Virus record (IMG/VR): IMGVR_UViG_3300046170_000116
Span: 1-49,490 of that record
Length of the DNA: 49,490 bases
From: a virus
Reading direction: 5' to 3' (one strand)
Shown piece after piece: positions 1 through 49,490 of this stretch (position 1 is its first letter; every line of letters starts with the position of its first letter). A program made the translations under genes and the position numbers. The notes beneath the pieces are model-generated. The model was not told the DNA's origin and searched no databases. It was given only the letters and a program-made list of their open reading frames with translations.

Positions 1-41
1 ACACCTCTCCTTTCTTATTCCTTAACAAAAAGTAAAACCGA

Positions 42-92
42 TTTGTTTTTCCCACCCCTGCCTACGTTTTTCATATTTCCCCTATGTTTTTC
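42..92 (+). promoter_or_regulatory. Phased GTTTTTC repeats, possible host-type promoter
   Basis: The heptamer GTTTTTC occurs at 45-51, 66-72 and 86-92, spaced 21 and 20 bp, which puts all copies on one DNA face. TTTG at 42-45 followed 17 bp later by TACGTTTT at 63-70 also resembles the Bacteroidetes TTTG / TAnnTTTG promoter. It lies upstream of the first phage-type promoter, so a role in early host-driven transcription or protein binding is inferred. No gene is visible from 1 to 241. Confidence 0.3.
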
Positions 93-179
93 GTGTTTAC
101 CCCCTGACCCTACATAGATCGATGCAGACTAACTACGTAGATCTTTTTAGGTTTTTGTGTATAGCAATACTCACACCTT

Positions 180-211
180 ACAAACATAATACGATTGATC
201 ATGGATAATAT
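180..211 (+). promoter_or_regulatory. Early phage promoter copy 1
   Basis: ACAAACATAATACGA at 180-194, 8-nt spacer, GGATAATAT at 203-211. Same architecture as six further copies, all with an 8-nt spacer. ACAAAC sits about 17-18 bp before GATAAT, a sigma-70-like geometry. It drives the 40-codon gene at 242. Confidence 0.75.
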
Positions 212-241
212 CTATGTATCTAACTTATTAATCTATTACTT

Positions 242-364
242 ATGAAAAATTATATCAAGAATATCAAATCAACCTGGAAGATCTACAAGCAAGGCCGATG
301 GGTTGGATCAATGAATGTCTACATGTTTATTCTTCGATATACTTTCAAGTATATTACTAAATAA
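242..364 (+). CDS. Early small basic protein, unknown
   Basis: A 40-aa frame starting MKNYIKNIKS that follows promoter copy 1 by about 30 nt and ends just before promoter copy 2, so it forms its own transcription unit. It is Lys/Arg/Tyr-rich and predicted basic, with a short hydrophobic stretch (MFILRY). No family is recognised. Support is position between two promoters and the A/T-rich leader without Shine-Dalgarno that the neighbours share. Early host-takeover peptides of this size are common in phages; the function here is unknown. Confidence 0.5.
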   Translation: MKNYIKNIKSTWKIYKQGRWVGSMNVYMFILRYTFKYITK

Positions 365-367
365 ATT

Positions 368-399
368 ACAAACTAAATACGAAGTAACAAAGATAATAT
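368..399 (+). promoter_or_regulatory. Early phage promoter copy 2
   Basis: ACAAACTAAATACGA at 368-382, 8-nt spacer, AGATAATAT at 391-399. An A/T-only leader leads to the ATG at 434. Confidence 0.75.
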
Positions 400-433
400 A
401 ATAAACTAATATAAATAAATAAATAATAATACT

Positions 434-661
434 ATGCAAAATTTAAAATCAAAAAGATTCGTCGTTCGTAAATCTTTAATCGGAAAAAATCAAATCATTG
501 AAGTAACATTTAAAAATGGTAAACAAGTTACATACAATCATGATAAAGTTTACAACATTATGAAAAGTAAACTAGAAACTATGAACTGTTTCAACAAGTA
601 TAAATCTTATACTTCATCTACTTCAATTCCAGTTATACTACGCGATAAAGAAATCGTTTAG
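434..661 (+). CDS. Early conserved protein, paralogue A of a tandem pair
   Basis: A 75-aa basic protein of unknown function. It shares most residues with the protein at 881-1111, including SKRF, RKSLIG, YNHDKVY and a near-identical C-terminus (KYKSYTSSTSIPVILRDK). The codons differ widely between the copies (for example the TSSTSIPVILR stretch), so both have been kept under protein-level selection. It has its own promoter (copy 2) and an ACTATG start context. There is no transmembrane or signal segment. A small nucleic-acid- or protein-binding early protein is a guess only. Confidence 0.8.
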   Translation: MQNLKSKRFVVRKSLIGKNQIIEVTFKNGKQVTYNHDKVYNIMKSKLETMNCFNKYKSYTSSTSIPVILRDKEIV

Positions 662-683
662 TATAACTAAAAAGTAGGACAAT

Positions 684-722
684 AGCCCCTTACTTATACT
701 ACTTATAAGGCTAATGTCACAC
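684..722 (+). repeat. Hairpin plus GGCTAATGTCACAC, copy 1
   Basis: AGCC and TTA (684-692) can pair with TAA and GGCT (706-712), followed directly by AATGTCACAC. A closely similar element, hairpin included, lies at 7954-7992, where ATGTCACAC is the start of the HTH-protein gene at 7984. Here the same ATG (714) reads only MSHF and then stops. It could be a regulatory copy or a remnant of that gene start. Confidence 0.35.
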
Positions 723-804
723 TTTTGAATTATGCATGAAAGTAATGTGTTCCATTACCCCTTCGTGTATAGCATTTTCTCTTCACACTCTCACTAAATA
801 GTTT

Positions 805-836
805 ACAAACTAAATACGAATGTATTTGGATAATAT
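805..836 (+). promoter_or_regulatory. Early phage promoter copy 3
   Basis: ACAAACTAAATACGA at 805-819, 8-nt spacer, GGATAATAT at 828-836. The first downstream ATG (839) is too close to the -10 to be used, which supports the start at 881. Confidence 0.75.
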
Positions 837-880
837 ATATGAATAAAAAAATTAATAATAACAAAATAATAAATAACACT

Positions 881-1111
881 ATGTCAAATAATATTCTATC
901 AAAAAGATTCGTGATTAGAAAATCACTCATTGGTCAAAATAAAACAATTGAAGTAAACTTCAAGTCAGGTAAAACTTTCACTTACAATCATGATAAAGTA
1001 TATGAAATAATGAAAGATAAATTAACTAACATGAATTGCTTCGAAAAGTATAAATCTTATACCTCTTCCACTAGTATTCCTGTGATTCTCAGAGATAAAA
1101 CAGTAATCTAG
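881..1111 (+). CDS. Early conserved protein, paralogue B of a tandem pair
   Basis: A 76-aa basic protein, sister of the one at 434-661. An in-frame ATG exists at 839, but it lies 2 nt past the promoter -10. The ATG at 881 keeps the paralogue's N-terminus and has the CACTATG context typical of this region, so 881 is preferred. Conserved blocks are SKRFVIRKSLIG, TYNHDKVY, MNCF and KYKSYTSSTSIPVILRDK. The gene is followed at once by a rho-independent terminator, making a single-gene unit. Function unknown. Confidence 0.8.
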   Translation: MSNNILSKRFVIRKSLIGQNKTIEVNFKSGKTFTYNHDKVYEIMKDKLTNMNCFEKYKSYTSSTSIPVILRDKTVI

Positions 1112-1129
1112 TTTGAATTTCAAACATAG

Positions 1130-1163
1130 AAGGGTGGTGCTACACCTACTCCACCCTTTTTTT
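1130..1163 (+). terminator. Rho-independent terminator
   Basis: An 8-bp stem, AAGGGTGG (1130-1137) with CCACCCTT (1151-1158), a 13-nt loop and a run of T. It ends the transcript of paralogue B. Confidence 0.8.
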
Positions 1164-1208
1164 ATATAAATAAACTATCACCTTTTAACATTAAAAATAC
1201 AATACTAT

Positions 1209-1310
1209 ATGAGAACTTTCTTACACACTATAATCTTGAAAATCAGCAACTTTAAACTTTCTGACTACATCGAAGTAGGTAGTGCACCTGATGAAACTAC
1301 TTGGCGCTAA
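1209..1310 (+). CDS. Possible micro-protein
   Basis: A 33-aa frame (MRTFLHTIIL...) between the terminator at 1130-1163 and promoter copy 4. A hydrophobic N-terminal stretch precedes a polar, acidic end. No promoter of the repeated type precedes it, so expression is uncertain. No family recognised. Confidence 0.3.
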   Translation: MRTFLHTIILKISNFKLSDYIEVGSAPDETTWR

Positions 1311-1318
1311 CAAGTTAT

Positions 1319-1350
1319 ACAAACTTAATACGACTAAAGCACGATAATAT
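1319..1350 (+). promoter_or_regulatory. Early phage promoter copy 4
   Basis: ACAAACTTAATACGA at 1319-1333, 8-nt spacer, CGATAATAT at 1342-1350. It feeds the micro-gene cluster beginning at 1383. Confidence 0.75.
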
Positions 1351-1382
1351 AATAAAATACTAACTAATAAAATAATAATACT

Positions 1383-1502
1383 ATGTCTAACAAATCTTAC
1401 ACTTTACTAAAAATATCACTTAGAGTTTACAAAACTCACTGGCTTGAACTTACTGACGAGCAAAAGTCTGAAGTGTTAGACATATACTATGATTTCTATT
1501 AA
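1383..1502 (+). CDS. Early micro-protein, unknown
   Basis: A 39-aa frame (MSNKSYTLLK...) placed about 30 nt after promoter copy 4, with an AATACTATG start context like the paralogues at 434 and 881. The C-terminus is acidic and aromatic (DIYYDFY). It is the first gene of a polycistronic cluster that runs to promoter copy 5. No recognised family; the promoter and start context are the support. Confidence 0.55.
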   Translation: MSNKSYTLLKISLRVYKTHWLELTDEQKSEVLDIYYDFY

Positions 1503-1514
1503 AATAATATAACT

Positions 1515-1772
1515 ATGCAACACAGAAATATACCATACGAATATCGTAAGTGGACTGCTTACAACGGACAGGAGTGTTCTGCCTTTACATGTAAGTACTT
1601 TAACTTCCACCCTTATCACATTATGTCTTTTTCTACAGAACTAGAACAAGATATGATCGCTCAAATCGATGAGTACATAGATAACCGCGAGGTGTATGTA
1701 GCTAAGCGTAAACTTACAGATAAAGCAGCAGCGGAATTTTATAAAACTTTAGGCGAATATAAAGGAGATTAA
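1515..1772 (+). CDS. Small early protein, unknown
   Basis: An 85-aa protein starting at an ACTATG 12 nt after the preceding stop. It has two N-terminal cysteines (QECSAFTC) near aromatic and His residues, then a polar helical C-terminal half. Two Cys plus nearby His could bind metal, but no complete finger is visible. It is followed within 2 nt by the next start, which carries an AAAGGAG sequence, one of the few Shine-Dalgarno-like sites in this block. Confidence 0.7.
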   Translation: MQHRNIPYEYRKWTAYNGQECSAFTCKYFNFHPYHIMSFSTELEQDMIAQIDEYIDNREVYVAKRKLTDKAAAEFYKTLGEYKGD

Positions 1773-1773
1773 T

Positions 1774-1941
1774 ATGAAATACATAACTATACTAGATTTT
1801 CAATATGGTCATGTGCACCAATATGAGATACAAGAAGACCAATATCCAAGACATAAGAACTTAGAAGATTTTATAATCTCTAAAGGTTTTAGTCTTAGTA
1901 ACATTGAGTGGATGAGTCACTATGATAAAAAAATATATTAA
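1774..1941 (+). CDS. Small early protein, unknown
   Basis: A 55-aa frame (MKYITILDFQYGHVHQYEIQ...), too short for standard ORF cut-offs but tightly packed: the ATG lies 2 nt after the previous stop and behind AAAGGAG at 1761-1767, and the next ATG is 2 nt after its stop. The mix of aromatic, His and acidic residues looks like a small folded protein. Its ending (SNIEWMSHY) resembles phage proteins that modulate small enzymes, but no family can be named. Confidence 0.6.
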   Translation: MKYITILDFQYGHVHQYEIQEDQYPRHKNLEDFIISKGFSLSNIEWMSHYDKKIY

Positions 1942-1943
1942 CT

Positions 1944-2084
1944 ATGCAATTTATACAAATAACTAACAATAAAGAGATCGATATGACTTCTCTTATACTA
2001 AAACAAATGCAAGGCGAGATCACACGCGATGAAGTCTTACAAGTAATCAATGATAATATAGTAAAAAATTCAGATGAGATATAA
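1944..2084 (+). CDS. Small early protein, unknown
   Basis: A 46-aa frame (MQFIQITNNK...) with an ACTATG start 2 nt after the preceding gene. It is helical and acidic at the C-terminus. It overlaps the next small frame (2074) in another phase, as expected in a compact operon. No family recognised. Confidence 0.5.
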   Translation: MQFIQITNNKEIDMTSLILKQMQGEITRDEVLQVINDNIVKNSDEI

Positions 2085-2220
2085 TATAATATATTGGAGT
2101 AATGGCTCCTATGAAGCAGAAATAATAGATCAAGCAGAAAATAGAGTAGAAGCTCTAAGTCTCGTACAAGAGTACAGGATTGCCTTTAGAACTAACAGTA
2201 TAAGCTTTCAAAGAATATGA
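2074..2220 (+). CDS. Small early protein, unknown
   Basis: A 48-aa frame (MRYNIIYWSNGSYEAEIIDQ...) overlapping the previous gene by 11 nt and the next by 3 nt (ATATGA). The chained overlaps of four short frames between 1774 and 2348 argue that each is translated. A beta-then-helix composition (YWSNGSYEAE followed by AENRVEALSLVQEYR) looks like a small folded protein. Function unknown. Confidence 0.5.
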   Translation: MRYNIIYWSNGSYEAEIIDQAENRVEALSLVQEYRIAFRTNSISFQRI

Positions 2221-2348
2221 AGAAGAAAACTAGAAAACACTCACACCATAAACTATTGCAAGCAGAAATAAAGTTGTTAGAACAAGAGTATTATGATCGC
2301 TTAAATGCAGAGATACCACAATGGCAACAGAATCAATATACAAACTAA
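2217..2348 (+). CDS. Small basic protein, unknown
   Basis: A 43-aa frame with a strongly basic start (MKKKTRKHSHHK) and an amphipathic helix (LLQAEIKLLEQEYYDRL). It starts inside the stop of the previous gene, and its last codons run into promoter copy 5 (the ACAAAC box encodes Thr-Asn). A nucleic-acid-binding role would fit the charge but is an inference. Confidence 0.5.
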   Translation: MKKKTRKHSHHKLLQAEIKLLEQEYYDRLNAEIPQWQQNQYTN

Positions 2349-2371
2349 ATACGACAATAGTCGGATAATAT
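2340..2371 (+). promoter_or_regulatory. Early phage promoter copy 5
   Basis: ACAAACTAAATACGA at 2340-2354, 8-nt spacer, GGATAATAT at 2363-2371. It overlaps the 3' end of the preceding coding frame and lies 14 nt before the next ATG. Confidence 0.75.
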
Positions 2372-2384
2372 AATAAAAAAAACT

Positions 2385-2576
2385 ATGCAACAAATAAAAT
2401 TCTTACCAAACAACCATATTCGCATCGAAGGTACAACTTACAAAGGCTATAAAGTCGGCGAACTACCAAAATCCTTCGCATTTATCTACGACGAAGATAC
2501 AGGCAAAGAAGGTAAATCAGAATGGTTTAACTACAAAGGTCTTACTTATGTACCTAAAACCGAGTTACCATGGTAG
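2385..2576 (+). CDS. Small early protein, unknown
   Basis: A 63-aa protein beginning at ACTATG directly behind promoter copy 5. It is rich in beta-forming and aromatic residues (HIRIEGTTYKGYKVGELP, SEWFNYKGLTYVP), like a small SH3- or OB-type barrel. No catalytic motif. The next frame begins inside its last codons (ATGGTAG). Confidence 0.65.
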   Translation: MQQIKFLPNNHIRIEGTTYKGYKVGELPKSFAFIYDEDTGKEGKSEWFNYKGLTYVPKTELPW

Positions 2577-2791
2577 TAACTAACATGAAAGAGCTGCTAA
2601 TCTATGCAGAGCAGCAAAAGAAATTACGTGCAAGCGAGCATAGGCGCAGGCACGCCCACGATGGTTTGTGCAGTGGACTTACAGATGTCGAGTACAATCG
2701 AATGACTGTAAGACAGAAATCTACCTTTTCAAAGCTAGAAAGTTCACTCACAACCGTATGTGGCGAGATAATACAAAGAAATTTACAGTAG
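2570..2791 (+). CDS. Small basic protein, unknown
   Basis: A 73-aa protein overlapping the previous stop; an alternative start at 2585 (MKELLIYAEQQ) gives 68 aa. It is predicted helical with a very basic patch (KLRASEHRRRHAHD). The patch suggests binding to nucleic acid, but no HTH or zinc-binding pattern is complete. Part of the unit driven by promoter copy 5. Confidence 0.55.
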   Translation: MVVTNMKELLIYAEQQKKLRASEHRRRHAHDGLCSGLTDVEYNRMTVRQKSTFSKLESSLTTVCGEIIQRNLQ

Positions 2792-2816
2792 AACAACTTA
2801 AATTAATTAAAACACT

Positions 2817-3260
2817 ATGACAAATTATCAAAAAGAGCAATTTCTGCTCGAAGAACAGTATGTAAAACGTCTACTTATCGATCACGGAATCAGAGAAGTA
2901 ACAACACAGCGGCAAGCTAAAAATGAAACTCGTGAGTTTGAATTTCCTGTACCTTCGTTTAGCAGGCAAAGACTAAAGTATTATACTGAGCATAGTAATC
3001 CTTCGTATAATGTAAAAGACTTACCACGACTACGCATTGCTTGTTTCAAATCAGGTTATGTACGTAAGCAAAACGGTGCAGACAGAGCGTATCAACTAAA
3101 TCCTACATACGAGCAAAATTATAGATGCGTATGGCAGAGACAAGATGGTGAGATTTATATATCAAAAGGTATTACTAAAGCTCGTGCGCTTATACTTTCA
3201 CCAATAACAAGATTAAACTTTATGTTAAACTATTACCTTAAAAACTATGCAAACAATTAA
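2817..3260 (+). CDS. Early protein, unknown
   Basis: A 147-aa basic protein (start ACTATG) of unknown family, the largest product of the first 5 kb apart from the acidic protein further on. The N-terminal half is helical and charged (EEQYVKRLLIDHGIREV), the centre Tyr/Arg-rich, and the C-terminal segment more hydrophobic (ARALILSPITRLNFMLNYYLKN). It overlaps the start of the next small gene by 14 nt. No known motif is seen. Confidence 0.7.
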   Translation: MTNYQKEQFLLEEQYVKRLLIDHGIREVTTQRQAKNETREFEFPVPSFSRQRLKYYTEHSNPSYNVKDLPRLRIACFKSGYVRKQNGADRAYQLNPTYEQNYRCVWQRQDGEIYISKGITKARALILSPITRLNFMLNYYLKNYANN

Positions 3261-3381
3261 ACTAACAGAAAACGACTGCATTTTTGTACACTATGTACTA
3301 CGTATGTACGCTCAGCAAACACCTGGGTTAGATCAAGAAGACAAAGATGAAATACGTGAAGTAGCGGCTAAATTTAAATAA
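3247..3381 (+). CDS. Small early protein, unknown
   Basis: A 44-aa frame (MQTIKLTENDCIFVHYVLRM...) with an ACTATG start overlapping the preceding gene and ending 1 nt before the next ATG. Predicted helical, with an acidic second half. Support is operon packing and start context; no family recognised. Confidence 0.55.
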   Translation: MQTIKLTENDCIFVHYVLRMYAQQTPGLDQEDKDEIREVAAKFK

Positions 3382-3382
3382 T

Positions 3383-3592
3383 ATGGTAACAGAAAAAGCT
3401 ACATATTATGTAGAAACATGGATAAATGGTAATAAAAACCACGTAATAAAAACACTTGTTTACTTACTTACGAGTGATTCAATAGCTAATAGAATAGATT
3501 ATACTAATATATTATCAAAGTTTATTGCTTATGATAGTGATTTAGCTCTAACAGTAATTGATAGAGTGTTAAATAAAATATATGGAAAATGA
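3383..3592 (+). CDS. Small helical protein, unknown
   Basis: A 69-aa protein. After a short beta-like opening (KATYYVETWI) it is helical with repeated hydrophobic positions (VYLLTSDSIANRI, LTVIDRVLNKIYG). It overlaps the next gene by 4 nt (ATGA), indicating translational coupling. No family recognised. Confidence 0.65.
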   Translation: MVTEKATYYVETWINGNKNHVIKTLVYLLTSDSIANRIDYTNILSKFIAYDSDLALTVIDRVLNKIYGK

Positions 3593-3783
3593 GTAAAATG
3601 AAAGAACTAGATCAAGTTGCACAAGGTGTAGCGGATCATATTAAAGAAATAATATATCACACTGTTGAGTGGCAAATAGCAGATCAGCCTTTTGATGGCG
3701 ACGAGTTCAATGCTATACACGCGCAAGTTATGGATCGAGCAATCGAATACCTTTACAAACAAAATACGATCACCTCTGGATAA
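3589..3783 (+). CDS. Small acidic helical protein, unknown
   Basis: A 64-aa protein coupled by ATGA to the gene before it. It is predicted all-helical (LDQVAQGVADHIKEIIYHTVEW; FNAIHAQVMDRAIEYLYK) with net negative charge. Its 3' end contains promoter copy 6. Function unknown. Confidence 0.65.
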   Translation: MSKMKELDQVAQGVADHIKEIIYHTVEWQIADQPFDGDEFNAIHAQVMDRAIEYLYKQNTITSG

Positions 3784-3786
3784 TAT
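3755..3786 (+). promoter_or_regulatory. Early phage promoter copy 6
   Basis: ACAAACAAAATACGA at 3755-3769, 8-nt spacer, GGATAATAT at 3778-3786. It is the nearest promoter for the zinc-ribbon gene and for the structured RNA region at 3999-4383. Confidence 0.75.
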
Positions 3787-3812
3787 ATATGTAACAAATA
3801 AAATAAATAACT

Positions 3813-4001
3813 ATGTATTGTAGATGTGGTACAACCGTCCACCCTGTCCGTTTAGAACTGGGATATAAAACTTGTGTGAAGTGTTCAACAACTAAAACAT
3901 ACTCGTATGTCCCTATCATTGAGCACAAGACGGGCAATACAATACAAATCGTCAGCCAAGAAGTTAGCGCATCTGTGCACAGAGCTTGGCGGCGTAAATG
4001 A
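3813..4001 (+). CDS. Small zinc-ribbon protein
   Basis: A 62-aa basic protein with CRC near the N-terminus and CVKC about 18 residues later, a plausible four-Cys zinc ribbon. It is followed by a beta-rich stretch (YVPIIEHKTGNTIQIV) and a basic tail. Zinc ribbons of this size in phages bind DNA, RNA polymerase or other proteins; which applies here cannot be told. It is the only gene between promoter copy 6 and the structured RNA array, and a hairpin begins at its stop codon. Confidence 0.65.
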   Translation: MYCRCGTTVHPVRLELGYKTCVKCSTTKTYSYVPIIEHKTGNTIQIVSQEVSASVHRAWRRK

Positions 4002-4025
4002 TGGAAGCACCGTAATGGTCCATCA
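3999..4025 (+). ncRNA. Stem-loop at the head of the RNA array
   Basis: TGATGGA (3999-4005) pairs with TCCATCA (4019-4025) around a 13-nt loop; the stem includes the stop codon of the zinc-ribbon gene. There is no T tract, so it is not an ordinary terminator. It may protect the mRNA end or mark processing between the gene and the RNAs that follow. Confidence 0.35.
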
Positions 4026-4029
4026 AATA

Positions 4030-4143
4030 GCTACAAGTTAGTATCGAGTAGTAATGCGAGTGAGAATGCAAGTGAACTGGTGAGGGATCGTTATGAACTC
4101 AGGAATCTAAAAACACTCAATAGTTATTACCCTAGCTTGTAGC
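4030..4143 (+). ncRNA. Candidate structured RNA 1 (12-bp terminal helix)
   Basis: Positions 4030-4041 pair with 4132-4143 (12 bp, one G-U). Nested inside are GTAAT (4051-4055) with ATTAC (4126-4130) and GAGTG (4058-4062) with CACTC (4114-4118), then a smaller TGAG/CTCA hairpin near 4081-4101. The region has no convincing reading frame. The result is an extended rod of about 114 nt. No known RNA family is recognised; the fold is read by eye, without energy calculation or covariation. Confidence 0.45.
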
Positions 4144-4147
4144 ATAT

Positions 4148-4217
4148 GGGCGTGTAAATGGTTAGGGGTTCTGCTTTGTGCATTACCTAAACGCAGGTTC
4201 GATTCCTGCCACGTCCA
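4148..4217 (+). tRNA. tRNA-like element with acceptor stem and T-arm but no recognisable anticodon arm
   Basis: The 7-bp acceptor stem GGGCGTG (4148-4154) pairs with CACGTCC (4210-4216, one G-U), discriminator A at 4217, no encoded CCA. The T-arm is canonical: GCAGG, TTCGATT loop, CCTGC (4193-4209). Between them are only 38 nt. I could not fit a normal D-arm and anticodon arm. Instead TTAGG (4163-4167) pairs with CCTAA (4186-4190) and TGC with GCA above it, giving one long arm. It is either a tRNA mimic, like the tRNA-like domain of tmRNA or plant viral RNAs, or a decayed tRNA gene. No anticodon is assigned. Confidence 0.5.
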
Positions 4218-4222
4218 CTAAT

Positions 4223-4310
4223 AGAGAGATGGCAGATATGCAGCTATATACTTGTCCAACACAAAACGCGGGTAATCCGTAATCGAAGTGCTTCGTGGAC
4301 ACATCTCTCT
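4223..4310 (+). ncRNA. Candidate structured RNA 2 (9-bp terminal helix)
   Basis: AGAGAGATG (4223-4231) pairs with CATCTCTCT (4302-4310). Inside are a GCA/TGC hairpin with GATA loop (4232-4241) and a 6-bp helix TGTCCA (4253-4258) with TGGACA (4296-4301) stacked directly on the terminal helix. That helix encloses CGG/CCG (4269-4279) and CGAA/TTCG (4284-4295) hairpins. This is a multibranched fold of about 88 nt starting 5 nt after the tRNA-like element. No family is recognised. Confidence 0.45.
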
Positions 4311-4320
4311 TAAAATATTA

Positions 4321-4383
4321 AACAGTAGGTACCAAGCCTGGACAAGAAGGGTGCAGCGTTACCGAGTCGCAATGCCTACTGTT
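4321..4383 (+). ncRNA. Candidate structured RNA 3 (9-bp terminal helix)
   Basis: AACAGTAGG (4321-4329) pairs with CCTACTGTT (4375-4383). Inside are CCA/TGG with an AGCC loop (4332-4341) and GCG/CGC (4356-4370). It lies 10 nt after structured RNA 2 and about 40 nt before the start of the next gene, so it could also act as a 5' leader. TGGACAAG at 4339-4346 is the exact complement of CTTGTCCA at 4251-4258 in structured RNA 2. Confidence 0.4.
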
Positions 4384-4422
4384 AAAGTATTACTAATTTT
4401 AAAACAAGAACAAATGCCAAAT

Positions 4423-4611
4423 ATGAGTTATTGTCGGTTTGAAAACACCGTCACAGACATGCAAGATTGCGTAAATGCAATCGAAGAAAGAGACACAGAT
4501 GAGCTCAGCAGCTATGAAGTCAACGCTCTTTCACACTTTTTAGATCTCGCAAGAGAAATTACTAACCTCGAATATGATATCGAAGAAATACTAGGAGAAT
4601 ATGACAGCTAA
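4423..4611 (+). CDS. Conserved small phage protein (MSYCRF type)
   Basis: A 62-aa acidic helical protein. The frame stays open upstream to 4288, but that part runs through the structured RNAs and has unlike composition. The MSYCRFEN start at 4423, followed by TVTDMQDCVNAIEE, matches a type of small protein I recall from many phages, so 4423 (or MPN at 4414) is the likely start. Acidic residues are dense (EERDTDELSSYE). It overlaps the next gene. Function unknown. Confidence 0.65.
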   Translation: MSYCRFENTVTDMQDCVNAIEERDTDELSSYEVNALSHFLDLAREITNLEYDIEEILGEYDS

Positions 4612-4873
4612 AGTTAGACAAATGACAAGTAATAGCTCAGGTAATCCTGTGGCTAATCAATTCGTTATATATACTGACGAAGGAACTTACTTCCAAAGCT
4701 ATGACAGCGTTATTGCTTTTAGAGATAATAATCGTAAAATTATACTAGATAGTTACTATTGGGATTACTCGCGTACTACAAGTAAATACCGCAACCAGTT
4801 TTTAGGCGAAGGTACTGCAGATACTAAAGCTAAAATAGAATCAGGTGAGTATAAACTAGCTGATCTTCAGTAG
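4601..4873 (+). CDS. Conserved small phage protein
   Basis: A 90-aa protein overlapping the preceding gene by 11 nt. The core (NQFVIYTDEGTYFQSYDSVI, then DSYYWDYSRTTSKYRNQFLG) resembles a widespread small phage protein family of unknown function. It is beta-rich and aromatic in the middle with a polar C-terminus (KIESGEYKLADLQ). No enzymatic motif. It ends 2 nt before promoter copy 7. Confidence 0.75.
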   Translation: MTAKVRQMTSNSSGNPVANQFVIYTDEGTYFQSYDSVIAFRDNNRKIILDSYYWDYSRTTSKYRNQFLGEGTADTKAKIESGEYKLADLQ

Positions 4874-4875
4874 TT

Positions 4876-4907
4876 ACAAACAAAATACGAACACTAACGG
4901 ATAATAA
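4876..4907 (+). promoter_or_regulatory. Early phage promoter copy 7
   Basis: ACAAACAAAATACGA at 4876-4890, 8-nt spacer, GGATAATAA at 4899-4907. It is the last copy seen, only 12 nt before the next ATG, and the DNA metabolism block begins downstream of it. Confidence 0.75.
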
Positions 4908-4919
4908 TATAAAATAATT

Positions 4920-5144
4920 ATGCAAAAACGACTAAATTTATGGCAAAGGCTAAAGCCTGAGTACAAAAAAGCTATTAAACAAGAAAACAAGAAGTATTCT
5001 TACAAAATGGCTAATATTAAAGATGAACTTAAAAACACATATTGGTTTACAGATGTAAAATATGGTACTGCTTTTGATGTAATGACGCCTAACAAGCTAG
5101 ACTTTCTCGGTGATGCTTTTAATGCAAATAAAAGTTATGAATAA
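4920..5144 (+). CDS. Small basic protein, unknown
   Basis: A 74-aa basic protein, first gene after promoter copy 7. The N-terminal half is Lys/Arg-rich and helical (LWQRLKPEYKKAIKQENKKYSYK), the second half mixed and aromatic. It overlaps the next gene by 8 nt. No recognised domain; RNA or DNA binding would fit the charge. Confidence 0.65.
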   Translation: MQKRLNLWQRLKPEYKKAIKQENKKYSYKMANIKDELKNTYWFTDVKYGTAFDVMTPNKLDFLGDAFNANKSYE

Positions 5145-5346
5145 AGATATAAAAGAACGAGCTAGACATAAGGCTTTTGCTAAAATTAGCTTTATAGAAC
5201 TAGAAAACAAGACTTATAAACGAGATATTAAAGCAGGTGGCGACGGTAGATTATCAGTTGATCTACTAAAAACCTGTTTAAGATCTAACGAAAGAGAATT
5301 ACTAACATGGCAATACATTGCTAAACTAATAGAAACAGATGAGTAG
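5137..5346 (+). CDS. Small basic helical protein, unknown
   Basis: A 69-aa protein whose frame is open from 5110, but the ATG at 5137 overlaps the preceding stop in the way typical of this operon, so it is preferred. It is Lys/Arg-rich and helical (ERARHKAFAKISFIELENKTYKR; LLTWQYIAKLIE). No family recognised. Confidence 0.6.
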   Translation: MNKDIKERARHKAFAKISFIELENKTYKRDIKAGGDGRLSVDLLKTCLRSNERELLTWQYIAKLIETDE

Positions 5347-5369
5347 ATCTAATCAAGAAGTAGAAGGAT

Positions 5370-5495
5370 ATGTACTTAGACTGGTTTAATAACTTCTTAA
5401 GTACAGAAAGATTTAGAGAGTATTACGGTTTAGGTATGGCTGAAGCTGAAAACATTATAGATCAAGGTAGAAAAATTAATCATAAAAGAAAATAA
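5370..5495 (+). CDS. Micro-protein, unknown
   Basis: A 41-aa frame (MYLDWFNNFL...) preceded by GAAGGA, a weak Shine-Dalgarno-like sequence, and ending directly against the next ATG. It is helical with a basic C-terminus (GRKINHKRK). Packing and spacing support translation. Function unknown. Confidence 0.5.
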   Translation: MYLDWFNNFLSTERFREYYGLGMAEAENIIDQGRKINHKRK

Positions 5496-5984
5496 ATGAG
5501 TAAAATACTAACAGACGAATTAATAGAACAAACACTAGCTGATCAAGGTTGGCTAGATGTTAATGAAGCAGATCAAGACTGGCAAAAGAAAATGGTACTT
5601 GAGCACTATGACGTAGAATTTACAGATATGTACAACAATAGCTGCGGTTATTACATATACACTGAGTCAACTAGAGATGGTTACGAAGTATGGGTTGCTA
5701 CTGAAAGTATGGATAATGTATGTATATCAGAAGATGTATACTATTACGACAGTGATCTTCATGTTGCACTAGCTGATGCTATAAGAGATGAGTTATCACC
5801 TATTTACTTAGATGACACAGATGCTGACTTTGTTGATTATGCTATTGAAGAAATATACGAGCATTTGTATGATCGTAAACTAGAAGAAGTTGAGTCTGAG
5901 CTTGAAGATCAAGGCTATGAGTGGCCTGTTGTTGAGTCAGAAAAAGACTTTGCTAACGAAGTAAATAATATATTAGATTCATAA
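5496..5984 (+). CDS. Very acidic protein, possible DNA mimic
   Basis: A 162-aa protein with 45 Asp/Glu and only 8 Lys/Arg by my count, a net charge near -37. Acidic residues are spread over the whole length, with many Tyr (VYYYDSD, YAIEEIYEHLYD), rather than in one tail. Size, charge and position among early genes are like phage DNA-mimic anti-restriction or nucleoid inhibitors such as Ocr and ArdA, but no sequence match to those is seen. Inhibition of a host DNA-binding enzyme is inferred only. Confidence 0.7.
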   Translation: MSKILTDELIEQTLADQGWLDVNEADQDWQKKMVLEHYDVEFTDMYNNSCGYYIYTESTRDGYEVWVATESMDNVCISEDVYYYDSDLHVALADAIRDELSPIYLDDTDADFVDYAIEEIYEHLYDRKLEEVESELEDQGYEWPVVESEKDFANEVNNILDS

Positions 5985-5990
5985 TACTAA

Positions 5991-6269
5991 ATGACAAACA
6001 AAGAAATAGACAAATTAGCAGAGTTAATTGCAGATAAATTAATTGCTAAACAAAAAGAATATGACGAGCAGTTCCATATAGATCTGCAGGAAACAATAAG
6101 CGATAAGCTTGGTAATGTTAGGCACGTAAGCGAAGAAGAGCTTTTACTTGCAGAACTTGCTAGGCTTATGACGCTATTGTCATCATATGAGAAATCAGAG
6201 CAGTTCGAAAAAGCTGCTGTAATACACGGAAAAATTAAACACATAGAAGAAAAACTAAATAACTTATGA
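5991..6269 (+). CDS. Coiled-coil protein with UVR-like motif
   Basis: A 92-aa predicted coiled coil. The C-terminal part (SYEKSEQFEKAAVIHGKIKHIEEKL) resembles the UVR motif by which UvrB and UvrC, and some unrelated proteins, pair with partners. The N-terminal part is a charged helix. It overlaps the ligase gene by 4 nt (ATGA), so the two are probably co-translated. A partner-binding role next to the ligase is inferred. Confidence 0.65.
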   Translation: MTNKEIDKLAELIADKLIAKQKEYDEQFHIDLQETISDKLGNVRHVSEEELLLAELARLMTLLSSYEKSEQFEKAAVIHGKIKHIEEKLNNL

Positions 6270-7093
6270 TAAAACCAATGCTTGCACACAAAGTCGGTAA
6301 GAAAGAAGTCGACTGGTCTGCAAAGAATTTTATACAACCAAAGCTTGACGGTGTGCGTTGTATCTTTACTAAAGACGGAGCTTACTCTCGTACTGGCAAA
6401 CAATTTAAAAACGTAGCTCATCTTGAAGAAGATCTTGAAGACTTCTTTAATAATAATCCTAACTCAGTTCTTGACGGTGAGCTGTATAATCACGATCTAA
6501 AGCACGATTTTGAAAAGATCATATCTTTGGTCAGAAAACAAAAACCAACTGACGAGGATCGATTTGAAGCTGGTAATCTTGTACAATACCACGTGTATGA
6601 TACTATTGCTGAAGGCGTTGACTATGAAGATCGTTACAATTGGCTAAGAATAAACTTGCCTTTTGCTAGAACTATGACACTTATTCCCAACACTACAGTT
6701 GATTGCATGGCAGAGGCTAAAATGCTACACGACGTACACTTGGCTCAAGGTTACGAAGGCTCTATGCTACGTACTAATGGCTTTTACGAGCAAAAACGAT
6801 CTTATAATCTACAAAAGTTTAAAGACTTTCATGATACCGAAGCTACAATTATTGGCTATGAAGCAGGTAAAGGCAAGTTTACAGGTCTTATTGGCAAGTT
6901 CTTTATGCAAGACGATGACGGCAACAAGTTTGGCTGTCCAATCGGTAAAGGTTACAACTTCAAAGATCGTAAGTTTATACTAGATAACATACATAACTAT
7001 ATCGGTGAGCGTGCTACGTTTACATACTTTCAACGTACAAATGCAGGTAGTTACAGACACCCGCTGTTTAAAACACTTAGAAATTATGAATAG
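6266..7093 (+). CDS. ATP-dependent DNA ligase
   Basis: A compact 275-aa ligase that seals nicks during replication or repair. The nucleotidyltransferase signature KLDGVR begins at Lys26, the expected AMP-acceptor lysine. It is followed by SVLDGELYNH (motif III), YEGSMLR (motif IV) and LQKFKDFHDTEATIIGYE (motif V); the C-terminal part (GLIGKFFMQDDDG to RATFTYFQRT) fits an OB fold. Length is in the range of minimal ligases such as Chlorella virus ligase. No zinc finger or BRCT domain. The start overlaps the UVR-like gene, and the stop overlaps the next ATG. Confidence 0.93.
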   Translation: MIKPMLAHKVGKKEVDWSAKNFIQPKLDGVRCIFTKDGAYSRTGKQFKNVAHLEEDLEDFFNNNPNSVLDGELYNHDLKHDFEKIISLVRKQKPTDEDRFEAGNLVQYHVYDTIAEGVDYEDRYNWLRINLPFARTMTLIPNTTVDCMAEAKMLHDVHLAQGYEGSMLRTNGFYEQKRSYNLQKFKDFHDTEATIIGYEAGKGKFTGLIGKFFMQDDDGNKFGCPIGKGYNFKDRKFILDNIHNYIGERATFTYFQRTNAGSYRHPLFKTLRNYE

Positions 7094-7310
7094 AGATAAG
7101 CACATATGGGAAGGTTGGACAGTCGGTGACTTTATTGATGACATAGAGCCAACTTTTAATACAATACAAAGATCTGATGGTTTCTGGGATCACAACGCTG
7201 GATTTAAATCTAAGGCAGAGCTTAAAAAATGGGTTGCATCAGAGCAACCTTATTACAAAAAGCATATACCAGAGGTATATAATTACTTTTTACAAAAGTC
7301 AGGATTATGA
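7086..7310 (+). CDS. Small protein after the ligase, unknown
   Basis: A 74-aa protein. The frame is open from 7005, but the ATG at 7086 overlaps the ligase stop (ATGA-type coupling), so the longer version is rejected. It is aromatic and charged (HIWEGWTVGDFIDDIEPTF, ELKKWVASEQPYYKKHIPEVYNYF). No recognised family. It overlaps the next micro-gene by 4 nt. Confidence 0.65.
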   Translation: MNRDKHIWEGWTVGDFIDDIEPTFNTIQRSDGFWDHNAGFKSKAELKKWVASEQPYYKKHIPEVYNYFLQKSGL

Positions 7311-7393
7311 GTAAATTAATATGGAAATTATATCATCAAAACATGATATCAGAAGAAGTTGTAGGAATATTATTAGATAAACTATACGAATGA
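7307..7393 (+). CDS. Micro-protein linking two coupled genes
   Basis: A 28-aa frame (MSKLIWKLYHQNM...) with ATGA overlaps at both ends, to the gene before and the gene after. The double overlap is the reason to accept it. Predicted amphipathic helix. Function unknown; it may mainly couple translation. Confidence 0.45.
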   Translation: MSKLIWKLYHQNMISEEVVGILLDKLYE

Positions 7394-7866
7394 ATATATT
7401 TTATTTAGATAAGGATCCAGTTGTAGCTGCAAGGGTACAATATAATAAGCATGTGGTTAAAATGATCTTAGAATCAGCCCAGATGCTTTGTACAGCGCAT
7501 CATCATTACGCTGAGTTGTATGACTACCAGACTTTTGTACCATACAAAAAAGCACATTACAATCACCCATCAACAATATGGTGTAGAGGTAATAGAAGCC
7601 AGTATTTGTGGTTATATAATCATATGGTAGCGCTTGGCGAAGAATACACAGATCGATATGGTAAAGAACATTTAACAATAACTAAATGCAAAACACCTTT
7701 AATGTTTATACCTAAAGGTATACCTGATGGTTTTTTCACAGAACCACCACAGTGTATGCCTGATGAATATAAAGTTGAAGGCGATAGTGTTCAAGCTTAT
7801 TGGAATTATTACATTGGCGAAAAACACGTAGTTGCAAATACTAAAATAGAAAAAATATATGAGTAG
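7390..7866 (+). CDS. Conserved phage protein, NKHVVKMILES type
   Basis: A 158-aa protein opening MNIFYLDKDPVVAARVQYNKHVVKMILESAQ split by conserved-looking Asp, Lys-His and Glu positions, then HNHPSTIWCRGN-like and WLYNHMVALGEEYTDRYGKEH segments. I recall this layout as a widespread marine phage protein, sometimes linked in annotation to pyrimidine-dimer glycosylases, but I cannot confirm the catalytic residues of that family. The position between ligase and regulatory genes fits a DNA-repair or nucleotide role, as an inference. Confidence 0.75.
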   Translation: MNIFYLDKDPVVAARVQYNKHVVKMILESAQMLCTAHHHYAELYDYQTFVPYKKAHYNHPSTIWCRGNRSQYLWLYNHMVALGEEYTDRYGKEHLTITKCKTPLMFIPKGIPDGFFTEPPQCMPDEYKVEGDSVQAYWNYYIGEKHVVANTKIEKIYE

Positions 7867-7984
7867 AATAAAAACATATAAACATCTAATACAAACAGAT
7901 GCATTCGGAATAAAAACCAAAATTAAAAATTTTGTTAAACCAAGGGTGACAAAAGCCCTTAAAGGTAGTAAAGTAAGGGGCTAA
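7859..7984 (+). CDS. Small basic protein upstream of the HTH gene
   Basis: A 41-aa frame (MSRIKTYKHLIQ...) starting inside the last codons of the previous gene and ending in TAATG, the start of the HTH-protein gene. It is strongly basic (TKIKNFVKPRVTKALKGSKVRG). Its 3' end contains hairpin repeat copy 2, so translation of this peptide would melt the hairpin in front of the HTH gene, as in a translational attenuator. That role is inferred. Confidence 0.5.
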   Translation: MSRIKTYKHLIQTDAFGIKTKIKNFVKPRVTKALKGSKVRG

Positions 7985-7992
7985 TGTCACAC
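7954..7992 (+). repeat. Hairpin plus GGCTAATGTCACAC, copy 2
   Basis: AGCCC and TTA (7954-7961) pair with TAA and GGGCT (7974-7982) with one bulged G. AATGTCACAC then includes the start codon of the HTH protein at 7984. A related copy lies at 684-722. Position over a start codon suggests control of translation, or an operator for the HTH protein itself. Confidence 0.4.
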
Positions 7993-8607
7993 AGTAGAAA
8001 CATGAAATGGTTGAATGATCGTAGGGTAAATTATAGGAGAGATCCTATTAATGATATACCTACTATTGAAACCGCATCGTATAAATACTATGAGAACGGT
8101 ACGCACGAGGCTTATCACTTGTTTAATAGCAAGGCTAAGATAACTACGTATCGTTCTTTGAAGTGGCATTTTTATGTTTTATACTATTTAAACAATTACG
8201 ATGGTTTACCTGTTAATAATCTACCAAAAGTATTTAGGTTTATAGCTGATAAATATAATGGCTTTGTAACATTTTTTATTGGTGATAAAAAACTAGACGC
8301 TATGATAAACGATGTTTTAACTAATGATTGCCAAGCCCCTATAAACAAGAAACGTAAAATATTATTTAAAGACTATAGCGGATTAACGCTTGAACAAAAA
8401 ATGAGTATTGTGGGAAAATTAATTGGAAGATCAAGACGTATAGACGAAGAGGCTATTTATCAGTGTATGTTAGATCTAAATGAGTATGGCCAAAAAATTA
8501 CTATAGGTCGTATTGCTGGCTTGCTTAACTGCTCAGCTCGTACTATACAAAGAAATATGTGTGAAGAACTTAAAAAAGAAAAAGATTTACTAAATAAACA
8601 ATTATGA
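7984..8607 (+). CDS. Putative DNA-binding protein with C-terminal helix-turn-helix
   Basis: A 207-aa basic protein. The C-terminal part (KITIGRIAGLLNCSARTIQRNM, about residues 172-193) reads as a helix-turn-helix of the replication or transcription regulator type; the rest is mixed and not recognised. The start codon lies in TAATG with the preceding stop and inside hairpin repeat copy 2. A phage transcription regulator is the best guess. It may be an autoregulator through the repeated element, which is untested. Confidence 0.6.
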   Translation: MSHSRNMKWLNDRRVNYRRDPINDIPTIETASYKYYENGTHEAYHLFNSKAKITTYRSLKWHFYVLYYLNNYDGLPVNNLPKVFRFIADKYNGFVTFFIGDKKLDAMINDVLTNDCQAPINKKRKILFKDYSGLTLEQKMSIVGKLIGRSRRIDEEAIYQCMLDLNEYGQKITIGRIAGLLNCSARTIQRNMCEELKKEKDLLNKQL

Positions 8608-8843
8608 TAAAATTAAAAAACAAAGTACAAGAGTTTTTATCTTTAATACCTAAAGATAAATTACTACATTATTTTTACGGAAGTATATTGACTTTTATAT
8701 TTGCTTCACTGTTTGAAATATTTGTAGTTATTTTATTAGTATTATTAATATCTATGGTTAAAGAATTATTAGACGATAAATTCTCTATTACAGATATTAT
8801 ATATACTATTTTACCAACTATATTTTTAGCTTTAATAAGTTAG
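8604..8843 (+). CDS. Small inner-membrane protein
   Basis: A 79-aa protein with two strongly hydrophobic spans (about residues 23-50 and 65-79) and a KELLDDK segment between them. The pattern DKLLHYFYGSIL ... KELLDDKF ... DIIYTILP resembles small integral membrane proteins of phages and bacteria. Start overlaps the HTH gene (ATGA). Possible roles are superinfection exclusion or anchoring of replication; not determinable here. Confidence 0.65.
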   Translation: MIKLKNKVQEFLSLIPKDKLLHYFYGSILTFIFASLFEIFVVILLVLLISMVKELLDDKFSITDIIYTILPTIFLALIS

Positions 8844-8846
8844 ATT

Positions 8847-8954
8847 ATGAAAGAATTTAATGAGTGGATGGCAAGCATAGGTAATATATATTACGCTAAT
8901 AACGAGCTAATGGAAAAAGCTTTTGATAAAATAGAACAATATGAAGAAATATAA
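8847..8954 (+). CDS. Micro-protein upstream of sigma factor
   Basis: A 35-aa frame (MKEFNEWMAS...) starting 3 nt after the membrane-protein stop and running 14 nt into the sigma-factor gene. Acidic amphipathic helix. Its translation would carry ribosomes across the sigma start, so coupling is plausible. No family recognised. Confidence 0.5.
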   Translation: MKEFNEWMASIGNIYYANNELMEKAFDKIEQYEEI

Positions 8955-9693
8955 CGTACAGAATTATATAAGGTATAAAGAAGATCTTAAACGATCTATG
9001 CCTGAAGATAAATTCTATGACTATTACACAAGAGAAGAACTTATAGTTAAGTTTTTACCTCTTGTAGAAAATCTAGCGCGTAAGTTTTCAACATCGCAAC
9101 AGGCATCTGGTGTGCTTAGTATCAATGATCTAATACAAGAAGGATCAAAAGGTTTAGTACACGCTGTTGATAAACTAGACTGGGTTGAGAAACTAGCTGA
9201 GACTAAAGATATTGAAAAAACTTTAAAATCGTTTTTTTCTAAACGTATTAAAGGAGCTATAAGACGTGCTATAGATATAAACAGGGGTAATATAAAAATA
9301 CCAGAGCATAAGCTAAACGAAATAAGAAAATCACCAGAAGACGAAAAATTAGTAGCAATGTTTTTTAACTCAGTGTTCAGTAGCTTTGATGTTTACGAGT
9401 CTAATGAGGAAAATTTTGCTTATCAAGTTCCAGATAATTCTGAAGAATATAATGTGGATTTAATGAACGTGTACTTACTTGGATTAATGAAGCAACATCT
9501 AAGTATTATTCAGTACGATGTACTTAGAATGTCTTACGGCTTAGACTGCGATAAAATGCTAGCCAACGATATAGCTAAAGCAGTAGGGATAAGCGTAGCT
9601 ACTGCTAATGTTAGAGTTTCACAAATAAAAAAAGAAGCAATACAAGTATTAATAGACAATGTTGATCGCTCGCAAGTTATTGACTATCTGTAA
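8941..9693 (+). CDS. Sigma-70 family RNA polymerase sigma factor
   Basis: A 250-aa sigma factor that would direct host RNA polymerase to phage promoters. Region 2 is clear: LVENLARKFS (about 41-50), then INDLIQEGSKGLVHAVDKLDW (61-81), then FFSKRIKGAIRRAID (98-112) with its basic DNA-contacting helix. Region 4 is at 187-236, ending in an HTH (ANDIAKAVGISVATANVRVSQIKKEA). No region 1.1 and a reduced region 3 (acidic linker about 130-175). The seven ACAAAC/ATACGA/GGATAATAT promoters have sigma-70-like geometry but not the usual Bacteroidetes consensus, making this protein their natural candidate reader. That link is inferred. Confidence 0.88.
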   Translation: MKKYNVQNYIRYKEDLKRSMPEDKFYDYYTREELIVKFLPLVENLARKFSTSQQASGVLSINDLIQEGSKGLVHAVDKLDWVEKLAETKDIEKTLKSFFSKRIKGAIRRAIDINRGNIKIPEHKLNEIRKSPEDEKLVAMFFNSVFSSFDVYESNEENFAYQVPDNSEEYNVDLMNVYLLGLMKQHLSIIQYDVLRMSYGLDCDKMLANDIAKAVGISVATANVRVSQIKKEAIQVLIDNVDRSQVIDYL

Positions 9694-9766
9694 GTTAGGT
9701 GAAAATTTAAATTTAATTATTAATGTTTATGTGTAATTATATATATAGACCAAAAGAATAAACCAT

Positions 9767-10309
9767 ATGACCATAAATAAAAAACTGGCAACTATCCAGA
9801 CAAAGTTTAAATCTAAAAAATCTAGGTTTAACTCCTTCGGCAAATATTACTTCAGATCAGCCGAAGACATTCTCGAAGCAACAAAACCCTACCTATTAGA
9901 GTTAGGAGTATCAGTAACGATTAATGAAGAACTAATCGATAATCACGTTATGCCTATAATTCAAACAACTGCGACTGTATCGGACGGCGAAAATGCTATA
10001 CACGCTACAGCCTTAGTCGGTGTTGACCTTAATCAAAAAGGTATGCAAACACCTCAACAGTTCGGTTCTGCTTCGAGCTACGGTAAGAAATATGCCTTAG
10101 GCAATTTGTTTCTAATCGACGACACTCAAGACAGCGATGCTGTTAATACACACGGTAAAGCACCAAAAGCAAAAAACACGTTAACCTCTACAAAAGATCC
10201 AGCTTTTTCAAAAGCTAGAGCCTATTTAAAAGCAGGAGGTAAGTTAGATGCTATAAAAGCTAAATATGCCTTATCTAAAGAAGTTGAGGCCGAATTAAAT
10301 ACTCTATAA
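9767..10309 (+). CDS. erf: ERF-family single-strand annealing protein
   Basis: A 180-aa recombination protein. The ERF signature is seen in FGKYYFRSAEDILEATKPYLLELGV (about 24-48) and QTPQQFGSASSYGKKYALGNLFLIDDTQD (about 94-122). The C-terminal part is basic and helical. ERF proteins anneal complementary single strands and are usually paired with an exonuclease, which is the next gene here (1-nt overlap). A 73-nt A/T-rich gap before the gene separates it from the sigma gene and probably holds a promoter of another class. Confidence 0.88.
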   Translation: MTINKKLATIQTKFKSKKSRFNSFGKYYFRSAEDILEATKPYLLELGVSVTINEELIDNHVMPIIQTTATVSDGENAIHATALVGVDLNQKGMQTPQQFGSASSYGKKYALGNLFLIDDTQDSDAVNTHGKAPKAKNTLTSTKDPAFSKARAYLKAGGKLDAIKAKYALSKEVEAELNTL

Positions 10310-11034
10310 TGAAAGACGTATTAAAAAAGCTAGAAAATGATGAACACTATTACGGTAAATTTGGAAAACAATACCTTAGTAATTCTGATATTTCTACATT
10401 ACTTACAAACCCTTTAGCTTTAGGAAAGCAGCAAGCACCACGACCTGCGTTTCTAGTTGGTGGTTATTTCCACACAGCTATACTAGAACCTGATAAACTT
10501 AAAAAGTATAAGATTATCGATGCTAGTACTAGAAATACTAAAGCTTACAAGGAGATGTCTGGCGGTGAACTATGTTTACTACAGCATGAGGTTGATCAAA
10601 TCGAGCTAATGACTGATAAGATGTTAGCAAATGATATGTGTAAAGATCTTATACGCGGTATAAACGTAGAATACGAACGACCAGGTATTGCGGAGCTTGA
10701 AGGCGAGATGTGGAAAGGTAAAGCTGACATTGTAAATCATGATGAGAAATTAATCATTGATTTAAAAACAACAGCTGATCTTAACAAATTCAAGTGGTCT
10801 GCATCTAAATACAACTACGATAGTCAAGCTTATATTTACAGTAAGCTTTTTGGTTACGAGTTTATATTTATTGCAATAGACAAAAATACACATCAAATAG
10901 GTATATTCGATTGCTCACCGCAGTTTTATGAGAGAGGAGCTGATAAAGTTGCAAGAGCAGCAGAACAATACCGACTATTTTTTAAATCAGAGGATTTTGA
11001 TCCTCAACAATTTTTTATTAATCAAACCCTATAA
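10309..11034 (+). CDS. PD-(D/E)XK exonuclease (RecE/YqaJ-like)
   Basis: A 241-aa nuclease. The core shows KGKAD (Asp140), then LIIDLKTT (Asp151-x-Lys153) and YDSQAYIY (a QxxxY motif at about 171-178), the usual order of the PD-(D/E)XK exonuclease fold. An N-terminal FHTAILEPDK resembles the same stretch in RecE-type proteins. It likely resects double-strand ends to make 3' tails for the ERF protein just upstream, forming a Red- or RecET-like pair for recombination or concatemer formation. Confidence 0.85.
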   Translation: MKDVLKKLENDEHYYGKFGKQYLSNSDISTLLTNPLALGKQQAPRPAFLVGGYFHTAILEPDKLKKYKIIDASTRNTKAYKEMSGGELCLLQHEVDQIELMTDKMLANDMCKDLIRGINVEYERPGIAELEGEMWKGKADIVNHDEKLIIDLKTTADLNKFKWSASKYNYDSQAYIYSKLFGYEFIFIAIDKNTHQIGIFDCSPQFYERGADKVARAAEQYRLFFKSEDFDPQQFFINQTL

Positions 11035-11037
11035 ACA

Positions 11038-11217
11038 ATGGCAAGAACCAGAAAAAACCAAACTAAAGTATGCAGCGTAACAGGATTAGAAACTAGCGTA
11101 AACAATTTCTACGCTAATCAAACGCATGTTAAAGCTGTGGATAATCTGCGACGTAATAGCGGTGCTACTAAAGAGCAGATGCAACGCATGTTTAATCAAT
11201 TAAATTCTTACGTATAA
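11038..11217 (+). CDS. Small basic protein between exonuclease and SSB, unknown
   Basis: A 59-aa frame (MARTRKNQTK...) 3 nt after the exonuclease stop and overlapping the SSB start (TAATG). It is basic with one Cys and an SVNNFYANQTHVKAVDNLRR segment, like small proteins that begin with a short knuckle followed by a helix. Placement inside the recombination and replication operon suggests a DNA-binding accessory role, inferred. Confidence 0.65.
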   Translation: MARTRKNQTKVCSVTGLETSVNNFYANQTHVKAVDNLRRNSGATKEQMQRMFNQLNSYV

Positions 11218-11525
11218 TGGCTAGTATAATTAAAGCTAGTATCAACCTTAATGAAATACCTAAAGATAAAATTATCGTAGGTAAAAAAGGTAAATACTTG
11301 CCTATAACAATAACGCTTAACGATGATCCGGATCAGTTCGGAAATCAAGGTCCTATTGTTGTAGCTCAATCAAAAGAAGAACGTGAAACCAAAACTGCTA
11401 AAACTTACTTAGGTAATGTACAAGTAGTTTGGACTAACGGCGATAATGTTGCAGCAGCACCACGTGATGGTCAACCGCAGCAAGCAGCACCAGCTGCACA
11501 ACCTGTAGATGACTTACCGTTTTAA
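11217..11525 (+). CDS. ssb: Single-stranded DNA-binding protein with SSB-type tail
   Basis: A 102-aa protein. The N-terminal part is beta-rich (SIIKASINLNEI, KYLPITITLNDDPDQFGNQGPIVVAQSK, YLGNVQVVW), compatible with an OB fold. It is followed by a Gln/Ala/Pro-rich linker and the acidic, Phe-ended tail DDLPF. Bacterial SSBs end in the same kind of tip (DDDIPF), which docks partner proteins. It lies between the recombination genes and the primase-helicase. Short for a full SSB, but typical of phage SSBs. Confidence 0.85.
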   Translation: MASIIKASINLNEIPKDKIIVGKKGKYLPITITLNDDPDQFGNQGPIVVAQSKEERETKTAKTYLGNVQVVWTNGDNVAAAPRDGQPQQAAPAAQPVDDLPF

Positions 11526-11593
11526 TGGACGAAGAAGATTATCTAAACGTAGTTACCGACGGTAATGGTAATGTGACATTAATTGAAGATTAA
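11525..11593 (+). CDS. Acidic micro-protein
   Basis: A 22-aa frame (MDEEDYLNVVTDG...) with TAATG coupling to the SSB stop and ending 10 nt before the primase-helicase. It is very acidic. It could be a real peptide or a coupling device. Confidence 0.3.
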   Translation: MDEEDYLNVVTDGNGNVTLIED

Positions 11594-11603
11594 ATTAAAT
11601 TGA

Positions 11604-13310
11604 ATGCAAACAACAGAGATCAATGGATTCTTGATTGATAATTTCAATCAACACAAGCTAGAAGAAGGAAAAAAGCAGGGTATATGTCCTGTTTGTTCTC
11701 ACACTAGAAAACCCAAGAATCAAAAGGCAAAATGTGCGTCTTATGATTGGGAACGGGGTCTCGGTACTTGTCACAATTGTAATACAACTTTTCAACTGCA
11801 TACTTACAAACGTAAGGGCGAAACAGTAAAGGTTTATGAAAAACCTAAGTATGCTGGTACAGCTCCTACTAGTAAGATAGTTGAATGGTTTAAAACAAGA
11901 GGTATATCTCAGAAAACCCTCACTGATTTAAAAGTCGGTGAGGGATCTGAATATATGCCGCAAACCGGTAAAACCGAGACAGCAATAAAGTTCAATTATT
12001 TTATAGGCGGTGATTTAATAAACATTAAGTACCGCGATGGAAGAAAGAACTTTAAATTATTTAAAGGTGCTGAAAAAGTATTTTATAATATTGATAGTAC
12101 TGTAGGTTATGACTCTTGTGTCATAGTTGAAGGTGAAATGGACGTACTAGCTTTACATGAAGCTGGTATTACCAATGCAATATCTGTACCAAACGGCGCT
12201 ACATTAAATACTAATAACTTAGATTATCTTGACAACTGTATTGATTACTTTGAAGATAAAGAAAAAGTTATATTAGCCGTAGATTCAGACGAAGCAGGTC
12301 AAGCATTACAAACAGAGCTTATAAGACGATTAGGATCTGAAGTATGCTACATAGCTACGTTTGATGATTGTAAAGATGCTAACGAATACCTACAAAAACA
12401 TGGAAAACAAAAACTGGCAGAGCGTATTGAAGGATCAAGACCGGTACCGCTTGAAAATGTCACGACATTTAGGGACATTGAAGACGAAGTCACAGACTTT
12501 GTTCGTAACGGGTTTAAACCTGGATATCAAATTGGCTTGGAAAATTTTGATAACATCTTTTCAACTTACACTGGTCAGTTTATTACTGTCACTGGTATTC
12601 CGAGTAGCGGCAAATCAGATTTTGTCGACCAAATGGTTGTTGGCTATAACCAAAACTATGGCTGGAAAACGGCGTTTGCTAGTCCGGAAAATGTCCCAAC
12701 TTACCTTCACGCACATAAGTTAATGCGTAAGGTTTGGCAAGGTATGCCAACGTCAGCAGATATACATGGTGATAAATGGAATCAAGTAGCTGATCATTGT
12801 AATACAAACTTCTTTCATATTGATATGGAACGATACACGCTAGAATCGGTACTTAAAAAAGGTGCCGAGCTAGTTAAACGTAAAGGTATTAAATGCCTTG
12901 TTATTGATCCATTTAATAAAGTAAGAGATGTTGACTGTAAAACAGAAGATGTAAACAGGTATACAATGGAGTACTTGACTAAAATTGAAATGTTTGCTAA
13001 AAAGTTTGACGTTTTAGTTTTTGTAGTAGCTCACCCTACTAAAATGTATAAAGACAAAGACGGTAAGATTGAAGAGCCAACAATGTACAGTATAAAAGGC
13101 GGTGGCGAATGGTACGATGCTAGTTATCACGGTTTGTTAGTTCATAGAGATTATGAAAACAAAACTGTTAAAGCTAAAGTTCTTAAAGTTAAGTTTCAAA
13201 ACCTTGGTGAGAATCAAGCTGAAGCACATTTTAAGTGGGAACCTAAGTCTGGTTGTTTTATACCACACGAACCAATTAATATTGGCGACGATCCAATGCC
13301 TTGGGAATAA
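11604..13310 (+). CDS. Bifunctional DNA primase-helicase (T7 gp4-like)
   Basis: A 568-aa replicative protein, about the length of T7 gp4. Zinc-binding domain: CPVC (Cys28, Cys31) and CHNC (Cys56, Cys59). TOPRIM primase core: VIVEGEMDVLALHEAG (about 171-186) and AVDSDEAGQAL (about 225-235). RecA-like helicase domain: Walker A GIPSSGKSDF (about 331-340), Walker B CLVIDPFNKV (about 431-440), and AHPTKM followed by a Gly-rich GGGEWYD loop. It unwinds the fork and primes the lagging strand. No DNA polymerase gene follows. Confidence 0.93.
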   Translation: MQTTEINGFLIDNFNQHKLEEGKKQGICPVCSHTRKPKNQKAKCASYDWERGLGTCHNCNTTFQLHTYKRKGETVKVYEKPKYAGTAPTSKIVEWFKTRGISQKTLTDLKVGEGSEYMPQTGKTETAIKFNYFIGGDLINIKYRDGRKNFKLFKGAEKVFYNIDSTVGYDSCVIVEGEMDVLALHEAGITNAISVPNGATLNTNNLDYLDNCIDYFEDKEKVILAVDSDEAGQALQTELIRRLGSEVCYIATFDDCKDANEYLQKHGKQKLAERIEGSRPVPLENVTTFRDIEDEVTDFVRNGFKPGYQIGLENFDNIFSTYTGQFITVTGIPSSGKSDFVDQMVVGYNQNYGWKTAFASPENVPTYLHAHKLMRKVWQGMPTSADIHGDKWNQVADHCNTNFFHIDMERYTLESVLKKGAELVKRKGIKCLVIDPFNKVRDVDCKTEDVNRYTMEYLTKIEMFAKKFDVLVFVVAHPTKMYKDKDGKIEEPTMYSIKGGGEWYDASYHGLLVHRDYENKTVKAKVLKVKFQNLGENQAEAHFKWEPKSGCFIPHEPINIGDDPMPWE

Positions 13311-13565
13311 ATGGCATGGGGTAAAAAGATAAACATGGGTACATACGTAGCGTCAGAGTTAGATTGGAAAGCTTATAGATGGTGTATAAGAAATAAAATA
13401 TATATTGCACCAAAAGCTATTAACGAAACTCGATGGTCTATTGTCATAACAAACAATGGTAGAACACATGAAGATCCTAGTCATTATATTAAAGGTTTGA
13501 TATGGGAGAAGATTTACGAATATTATAAATACTATTATGAAAAACACATTTCACAACGCAGATGA
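13311..13565 (+). CDS. Small aromatic protein, unknown
   Basis: An 84-aa protein starting directly after the primase-helicase stop and overlapping the thymidylate-synthase-like gene by 29 nt. It is Tyr/Trp/Lys-rich (DWKAYRWCIRNKIYIAPKA; IKGLIWEKIYEYYKYYYEKH). No known motif. It sits between replication and nucleotide-metabolism genes. Confidence 0.65.
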   Translation: MAWGKKINMGTYVASELDWKAYRWCIRNKIYIAPKAINETRWSIVITNNGRTHEDPSHYIKGLIWEKIYEYYKYYYEKHISQRR

Positions 13566-14178
13566 AGCATATGAAGCTTTACTTGACGAGGTTGTTATAA
13601 ACGGTATAGAGTTTGATGGCACGCAGGCTATATTCAACTGCGGCTTTTATATAACAAACCCTGAAGACAACCACATCAAAAACAAACAGCGCAAATGGAG
13701 TTTAGAATATGCTGAAGCTGAATGGCAATGGTATTTGTCTGGTGATCCTAGCATTGATAAGCTTGGTGAGCTATATGGTAAAATACCACCGATATGGGAG
13801 CGTATGGCAGACAGTGATCGTAACGTCAATAGTAATTACGGTTACCAATGGAAACGTAAAGCTCAAATAGACTACGTCTGTGCAAAGCTTAAAACAAACC
13901 CTAACACACGTCACGCGGCAATTAGTATATACGACGGTAAAGAATATGATAAATACAAGACAGATACGCCTTGTACTTATGCAGTTCAGTTTACAATTAT
14001 AAACGATGAGCTGTGTATGTCCGTCTATATGCGTTCTAATGACATCTGGTACGGTTTCTGTAATGATCAGTATCAATTCTCATCATTGCAAAAAATGATT
14101 GCTTACAGACTGAATTTAAAAATCGGTTGGTATTACCACCACGCACACAACATGCACTTATATAACGATAAATTATAA
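13537..14178 (+). CDS. Thymidylate-synthase-fold enzyme, dCMP-hydroxymethylase-like
   Basis: A 213-aa enzyme of the thymidylate synthase superfamily. NSNYGYQW (98-105), PCTYAVQF with catalytic Cys146, phosphate-binding RSND (166-169), GFCND (173-177) and MHLY (His207, Tyr209) all match. Position 177 is Asp, where dUMP-specific synthases have Asn. Asp at this site is the known switch to dCMP, as in T4 dCMP hydroxymethylase, whose MRSNDxxxGFxND stretch is nearly the same. It is short, ending soon after HLY, and lacks the usual C-terminal tail. It likely makes a 5-substituted dCMP; dUMP activity is the alternative. Confidence 0.85.
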   Translation: MKNTFHNADEAYEALLDEVVINGIEFDGTQAIFNCGFYITNPEDNHIKNKQRKWSLEYAEAEWQWYLSGDPSIDKLGELYGKIPPIWERMADSDRNVNSNYGYQWKRKAQIDYVCAKLKTNPNTRHAAISIYDGKEYDKYKTDTPCTYAVQFTIINDELCMSVYMRSNDIWYGFCNDQYQFSSLQKMIAYRLNLKIGWYYHHAHNMHLYNDKL

Positions 14179-14180
14179 TT

Positions 14181-14969
14181 ATGTATTATTTATACCACAT
14201 ACCTGGTAAAAAGATCGGTGTTACACGTGATCTTAATACCAGAGTTACCCTTATGCAAGGCTATAAGGAGAATGAGTATGAAGTTCTTGAACAGTCAGAC
14301 GATATAGATTATATATCAGACCGTGAAATAGAACTTCAAAAGTCTTACGGCTATAAGGTCGATAGAAAACTATATAAAAACTTATTTAAAAATATGAATA
14401 TAAACGCAACACAGCAAACCTCAACTTTCCCTGTACCTGTCAATAAGTTAAAAGGTAGATTACAGGACAACATAGGTCTTACTTGGCAAACGGAATTTGG
14501 CCAGTTTGAAATTACCAAACAAAACATTCCGTGGATAATGGCTAACGTTAAAGAGTCAATGTATAATAGCAATAGATGCTACGTGTATAATAAAGCTTTT
14601 TACGAGGCATTTTTTAATCCTCATCACACACCGCAGACTGAGCTTAAATACGATACTAGCGTAGATAAAGTGCCTGGTCGTTTTGATCTTATAAGACAAT
14701 GGGCGCAAGAAAGAGGCTTATACGACAAGGGTAATTCACATACTCAGTACGTTAAACTACAAGAAGAAGCCGGTGAGTTAGCACAAGCAATACTAAAACA
14801 AGATAAACCTGAAATACAAGATGCTATTGGTGATATGGTTGTAGTACTTACAAACCTAGCACACTTAGAAGGTTTTACTATTGAAGACTGTATTGATGCA
14901 GCTTACACAGAAATAGCTACGCGTAAAGGTAAAATGCTTAATGGAACATTTGTAAAAGAAACGTTATGA
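14181..14969 (+). CDS. GIY-YIG-like / MazG-like fusion, nucleotide pyrophosphohydrolase
   Basis: A 262-aa two-part protein. The N-terminus (YYLYHIPGKKIGVTRDLNTRV, about 2-22) resembles the opening of GIY-YIG domains but lacks a clear catalytic Arg/Glu pair downstream, so it may be binding-only. The C-terminal part (about 168-262) is MazG-like: LQEEAGELAQAI with the ExxE helix and IGDMVVVLTNLA with the acidic second helix. MazG enzymes hydrolyse (d)NTPs to monophosphates, here possibly feeding the TS-fold enzyme just upstream or removing an unwanted nucleotide. Confidence 0.75.
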   Translation: MYYLYHIPGKKIGVTRDLNTRVTLMQGYKENEYEVLEQSDDIDYISDREIELQKSYGYKVDRKLYKNLFKNMNINATQQTSTFPVPVNKLKGRLQDNIGLTWQTEFGQFEITKQNIPWIMANVKESMYNSNRCYVYNKAFYEAFFNPHHTPQTELKYDTSVDKVPGRFDLIRQWAQERGLYDKGNSHTQYVKLQEEAGELAQAILKQDKPEIQDAIGDMVVVLTNLAHLEGFTIEDCIDAAYTEIATRKGKMLNGTFVKETL

Positions 14970-15322
14970 AAATAGATACTAAAGATGAAATAGTACTAGC
15001 AGTACTTAAGAAAATGGATCAACGCAGCATTATCGGTCAGAAAAAGTATGGAGCCACAATGATGCAAGAGATCGAAGGTCAAGAAAAAGATCTTAATCGT
15101 TTCTTAATTGACGTACAAGAAGAACTAATGGATGCTTTGCTATACATAGAAGCTGCTAAACGTTGTTTGACTGATGAGATCGAAGAGGCAATGCTTAATC
15201 GTATTAACGTTATAGGTCAAAACGGTAATGACGGCTTACACTATGATGAAGATCATGCTTTAGATTTAGTTTTAAATGACATGGTTAAAGACATTGAAGT
15301 AGATGAAGAGGAGACCTTATAA
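14966..15322 (+). CDS. Second MazG-like NTP pyrophosphohydrolase-type protein
   Basis: A 118-aa helical protein with QKKYG, then FLIDVQEELMDALLYIEAAKR (about 46-66), the all-alpha NTP-pyrophosphatase pattern in which EELMDA supplies metal ligands. The C-terminus is acidic (DIEVDEEE). Start overlaps the MazG fusion by 4 nt, and the stop overlaps the next nuclease gene by 20 nt. Two neighbouring MazG-type proteins suggest control over one or two specific dNTPs. Confidence 0.7.
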   Translation: MKIDTKDEIVLAVLKKMDQRSIIGQKKYGATMMQEIEGQEKDLNRFLIDVQEELMDALLYIEAAKRCLTDEIEEAMLNRINVIGQNGNDGLHYDEDHALDLVLNDMVKDIEVDEEETL

Positions 15323-15761
15323 ACGTAAGAAAAAACGCGGGCCAGTACAGTCAAAGAAAGTATCATATGATGGTATTAACTTTGCATCTGGCCTTGAGCG
15401 TTATATGTATATGGCTTTGAAAAATGCAAAAATCAAATCTAAATACGAGGGAGAAACTTTTGTTTTATTAGCTGGCTTTCATTTTGATAATGAAGTATAT
15501 GAACGATGTGCTAATGGTAAAGGTGATTACAAAAACAGAGGCTGTAAGCGTATACTACCTATAAAGTACACACCTGATTTTATTGGTGATGACTTTATAA
15601 TTGAAACAAAAGGTAGAGCTAACGAATCATTTCCAATGCGTTGGAAGTTATTTAAAAGATTAGTTATGAATCAATTTCCTAGTTACACATTGTATAAACC
15701 ACAAAATCAAAAAGAATGCGACGAGACAATAAAGCTAATCCTTTCGAAGCGAAAAGGATAG
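15303..15761 (+). CDS. PD-(D/E)XK endonuclease (DUF1064/resolvase-like)
   Basis: A 152-aa basic nuclease. After a Lys/Arg-rich N-terminus (about 1-20) come LERYMYMAL (Glu32), YTPDFIGDDF (Asp92) and IIETKGRA (Glu101-x-Lys103), the ordered catalytic residues of PD-(D/E)XK endonucleases. Phage proteins of this type resolve branched DNA or cut host DNA. It overlaps the preceding gene by 20 nt and the following gene by 46 nt. Structure-specific endonuclease is the likely role; substrate unknown. Confidence 0.8.
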   Translation: MKRRPYKRKKKRGPVQSKKVSYDGINFASGLERYMYMALKNAKIKSKYEGETFVLLAGFHFDNEVYERCANGKGDYKNRGCKRILPIKYTPDFIGDDFIIETKGRANESFPMRWKLFKRLVMNQFPSYTLYKPQNQKECDETIKLILSKRKG

Positions 15762-15886
15762 CTAGACAGAAGTATGCTGAGCGTCAAATAGATAAATGGT
15801 GGCAATGGAGTTGGGAAGCGCGAGGTAAAATAAAATATAAAGAACTAATAGAAATACAAGATAGATATGGGATCAAATGTTATTGA
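15716..15886 (+). CDS. Small basic protein, unknown
   Basis: A 56-aa frame (MRRDNKANPFEAKRIARQKY...) overlapping the endonuclease 3' end and the next small gene. It is Arg/Lys/Trp-rich (DKWWQWSWEARGKIKYKE). Chained overlaps (15716, 15867, 16010, 16156) support translation. A nucleic-acid-binding role is plausible from charge only. Confidence 0.55.
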   Translation: MRRDNKANPFEAKRIARQKYAERQIDKWWQWSWEARGKIKYKELIEIQDRYGIKCY

Positions 15887-16013
15887 TTATGTTTTAGCTA
15901 AATATCCTAAGACATTTAAAGATAAAGAAATAATAGTACATGAGAATGATGCTTGTTATTTTGTATCAACAAACAAAGATGAATCACCTTTAATATTAAG
16001 TAAAAAAATATGA
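15867..16013 (+). CDS. Small protein, unknown
   Basis: A 48-aa frame (MGSNVIDYVL...) overlapping both neighbours. Mixed helix and strand composition with a central EIIVHENDACYFVS. No family recognised. Accepted because it bridges the operon without a gap. Confidence 0.5.
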   Translation: MGSNVIDYVLAKYPKTFKDKEIIVHENDACYFVSTNKDESPLILSKKI

Positions 16014-16156
16014 GCAAACAGAAAAAACAATGGAGCCTGTCAATAGGTACTTATCCCGGCTTATTAGTCGGTATGAGATCATACGAAGAAGAAACACAGA
16101 CAACACACGTTATTTATTTACCGCTAATTGATATAGCATTAGAAGTATATAAGTAA
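16010..16156 (+). CDS. Small protein upstream of nrdB, unknown
   Basis: A 48-aa frame (MSKQKKQWSLSIGTYPGLLV...) with ATGA coupling to the preceding gene and TAATG coupling to nrdB. A short beta-rich fold is possible (SLSIGTYPGLLVGMR; THVIYLPLIDIAL). This small GTYPGLLVGMR type is familiar from marine phages but has no function I can name. Confidence 0.6.
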   Translation: MSKQKKQWSLSIGTYPGLLVGMRSYEEETQTTHVIYLPLIDIALEVYK

Positions 16157-17124
16157 TGGGATTATTTGATAAAAGAATACCGTACAAACCTTTTGAGTAT
16201 CCTGAGTATTACACAGAAGGTTGGCTAAAACAAGCACAGGCATTTTGGTTACACACTGAAATACCAATGCAAGGAGATATAAAAGATTGGAAAGAAAAAC
16301 TAAATGAAAAAGAAAAACACCTTGTTGGAAACATACTACTCGGCTTCGCACAAACCGAATGCGCTGTCTCCGACTATTGGACGCAAAAAGTTGTATCTTG
16401 GTTCCCGAAACACGAGATACAGCAAATGGCTATGATGTTTGGATCACAAGAGACCATACACGCAGTAGCATACAGTTATTTAAATGAAACATTAGGATTA
16501 GAAAATTATGAAGCATTCTTACACGAACCGGCAACGGCTGAGAGATTTGATAATTTGGTTGCTTATAACGGTGATAACTCAGTTGGCATTGGTAAAAGCT
16601 TGGCTGTATTTTCAGCCTTCGCTGAAGGAGTTAGTTTGTATAGTGCTTTTGCAGTCCTTTATAGTTTTCAGCTTCGCAATTTACTTAAAGGGATCGGACA
16701 ACAAATGAAGTGGTCTGTTCGCGATGAGAGTTTACACAGTAGAATGGGTTGCAAGCTTTTCCGTGATATGTGCAGCGAAAACAATCAATTACTGAATTTA
16801 TGTCGAGAAGATATAGTAAAAGCTGCGGAAACCATGGTGGCACTAGAGACTAAGTATATTAACAAGATGTTTGAGATGGGTGACATTGAAGGCATATCGT
16901 CAAATGATTTAATACATTTTATAAAAAAGAGAGCAAATGAAAAACTTGTTGAACTTGGTTACGTTGACCTTGGGAACTATTTCGCGTATGACAAGGCGGC
17001 AGCAGCTAATCTTGATTGGTTCTATCATCTTACCGGCGGGGTCACTCATACTGATTTTTTCGCAATGCGGCCGACAGATTATAGCAAAGCTAATGAAGGG
17101 GAAGACTTCGAAGATATTTGGTAA
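16156..17124 (+). CDS. nrdB: Class I ribonucleotide reductase, small (radical) subunit
   Basis: A 322-aa diiron/dimetal subunit that generates the radical for NrdA. Expected ligands are all visible: Glu68 (AQTECAVSDYW), Glu99 and His102 (SQETIHAVAY), Glu157 (AFAEGVSLY), Glu191 and His194 (VRDESLH). Tyr106 sits in the radical position, 4 residues after His102. The first ligand is Glu where most Ia/Ib enzymes have Asp. The C-terminus is acidic and ends in Trp (FEDIW), suitable for docking on NrdA. Two small frames and a membrane protein separate it from nrdA. Confidence 0.93.
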   Translation: MGLFDKRIPYKPFEYPEYYTEGWLKQAQAFWLHTEIPMQGDIKDWKEKLNEKEKHLVGNILLGFAQTECAVSDYWTQKVVSWFPKHEIQQMAMMFGSQETIHAVAYSYLNETLGLENYEAFLHEPATAERFDNLVAYNGDNSVGIGKSLAVFSAFAEGVSLYSAFAVLYSFQLRNLLKGIGQQMKWSVRDESLHSRMGCKLFRDMCSENNQLLNLCREDIVKAAETMVALETKYINKMFEMGDIEGISSNDLIHFIKKRANEKLVELGYVDLGNYFAYDKAAAANLDWFYHLTGGVTHTDFFAMRPTDYSKANEGEDFEDIW

Positions 17125-17156
17125 CATAACTAATAAAGATATAGAAATAGACTTAT

Positions 17157-17435
17157 ATGGGAATAAGTAAAAGAAAAAGAAGATGGAAGTATAGGTTGAT
17201 TAGAGCTTTACGATATACTAATAAGCTTACACCTTGGCAGAAATTCGCATCACGCGTTGGGTATATGGGTTCTGGTTTTGTTATAGCAGGCCAATGGACA
17301 ATTGAACCTATGTTTTTCATTATGGGATTCGTATGTGTTATAGTACAGACATCATCACGTAAACAATGGAACTTAGTTGCTTTAAACGTTAACGGCTTAA
17401 TAGCATGGATCATACACTCAATAAACGGTGTCTAA
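17157..17435 (+). CDS. Small membrane protein, possible accessory to the reductase operon
   Basis: A 92-aa protein with a basic N-terminus (KRKRRWKYRLIRALRYTNK) and two hydrophobic spans (about 35-50 and 51-65), plus a weaker third near the C-terminus (LIAWIIHSI). It lies between nrdB and nrdA. A superinfection-exclusion or holin-like role is possible, but lysis genes lie elsewhere, so the function is open. Confidence 0.6.
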   Translation: MGISKRKRRWKYRLIRALRYTNKLTPWQKFASRVGYMGSGFVIAGQWTIEPMFFIMGFVCVIVQTSSRKQWNLVALNVNGLIAWIIHSINGV

Positions 17436-17859
17436 AGATATAATTAAATGTAGTCTTTGTGATAAAACTTTTCCCAATGGTGCTCCGTATAGGAAACATT
17501 GGGAAGAGGCTCACCTAGATTACGCATTAAAATACTCAAAAAAAATAAAAGATAAATGTGGAACAATGAATGGAAAAAAGGAGAAGATTACCCTAAGTGG
17601 GGTGATACGGACGTTTACAAAAAAACTATCGCGGGTGGTTACTTATTGCAAGATGAAACGCCTCGTGATGCGTATATGCGAGTTGCTAAAACAGTTGCAC
17701 GTAGACTTTACAAACCTGAGATGGCCGGAACGTTCTTTGATTATATTTGGAATGGTTGGCTGTGTCTGGCTAGTCCTGTGTTATCAAATACAGGGACTGA
17801 TCGCGGTTTACCTATATCTTGCTTTGGCATTGATGTTGCAGACTCGATACAGGACATAG
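17428..17859 (+). CDS. C2H2 zinc-finger protein overlapping the nrdA start
   Basis: A GTG-initiated frame of 143 codons. The first 43 codons precede nrdA and hold a textbook C2H2 finger: Cys8, Cys11, His24, His29 (C-x2-C-x12-H-x4-H) in IKCSLCDKTFPNGAPYRKHW. The remaining 100 codons overlap nrdA in another phase and look like unselected sequence. Either a longer overlapping protein is made, or the finger protein was formerly shorter and lost its stop. The start overlaps the preceding gene. A DNA- or RNA-binding role is likely for the finger. Confidence 0.5.
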   Translation: MSKDIIKCSLCDKTFPNGAPYRKHWEEAHLDYALKYSKKIKDKCGTMNGKKEKITLSGVIRTFTKKLSRVVTYCKMKRLVMRICELLKQLHVDFTNLRWPERSLIIFGMVGCVWLVLCYQIQGLIAVYLYLALALMLQTRYRT

Positions 17860-19277
17860 GACAAAAAAACTTAGAGATGATGCTACTCGCTAAACACGGC
17901 GGTGGAGTTGGTATCGGTATAAATCAAATAAGACCCGCCGGAGCTAAAATTACAGGCAATGGAACAAGTGATGGCGTTGTGCCGTTTTGTAAAATATACG
18001 ACTCGACAATACTTGCCACTAATCAAGGATCTGTCCGACGAGGAGCTGCATCAGTTAATATTAATATTGATCACCCCGATTTCGATGAGTGGCTCGAAAT
18101 ACGTGAACCTAAAGGAGATGTCAACAGACAATCACTTAACTTGCATCAATGCGCTGTGGTTGGCGATAAATTTATGCGACGAATTGAACAAGGAGATAGA
18201 GACGCTAGAAAACGTTGGGGAAAATTACTTCAAAAGCGTAAAGCTACTGGCGAACCTTACATCCTTTTTAAGGGGAATACAAATAAAAATAACCCACGAG
18301 CCTACAAAGACAATGGCTTAAAAGTACATATGACAAACATATGTTCAGAGATTACATTACACACAGACGAGAATCATAGCTTTGTATGTTGCTTGTCGTC
18401 ATTAAATTTAGCTAAATATGATGAATGGAAAAATAGCAACCTTATACACGACTCCATATGGTTTCTTGACGGCGTCATGGAGGAATTTATTCAAAGAGCA
18501 AAAGGACTTAGAGGTTTTGAAAATGCCGTACGTTCTGCTACAAAAGGACGAGCACTTGGGCTGGGTGTACTTGGATGGCACACCTATCTCCAAGAAAAAG
18601 GTATTCCTTTTGAAGGTTTACTTGCTCAGTTTGAAACTAGGAAAATATTTTCGCAAATCAAAATCGAGTCTGAACGAGCTTCTTACAATCTTGCTGAGGT
18701 TTACGGTGAACCTTTGTGGTGTGCTGGCACTGGGTATCGTAATACTCATCTCCGCGCTGTCGCTCCCACTGTTAGCAATAGCAAGCTTAGCGGAAACATT
18801 TCGCCGGGAATAGAACCTTGGGCCGCTAATGTATTTACAGAGCAGTCTGCCAAAGGTACGTTTATACGTAAAAATCCTACACTTTTAAAATTACTTAGAA
18901 AACTTAAAATAAATAATAATGAAACATGGGATAAAATTCTTGCAGATGGTGGATCTGTTCAAGGTCTTGATGAACTTGACGGGGTTAATATTGGACCCCA
19001 CAATATACCAGCGAAAGAAGTATTTAAAACGTTTAAGGAGATTAATCAACTAGAGTTAGTTAATCAAGCTGGATTGAGACAGCAGTATGTAGATCAATCA
19101 GTTAGTTTGAATTTAGCGTTTCCTAGCGTTGCGACGCCTAAGTGGATTAATAAAGTCCATTTTGAAGCGTGGAAAAAAGGAGTTAAAACTTTATATTATA
19201 CGAGGACTGAGTCGGTCTTGCGTGGAGACATAGCGCAGCAAGCAATGAATGAAGATTGTGTTGCTTGTGATGGTTAG
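17556..19277 (+). CDS. nrdA: Class I ribonucleotide reductase, large (catalytic) subunit
   Basis: A 573-aa catalytic subunit converting ribonucleoside diphosphates to deoxy forms. Active-site residues are present: Cys89 (LPISCFG), NICSE with Asn261, Cys263, Glu265, and Cys278 (FVCCLSSLN). Radical-transfer Tyr547-Tyr548 lie in TLYYTRTES, and the re-reducing tail CVAC is at 568-571. The N-terminal ATP-cone is missing, so allosteric on/off control by dATP is probably absent, as in other short phage enzymes. With nrdB it supplies dNTPs. A terminator follows 18 nt after the stop. Confidence 0.93.
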   Translation: MWNNEWKKGEDYPKWGDTDVYKKTIAGGYLLQDETPRDAYMRVAKTVARRLYKPEMAGTFFDYIWNGWLCLASPVLSNTGTDRGLPISCFGIDVADSIQDIGQKNLEMMLLAKHGGGVGIGINQIRPAGAKITGNGTSDGVVPFCKIYDSTILATNQGSVRRGAASVNINIDHPDFDEWLEIREPKGDVNRQSLNLHQCAVVGDKFMRRIEQGDRDARKRWGKLLQKRKATGEPYILFKGNTNKNNPRAYKDNGLKVHMTNICSEITLHTDENHSFVCCLSSLNLAKYDEWKNSNLIHDSIWFLDGVMEEFIQRAKGLRGFENAVRSATKGRALGLGVLGWHTYLQEKGIPFEGLLAQFETRKIFSQIKIESERASYNLAEVYGEPLWCAGTGYRNTHLRAVAPTVSNSKLSGNISPGIEPWAANVFTEQSAKGTFIRKNPTLLKLLRKLKINNNETWDKILADGGSVQGLDELDGVNIGPHNIPAKEVFKTFKEINQLELVNQAGLRQQYVDQSVSLNLAFPSVATPKWINKVHFEAWKKGVKTLYYTRTESVLRGDIAQQAMNEDCVACDG

Positions 19278-19295
19278 TTGTTTAGTTAGTTAGAG

Positions 19296-19320
19296 AAAGG
19301 GGCGAAAGCCCCTTTTTTTT
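19296..19320 (+). terminator. Strong terminator with GAAA tetraloop between convergent blocks
   Basis: AAAGGGGC (19296-19303), GAAA loop, GCCCCTTT (19308-19315), then T to 19320. It ends rightward transcription after nrdA. The leftward late block ends at 19319, so the T tract overlaps the late stop codon. On the minus strand the tract after the stem is less uniform, so it may be weaker in that direction. Confidence 0.92.
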
Positions 19321-20164
19321 ATTCTTTATAAAGTCTTCCGTATTTTTCTAATAATTTTCTTTCAACAGAGTTAGGACCAGTATGGGTTTTATATTCAAAA
19401 TCTTCTTTAGATTTATAATTACTTTTATCAGGAAATTTTTTTTCTTTTATAGCTCTTGATACTCTTGACATGGTTCCTTTAATACTCATATTTTTTTTCA
19501 TACCGGGGAAAACATGAGCGAGCTCAGCCACAACGGTTTTAAGCCCAGCTTTAGGGCTTACATGTATTTTGTTGACACCTGCGTGACCTCTAAATCCTAT
19601 AGGATCTTTTTTATTAATATCATATTTTTTTTGGGTCAACTTTGCATAAAAACTAGGTTTTTCTGAATAGCCAGCTTTAGAATCTCTAAACATTGTAATG
19701 GCATCAGCTGCACTTATTTCAAACCTTTTGCCACCGTGTACTATATTTTTATAATTTTTAAAATTTTTATCTCTAACAAACTCCGGACTTTCAAGCTTTG
19801 TATATGGTGTATTTTCTCGACTTGGTGGCTTTGATCTATCATAGTTTGGGTTTTTCATGGTACGCTTAGTTCTACCTCCGTAAAACTTATTATAAACTTT
19901 TCTTTCGTCAGGAGTTAATTTATTTCTATTAACCGCAGTGACAACTACTTCATTTAAATTAGGCCTATGAATAGACCCCTCGCTAAAGTACTTTGCATAC
20001 TCAGCATCAGACATACCTGAATCTTTTTTAGTGGTATACTCTAAATCATTAAGAATATGACTAGCAGTTTCATATTCAGGCTTAGGCTCTTCTTTTTTTC
20101 TAATAGGAGATTGTAAATTTCTTAAGCCATTACTGTTTAATTTTTTTTTCATGCTATACCCCAT
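19319..20164 (-). CDS. Late protein with possible degenerate zincin motif
   Basis: A 281-aa basic protein; an alternative start 4 codons later gives MKKKLNSNG. LNEVVVTA (70-77) is a motif I recall near the N-terminus of Bacteroidetes phage and mobile-element proteins that carry metallopeptidase-like domains. VVAELAHVFPG (about 221-231) and THTGPNSVERK (260-270) look like a weakened HExxH-type helix with a downstream His. It is the last gene of the late block, after the endolysin. A peptidase or virion role is inferred; the missing canonical motif is a caution. Confidence 0.65.
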   Translation of the reverse strand: MGYSMKKKLNSNGLRNLQSPIRKKEEPKPEYETASHILNDLEYTTKKDSGMSDAEYAKYFSEGSIHRPNLNEVVVTAVNRNKLTPDERKVYNKFYGGRTKRTMKNPNYDRSKPPSRENTPYTKLESPEFVRDKNFKNYKNIVHGGKRFEISAADAITMFRDSKAGYSEKPSFYAKLTQKKYDINKKDPIGFRGHAGVNKIHVSPKAGLKTVVAELAHVFPGMKKNMSIKGTMSRVSRAIKEKKFPDKSNYKSKEDFEYKTHTGPNSVERKLLEKYGRLYKE

Positions 20165-20179
20165 AATCTTGTATATTTT

Positions 20180-20257
20180 TTATTTATACTTTTTGAACAT
20201 AAGCTTATATAATAAGCTGTTCCAAGCAGACTGTAATTTATCTATAAATTTTTTCAT
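20180..20257 (-). CDS. Cationic micro-protein after endolysin
   Basis: A 25-aa frame (MKKFIDKLQS...) beginning 1 nt after the endolysin stop and followed by the last late gene. It is an amphipathic, positively charged helix (WNSLLYKLMFKKYK). A small helper of lysis would fit its place and chemistry, but there is no direct evidence. Confidence 0.4.
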   Translation of the reverse strand: MKKFIDKLQSAWNSLLYKLMFKKYK

Positions 20258-20258
20258 G

Positions 20259-20612
20259 TTAATATGTCCATATTACGTTATCAGATTTATCTTTGTCTAT
20301 ATCTATATGCAGGAATGTTTTAGCGACTCCTATCCTGTTAAATCCAACCTCTATTAAAGCATACAATAACTTGTAGCGATCGCTCGATGCTATACACGCT
20401 ATGTCTACAGCTAAGCCTTTTAAATGAGAAGAGCTAGGCACACCACCAACATTACGGTTATGAGCTTCTGTCCTATAACCACTTGTTACATGTATAGGTT
20501 TACCGTATATCTCTCTTGTTTTATCTAACATTTTAAGTAGCTTACTGTCCATTAATTGGCCACTACCCTGAACGTCGGGCGAGTCAAACTCTTCGTAGTT
20601 AAAGTATTTCAC
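20259..20612 (-). CDS. Endolysin, M15 family peptidase
   Basis: A 117-aa peptidase of the M15A type (D-Ala-D-Ala carboxypeptidase / L-Ala-D-Glu endopeptidase). Zinc ligands fit: SSHLKGLAVD with His63 and Asp70, and HIDID with His102; SGYRTEAHNR (44-53) supplies the Arg/His stretch usual in the family. The start is GTG and overlaps the holin-candidate stop, so the two are coupled. It cleaves host peptidoglycan at lysis. No signal peptide, consistent with release through a holin. Confidence 0.92.
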   Translation of the reverse strand: MKYFNYEEFDSPDVQGSGQLMDSKLLKMLDKTREIYGKPIHVTSGYRTEAHNRNVGGVPSSSHLKGLAVDIACIASSDRYKLLYALIEVGFNRIGVAKTFLHIDIDKDKSDNVIWTY

Positions 20613-20770
20613 TTTTCACAGTCTTTTTTAATTTTAATCCACTTAGATAATGTATATCCGATAGTTATTAAAAGCAGTATTATTTTCAAACCGTCTTCTA
20701 TTTGTGTAAACGTCGTTACGCTAATAGCGCCCACGTTCATAGTGTATAATTTTATGTCTGACAAGCTCAT
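20609..20770 (-). CDS. Holin candidate, single membrane span
   Basis: A 53-aa frame (MSLSDIKLYTMNVGAISVTT...) with one hydrophobic span (GLKIILLLITIGYTL, about 27-41) and a basic C-terminus (KWIKIKKDCEK). Size, single span and overlap with the endolysin start point to a small holin or pinholin-like protein that opens the membrane at lysis. The MNVGAISVTTFTQIEDGLK opening is familiar from Bacteroidetes phages. Short length hid it from usual ORF cut-offs. Confidence 0.7.
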   Translation of the reverse strand: MSLSDIKLYTMNVGAISVTTFTQIEDGLKIILLLITIGYTLSKWIKIKKDCEK

Positions 20771-20775
20771 TTTGT

Positions 20776-20988
20776 TTATTTTTTAGGAACGCAGTTAGGT
20801 ACTTTTTTTCCACCTTTAGTTTTCATTCCTACCATTTCGTAGTTTTTCCAGCAAGGATCGTTTTTTGTTTTTTTAGCTATAGATATAGGTCCTCCGGATC
20901 CATCAGCATTTTTAGCTACCTCAAAATTAGCCGGAAACTTAGTATTACATGTAGCGTCTTTTACTTTTTTCGTTATAGGTATGTTCAT
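20776..20988 (-). CDS. Small Cys/Lys-rich virion-associated protein
   Basis: A 70-aa basic protein. The C-terminal half (NDPCWKNYEMVGMKTKGGKKVPNCVPKK) is a module I recall repeated in several marine phage proteins, in which two Cys flank a Lys/Gly-rich stretch. It may be a small structural or DNA-binding protein. It lies between the giant protein and the lysis genes. Confidence 0.7.
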   Translation of the reverse strand: MNIPITKKVKDATCNTKFPANFEVAKNADGSGGPISIAKKTKNDPCWKNYEMVGMKTKGGKKVPNCVPKK

Positions 20989-20989
20989 T

Positions 20990-23900
20990 TTAAATTCTGT
21001 TTAGTGACATTATTGAATCTTTTGCTCTTTTATTCTTCTTTCTAGTTGCCGCTGCCTTTCTAGCTGAGGCTGATCTTTTTAATCTAAGATCTCTATAATA
21101 TTTGTTTCTTTGTTCTTCTGATAAATTATTTATAGAATCTTGTTTTTTCTTTTTATTTATTTCTCTTGTTTTCTTAGCTTTGATTTTACCTTGTTCTTTT
21201 CTTACTTTTTTAGCTTCTAATTTTATCAAATCAAACTCTTCGTTTTTAGCTCCTACATCCCAGGTTCTGTAACCAAGACCAAGTGAAATCCTTTGAAGCT
21301 TAGTATTTCTTTCATCAAACATTTCAGCTATACTTTGAGCTTCTAAAACAGCTCTATCTAAAGGTATATTTAAACCAGCCGATGCTACACTACCTATTAT
21401 ACTATATGTAGGCGAAGGGTTAAATCTACCTTCTATAGTAACATCCCAAGGGTGTTTAGCTATAACGTCTTTATCAAATTTACTTGTTTGTATACCACTG
21501 TAAATTTTTCTAAGCTTAGACCCTATTGGTGGAGACAAGTTAGCAGCTTCTATTATCGTGTAAGTGTGATCTGCTTTGTATCCTTTTTCCTCTTGCCTAG
21601 AGTATTGTAGGTATGTATTTTTAATAGCGGCTATAACAGCACCGTACATGCCAAAACCTCTAAGCGTAGAGTCTGCCATACCGTTTATAATTTTAATACC
21701 CTTTTTGTCTAGTTCTTCGTCAAACTCTTTATCATCTTCTTCAAAGCCTGGTATTAAGGCAAATAGAGACTGTTGCAAAGCGTTAAATATAAAGTTTTGC
21801 ACAGCTCCGTAGTACAATATCTTAGATATATGTGTTTTAGCATCTCCTCGTCCATTTATAAGATCTCTAGCGGCTTTTACTTGTATTCTTGTATATTGCA
21901 TTGTAGTATTCTGAAAAGCCAATATAAGACGCCCAGCTACACTACGTTGTTGTTGTGAAACTAACGCTGGATCACCAGACTGCTGAGCCACGTCAGACAG
22001 CTTGCTAAAATCTTCAAAAGCTTTTGTTTCTGCTTCTGATTTAGACATACCTTGTTTAGTGTATGTTTTTACTCTGTTTCTATAAAACGTAGCACCACCC
22101 ATTGCTATAGCAAAACTATCTGCTAGCTGTGTAGGTGTAAAACCTATTTTAAGTAAATAAGAAACAATAGCAGATGCTTTATCTTTGCTATTCTTAGCGG
22201 CGTTAGCTATTTCAGCTTCTTGAACGTCTGATTTTAATCCACTACGTCTCTGCTTTAGCTTATCAGAATTAAATATCATAGTGAAATCTTTCCAGTATTG
22301 TTTTTGATTAGCGAAAGCCATAGCGGCCTTTAAAGGGTTATTGTCACTCCAGTTTATAAAGTTTACAGTGGATAACGTTTGAAGCAAAGCTGATCTACGG
22401 TTAAAGAACATTATAGTACCTACAGAGTTATTAACCCAGTTTAACCATCTATTTGTTATAGAGTTACCACCTGTTGGTCTGTTTGTTCCGGTCTTCATAG
22501 AATATAAAGCATCTTCTATAGCGTCTCTAGTAGTTTTACCATATAACGCTTCAACTTTGTTTAAGTTTTTATCACTAAAAATTTGATCTACGTTTTCTAT
22601 AAACTCATTTAAGTACTCTTTTCTGTTTATTTTTTCAGTAAGATTACTAATATCAGTTACAATAGTATGAGCATCCCAAAACTCAGTAGGAGCAGGCCAA
22701 CCGTTAACGTTAGACTTAGTTACTAATATTAAACCGTCGGCAAATGCTTTTAATTCTGTATCTTTACTTACTAAGCTGTTTAACTTCTTTTGATCTCTTT
22801 TGGCTATACCAGGTATGTCATAACCTGCTTTTGTCCATAAATACACTCTTACAGCAGCATCGTATGTAAAGTCGCCGCCAGGTATTAACTTGTTAAGCTT
22901 AGCTTTGACTGGTTTAAAAGTTTTTAAAAGAGCTTTAAAATCGTTTTTAAGAGTTTGTCTAGCTGTTTCCATAGCAGCTACACCTTTAAAGTAAGGGTCC
23001 ATTAATGCGTCTTCAAAAAACTTTTGATCAGCATCGCCCTGCTTGCCTTTGCCGGCAAAAACATATTGTGTTAAACCTCTAAAGTCTTCTGCTCCAGGAG
23101 CTAAAAACTTTATACCACCAGCCTTTTTTCCTCTTCTTCTAGCCACAACCTTTGAAAACACTTTTATGGACTCAACACCTGTTTGTCTTTCTATCATGTC
23201 GTTGAACTGCCTGTGTAGTGTTTCGCTAAACTTTATTTTAGCTTGTTGAACTTTGCCTTTTACGTCAAAGTTGTCTAAAACTTCTTTAACAGCGTTAACA
23301 TTTTTAATAGCGTCGTCAGCAAAGTAAAAATCATTATAACCTTCAGAAACCTTACCAACCATCCAATCAGCTTTAGCCTTAGCATTTCCATCAGCTAAGC
23401 CTGTTATATTTTTTAAAGGTATATCTATACCTAGTGATTTCATAAAATCTTTAATAGGTCCAGCGGCATCCTGTGGCCTAGCTGTTAATATAAACAAATC
23501 TTCTGTACCTCTTTTATCTGCTATTTTTTTAGCCACCTTAAATAAAGGTCCTTTTTCACCATCTATAACCTTGCTGAACTCGCTGAAGTCAAACGTAGCT
23601 CCTTGAGCCTCTAAGCTAGCGGCTTGCTCCGCAAACTCAGTAGCGTTTATTGTTTTAACACCTCCAGGTACTTCTTTTAAAACCTCCGCCTGTTGCTGAT
23701 CTGTCAGACTTTCAAAGTTTTGTTGAAAGCTAGGTTTATTTTTAAATTCATCTTTAAACTTTCTTCTAGCTACAATATCAAGCATATCCTTATCAATACT
23801 AGAAACAGGCATGTTAACAATTACCCTGCTTTTAGATTTGGCTAATGTGTCGTCAAAGTCAAATACTCTTATTTTTTTAGAACTTTGTGACCACTTTATA

Positions 23901-26900
23901 GAACTAGCTGCAAGAGCTGCTTTTTGCTCTTTAGCCACTTGAATCGCTTGAGAGGAAGCGTTGTCCTTTAGTATAGAATTAAACGCAGCCCACTCTTCTC
24001 CAAATACCTTTCCTTTACTATCACCTCCAAGCTTTTTTATAGGAACAATAAAGTCCATACCATAAGTCGAGTCATTGTAATACCTATGCCAAGCTGGATC
24101 TGTAGATGGATCAAAACCTATATTCATTGTAGATTGAGACTGTATATTTATAAGCTCGTCCATATCTTTGGGCACAATAGCGACCTCATAAGAGTTTTTA
24201 AGAGCATCTAAATCAACTTTACCAGACCAAAAATGCTCTGTAAGCCTCATTATCATGTAATTAGTAGGAATTAAATGTTCAAATCTAACTTCTTGATTTG
24301 TATCTCCAACAAAATAATAAGCTACATTAGCAGCCGCCTTAAGCATTGATTCCATGTTGCTATCAAGACTTTTCATAGTAGCAACCCACAACAAAGGATT
24401 ATTTTTATTTCTAGTAAACTGTAAAAAGTCTATCATGAGATCAAAAGCTTCGTCAGACTCGGCTTTACGTTGATCGTACTCCGCTTCAAACTCAGCTTCT
24501 GTTTTTACTGTTTTCTCACCTTTTACAATTTTGTAAGCACTTTGAGGTAGCGTTTTAGTGTTAACTACTAGTAAGCCGTTAGAGTCTTTTAATTTATCTA
24601 CAGTTGTATTATTTTTTTCTGCTAATTTTTTAATATCTGCATCTGAAACTTTACCTGTATAATAGATCTTGTACGTATCTTTTTTACCTTTTCGCTTTAT
24701 AACCTCTACTTTTACGTCGGGTATTAAGTTTAAGTTGTTAATGTAGTAATCTGTAACTCCATTGTAGTACTGACCTCTACCTCCACCTATCTTGGAACTT
24801 GTAACGTTGTGGCCTTTCATCCACCTTAGTATTTGCTGTAAACCTTCGTATCCTTTCTTATTAACTAAGTCTGTGTTAAACTCAAGTTCGTTCTGTCTGC
24901 TTTGACGCTGAACACTCTCTTGATCACCCATTTTTGTAAATCCTCCAAATATATCATCTTTTGTTAGATTTAAAGGAGTGAGAAGATCTTCTTTGTTGTT
25001 CAGCTTATCTATAGCATTATTAACAAATTTAGTGAAATCTAAAGCATATAAATCTTTTTTGTTTTTAAAGTAGGTATTTACCGATGCTACAATTTTTTTA
25101 GATATTTGTTTTAATTCGTCTTGAGATATTTTATCACCATACACATTGGTCATTATTTTTCTAAGACTAGCTTCTGTTAGCTTTTCTACATTGGCATCTA
25201 AAATAGATTTTTCTAAAGAAGGTAAACCTTCCATAAAAGTTGATTCAGAAAACTTAATAGTACCTCTTTCCGATTGTCTTGAAAACTCTTGTAAGAAGTC
25301 TACTGTTAACACTGCATTTAGTCTAGACTGATTTTCTTTAAACGCCTTAGTTAAATTACTGTCTTTATTTTTTAGCTCTCTATTTATTATTTCTATACCA
25401 ATTTCGCCAGCTAACTCTTTAGCCATTGACTCTTTCTTACCGCGTATAGGTTTGCCTGACGATATAACATTACCATCAGCATCTGCTTTAACGTTTTCAA
25501 GAACTGTAGCCACAAAGTCAGCATCAGATATTTTTCTAGCAGCATTAGGTGTTCTTCTCATGATCTGAGCACCCGATGTTTTTCCAGCGTTGTTCGTAGT
25601 GGTTTTTTCTACGTCAATCTTTTTACCTTGCCAGTCACTAGTAAAGTTAGGTACAAAAGTAAAATTACCATTATTATCTTTAACTCTGTTACCGTTTTCA
25701 TCTACCTTGTACTTGCCGTCTACAGATTTTTGTATTGCAGCGGGTATGGCTTTTGCCAGCCAAGACGTAGTTGCGTTTTCTAAAACAGCTTTTTTGTTTT
25801 TAATTAGCCACTTTTGTAGCTTAGAGTCTGCAACACCACCCATTGCTTCTTTTAAATCAATATCCACTTGTGAAGATATTTCTCTTTTAAGTTCACGAAG
25901 AAGCGGAGATATAGCTTGGTTCTTAGAAACGCTAGCATCTATTCTAGACTTTAGCACTCTAACCGTACTTATTACTTTGTCTTTTATTTTATTAATAGTT
26001 TCTCCTGGTAGAACTCTGCTGTCTATTATTTTTATATAAGTAGGCTTTTTTGGTGCATTAGTAGATGTAACCTCGTTAGCATCTCCTGAAACTTGCTTAG
26101 CTTGATCTGAGTCAATAGACTCACTTGTTGGATTGTTCTTAGCATCGACAAACTCTTGCTTTGCAACTTTTTTACTAAATGCAGCATTTGATGTTATAAA
26201 TTCAAATAAAGCTCCAGAACCTACTTTTTCACCACTAGACCTAGTCTTTGCCGGGTTGAAGTTTTTTAATCTATCAGCTAATATTCTAATAACTTTTGCA
26301 CGTTCTTGTGGTGAACTAGCCTTTGATGATACATACTTTTGAATAAGAGGGTGTAATTTACGATCATTATATATAGGATCAAAAACGTCTTGCCTATAAT
26401 AATCTATTTGATTTTTTACATCAGAAGGTATTAAGTTATTTATTTTTTCTCCAAGACTTGTCTCACTAAAACTAATATCAGATTTTGTGTCTGATTTTTT
26501 ATTTGTAACAATAAAAGTATCATTTTCAAAACCAAATGAACCACCTAGTTTATCAGCCATAGTTTCAGCTAGTCTTTTATAAAGCCTAATTCTACTATCT
26601 TCTTTTGCCGTAAATACAACTCCTTCTACTTTAGGATTATTTTGTAAATAATCTACAACTCCATTTATATTAACTGAAAACACCTCAAGAGCGTTACCAG
26701 CCCCAGTTATATCCATACTGCCAGCGTTATCTGCAAACTGTAAATGATAAAATTTTTCAGAACTTGATATATCATCACCTTCAGAATCTTTTTGTATACC
26801 TAGTTTTTTAGCTATATTATCAATGTCATCATAAGTTTGGCCTTCGTCAAACTCCATGAAAGCAGTCTCTTCTAATCTAGTAGTATATTTTTTTCCTTTA

Positions 26901-29900
26901 ACTTCAAAAGTAGTTTGTACATCTTCGTCGGTTTGTTTCCAATTTAAATCTTGTCTAGTAGTTAGACTAAAACTAACGTCACCTTGTGAATCAGTGCTTA
27001 CGCTTGAATCTTTTATGGAAGAAATAGCTGAGTTTTTCTTAGCAGCTTTTACGTCTGCTAGAGTTAAAGTACCATCTGCTATTTTCTTGCCTATACCAAC
27101 AACAAAGTTGTACATATCAGTTTCGCCTCTAAAATCAAACTTATAATCACCTTCAAACTGCTTTTGCACCATTATACCTAACAAGCCAGCAATACCTTTA
27201 GCTTTTTTATCTTGCTTAAAATCAACTTCGTTAGCAGCTACAAACTCTAAGAACTTAGATATAACTTCTGTAGGATCATTTATTTCGTTTCCAATATCTT
27301 TTAATAAGTCGTTGTAAACTTTAGAGTCAACATTTTTAAGAGTATGTAATAATTGATTAGATATATTCTTAAACGCGTCACTGTTACCGTCTTGGCCTAG
27401 TAGCTCCCAAAACGCCTGATGTCCAACCTCGTGCGTCTTAGTGTATGCTCGTTGGTTTTTAACTTGATTTTCTACTACCGCAACAGTTTGTTTAGTAACA
27501 GGGTTAGCATAACCATCGTTACCTCTTTTTAAACCATCTGTTATTGTTTTCTTTTGATCTGGGCTAAGATCTTGATTATCTAGATCTGCTATAGCTTCAT
27601 CAACAGTTTCAAAAGACTTGAAGTCTTTAAATACACTTGAATTTTTTCTACCTTGCTTGGAGTTTTCAGCTCTTGCTTTATCTGCAAAGTATAAGTCATA
27701 AGCTCTTCTGTTAGTTGCTTCTTTAGAAGGATCTTTTCCATTTGATTCCGCAAACAACTGAGATGCTGCTTGATCTTGATACTCATCATATTTTTCAGGA
27801 TCAGAACCTTTTAATGCAGTAAACTCAACGCCATTGTTTTTCATGGTTCTAGCGTTTATCGCTGATTCCTTCACCTCTACCAAGTATTTAAACTTAGCTT
27901 GTAGCTCTTGTATTTCTTTAGCTTTTTCCGCTTTTGATAAAGTTGGATTGTTTTCTATTTCTAAAGCTTGAGCCTGTAAGTCTGCCATTTCTTTTTCTAT
28001 AGCAATAACGTTCTTAGCGCCATCTTCGGTCATGTGCTCATTAAGAAGGTTTTCTCTAGCTTCTACGGCTTTGTTTAGCTTATCTGTATTGTCTTTTATT
28101 CTTTTTTCAAGAAACTTAGCTCTCTGTGAGTTGTCTTGAGCTGAGTTGTTTTTTGCTGGTATTCTTCTATTGCTTTTATCAAAAACAGTATAATCAGACA
28201 ATAAGCCATCTAACTCTTTACCGTCTTTGTTTATTTGAACCATTAAATCTCTAGCCTGCTTTCTCTCGCCATATGTAGATCTACTAGCGTTGTAAGTTCC
28301 CTTCATAAAAGGCACAGCAGCAAACAGCAAACCAAAACCAGCTCCTGAGAAGCCAGCATGATCCATTCCTTGTGTGAAGTTATTACCATCTATAAGGTTT
28401 TGAGTTCCTACAGTTGCGATTTCACCTAAAGATTCAGAAAGAGGTTCGTATATCAAACTAGATCCTCTTTTCTTAAAATACTCTTTCATGCTGTTATTCA
28501 CAACCTGTTCCTTGCCATCTAATATCCAATTCTTCTTAGCTCTTCTAAGAGACTGAACAGTTGTTAATTGAGCGAAACCACCTTCAGCAACACCATAACC
28601 TATACTCTTAAGCCATATCTCGCCCTTACCGTAGTCAGCATTACCCATAGCTACTTCAGCTTGCATGTCTATCATTTTGCTTCCAGCACTAGACGCACCA
28701 ATAACAACACCCGCAGAGCCACCACTAGCCATCATAGCTACCAATATAGGTAGTTGGTTACTTACTTCTTGTCCTAAAAATTTTCCAAAATTTGATCCAC
28801 TAGAAAAAGCATCTTCAAAGCTAACATCTCTCACGTAGCTGTCTCTTATTCTTCTAGAATACATTGAGTAATCAGCACCTAGCTCGGCTAATCCATCGCT
28901 TTGGCCCAGTGTTAATATATTGCCACCTAAAAAGAACATGCCAGCTCCAATATCTACAGCGCCCATACCCACGTTTGTAGCGTATTTTTCTAGTTCATTA
29001 TAGTTTTTACTAGCGGCTAAACTAGAGGCTTTTATATCTTTTATGTCACCTATAACTTCTTGCTGTTCTTTTTGATACTTGTTAAATAATAAATCTGAAG
29101 CTAAGTAATTTTCTCTTAAAGAGTTTCTAATTAAATACTCGTTGCGGTTCATTGAAGTACCGTCGCTTAATTCAACTACTCTTTGGTCGGAAGGATCTAT
29201 AAATATGTTATTTTTAGCAGCATAATTATATATTAAGCTATCATTTTTTTCAGCCTCCTCGATTGTTGTTTCTTTGCCGGTGTTTTGCACGGCTTTGTGG
29301 ACTTCTAATATATTTTCTATTTCCTGGCTTAGTATATTTGTTTTTTTAGAGTTTAGATTATACTTATCAGCTAAATCACCTTCTATAAACTGTGCTCCAC
29401 TAAACATTTCCTCTTGACCGATATCGCCATCGTTTACAGCTCTTTCTCTTTCAGCATACTTAGCCTCGTCTAGAGCCTGCGTGTATAGCATTTTTCTAAC
29501 AATTTGCTTAGCTTTTTTGTCTATATCTTCTTTGCTAGCTTCAGGGTGTATTTTTCTAAGCCTCTTTATAGCGCTATTAAGCTCTTCTTCATGAGGTTGT
29601 ACGGTTTTCTCAACAAGTGGACTAGTATTAACAACTATGCCAGTGGTAGATGAAACGTACCCGACGTTTGCCTGTTGCTTAACTTTATAAGGCGTGAAAA
29701 GATCTTCGTTATCTAAAATATCAGCCTTGTACTTGTCTTCTGCTTTTTGTATGTTTTCGTTGCTACTTTCCCAGTTTAAATAAGTTTCCCTAGTTCCTTT
29801 ACTTTGCTTTCTCCAGGTCTTGTAATCTATAGAGCTCTCATTTTCTTTTATGAAATTCTCTATCTTGGTAGTTGCTCTTTTCCAGTCTTCAGGATCGTCA

Positions 29901-30427
29901 GTATTAGTTTCAAAGATCATTTCTTTTCCACCAATAGAAGCTTTAACAACGTTACCACCTCTCATGGGGTTGTATTTGTCATTGCTATCTCTGTCTAGTC
30001 CTTTTTCAGAGTCAATTTTTAATTGGTTTTTTCCATTAACGTAATAGCTATTTACTGCCTCAAATTTAATACCTGAAAACTTATACAACTCATTTAGGCC
30101 GTCAGCGGCTTCATTGTCCATCATGCTAAAAAGTTTACCATTAGGCTTCATTTCATAGCTGTCTGTGTCTTCGTTATATACTCTAGTGTTTAGCTTGCCT
30201 AGTAAATCCGAAGAAAAATCCTCCGAAGACAAACCCGTATCTTGTACTGCTTGGTTTTTCGACCCTACAATCGCAGTCTCCTTTGCAGGGCCTTGTTTCT
30301 TTACTGGTGGGTCAGTTTGCTCTATATTATATTTTTTAATATAATCTTCCACGCTAAGGTTTAGGTTGCTAGAAGCTGCTTGTATTCTTTCTAATGAAAC
30401 CTCTTGACCGTTATAAATGTATGGCAT
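20990..30427 (-). CDS. Giant polyvalent ejection protein with zincin motif and HAD-like domain
   Basis: A 3,145-aa protein, the longest gene here. In order: N-terminal charged region; hydrophobic helices about 490-610; HEVGH zinc-peptidase motif at 999-1003; possible acetyltransferase-like part about 1230-1315; a helical mid-part; FEHLIP (possible HNH-like) before a HAD-like domain starting VFDFDDTLAKS (Asp2190, Asp2192); then membrane-seeking C-terminal helices and a Lys/Arg-rich tail. Short [VI]-x-[FW]-S motifs recur at 1151, 1318, 1724, 2177 and 2398, near domain edges. It fits large polyvalent proteins, likely packaged and injected with DNA. Individual activities are inferred. Confidence 0.85.
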   Translation of the reverse strand: MPYIYNGQEVSLERIQAASSNLNLSVEDYIKKYNIEQTDPPVKKQGPAKETAIVGSKNQAVQDTGLSSEDFSSDLLGKLNTRVYNEDTDSYEMKPNGKLFSMMDNEAADGLNELYKFSGIKFEAVNSYYVNGKNQLKIDSEKGLDRDSNDKYNPMRGGNVVKASIGGKEMIFETNTDDPEDWKRATTKIENFIKENESSIDYKTWRKQSKGTRETYLNWESSNENIQKAEDKYKADILDNEDLFTPYKVKQQANVGYVSSTTGIVVNTSPLVEKTVQPHEEELNSAIKRLRKIHPEASKEDIDKKAKQIVRKMLYTQALDEAKYAERERAVNDGDIGQEEMFSGAQFIEGDLADKYNLNSKKTNILSQEIENILEVHKAVQNTGKETTIEEAEKNDSLIYNYAAKNNIFIDPSDQRVVELSDGTSMNRNEYLIRNSLRENYLASDLLFNKYQKEQQEVIGDIKDIKASSLAASKNYNELEKYATNVGMGAVDIGAGMFFLGGNILTLGQSDGLAELGADYSMYSRRIRDSYVRDVSFEDAFSSGSNFGKFLGQEVSNQLPILVAMMASGGSAGVVIGASSAGSKMIDMQAEVAMGNADYGKGEIWLKSIGYGVAEGGFAQLTTVQSLRRAKKNWILDGKEQVVNNSMKEYFKKRGSSLIYEPLSESLGEIATVGTQNLIDGNNFTQGMDHAGFSGAGFGLLFAAVPFMKGTYNASRSTYGERKQARDLMVQINKDGKELDGLLSDYTVFDKSNRRIPAKNNSAQDNSQRAKFLEKRIKDNTDKLNKAVEARENLLNEHMTEDGAKNVIAIEKEMADLQAQALEIENNPTLSKAEKAKEIQELQAKFKYLVEVKESAINARTMKNNGVEFTALKGSDPEKYDEYQDQAASQLFAESNGKDPSKEATNRRAYDLYFADKARAENSKQGRKNSSVFKDFKSFETVDEAIADLDNQDLSPDQKKTITDGLKRGNDGYANPVTKQTVAVVENQVKNQRAYTKTHEVGHQAFWELLGQDGNSDAFKNISNQLLHTLKNVDSKVYNDLLKDIGNEINDPTEVISKFLEFVAANEVDFKQDKKAKGIAGLLGIMVQKQFEGDYKFDFRGETDMYNFVVGIGKKIADGTLTLADVKAAKKNSAISSIKDSSVSTDSQGDVSFSLTTRQDLNWKQTDEDVQTTFEVKGKKYTTRLEETAFMEFDEGQTYDDIDNIAKKLGIQKDSEGDDISSSEKFYHLQFADNAGSMDITGAGNALEVFSVNINGVVDYLQNNPKVEGVVFTAKEDSRIRLYKRLAETMADKLGGSFGFENDTFIVTNKKSDTKSDISFSETSLGEKINNLIPSDVKNQIDYYRQDVFDPIYNDRKLHPLIQKYVSSKASSPQERAKVIRILADRLKNFNPAKTRSSGEKVGSGALFEFITSNAAFSKKVAKQEFVDAKNNPTSESIDSDQAKQVSGDANEVTSTNAPKKPTYIKIIDSRVLPGETINKIKDKVISTVRVLKSRIDASVSKNQAISPLLRELKREISSQVDIDLKEAMGGVADSKLQKWLIKNKKAVLENATTSWLAKAIPAAIQKSVDGKYKVDENGNRVKDNNGNFTFVPNFTSDWQGKKIDVEKTTTNNAGKTSGAQIMRRTPNAARKISDADFVATVLENVKADADGNVISSGKPIRGKKESMAKELAGEIGIEIINRELKNKDSNLTKAFKENQSRLNAVLTVDFLQEFSRQSERGTIKFSESTFMEGLPSLEKSILDANVEKLTEASLRKIMTNVYGDKISQDELKQISKKIVASVNTYFKNKKDLYALDFTKFVNNAIDKLNNKEDLLTPLNLTKDDIFGGFTKMGDQESVQRQSRQNELEFNTDLVNKKGYEGLQQILRWMKGHNVTSSKIGGGRGQYYNGVTDYYINNLNLIPDVKVEVIKRKGKKDTYKIYYTGKVSDADIKKLAEKNNTTVDKLKDSNGLLVVNTKTLPQSAYKIVKGEKTVKTEAEFEAEYDQRKAESDEAFDLMIDFLQFTRNKNNPLLWVATMKSLDSNMESMLKAAANVAYYFVGDTNQEVRFEHLIPTNYMIMRLTEHFWSGKVDLDALKNSYEVAIVPKDMDELINIQSQSTMNIGFDPSTDPAWHRYYNDSTYGMDFIVPIKKLGGDSKGKVFGEEWAAFNSILKDNASSQAIQVAKEQKAALAASSIKWSQSSKKIRVFDFDDTLAKSKSRVIVNMPVSSIDKDMLDIVARRKFKDEFKNKPSFQQNFESLTDQQQAEVLKEVPGGVKTINATEFAEQAASLEAQGATFDFSEFSKVIDGEKGPLFKVAKKIADKRGTEDLFILTARPQDAAGPIKDFMKSLGIDIPLKNITGLADGNAKAKADWMVGKVSEGYNDFYFADDAIKNVNAVKEVLDNFDVKGKVQQAKIKFSETLHRQFNDMIERQTGVESIKVFSKVVARRRGKKAGGIKFLAPGAEDFRGLTQYVFAGKGKQGDADQKFFEDALMDPYFKGVAAMETARQTLKNDFKALLKTFKPVKAKLNKLIPGGDFTYDAAVRVYLWTKAGYDIPGIAKRDQKKLNSLVSKDTELKAFADGLILVTKSNVNGWPAPTEFWDAHTIVTDISNLTEKINRKEYLNEFIENVDQIFSDKNLNKVEALYGKTTRDAIEDALYSMKTGTNRPTGGNSITNRWLNWVNNSVGTIMFFNRRSALLQTLSTVNFINWSDNNPLKAAMAFANQKQYWKDFTMIFNSDKLKQRRSGLKSDVQEAEIANAAKNSKDKASAIVSYLLKIGFTPTQLADSFAIAMGGATFYRNRVKTYTKQGMSKSEAETKAFEDFSKLSDVAQQSGDPALVSQQQRSVAGRLILAFQNTTMQYTRIQVKAARDLINGRGDAKTHISKILYYGAVQNFIFNALQQSLFALIPGFEEDDKEFDEELDKKGIKIINGMADSTLRGFGMYGAVIAAIKNTYLQYSRQEEKGYKADHTYTIIEAANLSPPIGSKLRKIYSGIQTSKFDKDVIAKHPWDVTIEGRFNPSPTYSIIGSVASAGLNIPLDRAVLEAQSIAEMFDERNTKLQRISLGLGYRTWDVGAKNEEFDLIKLEAKKVRKEQGKIKAKKTREINKKKKQDSINNLSEEQRNKYYRDLRLKRSASARKAAATRKKNKRAKDSIMSLNRI

Positions 30428-30446
30428 AATTTATTTTATTTAATTT

Positions 30447-31598
30447 TTATTTTTCACCTGGAATTGTTGGACCAGCTATAACCGGTTTTACATTATTATC
30501 TCCTTTTATATATTTTTCAATACCTGCACGCGTATATACGTTACCGTTTTTAGTTTGATAATAAGGCATACCGTCATTACCTACAACTTCGGTTACATAT
30601 TTGCCATCTATCATAACTTCTTTTCTCCCACTTCCAAGAATTTTTAAAGGTTTATTTTTATTGCTATTGTAGTTTTGGCTGTTATTATCAGAAACACCTT
30701 TCTTAGAAGCAGAGACTATGCCTTCTAAAAGTCTATCTACTAAGACAGAGCTTAACCTAGAAGGATCGCTAAAGTCTTCGTCGCTTATGTCTAATGGAGT
30801 ATTTGTTAGTAACTTGTCCATAACGATAGATCTAGCTACGTCTTGATTACCTCCTATAGCGTCTTGTATTTGAGACCTAAGACTTGATAATTGATATTGG
30901 TTTACTTCTTGACCGCTTTTGAAAGAGCCATTGTAAACTTTTTCTGTTATCTCTAATAAAGCAGTGGCGGTTTTATTAGCCTTAGGTGCTGGGTTTTTAA
31001 ACATAGAATAATCTACTTGTCCATAATCTGTTTCAAACATTAAACCACCATTAGGCTTAAAAGAAAACGTAGCGCTAGGGTTATATATACTAGCGGCCTG
31101 ATTGAGCTTAATAGGATCTCCAGCTGAAAGTAAATTGTCGTTAAAGTCTTCAAAAAGCTCTACTTGATTATTCTTGTAGGCTTTTAAATTATTAGCAGCG
31201 TTTATTATATCTTGATTAGCTTGATTCATTTGATCTACAAGGTCTTGATAACCATCATCAGTAATGGACATACCACTAAGCATATTTGCGGCTTCAACAT
31301 ACTTAGCCTTTTTTTCCATTAAAAAATCTTTTATTGCTTTGTTTTGACTATCATTTAAGCCTTGTATATTTAGACCTGTTTGCATTTGGTTTAAGTAACC
31401 CGCTAACTTTTTTTCAGCTTGCTTAGCTTTATTCTCCCTATTGACAGAGGCTTTACTATTAGCACGAATGTACTTTTCTCTGTCAGCCATTGTTTTGTCA
31501 ATAGCGTCGCTAACTACAGCGCCAACGTCTAGGAACCCTCCGTTAGGGTTGCCACCTGTTATTGCATACTGTTCTCCTTTTATTATATCTATAGCCAT
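30447..31598 (-). CDS. Ejection/internal virion protein candidate
   Basis: A 383-aa protein, mostly helical and Asn/Gln-rich with two long amphipathic regions (about 40-150 and 205-300). There is no catalytic motif. In podoviruses the genes just before a giant ejected protein usually encode internal core proteins, so a role in the ejection apparatus is likely from position. It ends in a Gly/Pro-rich tail (VIAGPTIPGEK). Confidence 0.7.
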   Translation of the reverse strand: MAIDIIKGEQYAITGGNPNGGFLDVGAVVSDAIDKTMADREKYIRANSKASVNRENKAKQAEKKLAGYLNQMQTGLNIQGLNDSQNKAIKDFLMEKKAKYVEAANMLSGMSITDDGYQDLVDQMNQANQDIINAANNLKAYKNNQVELFEDFNDNLLSAGDPIKLNQAASIYNPSATFSFKPNGGLMFETDYGQVDYSMFKNPAPKANKTATALLEITEKVYNGSFKSGQEVNQYQLSSLRSQIQDAIGGNQDVARSIVMDKLLTNTPLDISDEDFSDPSRLSSVLVDRLLEGIVSASKKGVSDNNSQNYNSNKNKPLKILGSGRKEVMIDGKYVTEVVGNDGMPYYQTKNGNVYTRAGIEKYIKGDNNVKPVIAGPTIPGEK

Positions 31599-31610
31599 TA
31601 TATATTATTT

Positions 31611-32246
31611 TTATCCTTGACCAAATCCACTGCCTCCAAAGATTTCCATTTGTGGAATAACTGATGAAGCTATTCCAGTAACGCCACCAATTATAGATTG
31701 AGTCGCGGCTTGCTTTGCTGCTTTTGCAGCTCCTAATCTTTGTTGAGCCATGCCAAACTGTTCTCTCATTTTTTCTTCTTTGTCTTCTCTTGACTGGTAC
31801 TCTCCAGCTATTTCTTGTTGATTTAATTGAGCGGCCATACCTCTTTCGGCCATTTGGTTTTGCTGCTCTTGTTGGCCTATACTTATAGACGCTGCAGCTA
31901 AATTCTTAGATTGTTGGTTAGCCATAGTCTGTGCTAGTGCAGCAATACCAGATCCACCGGCTGCTCCTTGCATATTACCCATGGTATTAGCTAAAGCCTG
32001 TTGTTGTTGCTCTGCGGCAAATTCAGCCTGTTGAGTGTTAACCGTCAGATCTTCATAAACATTCTCTTGATTAGCATACAAGTTAGAAGTGTCTCTATTC
32101 ATTAGGTTTTGTTTGGTACGGTTGTATTCGTTTTGAGCTTTTCTAAGCTCTTCTTTACGCTTCTTACTACCTATAATACCACCAGCAATACCGGCTAGGC
32201 CTTTTATGCCACCCATAACCATCGCTCCTGTTGCTATTCCTGCCAT
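31611..32246 (-). CDS. Internal virion protein candidate (T7 gp14-like layout)
   Basis: A 211-aa protein. The N-terminus is a Gly/Ala-rich hydrophobic segment (AGIATGAMVMGGIKGLAGIAG), followed by a basic turn and long Ala/Gln-rich helices (AEFAAEQQQQALANTMGNMQ). The end is again Gly-rich and hydrophobic (IIGGVTGIASSVIPQMEIF). Hydrophobic ends with a helical Gln-rich middle resemble small ejection proteins that insert into the host envelope. It overlaps the cupin gene by 13 nt. Confidence 0.7.
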   Translation of the reverse strand: MAGIATGAMVMGGIKGLAGIAGGIIGSKKRKEELRKAQNEYNRTKQNLMNRDTSNLYANQENVYEDLTVNTQQAEFAAEQQQQALANTMGNMQGAAGGSGIAALAQTMANQQSKNLAAASISIGQQEQQNQMAERGMAAQLNQQEIAGEYQSREDKEEKMREQFGMAQQRLGAAKAAKQAATQSIIGGVTGIASSVIPQMEIFGGSGFGQG

Positions 32247-32722
32247 AATTTTTCTTTTTTATTATATTCTTCTATAGTAAAAGAATATAATAACTCTTCT
32301 ACTTCTTCTGTATTTTCTGTGTTTGTTGGATTTTTATGCACGTTTATAAATACACAGTCTTCTAAGCACTTGATTAATCTCTTAGCACCTTTAATTGATT
32401 TTTCATAGCAAGGCGCTATGTGTTCTATTTCTTCACCATCTGTTGTGACTAGTATTCTACCAGTCATTAAAAACCAAAAATGATCTGTATGATGCATTGC
32501 GCTTATTACAAACGAGCCCGCAGGCATAATCATTTTTCTCATATACAATTGATCAGAAAAATCATGTGATATTTTAAAAACGTCGTTGTTTACTAAGTTT
32601 TTACCATCACCATATACACCTTCTATGTCGTTGTTTTCTATCATTAAGTTTTGCATGTCTTCTAATTGACTTACAAAATTGCTTAATTTATTATTATTTG
32701 ATTTAATTTTACTTTTAGACAT
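32234..32722 (-). CDS. Cupin-fold protein in the virion operon
   Basis: A 162-aa protein with a cupin-like core: MRKMIMPAGSFVISAMHHTDHFWFLMTGRILVTT read in two parts, with His-His and His positions and the Gly before the second strand pair; then EEIEHIAPCYE. Cupins bind metal or small ligands, and phage versions often occur beside tail or ejection genes. The metal set (HH-x2-H) is plausible but the second cupin motif is weak. A structural or host-range role is inferred. Confidence 0.7.
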   Translation of the reverse strand: MSKSKIKSNNNKLSNFVSQLEDMQNLMIENNDIEGVYGDGKNLVNNDVFKISHDFSDQLYMRKMIMPAGSFVISAMHHTDHFWFLMTGRILVTTDGEEIEHIAPCYEKSIKGAKRLIKCLEDCVFINVHKNPTNTENTEEVEELLYSFTIEEYNKKEKLWQE

Positions 32723-32739
32723 ATAGTTATCATTACGTG

Positions 32740-33093
32740 TTATTTACTGCTCTCAAATACTTCTGAGCCAACACTAAATATTTCCGCGCTAGATGTGTCA
32801 TTATTTTTTAAATTAACTAAAGCATAGTAACCTAAGGGACTAGCCATATTTACAGCATTATCTTTGCTGAACAATATAAAGTCTAAGCTCGTTGGTCTAA
32901 CTGTATTACTAGCTATATTACAAGTTATGCTATTTTCGCTTATAGCTGTTATTTCACCAATAACTACAATTTCTCCACCAGTGCTATTTGGACCAACAGC
33001 TGACTGTGGGGTGTAATACGCTGTATCTCCAATTTGAACAGAGTCATTAATTTGAAAATCAAACGTTAGTGTTATAGATTGTGTTGTTGACAT
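32740..33093 (-). CDS. Small beta-rich tail-associated protein
   Basis: A 117-aa beta-rich protein (TQSITLTFDFQINDSVQIGDTA...; GGEIVVIGEITAISENSITCNI). It is short, acidic and without motif. Placement between an Ig/cadherin-like protein and the cupin suggests a tail accessory or fibre-linked protein. Function not identified. Confidence 0.65.
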   Translation of the reverse strand: MSTTQSITLTFDFQINDSVQIGDTAYYTPQSAVGPNSTGGEIVVIGEITAISENSITCNIASNTVRPTSLDFILFSKDNAVNMASPLGYYALVNLKNNDTSSAEIFSVGSEVFESSK

Positions 33094-33109
33094 TGTGTTT
33101 ATTTGTTTA

Positions 33110-34753
33110 TTAAGGAGCCGCTATATCTACTGAAACGTTTACAGTTGCCACATTACTATCTTCAAAACCGTCATTAGCTTTGTAAGTAAAAGAATCTGAC
33201 CCGTCTTGACCTTGATTAGGTATGTAAGTTGCTAAGCCATTAGAATCTATAGAAACAGTTCCAATGCTCGGATTTGATACTACACTGTATGTTAAATCGT
33301 CGTTGTTGTTATCTGAAACTGACAGCTGTATATCTGTAGGTGTTTCATGAGGAACATAAACCGGAGTTGTTATAGATTGAGCAAAAGCTTGCTGGTTTAT
33401 TAAATTATCTAAATCTATGACAGAGCTAACATCTTGTGATCCCGATGTGAAAACTCTTAAAGACCCAGATATTATTATTTCACCCGTGCCATCTCCTTGT
33501 AAAAATGGATTTATATCCCACACCATTCCTCCGTTAGTTAAAGGATCTGTATTAGTAAAATCGCTGTAACTTGGATTTCTTCTTATATATAGATCTTTTA
33601 ACGCTGATGTTATTGTTATTTGTAAATTTTTATCTACTAAAGGTAATCCATCAGCAGAAGTAAGGCCAGGTATAACGTTTATTACGTTTTCAGAATAAGT
33701 AACTGTTAAAGCTTGTGTTGTAGTTGCTGTAACCTCTAGCTCACTTAATGAAGATATTTGACCTAGAGTAAAAGTAGGTATGTCAGCAGGGAAGTTAGCA
33801 GCTGTGGTTCCAGTGCCTGGTGTTATTAGCACATCGTATTGCTCAGCGCTTGACGTGGTTGGTAAGACTAAACTAACGTTTGTGTAACCTATGGACTGTA
33901 TTTCTTCATCTTGTAACACAGTAGATGCTGATGTGAAAGTTTCAGTAGTAAAGTCATACGTGCTTGAATCACTTATTTTTGTAACTACTACATTAAACTT
34001 AGCTCCTGGCGTTCCATAAACCTTAAAAGATCTAATTCCGCCACTATTTGTGATTGGTGTTTTGTTTTGATTAAAGGATATTATTTCTAAACCAGATGCA
34101 GGTATTGCAATAGCCCTTGCGTTGAAGTTTATAACTTCACCTGTGGTTATGTCATAGTTTGGAAACTCATAACTTATTGTAAACTTTTTCGCTATCAAGT
34201 GATTAGAGAATGTATTGTCAAAGTAATCAACTTCAGCAACCGTATAAGCACTAGCATTTGAAGAGTTTATACTAATAGTAGGTTCTGATTCATAATAATA
34301 ACCAGCATTAGCAGTAAATGTTTTTTCAAAAAGTAAAGCAGTAGATCCTTCTAGGCCCTGTGATTCAAATCTACCTGTGTAAGCTGGACTCATAGTTGAA
34401 GCTGACTGAACTGAATTATACGTACCACTTATCAAGTACTCTCTTTCATCAGCCTTTACAGCCTTTCCATCAATGTCTATTACTATATTTTCGTCTCCAG
34501 ACGGCTCAAAAGCATCTTTTAAGTCTATAATAACTTTAACTTTATTATCTTCTGCGTATGCCGATGTAGAGTTAACTAGTAGTATTGAGTTTATTCTAAA
34601 ATCTGCAACAGTATTGTTAGCAAAATCATCAGCTGAAACCAGGTATCCTTGATCAGGAGTTATAAATAAATCAACATCAGGCTCATTTCCTAAAGGTTGA
34701 TTTATATCTACAGTTCTTGATGCTGAGTTTATAGTGCAGTTTGTTAAAGCCAT
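33110..34753 (-). CDS. Tail protein with C-terminal cadherin/Ig-like domain
   Basis: A 547-aa beta-rich, Asn/Ser/Thr-rich protein. The C-terminal 80 residues (TPTDIQLSVSDNNNDDLTYSV..., then DSFTYKANDGFEDSNVATVNV) form a bacterial cadherin- or VCBS-like Ig domain, common in adhesins and phage tail proteins that touch cell-surface sugars. The N-terminal part repeats similar beta patterns. It is a good candidate for host attachment. It follows the 1,394-aa tail protein by 1 nt. Confidence 0.75.
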   Translation of the reverse strand: MALTNCTINSASRTVDINQPLGNEPDVDLFITPDQGYLVSADDFANNTVADFRINSILLVNSTSAYAEDNKVKVIIDLKDAFEPSGDENIVIDIDGKAVKADEREYLISGTYNSVQSASTMSPAYTGRFESQGLEGSTALLFEKTFTANAGYYYESEPTISINSSNASAYTVAEVDYFDNTFSNHLIAKKFTISYEFPNYDITTGEVINFNARAIAIPASGLEIISFNQNKTPITNSGGIRSFKVYGTPGAKFNVVVTKISDSSTYDFTTETFTSASTVLQDEEIQSIGYTNVSLVLPTTSSAEQYDVLITPGTGTTAANFPADIPTFTLGQISSLSELEVTATTTQALTVTYSENVINVIPGLTSADGLPLVDKNLQITITSALKDLYIRRNPSYSDFTNTDPLTNGGMVWDINPFLQGDGTGEIIISGSLRVFTSGSQDVSSVIDLDNLINQQAFAQSITTPVYVPHETPTDIQLSVSDNNNDDLTYSVVSNPSIGTVSIDSNGLATYIPNQGQDGSDSFTYKANDGFEDSNVATVNVSVDIAAP

Positions 34754-34754
34754 T

Positions 34755-37700
34755 TTAGTCGTTGTTTTCTGTTACTGTTATAATCGCCTTGCTAATTTGA
34801 GTGTCACCTGATATAGAAGTGAAAGAGCCTATGCCTTGAACAGAAAACTCTTTAGTATCAAGATTACTTAACGTTGTAGCTTTGCCCATTATATACTGAA
34901 ACTTTTTACCCTCCTTATCTAAAAAGTGATCTACATGACCTTCTTGAAGATCTGTACTTATAGAAGAACACCACCAACCTGGCTGATCTTGATCGTTGTA
35001 AAATTGATCATCAGTAATATCGCTTTTAATATAAGACTTTGTGCCCTCGTAGTTAAGGGTTTGGTAACTTTTGATAGATCCAGGTATGTCGTTTATGAGC
35101 AAAGAAACCTCCGTGTTATATTGATTACCGTAAAAGTTATTTCTAGTCTCGTTGTTATGTGAATACAGCTCGCCATTTTTAAAGGTGTAATAAATGTTAT
35201 TCAGTGATAAGCCACTTTCTTTTAAAAAGGAGTATCTACTTGTCCAGCCTTTTACAGACTCAGAGTATGAAACTGTATCTTCAACACCTGTTTCGTTTAA
35301 GTTTGTCAACGTTAAGTTGTATTGGTCTTTATTTTCATCATAACTACCAATCATTAAAGAACAGCTAGCTAGCTTGTCTCTGAAGAAGTCGAACATGCCA
35401 TCTTTAGATATTGGCTCTATTCCGTTTCTTGAAAGTCTTAAAACCGCTCCTCTAGCTTTATCAGTAAAGTAAGATCTAAAACCATACGTAGCAAATGACT
35501 CCGGGTTCTTTGAAATACCAAACTCTCCAGTGTAAGGTAGCGCTTGACCTAACACGGCGTTATTGCTTGTTATATTAGCGTTTCCATCAGCATTAAATAA
35601 AGCATCTTTATTAGCCAATATATTAAACACTTTGTCTTCACAAAAAGCTATTAAATCACCATCTCTAGTAGGCTTAGAGTATAGTTTTTGTATTGTACCA
35701 TAAGCAGGATTTAAGTCCTTAGTTATAGGTTCTGCTTGTATGAACTGATTTAATCTATTAATTCCTGATGTTGAATTAAATATACCTGAAAATATAAGAC
35801 CCGCACCTTTTCTTTCTTCTTTATATTCTTGATCTAGCGTTGAAGATGCTTTTACGCCTTTTGATATTTGAACTTTATTAAAGTCGTCTCTTAATCTATT
35901 TGATTCTACACCATTTTTAAAAGAGTAGCAATTAAACCAATCTAATTGTTTAACATCGCCGTGCTCTGATATAGGGAAAGCATCTGTAGCTTCGTAATAT
36001 ATATCTAAGCCTATGTCTTCTTTTGGTTCAGTCTCCCATATAGCTGGGTTATCTGTTGAAAAAGTGTTATCTCCAGCATCAACTTGCAGTAATTCCATAT
36101 GAAAAGGAAACTCAGCTCTATCTATGCCAGCGTTTATCCAAGACTCAGGGTAATCAGCTTCTGAAAAACCTTGAATTTCTTTGTCTAGTTTTAAATGAAA
36201 AATAAATCTTTTATTACTACCCCAGCCTCTTTTTCTGCTAGAGGTAGAGTAATTTCTACCCTCTGTTAATAAAGAATCTTTCACTGTATAAACAATTTGA
36301 TCTGGATCTTCTCTAAACCTAAATTTAGCTCCTATTTTTAGTATTCCAAGAGCAAAGTCTCTATTATCAAAAGCTGATCCAGAGCTCCAAGAGTCACCAG
36401 CTCCATACCAAAGATACGCAAAGGTTATTATTCTATTTCCAGGATATATACCGTCGCCTACGCTTCTGCCTCTATTTCCAAACCAAAGATCTCTATTACC
36501 GCTTCTATGATTTAAAGTAGCTACACCTTGAGAGTTTTCTGTAACCCAACCTCTTTTATGAGGATGCCAGTCTCTCCAGCCGCTGCCGCTTAGAACACTT
36601 GTTTTTCTTTGCATTAAAGCTATTTCCTTAATACCATATTCTTGCTCAATAGTGTTTAATATATTTTCCTCTAATATACCATCTCTGTTTAGTTTAACAA
36701 AAAATCTACCCGCAAACTCAGCCTTGTTTTTGACCTCTATTCTAGCTATTTCTAGCTGCATGTCACCTGTAGAAAAAGGCTCAACGTCAGATCCAAACTT
36801 TTCGGCAACTGTAAATTCATATATTTTATTACTCTGCCCTGTTACAGATATAGAAGCAATAGGATACCAGTCTGTTATATACAAGTCTTTTTTAAATCTT
36901 AAAACTAAACCAGAGTCGCTTAATACGTTCTCGCTTATTAAGCTATCGTCTATAAGCTGTGCTTCTGTTATTTTAAAATTATATCCTTCTTCAATAGGCC
37001 TAGCAGTAGTGCCTGTTACGTTTCCAGGTGAATAATCAGCTATACCATATGAAACCTTTTGTTCTTTTAAATATAAAGGAGCTTCGTTTTCAATTGCTAT
37101 TATTTTGTATTTAGCTAGAGCATCTACAAAATCATCACTAGCATGCCGTTTTTTTAATATTAAAAAAGTCTCTTCGTCTACTTTGTTTCTTTCAGACGAA
37201 GAAAAACTAATCCAAACATTACCGTCTTGAGCGTCGTACCACCTGTCCATTGCTAAGTTGTAGTATTGATTAGATGTTTCTTTTATAAAGAATTTAAAAT
37301 CTGTGGCAAAATTAGGCGGCTCATTGTTTAGTTTAACTTGAAGCTTATTATAATTAACCGCGCTTGCTTTGTTTATTCTTTTAGAACCAGTTGTGTCTGT
37401 AAACACAGGCGTTTCTCTACCGTACTCGTCTTTGTAAACAACACCCATTTGGTAAGTCCTCATAGATTTTATTGACTTACCTGGGTTTTTTGGAACGTAA
37501 TCGTTGTAGTCTGAGTTGTTTATAACTGACAAGCTGAAGTTAGGCGTAACGTCTCTACCTCTATCGTCTTTCATGTCGAACTGTTGTAGATAATTAGCAT
37601 ATATAAGCCTGTTAGCTGACATCTCTTGAGCTTTTGCTTTTCTAGGGACATTATCCCAGGGTCTTAGTAATTGATTAGACGGTATTACCTTATATACAAC

Positions 37701-38939
37701 CTCGGATTCAACCTCGAAAGAACCATTTGATAGCCACTCTGGGTCAGATGGTTTAAAGCTTTTAACAGTGTAAAGCGCTGGGGAGTTTTCGTCTTTATAA
37801 ACTATTTCAACTTCTTTAACCTGCTTAGGTATATCGCTTGGTACAAAATTATATATTCTTAAATATCTACAATCATTTTGCATGGCTAAGTTATAACCTT
37901 TAGAGGGGTCATAATCAAAATCATCTTTAGGTATAAAAGCTATTTCAGAAAAAGGGCCTATGCTTGAAAACTCACCATCCTTGTATTTGTATCTATAAGC
38001 AAATCTTATAAATTTATTTTCAAACATTGGATCATCTTGCTCTAGCTCAACATCCCATACTTGAGTTCCGCTAGGTACTAAATCTGGGGCTGATAAAACT
38101 TCAACTTGCATACTTGTGCCTGATAAAGAAATTACTTGAGCTCTAATGCTAAAATCGGGCTCAAAGCCGTTTATATCGTCGTCGTCGCCTGTGTTTAATA
38201 TAACATAATCACCTACTATATAAGTGGGCGCTTGACCTGTTATTATCGTAGATACAACTGTACCTTCTAGAACAGAACCTTCTTCGTCTTCGTCGTAAAA
38301 ATTACCAGTAACTGTGGTGTTTAATATACCTGGAGTTCCTTGCGCTGTTACTCTTTTTGTGTTAGATATGTCTATACTAGGAGCTTTCAAAGGAGACTTT
38401 TTTATTACCGTGACGTCTTCTTCAGTAAACTGATAAGAAACACCAGTAGCAACACTAATAAGCTCAGTGTGGGTTAGGTAGTCTGTAGATCCTTGCTTAA
38501 ATTTTTCTATATTTATTACTTTAGGCTCTGTTTGGTCATCTGTCCAAAATAACAGCCCGTCTATAATATTTATACCTGTTATAAGGTTGTTTTCACTAAA
38601 ATTTAATATAGAGTTAGCATCCACTAAAACAGGATTGTGCGTATTATTTTGTTGGTTGTACTCTACAATAGCCGAAACACTTGTTCCAGCTATAAACCAG
38701 TATATTTTTTCATTTTGCGAGTCTCTAATAGATCCAACGCATGTTGCACCGATTACTCCAACATCGCTTGAGTAAGGTTTTTTGTTACCTAATACATTTT
38801 GTAAAGAACCAACATCACTGCCTTCTGAACTAGAAACTTGCACGTTCAGAGCATCCCTGTATTCGCCATTGGCAACTAATCTTTCGTCTAGGTCTTTATT
38901 CATTTTACCATAACGAAAGTGGTGTTTTAATGTAGGCAT
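34755..38939 (-). CDS. Large tail (stabilisation/tubular) protein
   Basis: A 1,394-aa, beta-rich, Trp/Tyr/Asp-rich protein. The opening (MPTLKHHFRYGKMNKDLDER, then EYRDALNVQV and NVLGNKKPY) is the kind I recall at the start of tail stabilisation or tail-tubular proteins of Bacteroidetes podoviruses, including crAss-like relatives. It probably forms the tail nozzle or hub. No lysozyme or glycosidase motif is recognised. It is 3 nt from the connector gene. Confidence 0.78.
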   Translation of the reverse strand: MPTLKHHFRYGKMNKDLDERLVANGEYRDALNVQVSSSEGSDVGSLQNVLGNKKPYSSDVGVIGATCVGSIRDSQNEKIYWFIAGTSVSAIVEYNQQNNTHNPVLVDANSILNFSENNLITGINIIDGLLFWTDDQTEPKVINIEKFKQGSTDYLTHTELISVATGVSYQFTEEDVTVIKKSPLKAPSIDISNTKRVTAQGTPGILNTTVTGNFYDEDEEGSVLEGTVVSTIITGQAPTYIVGDYVILNTGDDDDINGFEPDFSIRAQVISLSGTSMQVEVLSAPDLVPSGTQVWDVELEQDDPMFENKFIRFAYRYKYKDGEFSSIGPFSEIAFIPKDDFDYDPSKGYNLAMQNDCRYLRIYNFVPSDIPKQVKEVEIVYKDENSPALYTVKSFKPSDPEWLSNGSFEVESEVVYKVIPSNQLLRPWDNVPRKAKAQEMSANRLIYANYLQQFDMKDDRGRDVTPNFSLSVINNSDYNDYVPKNPGKSIKSMRTYQMGVVYKDEYGRETPVFTDTTGSKRINKASAVNYNKLQVKLNNEPPNFATDFKFFIKETSNQYYNLAMDRWYDAQDGNVWISFSSSERNKVDEETFLILKKRHASDDFVDALAKYKIIAIENEAPLYLKEQKVSYGIADYSPGNVTGTTARPIEEGYNFKITEAQLIDDSLISENVLSDSGLVLRFKKDLYITDWYPIASISVTGQSNKIYEFTVAEKFGSDVEPFSTGDMQLEIARIEVKNKAEFAGRFFVKLNRDGILEENILNTIEQEYGIKEIALMQRKTSVLSGSGWRDWHPHKRGWVTENSQGVATLNHRSGNRDLWFGNRGRSVGDGIYPGNRIITFAYLWYGAGDSWSSGSAFDNRDFALGILKIGAKFRFREDPDQIVYTVKDSLLTEGRNYSTSSRKRGWGSNKRFIFHLKLDKEIQGFSEADYPESWINAGIDRAEFPFHMELLQVDAGDNTFSTDNPAIWETEPKEDIGLDIYYEATDAFPISEHGDVKQLDWFNCYSFKNGVESNRLRDDFNKVQISKGVKASSTLDQEYKEERKGAGLIFSGIFNSTSGINRLNQFIQAEPITKDLNPAYGTIQKLYSKPTRDGDLIAFCEDKVFNILANKDALFNADGNANITSNNAVLGQALPYTGEFGISKNPESFATYGFRSYFTDKARGAVLRLSRNGIEPISKDGMFDFFRDKLASCSLMIGSYDENKDQYNLTLTNLNETGVEDTVSYSESVKGWTSRYSFLKESGLSLNNIYYTFKNGELYSHNNETRNNFYGNQYNTEVSLLINDIPGSIKSYQTLNYEGTKSYIKSDITDDQFYNDQDQPGWWCSSISTDLQEGHVDHFLDKEGKKFQYIMGKATTLSNLDTKEFSVQGIGSFTSISGDTQISKAIITVTENND

Positions 38940-38942
38940 ATT

Positions 38943-39863
38943 TTAGTGTTTTATTTGCTTAGACTTACCTCTTAGAGTTTGAGTTAATTCTTCTAATTTT
39001 ATATTTGAAAGTCTTAATTTAGCGTTTCGCTTAGAAGCTCTTGCTTCTTTCTTGCATCTTAATACAATATACTCAGGCGTTGTTGGTCTTGTGGAAACTA
39101 TAGCATACGCAATATATTTATACAGCGCTTCTTCTGCAAACTTGTGAATTTTACTTTCTTCATCAGTAGCTAAACCATCCGATACATATTTTATTGTAAC
39201 CATTTGGCCCACTATGTTAGAGCTAAAGTGCATAACGCCTCTTATGGGATCTATAAAGAATACACCATTACTTTGAGAGTGCTCAGGATCTAAACCGTAT
39301 CTACGACCTAACTCACCTTGCTGCAGTAAATCAGGGTTGTTCATATTCTGAAAGTCCGTACTAGGACTATCACCTAGTCCTTCACCTGTTCTAAATCTTT
39401 TAAATGTTTCCGATGGAGTTGCTGTTACTATTTGCCTGTCCTGCTCGTCAAATAAATACTCGTAGTTATGATCTTGAACATAAGGAAGCGGATCACCTGT
39501 CTTTCTAGCAGGATACAATATTCTTTCCATACCTGACTGATCTGTCATTGCTATTTTTATATAACCTACAAAGTCTTGAGGAAGTGGCGTTGACAAAGTT
39601 GGACCTACTTCTACTTCAATCCATTTAGATGATGGTAAAATATCAAAAGTCATTTCAGCTAACCCGCGTTGAGCGTGAAAAGCTACATCAGTTCTTTTTA
39701 CTCTAGGTATAAGCTTGTCTTGTCCAACGTACGATATAATAAAATTATTTATTATATCTTTTAAAGAAACAGACTGGTAATCGCCATAATTCTCATCGTA
39801 ACTGTTCCATACGCCGTCAGCTCCTAGGTAGTATTGTTCGTTGTTTTGATATAGTAAACCCAT
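38943..39863 (-). CDS. Head-tail connector / tail-adaptor protein
   Basis: A 306-aa protein. SLKDIINNFIISYVGQDKLIPRVKRTDVAFHAQRGLAEMTFD, read in pieces, is the helical pattern of small adaptor proteins that sit under the portal (T7 gp11 / P22 gp4 type). The C-terminal part is helical and basic (VLRCKKEARASKRNAKLRLS). It is 3 nt after the next connector gene in transcription order. Confidence 0.75.
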   Translation of the reverse strand: MGLLYQNNEQYYLGADGVWNSYDENYGDYQSVSLKDIINNFIISYVGQDKLIPRVKRTDVAFHAQRGLAEMTFDILPSSKWIEVEVGPTLSTPLPQDFVGYIKIAMTDQSGMERILYPARKTGDPLPYVQDHNYEYLFDEQDRQIVTATPSETFKRFRTGEGLGDSPSTDFQNMNNPDLLQQGELGRRYGLDPEHSQSNGVFFIDPIRGVMHFSSNIVGQMVTIKYVSDGLATDEESKIHKFAEEALYKYIAYAIVSTRPTTPEYIVLRCKKEARASKRNAKLRLSNIKLEELTQTLRGKSKQIKH

Positions 39864-39866
39864 TTA

Positions 39867-40652
39867 TTATGCTTTTTCTTGTTGTAAATTTTTCATTTCT
39901 TCTTGGCCGGCTAATTGGTAGACGTCTAGAGCTCTACTACTTATACCTGCTAGCTGTAGTATTTTAAACACCAACTCAACTTCTTCCGAAGCATGTAGCT
40001 CAAAATTAACCGTAGTGCCAGCGTTGTATAGTGCTTTTCCATTAACTACAGTGTATCCCCAGTTAACTTTTGCTGGTTTAGCAATGTAGTTGCATTTAAC
40101 ATCAGATGTTATTTCTTGATCTCCATATACGTTTATATTTCCTTTTTTAGAAACGTAAATAGGTCTAATGTTTTTTGGTTTAGTTAGCGGAGAAGAGTTT
40201 ATGTATAAAAGCTCATTGCCATTTATTCTTTCTGCTTCTATGTCTTCGCTTAGAGTTTGTCTGTGTATTACAGGATTATCAACCGGGAAGTTTGCTGGTT
40301 GAGTAGGGGAAGGGTAGAGATCTCTAGTAGTTACATTTGTAAATATAACAGTACCAAGTCTGTACATGTTAGCAGGTGTTTCAAAGTATGCGTTAGAAGT
40401 GTTATAAGCTAACTGCTCCTGCGTTTCAAATATTGCTATTTTTTTATTTAATAAATCTAACATATCAGAATACTCTGTATCATTACCTGGTATTCTTCCA
40501 AATTGGTTTATATCATAAAAATACTGTTCAAACAAATCTAGCTGTGCTTGATTAGCGAACAAATTAAATTCCTGGGGCGTAACATACCCTCGTTGCTCTT
40601 TATTGAGTATGCTCAATACTCTTTGGTAAACAGTATCTATACTTACGCTCAT
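39867..40652 (-). CDS. Head-tail connector protein
   Basis: A 261-aa protein. The N-terminal region (DTVYQRVLSILNKEQRGYVTPQEFNLFANQAQLDLFEQYF, in pieces) is a helical stretch I recall from connector proteins of Bacteroidetes podoviruses; the middle is beta-rich. It is the first gene after the hairpin at 40672-40696, so its expression may depend on read-through. A role between portal and tail is inferred from order. Confidence 0.72.
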   Translation of the reverse strand: MSVSIDTVYQRVLSILNKEQRGYVTPQEFNLFANQAQLDLFEQYFYDINQFGRIPGNDTEYSDMLDLLNKKIAIFETQEQLAYNTSNAYFETPANMYRLGTVIFTNVTTRDLYPSPTQPANFPVDNPVIHRQTLSEDIEAERINGNELLYINSSPLTKPKNIRPIYVSKKGNINVYGDQEITSDVKCNYIAKPAKVNWGYTVVNGKALYNAGTTVNFELHASEEVELVFKILQLAGISSRALDVYQLAGQEEMKNLQQEKA

Positions 40653-40671
40653 ATTTTTTTATTTATAATAA

Positions 40672-40696
40672 TTAGGCCACCCATTAGATGGCCTAA
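40672..40696 (-). terminator. Intergenic hairpin, attenuator or terminator
   Basis: TTAGGCCA (40689-40696 on the minus strand) pairs with TGGCCTAA (40672-40679) around a 9-nt loop, followed on the minus strand by an A/T-rich stretch with only short T runs. It separates the capsid region from the tail region and could lower transcription beyond it. Confidence 0.6.
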
Positions 40697-40709
40697 CCAT
40701 TATGAGTGA

Positions 40710-41477
40710 CTATTTAAGTCTTTTTTCAATTGCTTTATAAACTTCAACTCCTTCGTCAGTCTTAAACCACGCAGCTAATGCCGAGTATGGATTTTCGTCA
40801 AAAGGGACAGCCATGATCTTTCTATCACCATCACCGTAAGTGAAAGTTCTTTGATCAGCAGACAACTTAATTATTCTAGCTTCAACCGCTTTTATTCCAA
40901 AGTTTCTAAGCTGTACATTGTCATCATTCGCCAACTCTACAAATAATATAGGGTTTCGTTTCGCGAATATCAAACCATCTCTTTTAAGCTCACTGCTTGA
41001 TAATTCATTTACCTTAGATCCAAAATGAACTCTAAGTATAGCCTCTATTTCGTCTATACTCAAAGACTTAGCTAAATTTAAAGCTTGTATTTCAGCTTCA
41101 ATCCAGTCTAACTCATTAGCGGCTTGTTGCTGAGGTTTGTATTCTTCGTAAACCTTATCAGCCATTGGATGGTAAAGTGAAAGAAGTTTTTGTAACACTT
41201 GATTATTTTTTGGCACATTTAACGCGCCATCTCTAAATACTATGCGACCTAAAGTTGAGGTTCCCTTGTGTTCGTCCACAAAAGGAGTAGGCTGATTTGT
41301 AGCATACTTTAACTCTCTATTATAGCCTTTGCCTTCATCAAAAAACAACAAGGGTTTTCTAGCCGTGTGTTTTGATGGTATTGAAAGTACTAAAGGTCTT
41401 TTATTGTTCTTTAGAGTATATAATCTATCTTTTATTTCCCAGGTATCTAAAACTGGTTCTTTTTTTGTTTTTGCCAT
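40710..41477 (-). CDS. Late structural protein, unknown, after the capsid gene
   Basis: A 255-aa protein with a beta-rich basic N-terminal half (TLKNNKRPLVLSIPSKHTARKPLLFFDE) and a helical C-terminal half. Its place between the capsid protein and connector genes suggests a head-completion or neck role. It is bounded by hairpins on both sides (40672-40696 and 41514-41540), so it may be transcribed less than the capsid gene. No family recognised. Confidence 0.68.
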   Translation of the reverse strand: MAKTKKEPVLDTWEIKDRLYTLKNNKRPLVLSIPSKHTARKPLLFFDEGKGYNRELKYATNQPTPFVDEHKGTSTLGRIVFRDGALNVPKNNQVLQKLLSLYHPMADKVYEEYKPQQQAANELDWIEAEIQALNLAKSLSIDEIEAILRVHFGSKVNELSSSELKRDGLIFAKRNPILFVELANDDNVQLRNFGIKAVEARIIKLSADQRTFTYGDGDRKIMAVPFDENPYSALAAWFKTDEGVEVYKAIEKRLK

Positions 41478-41513
41478 GATATAATATAATAAAAATGTTA
41501 ATAATAGTAAGAG

Positions 41514-41540
41514 TTACCCCTGAAGCTTCATCAGGGGTAA
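41514..41540 (-). terminator. Terminator-like hairpin just after the capsid gene
   Basis: TTACCCCTGA (minus strand, 41531-41540) pairs over 10 bp with TCAGGGGTAA (41514-41523), 7-nt loop, 14 nt after the capsid stop. T-rich sequence follows but no long T run. Hairpins here are usual in phages and keep capsid mRNA abundant and stable. Confidence 0.75.
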
Positions 41541-41554
41541 AACTTACAGTTACC

Positions 41555-42958
41555 TTACGATGTTGCTTTCAACAACACGAAGTTATTTGCAGCTTGAACA
41601 CACAGAGCTCTTTCTGACAAGAAATGAACGTTCATTTCGTCAGCATCAGAGGTGTAGTTTCCACCAACAGAGCCAGTAACCCAAGACTTCAATCTACGAT
41701 CATCAGCTTCAGAAGCTCTGTAGCGGATGTGTAAGAAAGGTCTTGAAATGTTCTGTCCTAGTTGTTGGTCGTAAACCGTTGAAGTTCCAGCAGGTACTAA
41801 AACACCTTCAATATCAGCAACTAATCCACGTGTAGTAGAATCGTTCAAGTATTTCCAGTCTGTTTTGTAAAAGTCATAAGAACCTCTTCGGAATCCTGAG
41901 AAACCAAGGTTAAGTGCCATGTCTTCAGAGTTGTCGAATACACCGTAAGATGTTCCGTTTGCTCCGTAAGAATTTTGCTGCGCTAACATATTGTCAATAG
42001 ACAAAGAAGTTGCACGATCTAAGAAAAGCATGTTTTCTTCAATTGATCCCTGCTTGTCAAGCTCAGCTAAAATAGTATCAAACTCGGCTAATCCAGTGCC
42101 TCCGTCGAAATCAGCATCAGCATAAACTAACCCTCTTTCTTCCAAAGCAGCAAATAAACCTTCAGATCCTGTTACGTTAGCACCGCCACCAAATCCAGAA
42201 GCAGCAGTAATGTTACGAACGTTACCTGAACCATCTGTTGATTTTTCAGCTTCAACCATAGCCATTTCAAGTTGATCTTCAAAACGGATACGAGCTTCGT
42301 GCTCAGATTTTAAGTACCAAAGGTAACCAGATGTTCCAGCTTCAGTAGTTACTTCTACCCAACCAATTTGAGCAACATCAGAGCCATTTACATTATACTT
42401 ATCTCTAAGAATAATTGGCTTGTTGCTAAAAGTTGTGAAAGAAGCGTCAACTGAATTACCAGCTTGTGAAGTTCCTTTAGCGTACTCAGAACCGTATACA
42501 AATACTTTAACGTCAGATCCAGTCATTACAAGTCCTGAAGCTGATCCGTAAGTATCTACAGTTACAGTCTGACCAACTACGTCTTGTACGTAAGCTTTCT
42601 GAGTGTCGAAACCTTTAGAAACAACAATAGTCATTCCTTTTCCAATCAAGTGGCCAGCTGGTAAAGTTAAGCTAGTTGAAGATGCAACAGCTGCATCATC
42701 ATAAGCAATGTGTAAACGCCCTTGCTCAGACCAAGTAATAACGTCTGAAGCCATAGGCATTTCAGCACCTACCATACGTAAGAAACCAGAGATAGTACGA
42801 TTTCCATATCGCTCTACTTCTTTCTCATATACTTCTGGTAAAAACTGTTGTGTAAAATCCATATCAGCAACGCTGAGATAGTTGTCTCCAAATAAACCTT
42901 TAATAGGTCGTGGAGTTAAATGTGCGAGAGCTCCTGCGCTCCCTGTAAATCCTGCCAT
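41555..42958 (-). CDS. Major capsid protein
   Basis: A 467-aa protein. Position after terminase, portal and scaffold, uniform composition, a following terminator hairpin, and a codon and base composition more GC-balanced than its neighbours all fit the most abundant virion protein. The N-terminal part (NYLSVADMDFTQQFLPEVYEKEVERYGNRTISGFLRMVGAEMP, read in parts) forms the helix-turn typical of HK97-fold capsid proteins after the N-arm. No separate protease gene is seen between scaffold and capsid. Confidence 0.87.
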   Translation of the reverse strand: MAGFTGSAGALAHLTPRPIKGLFGDNYLSVADMDFTQQFLPEVYEKEVERYGNRTISGFLRMVGAEMPMASDVITWSEQGRLHIAYDDAAVASSTSLTLPAGHLIGKGMTIVVSKGFDTQKAYVQDVVGQTVTVDTYGSASGLVMTGSDVKVFVYGSEYAKGTSQAGNSVDASFTTFSNKPIILRDKYNVNGSDVAQIGWVEVTTEAGTSGYLWYLKSEHEARIRFEDQLEMAMVEAEKSTDGSGNVRNITAASGFGGGANVTGSEGLFAALEERGLVYADADFDGGTGLAEFDTILAELDKQGSIEENMLFLDRATSLSIDNMLAQQNSYGANGTSYGVFDNSEDMALNLGFSGFRRGSYDFYKTDWKYLNDSTTRGLVADIEGVLVPAGTSTVYDQQLGQNISRPFLHIRYRASEADDRRLKSWVTGSVGGNYTSDADEMNVHFLSERALCVQAANNFVLLKATS

Positions 42959-42980
42959 TTTATTATTTTTTAATGGTTAA

Positions 42981-44150
42981 TTATTTTCGTTTTTTAACTT
43001 TAAAACTACTAGTACCAATTGAATCACTTGAAACTGATCTTATAGTCCAACCATTAGAAGTTGTTGTTTTTTCATGTCTCCCTCTCGGATTCATATCAAC
43101 ATTCTTAGATCGAGCTACACTATCTTTTATTGCATCGGCCTTACCTTGCTCATAAAAGTGACTAGCGATCGCATCAGCATTCATAGCTGTAAATAAAGAC
43201 TTGTGATAACCTTTGGCATCTGACATTTCATTTTTATCATTCAAGAACTTCTTGACGAAATTATTAATGTCGCTTTGGGTTGTCTTTACGTCTTCGGTAT
43301 TTTTAATTTTAAACCTATACTTCTTGTCTCCAACAGAATAATCAAAACCTTTGAAATCCTTATTAAAGACGTTATTAGTTTTATTTAAAAATATTTCATT
43401 AGTTGATTTGGCTATCTTATTAGCCTCCTCAGTTTCTTTTGTGTAGCGATTAAAAAATTCAACCGCTTTTTGCTGCTCAGGGTTTAACCTTGACCCAGCC
43501 TTAATTTCTTCGTAATATTTAGACTTTAAACCATCTAAGTGTTTTTTAGCCTTCGCTAGCTCTTCTTTGTAAGCTATTTTCTTTTTACGTATATCTCTTT
43601 CTTCGTCTAGATCTTCATCGAAATTAAAATTGTCTTCCATCAAGAAGTCAATTTCGTCTTTTTCTAAGTGAGGTCTAGTGTTTTCGTAGTATTCTCTTAG
43701 AAGCTGTTTTTCGCTAAGCAAAGAATAATCTGTGTTTAGTTTTACGTAATCATTAAGAGATCCACCTGTGTCATTCATAAAGTCAACAACTTTTTGAATG
43801 TTTTCAGGTAAATCTACACCTGTTTCGTTAGACTCTACAACAGCTTGCTCAACTTCTTCCTTTAAATCCTCAGCTTGCTCTTGAACCTGTTCTTCGGTTA
43901 TTTCTTCTATAACAGAATCTTCTATTGGCTCTGCCTGTTCTTCAGCTTCGGGCTCTTGTGGTTGTTCCTCAACTTCAACTTGAGGTTCTTCCGGTGTAGC
44001 GTTTAATTTGCTTAAGTCTACTTTTATTGTACCTTCATCGTCTTGTGATACTGGTTGAGCTGGCTGCTCTTCAGCCTCCACGCTTTCGGGCACTTGTTGA
44101 TCTTGTGTATCGTTTAATACTTCAAGAACTTCTTCTTCCTGTTCTTTCAT
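42981..44150 (-). CDS. Scaffold-like protein
   Basis: A 389-aa protein with an extremely acidic, Glu/Gln/Pro-rich N-terminal 125 residues, a helical coiled-coil middle (about 190-260) and a basic C-terminus (SSFKVKKRK). Acidic start with basic capsid-binding end is the classic layout of phage scaffolding proteins, and the gene lies between portal and capsid. No protease triad is seen. It probably guides procapsid assembly. Confidence 0.78.
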   Translation of the reverse strand: MKEQEEEVLEVLNDTQDQQVPESVEAEEQPAQPVSQDDEGTIKVDLSKLNATPEEPQVEVEEQPQEPEAEEQAEPIEDSVIEEITEEQVQEQAEDLKEEVEQAVVESNETGVDLPENIQKVVDFMNDTGGSLNDYVKLNTDYSLLSEKQLLREYYENTRPHLEKDEIDFLMEDNFNFDEDLDEERDIRKKKIAYKEELAKAKKHLDGLKSKYYEEIKAGSRLNPEQQKAVEFFNRYTKETEEANKIAKSTNEIFLNKTNNVFNKDFKGFDYSVGDKKYRFKIKNTEDVKTTQSDINNFVKKFLNDKNEMSDAKGYHKSLFTAMNADAIASHFYEQGKADAIKDSVARSKNVDMNPRGRHEKTTTSNGWTIRSVSSDSIGTSSFKVKKRK

Positions 44151-44181
44151 GATAAAATATTATATAATTATTAATTTATAA

Positions 44182-46608
44182 TTACCTAGGTTCGAAAGAA
44201 CCTAAGTCAAATCCACCTCCTAATATATCATTTCCAGAAGATTCAAAACTTTTTGGAGGTGATGAGTTTTGTCTCTGGTTTATAAGCTCGCTTTGCTGTG
44301 ATGCTTGTATCTTAGTTCTTTCGTCTTTACGATCTTCCTTGAAACCTTCTTTTGATTTAAAATTTTCAATTTCCATGTTTTTTAATTGCATGTTCATTTG
44401 AAACTCTAGTTGCATCAACTTTATTTTAGCTTCAACTTCTTTGTCTACTTTAGCTTGATCTATTTGAGCCTGTAATTGAGCTAGTTGAACTTTTTGACCT
44501 GTTATAGCTTGATTCTTTTGTATTTCCGACTGAGCAGCAACCTGTTGAGCTTGAGCATTAGCCTGCGCTTGAGCTTGAATGTTCTGCTGTTGAATAATTT
44601 GATCTTTTTCCTGCTTTTGCTTACGTCTTATTTTTAAAAGTCTATTAGCTAGCTTTAAGTTTTTTATTTCTCTTATATCTATAGCGTCGTCTAAATCTAC
44701 TAAACCAGCTGACAATGCTGTTTGTATGTTGTTTTCTAACATTGCTTTTTCTTCTTCGTCAGGCATTAATTCTATGAATATACCAAAGTCATATAAATGT
44801 AAGTTAGACATTTCTGATAAAGTAGCAACATTGTGAGAGCCTATCTTTTGTATAAAAGCTTCTTTAGTTGGTGAGTATTCTATAATGTCAGATATTCTCA
44901 AAGACAAACACTCAGCTAATTGAGATGTTAGAAACAAACCACCTTCTAATATATGTCTAGTGGCTGTATTGCTATTTGCTGCAGCTATTTTTTGAACACC
45001 TACTAGAGCTTTAGAATCTGGAGTACTACCATCTCTAGCTTCATTGAGACCCGTGACGTCTCTAATCATTTGCAGGTAATAGTTGTACGTGTTTATAAGA
45101 GCTGCTAATTTATTTCCTCCAGATCCACTAGTTATTTCTTGAATAGGAACTTTACCAGGATTCATATCGCCTTCCTGTGTAAATGATCTACCAATAACAG
45201 AACCTGTTTGAAAAAACATATTTAACGCCTCTTGAGGATTGTAATTCGTCCCGTTGCCTAAATCTATTTCAGCCAAACCATCAGCGTCAAGATATACGCC
45301 GTCTGGCACCATTCTTGACATAACTTGCTGCAGCTTTAGATGTGTTAATTGAATCATATCAGCAAAACCAGTAATACGGCTCACTAAAGATTCAATTTTA
45401 CCTTTGTACATTCTAGGAGCAACAATGCTATAGTTCATTAAAACCTTAGCGTTATCACTCTTAGGCCTCATCATGTTTTTAGCTATTTCCCATTTTAAAA
45501 GCTTGTTAGTTCCTAGGACTAAAACGCCTTCATATAAGACTTCTAAGGACCTTGATAATTTTCCAAACTGCTTTTCAAGCACTTCAACCGGTGGATCAAA
45601 CTGATCGTCTCTAAGCAACACCTTAGACGCTCCTGTGGCTGTTTCTTTAACTTTATAAACTTCGTTCATATAAGTTTTGTAGTTAAAATAAAGAACCTGA
45701 ACAGTGTTAGAATCTGATGTGTTATTATTTGTCAGGCTTCTATCGTAAAATCCGTTATTCTGGAATCCTTGCGTCGCTATGTTTTTTAAGTCTTCATCTG
45801 TTAATTCTGGAAACTGTTTTTTAAGTTCATTAATTGGTACGTTTTTAACTTCACCGCAATAATATATATCATCAAAATACGGTGACTCTGTATAAGACCA
45901 AACAAGGTTAGAAGGATCTACGTAATCTACCGTTACACCTTCTGACTTTGAAAATTGATTTCTAACAGCTCCAATACCTATAGTGGCTATATCGTAAATA
46001 ACTCTTTTCTTTGTTAGATCATAGTTATTACTTTTTAGTAACGTCTCTATAGCTTGTTCTTCAGCCATTTCAACAGCTTGCTTATAGGAAAGCTGCATAT
46101 GAACCTCTAGCTCTTCTTTTGACTCTGGAAGTGTTTTTTTGTTAGATTCAAAAAGATTTATTCCAAACTCTTTTTCTACAAAGTTATTTATATCTTTAGT
46201 CTGCATGTCGCGCACTATAGCCTCCATGTACTTTGTTCTTTTTTCAACTCCGTACGGATCTTGAGAGTACGCTTTTATGTCAAAAGCTCTTTCTGATATT
46301 CCATTAACAACAATGTCAACGAACTTAGGTATAATAGGCACAGGTTTCCAGTCTAAGTTTAAATAAGACAAATCACCGTTAATAGATAATTCATCTTTGT
46401 ATTTTTGTATTGACTGCTCACCTCTAGAGTACAATCTTAATCTATGAAATGTATTTTGATTACTCTTGAACCTACTAGTACCAGAGTCAGACTTAAACCA
46501 CTCGTCTTGAATCGCTCTACCAACTCTTAAACCATAGTCCTGTGACATTTTTTCTTTGTCACTAGCTACTTGGCTTGGAAAAAAACTATTTATAACTGAC
46601 TCAGCCAT
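44182..46608 (-). CDS. Portal protein
   Basis: An 808-aa portal. Order after the large terminase (4-nt gap) and general make-up fit: a mixed N-terminal wing/stem region followed by a long Gln/Ala-rich helical C-terminus (about 650-770, e.g. QQQNIQAQAQANAQAQQVAA), as in portals with an extended barrel. The dodecameric portal would gate DNA entry and exit. The Gln-rich barrel could reach into the capsid and contact packaged proteins. Confidence 0.85.
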   Translation of the reverse strand: MAESVINSFFPSQVASDKEKMSQDYGLRVGRAIQDEWFKSDSGTSRFKSNQNTFHRLRLYSRGEQSIQKYKDELSINGDLSYLNLDWKPVPIIPKFVDIVVNGISERAFDIKAYSQDPYGVEKRTKYMEAIVRDMQTKDINNFVEKEFGINLFESNKKTLPESKEELEVHMQLSYKQAVEMAEEQAIETLLKSNNYDLTKKRVIYDIATIGIGAVRNQFSKSEGVTVDYVDPSNLVWSYTESPYFDDIYYCGEVKNVPINELKKQFPELTDEDLKNIATQGFQNNGFYDRSLTNNNTSDSNTVQVLYFNYKTYMNEVYKVKETATGASKVLLRDDQFDPPVEVLEKQFGKLSRSLEVLYEGVLVLGTNKLLKWEIAKNMMRPKSDNAKVLMNYSIVAPRMYKGKIESLVSRITGFADMIQLTHLKLQQVMSRMVPDGVYLDADGLAEIDLGNGTNYNPQEALNMFFQTGSVIGRSFTQEGDMNPGKVPIQEITSGSGGNKLAALINTYNYYLQMIRDVTGLNEARDGSTPDSKALVGVQKIAAANSNTATRHILEGGLFLTSQLAECLSLRISDIIEYSPTKEAFIQKIGSHNVATLSEMSNLHLYDFGIFIELMPDEEEKAMLENNIQTALSAGLVDLDDAIDIREIKNLKLANRLLKIRRKQKQEKDQIIQQQNIQAQAQANAQAQQVAAQSEIQKNQAITGQKVQLAQLQAQIDQAKVDKEVEAKIKLMQLEFQMNMQLKNMEIENFKSKEGFKEDRKDERTKIQASQQSELINQRQNSSPPKSFESSGNDILGGGFDLGSFEPR

Positions 46609-46612
46609 ATAT

Positions 46613-48622
46613 TTATTTTATTATTTCCGATATTGAACCGGCGTTTTTGTATTTTGCAATATGTAAATTTAATTTAGGTCTTTGAACTAACGGATTAGGT
46701 CTATACAAGTGTCTATTACAGGCCATTATTGCTAAACCTGAGCTTATAGCGGCATCGAACTTTGTTCTTTTGTTTATATCAAACTTAGCCCAATCATTTA
46801 ATGTACGATTAAAGTACATGTTACCATATTCTCCTTCACTTGTAACACCTACGTGTTTTTGTATATATGTTTCAATAGCAGCTGCGTGAGCTTGCTTAAT
46901 ATCCTCAGAGGAGTTAGGTATACCACCTATTTCTTTTTCAGACACAGATAGCTTGTTATAGCTTTTGTCTGGCCTATTCATAGAGTAACCTCTATAACCT
47001 CTTCTTTTTAAATAATACAACAACCTAGGCTTATTGTTTTCTGCGAGTATAGGCATTCCGTAGAATACTAAAGCCATTAATACATCTTCAAAAAACATCT
47101 CTGCTGTTTGTGGTCTAGCTACATACTCTAAGAAAAAGCTATTAGGCGGCGCATCTTCCATACTAAAAGTAGTTAAACCGTGTAATGCTCCTTTTGAGCC
47201 TTGACCATCAACAGTGCCTGATATATCGTAACTATCACAACCAAACGCTCCAACATGCTCGTTACCTGGATACCTTACACCATTCTTAATTACTTGTTTA
47301 TTCTGCAGTGTAATCCTTGGAACCCAAGAAACTTTAAATCTACCGCTAGGATTAGGGCTAAACATTACTTTAGTATCTTTTATTCCGTTTTCCCAGCTAA
47401 AGCTACCGGTTGTTACGTTGCTAGAACTTTTTATGTCTTCGTTGTAATCTATTTGCTCGTATATTTTTACTAAATTAAATATACTGTTTTTTGTTTCATC
47501 TCTAAACGCGTGTTCCTCCGTGCGAGGAAACTGTCTATAAAACTCATTTAAAGCATCTTGATCACCTTTTAAGCCTTCTACCTCATTATCCCAGTGTTCA
47601 ATAACCCCGACTTCGATAGCGTCTCCGTGTGGGCCAACACAATCTTCTGGTGGGTTTTCGAATACAGGCATTCCATAATCGTCAATGAATCCTTCGTAAT
47701 TCCATTCCATAGGTATGAACAAAGAATATAATCCTGACTTAGTTTGTCCATTTCTATTTCTTTTTGTAACGTCTGAGTCATTGTAAAGTTTTTTAAAGTT
47801 TTCACCACCTTTATCTAAAGCATTAGACGTTGACCCCATCATGCATTTGCCGATAATTCTAGATCCTAGTCTAAGCGTGGTTTTTGTAACTCGCCAGTTG
47901 TTAAGTATGTTGTCAGGTCTTTCCCACTTACCGCTTTCATCGTGTACTAACAGCGCTAATTTTTCACCATCATAGCTGTTATCACCTGTATTCTTCCAAT
48001 CAATCGTTGTGTCAAGTCCTTTTATCTCTTCTAGCTTTTCGTTTACCTCTATTTTTTTACGAGTAAACTTGCTCGCTGGCACACGATACGCTAGTTCAGA
48101 CTTAGGTCTGTCCATACCATCTTGAATAGGTTTGAAGAAAAAAGGATAGTTTATGGATATAGGTACAACCTTGTCAGTAAACATCTTTTTAGCATCACCA
48201 CCACTTTTAGATAGTATTCCATATCTACTATCACTCGATATTGTAGCTAAGTTAACGGTTTCAGCAGAGCTCATGAAAGAAAAGCCAGAACGTCTGTTTT
48301 TAAGATAACACATACCGTAGCATCTTTTGTCAGCTTTACAAGCTTCCCAAAATATAAAAAACAATCTATTAGCCTCACGAAAGTCTGGAGCGCCTACATC
48401 TATTTTAGACCATTGGAGGTACATGTAGTGAGTTCCTGTAATATAAGTTGGAATACTAGCATTTTGAAACCAGAAACCCTCGTCACGTCTTTTGAATTCT
48501 TCATCTATATAATCGTACCATTGTTCTTTTTGCTCTTCAGGATAAGCTCGCCAATCAAATATAGTTTTTATTTTTTCAAGAACTTTTGGCTTTTCTATTT
48601 GACAGCCATTTGTTATCTTCAT
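46613..48622 (-). CDS. terL: Terminase large subunit
   Basis: A 669-aa packaging motor. The ATPase domain shows a Walker A-like loop in YLKNRRSGFSFMSSAE (about 106-121) and a Walker B region LALLVHDESGKW (about 220-232). The nuclease domain is marked by GAFGCDSYDISG (about 447-458), an RNase H-like acidic patch. The Walker A is atypical (RRSGFS), a variant I associate with Bacteroidetes podoviruses. The start overlaps the preceding small gene (TAATG). It translocates and cuts concatemeric DNA. Confidence 0.9.
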   Translation of the reverse strand: MKITNGCQIEKPKVLEKIKTIFDWRAYPEEQKEQWYDYIDEEFKRRDEGFWFQNASIPTYITGTHYMYLQWSKIDVGAPDFREANRLFFIFWEACKADKRCYGMCYLKNRRSGFSFMSSAETVNLATISSDSRYGILSKSGGDAKKMFTDKVVPISINYPFFFKPIQDGMDRPKSELAYRVPASKFTRKKIEVNEKLEEIKGLDTTIDWKNTGDNSYDGEKLALLVHDESGKWERPDNILNNWRVTKTTLRLGSRIIGKCMMGSTSNALDKGGENFKKLYNDSDVTKRNRNGQTKSGLYSLFIPMEWNYEGFIDDYGMPVFENPPEDCVGPHGDAIEVGVIEHWDNEVEGLKGDQDALNEFYRQFPRTEEHAFRDETKNSIFNLVKIYEQIDYNEDIKSSSNVTTGSFSWENGIKDTKVMFSPNPSGRFKVSWVPRITLQNKQVIKNGVRYPGNEHVGAFGCDSYDISGTVDGQGSKGALHGLTTFSMEDAPPNSFFLEYVARPQTAEMFFEDVLMALVFYGMPILAENNKPRLLYYLKRRGYRGYSMNRPDKSYNKLSVSEKEIGGIPNSSEDIKQAHAAAIETYIQKHVGVTSEGEYGNMYFNRTLNDWAKFDINKRTKFDAAISSGLAIMACNRHLYRPNPLVQRPKLNLHIAKYKNAGSISEIIK

Positions 48623-48832
48623 TAGCGCTGCACTGTTTTTAGAGCTTTAGGTAGAGCTATTTTTAAACCTTGTATTTCGTATATATCTCCTATTTTACCT
48701 GTTTTAGATATAACTACAATATCGTGATCTTTATCGTAGCCGTACCTTCCACTTGTTGCCTTTATTCATTCGGCTAATAGTAGTTCTTTTTACAGGCTCT
48801 ATTATTTTATATAGCGTTTGCTTGTAACTCAT
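48622..48832 (-). pseudogene. Small gene upstream of terL, interrupted by a frameshift
   Basis: The first frame starts at 48832 (MSYKQTLYKIIEPVKRTTIS, then RMNK) and stops after 33 codons. A second frame carries GRYGYDKDHDIVVISKTGKI, then EIQGLKIALP, and ends in TAATG with terL. Removing one A from AATAAAGG at 48759-48766 joins them into about 69 aa, MNKATSGRYGY at the join. Upstream coupling (ATGA) and downstream coupling both suggest one original gene. It could be programmed +1 shifting, mutation or sequencing error. Confidence 0.65.
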
Positions 48833-49104
48833 TTAGATCTTCCTTCAGCAAATCCTTTAAACACGCGCTCTTCTTTTTTTTCTAGCTCTTTACCGTTAAG
48901 CATAGCCTCTTCTTCCTGTATACGTGTTAGTATTTCAAAGGCATCGAATATAGCTAGTTTTTTAGTAGCTGCTGCATTTTTTAGCCTATCAGCTGTTATG
49001 TCATCTCCTGAATCAACAATAGCTTCTTTAGCTACTTTTATTAATTCTTCAACCGCCTTGTGTCCAGCTTGGATTATATTCTTCTTCGTTTCCTTGATAT
49101 TCAT
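48829..49104 (-). CDS. Small terminase candidate
   Basis: A 91-aa helical protein (GHKAVEELIKVAKEAIVDSGDDITADRLKNAAATKKLAIFDAFEIL, in parts). Position two genes before terL and the ADRLKNAAATKKLAIFDAFEIL pattern are as I recall for small proteins preceding large terminase in Bacteroidetes podoviruses. Small terminases recognise packaging DNA and are helical. No clear HTH. It overlaps the GroES-like gene by 56 nt. Confidence 0.6.
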   Translation of the reverse strand: MNIKETKKNIIQAGHKAVEELIKVAKEAIVDSGDDITADRLKNAAATKKLAIFDAFEILTRIQEEEAMLNGKELEKKEERVFKGFAEGRSK

Positions 49105-49490
49105 ATTTAATTGTAATTTGATTTGTAGGAACTCTATAAAGTTTTTGCTCGTCTATAACAAACTCGTATTCCATACCTGGCCTAAAACCAACAAGATCGC
49201 CCTCGCTAACAGAGCTTAAGCTAGGATCTTTATATTTCAAAATACCAACTAGTGGTTTTTCAAAATCAATAGAAAACATTTTATCTTCTTTTATAGGTTT
49301 AATGAAATTAAAACCTTCAATTGGGATCCATTGATTTTTTCGTTTATATGCAAATATTTGTTCAACGGACACAAAATACATGTCTTCTTTAAAATAGCTT
49401 CTACTATTTTTTTCTTTACCTCTTATATCTCTAAACCTTCTAAAAACATTATGGTGAATTATAACTTTATCACCTTTTTTTATTTTAGTA
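49049..49490 (-). CDS. GroES-like protein, 5' end cut by the window
   Basis: An open frame running into the window's right end, so its start is missing; at least 146 codons. The C-terminal part (KPLVGILKYKDPSL..., SEGDLVGFRPGMEYEFVIDE, KLYRVPTNQITI) follows the GroES pattern: Gly before the first strands, V-x-GD-x-V, then I-D-x-x-x-L and a final strand. The part before it (KKGDKVIIHHNVFRRF, then YFVSVEQIFAYK) looks like a second such domain, so a tandem is possible. Phage co-chaperonins help fold capsid protein with host GroEL; the loop that binds GroEL is not visible here. Confidence 0.6.
   Translation of the reverse strand, partial: TKIKKGDKVIIHHNVFRRFRDIRGKEKNSRSYFKEDMYFVSVEQIFAYKRKNQWIPIEGFNFIKPIKEDKMFSIDFEKPLVGILKYKDPSLSSVSEGDLVGFRPGMEYEFVIDEQKLYRVPTNQITIKYEYQGNEEEYNPSWTQGG

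Follow-up and report, generated by a model that had tools for sequence, protein, structure and literature searches.

The window analysed here is a linear virus contig of 49,490 bases, in which early genes lie on the + strand and structural genes on the - strand. The structural region includes a single ORF of 3145 aa (20990-30427, - strand). The large terminase showed 66% identity to a spring-water phage and 48% to Flavobacterium 'elemo' phages, and phages of Cellulophaga and Tenacibaculum were also among its matches. Because the terminase resembles those of Flavobacterium, Cellulophaga and Tenacibaculum phages, the host of the window virus is probably a flavobacterium. We observed seven exact copies (0 expected) of a bipartite promoter-like motif, TACAAACWWAATACGA-N9-GATAATA, all on the + strand and confined to the early region (179-210, 367-398, 804-835, 1318-1349, 2339-2370, 3754-3785 and 4875-4906). 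Similar motifs stand ahead of genes in related phages. Tandem paralogous small early genes at 434-661 (SKRFVVRKSLIG...) and 839-1111 (SKRFVIRKSLIG...) each have a copy ahead of them.

The structured block that concerns us lies between two small genes on the + strand. Directly 5' is a gene for a 62-aa zinc-ribbon protein (3813-4001, CxC...CxxC) with a conserved tail, SYVPIIEHKTGNTIQIVSQEVSASVHRAWRRK. We found 169 relatives of this gene in IMG/VR and kept 80, which were 79-100% identical. Pfam and PHROG searches with the protein gave no match, a profile search against solved structures was empty, and a TraR-type C4 zinc finger was weakly hinted at (E 0.05); the AlphaFold model reached a pLDDT of 57. 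A second zinc-ribbon family has the YHKTGNTIQI motif in common with the main family and a different C-terminus (L113:1304-1517, L116:13259-13472 and, on the reverse strand, L096:1341-1569; L numbers denote related loci). The 3' border is formed by the MSYCRF gene (4423-4611, + strand; 262 IMG/VR relatives), whose product belongs to PHROG 8760, a family of unknown function. At the start of this gene (4409-4467), ~55 nt are 78-88% identical to hypothetical genes of jumbo enterobacterial phages, e.g. GAP32. One promoter-like motif (3754-3785) lies immediately 5' of the zinc-ribbon gene, the following copy (4875-4906) marks the end of the unit, and there is no further copy between them. Since the motif occurs at 3754 and next only at 4875, the RNA block most simply shares one transcript with the zinc-ribbon and MSYCRF genes, in agreement with the single transcript supposed in the original prediction.

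Five closed RNA folds, separated by short, A/U-rich linkers, occupy 3999-4383 on the + strand, each where it had been predicted. Element 1 (3999-4025) is a stem-loop, TGATGG(AAGCACCGTAATGGT)CCATCA, whose helix begins at the stop codon of the zinc-ribbon gene (TGA, 3999-4001). The supposed gene-free gap is therefore the 3' flank of that gene. Element 1 is identical in L001, L003 and L005, and L048 carries its core with another closing helix. Element 2 (4030-4143; scaffold S3) is a rod with a closing helix of 12 pairs, including one G-U. Its core is kept in L141, L153, L157, L173 and L175, where closing helix and insert differ. Within element 2 lies the insert M5 (4073-4106, TGAACTGGTGAGGGATCGTTATGAACTCAGGAAT), variants of which occur in L138, L147, L152, L171, L185 and L198. 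The third fold, TLD1 (4148-4217), is a tRNA-like domain (TLD) with a 7-bp acceptor and a T-arm. Element 4 (4223-4310; scaffold S4) is multibranched and closed by a perfect 9-bp helix, AGAGAGATG/CATCTCTCT, with relatives in L001, L003, L084, L093, L105, L111, L119, L124 and L125. Element 5 (4321-4383), also multibranched, has a perfect 9-bp closing helix, AACAGTAGG/CCTACTGTT. A 97% identical copy lies directly 3' of the TLD in L017, and the element is missing from the near-identical phage L001, which indicates that its gain or loss is recent.

Only short ORFs were found in the block, and no convincing reading frame crosses it, as originally stated. With the insert lengths of TLDs in relatives spread over the frames as well, we rejected protein coding. 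Relative to dinucleotide shuffles, the whole block folded with a z of -2.5, and 4 of 100 shuffles were as good. The z values were -2.65 for element 2, -3.2 for the TLD, -2.9 for element 4, -1.9 for element 5 and 0 for element 1. Judged by energy only, element 1 thus does not stand out, and element 5 is borderline. For this reason, the case rests on comparison with relatives. The moderate whole-block energy and the ordinary element 1 would suit folds that arose at random next to the remains of a tRNA gene in an AT-rich gap, a reading that covariation and recurrence over >100 loci refute and to which we give practically no credence.

TLD1 comprises the acceptor (4148-4154/4210-4216), a D-like region (about 4155-4164), a variable insert (about 4165-4189), the T-arm (4193-4209) and A73 (4217). 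CTA follows at 4218-4220, and CCA is not encoded. The fold has a variable helix and neither a D-stem nor an anticodon arm. ARAGORN called no tRNA at TLD1, which scored 32 bits against RF00005 (tRNA; threshold 29) and 34.4 bits against RF00023 (tmRNA; cut-off 47). An ordinary tRNA gene was rejected on the ARAGORN result, the missing anticodon arm and D-stem, and the lack of a cloverleaf with its 7-nt anticodon loop. The prediction that this was no ordinary tRNA stands in these respects, with the qualification that the RF00005 threshold is reached. Discriminator base and CTA instead of CCA were also seen in ordinary tRNA genes of related loci (L029:3579-3652; L090, 3' of the TLD).

We anchored TLD loci on the MSYCRF gene, the zinc-ribbon gene or sequence patterns and obtained 108 unique versions. 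They have in common a T-arm, a brief D-like stretch containing GG, an insert that is paired but variable, and A73, usually followed by CTA. The acceptor reads GGGCGTG, GGGAGTG or GGGGGTG, paired with CACGTCC, CACTTCC or CACCTCC. G3:U70 was present in 103 of the 108. Part of the 3' side had been fixed in the pattern scan. We therefore recounted this pair, leaving the 3' side free, on TLDs with the GTGA motif from gene-anchored loci and observed it in 59 of 62. In the acceptor, pair 4:69 is found as C-G, G-C, A-U and U-A, and the T-stem pairs 50:64 and 51:63 covary. Pairing in P2 was 0.61, compared to 0.40 when shuffled (largest of 500 shuffles, 0.46). The inserts measure about 20-81 nt, with lengths evenly spread across the three frames, and an mRNA-like domain with a tag reading frame was found in none of the TLDs.

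Eight relatives (L002, L005, L017, L024, L154, L176, L190 and L197) reached 53-65 bits against RF00023, above its cut-off of 47. This subgroup, only ~81 nt long, retains a D region like that of tmRNA (TGGTATTGACG), from which most copies of the TLD have diverged (AAATGGTTAG, ATAAGGTAAG). The near-invariant G3:U70, together with the D region and scores of the subgroup, identifies TLD1, by its sequence, as a tmRNA-type TLD with the alanine signature G3:U70/A73 and a variable insert in place of the message domain. The original prediction had recognised no known family, which applies to the other modules; the tRNA-like element has a known parent in tmRNA. In tmRNA, G3:U70 is completely conserved as the identity signal for AlaRS, and the 5' end is cut by RNase P (PMC3985003). 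The TLD resembles tmRNA (SsrA, RF00023) in its 7-bp acceptor, G3:U70, A73 and T-arm, in having no D-stem and in a P2-like helix that leads to the insert. Unlike tmRNA, it measures 70-130 nt rather than ~350, has no mRNA-like domain, tag reading frame or pseudoknots, carries one of many swappable modules as its insert, and is encoded by a phage within a cassette. A permuted or two-piece tmRNA was rejected: the acceptor closes within 70 nt, and a weak RF04321 match was at chance level.

These features raise the question of a tmRNA without a message, the alanylated TLD occupying SmpB, AlaRS, EF-Tu or the ribosomal A site and so damping trans-translation in the host, with the modules as stabilisers or spacers. 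We consider this unlikely. It would account for the tmRNA-like D region and above-threshold RF00023 matches of the minimal forms, for cassettes that are essentially a TLD alone after the stop codon (L178, L185 and L209) and for the retention of G3:U70 and A73, and a TLD fragment of tmRNA is sufficient to bind SmpB in crystals (PMC3985003). However, the D region has drifted in most copies, and this reading would not account for conserved, shuffled modules that precede the TLD.

A second tRNA-like family also occurs in the cassettes, with the form AACTAGGTATGG or AACTAGGTCAGG .. CTACTGACGAGTA, a T-arm and CTAGTT ACAA (L003:4435-4540, L015:4512-4610, L034, L098, L106, L171 and L210). The alanine signature is lacking in this family, which carries a variable insert of its own and a short hairpin in the variable arm.

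We compared the block with about 280 related loci. Matching each window element singly to these loci revealed sharp breakpoints. L018, L026 and L019 share both ends of element 2 around a different middle, and the middle of the window copy (M5) has a 100% identical counterpart within the TLD of L096. When all TLD inserts were searched against all loci, the same pieces were found free, in TLDs and in other scaffolds. S17 (GATTAAAGGCG..CGGCTCGATGA) occurs free and in the TLD, S2, S7 and S8; S6 occurs free and in the TLD; and S3 occurs free, in the TLD (L141, L157 and L175) and in S7. Nesting reached three levels (L203; one S2 insert). In a new context, the core is retained and its closing helix exchanged for another complementary strand pair, such that cores stay mostly 97-100% conserved over 20-60 nt across contexts while closing helices change freely.

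Compensatory changes in homologous gaps, proposed originally as a check, were found. Across 15 modules, delimited by hand-written patterns and several of them with only two to six contexts, the summed closing helices came to 281 bp, compared to 203 bp when right flanks were shuffled between contexts (largest of 2000 shuffles, 238 bp). For the 35 distinct inserts of S2, the mean insert-end helix was 5.94 bp, compared to 2.52 bp when shuffled (largest of 5000, 3.4 bp). These excesses over shuffled values indicate compensatory evolution at the module joints. Because many modules were not significant singly in the closing-helix test (S9, S10, S15, M1, M2, M3, M4, S1 and S18), the covariation claim rests on the pooled test together with S2, S3, S17 and S20. 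A match of L245 to the S17 pattern was rejected, since it looks like a chance match in coding DNA. Overall, these comparisons make it well supported that the elements are modules, in which constant cores are joined by interchangeable helices and inserts, often other cores, are swapped and nested between phages. Together with the alanine signature of the TLD and a conserved small gene ahead of the cassette in most relatives, this nesting and swapping, which varies by phage, goes beyond the original prediction.

Modules that move between sites and nest in the manner of recombining DNA segments could also be hairpins acting as DNA, that is, single-strand folds used for recombination or exchange with the RNA form incidental. 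G.U and A.C helix counts over whole arrays (36 vs 27) were at or below shuffled values and did not separate RNA from DNA hairpins; the evidence for the RNA strand therefore rests on the TLD. There, DNA gives no reason for a G3:U70 wobble that stays invariant while other pairs covary, the T-loop TTCGANN and A73 are RNA features, and the TLD follows early genes on their coding strand. We thus regard action as DNA as very improbable.

The cassette mostly begins 0-500 nt 3' of the zinc-ribbon gene. Where enough upstream DNA was available, 32 of 38 TLDs found by pattern had this gene within 2.5 kb upstream. The pairing is not obligatory, because the gene occurs without a TLD or cassette in some phages, and some TLDs follow other early genes, partly beside the second zinc-ribbon family, which accompanies TLD copies unlinked to the main gene. 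The TLD is usually the last element of the cassette, and tRNA genes sometimes follow. Over 45 cassettes, a helix starting at the stop codon averaged 6.1 bp, compared to 4.6 bp at other offsets, a modest excess; the window's row was out of register in this average, its true helix start being the TGA at 3999.

Beginning close to or at the stop codon and lying inside what seems a single transcription unit, the cassette could be a structured 3' or intercistronic region that protects or separates early mRNAs, where structure matters and module identity does not. Module M2 (AGAAATAGGAGGCGAAAGCCACACTAACT) points the same way: in other phages, it lies 3' of a gene whose product ends in SPDLPF, with a C-terminus that is SSB-like by eye (L223:6454(-), L228:2280 and L231:979), and within a terminator-like hairpin followed by a run of T's (L224:623(-) and L232:5542). 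From these positions, single modules may have plain 3'-end roles. As an account of the whole cassette, mRNA protection seems improbable to us: cores keep their sequence down to single bases (mostly 97-100%, 20-60 nt) while closing helices vary, and pure stabilisers need neither fixed loops nor alanine identity.

Relatives were absent from 50,697 isolate or deposited phage records and from a plasmid collection, which gave only short matches to T-arms, tRNAs or the MSYCRF gene. A pattern scan of 84,980 species genomes returned two contigs (L219 and L220) from one MAG labelled Aliivibrio. Both carry the same phage genes, and we rejected a bacterial origin and took them as phage DNA. The cassette belongs to aquatic, uncultivated phages whose hosts are probably Flavobacteriia.

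Rfam 15 at the gathering cut-off detected no family beyond tRNA and tmRNA in 33 related loci, so that known Rfam ribozymes and large phage RNAs were rejected there, and a permissive scan outside the TLD gave only chance-level scores. The TLD is like phage tRNA genes (RF00005) in its T-arm, acceptor and discriminator with CTA flank. The T4 stable RNAs C and D are small phage RNAs of unknown function in a tRNA operon. Compared by description, the cassette shares with them small RNAs beside tRNA-type elements on an early transcript; unlike the cassette modules, RNAs C and D are not known to be modular, nested or swapped. GOLLD and ROOL are large structured phage RNAs near tRNAs. The cassette differs from these in being a string of exchangeable small modules with no Rfam match in the 33 loci. 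It can also be likened by description, as small phage RNAs with a possible counter-defence role, to RNA anti-CRISPRs (Racr), which mimic CRISPR repeats (PMC10651486). No published description was found in the searchable literature, mostly without subscription papers. Two features had no counterpart in Rfam 15 or that literature: a TLD that stands alone and carries exchangeable modules where the message would be, and the recursive exchange of RNA modules. The parent of the TLD, tmRNA, is known.

The best explanation of the whole, to which we assign a probability of roughly 50%, is a modular RNA cassette with a TLD-displayed module and putative baits or inhibitors. The cassette would be transcribed together with the zinc-ribbon gene. 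By analogy with tmRNA, RNase P would cut the 5' end of the TLD, the 3' end would mature like that of a tRNA, and the host AlaRS would charge the TLD with alanine. The charged TLD would then present the module on a stable RNA whose ends are protected, and the upstream modules would be released or retained in the mRNA 3' region. A role of the TLD as a processing site, as in tmRNA, is plausible. We propose only tentatively that the modules bind specific host proteins or RNAs as putative baits or inhibitors, most likely directed at host defences that vary. Such binding would explain both the fast turnover of combinations and the strong conservation of cores. Combinations that change fast around conserved cores would be expected in an arms race and resemble protein anti-defence islands. 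More doubtful still is the fuller picture, in which a tmRNA-derived, alanine-charged scaffold and a nestable module grammar would form a rapidly recombining RNA island for counter-defence or host takeover, equivalent in RNA to the anti-defence islands made of proteins.

Standard annotation (ARAGORN, Pfam, PHROGs and isolate-phage databases) overlooks whole structured regions of this kind. The cassette supplies a set of small, naturally occurring RNA modules and is nature's counterpart to engineered tRNA scaffolds. Whether phages possess RNA islands directed at host defences becomes testable, as does the extent to which a tmRNA may shrink and stay charged. If our reading is true, a tmRNA-type TLD can serve as a free-standing scaffold without a message, and phage noncoding RNA would evolve like protein domains, with whole folds swapped and nested via shared helices.
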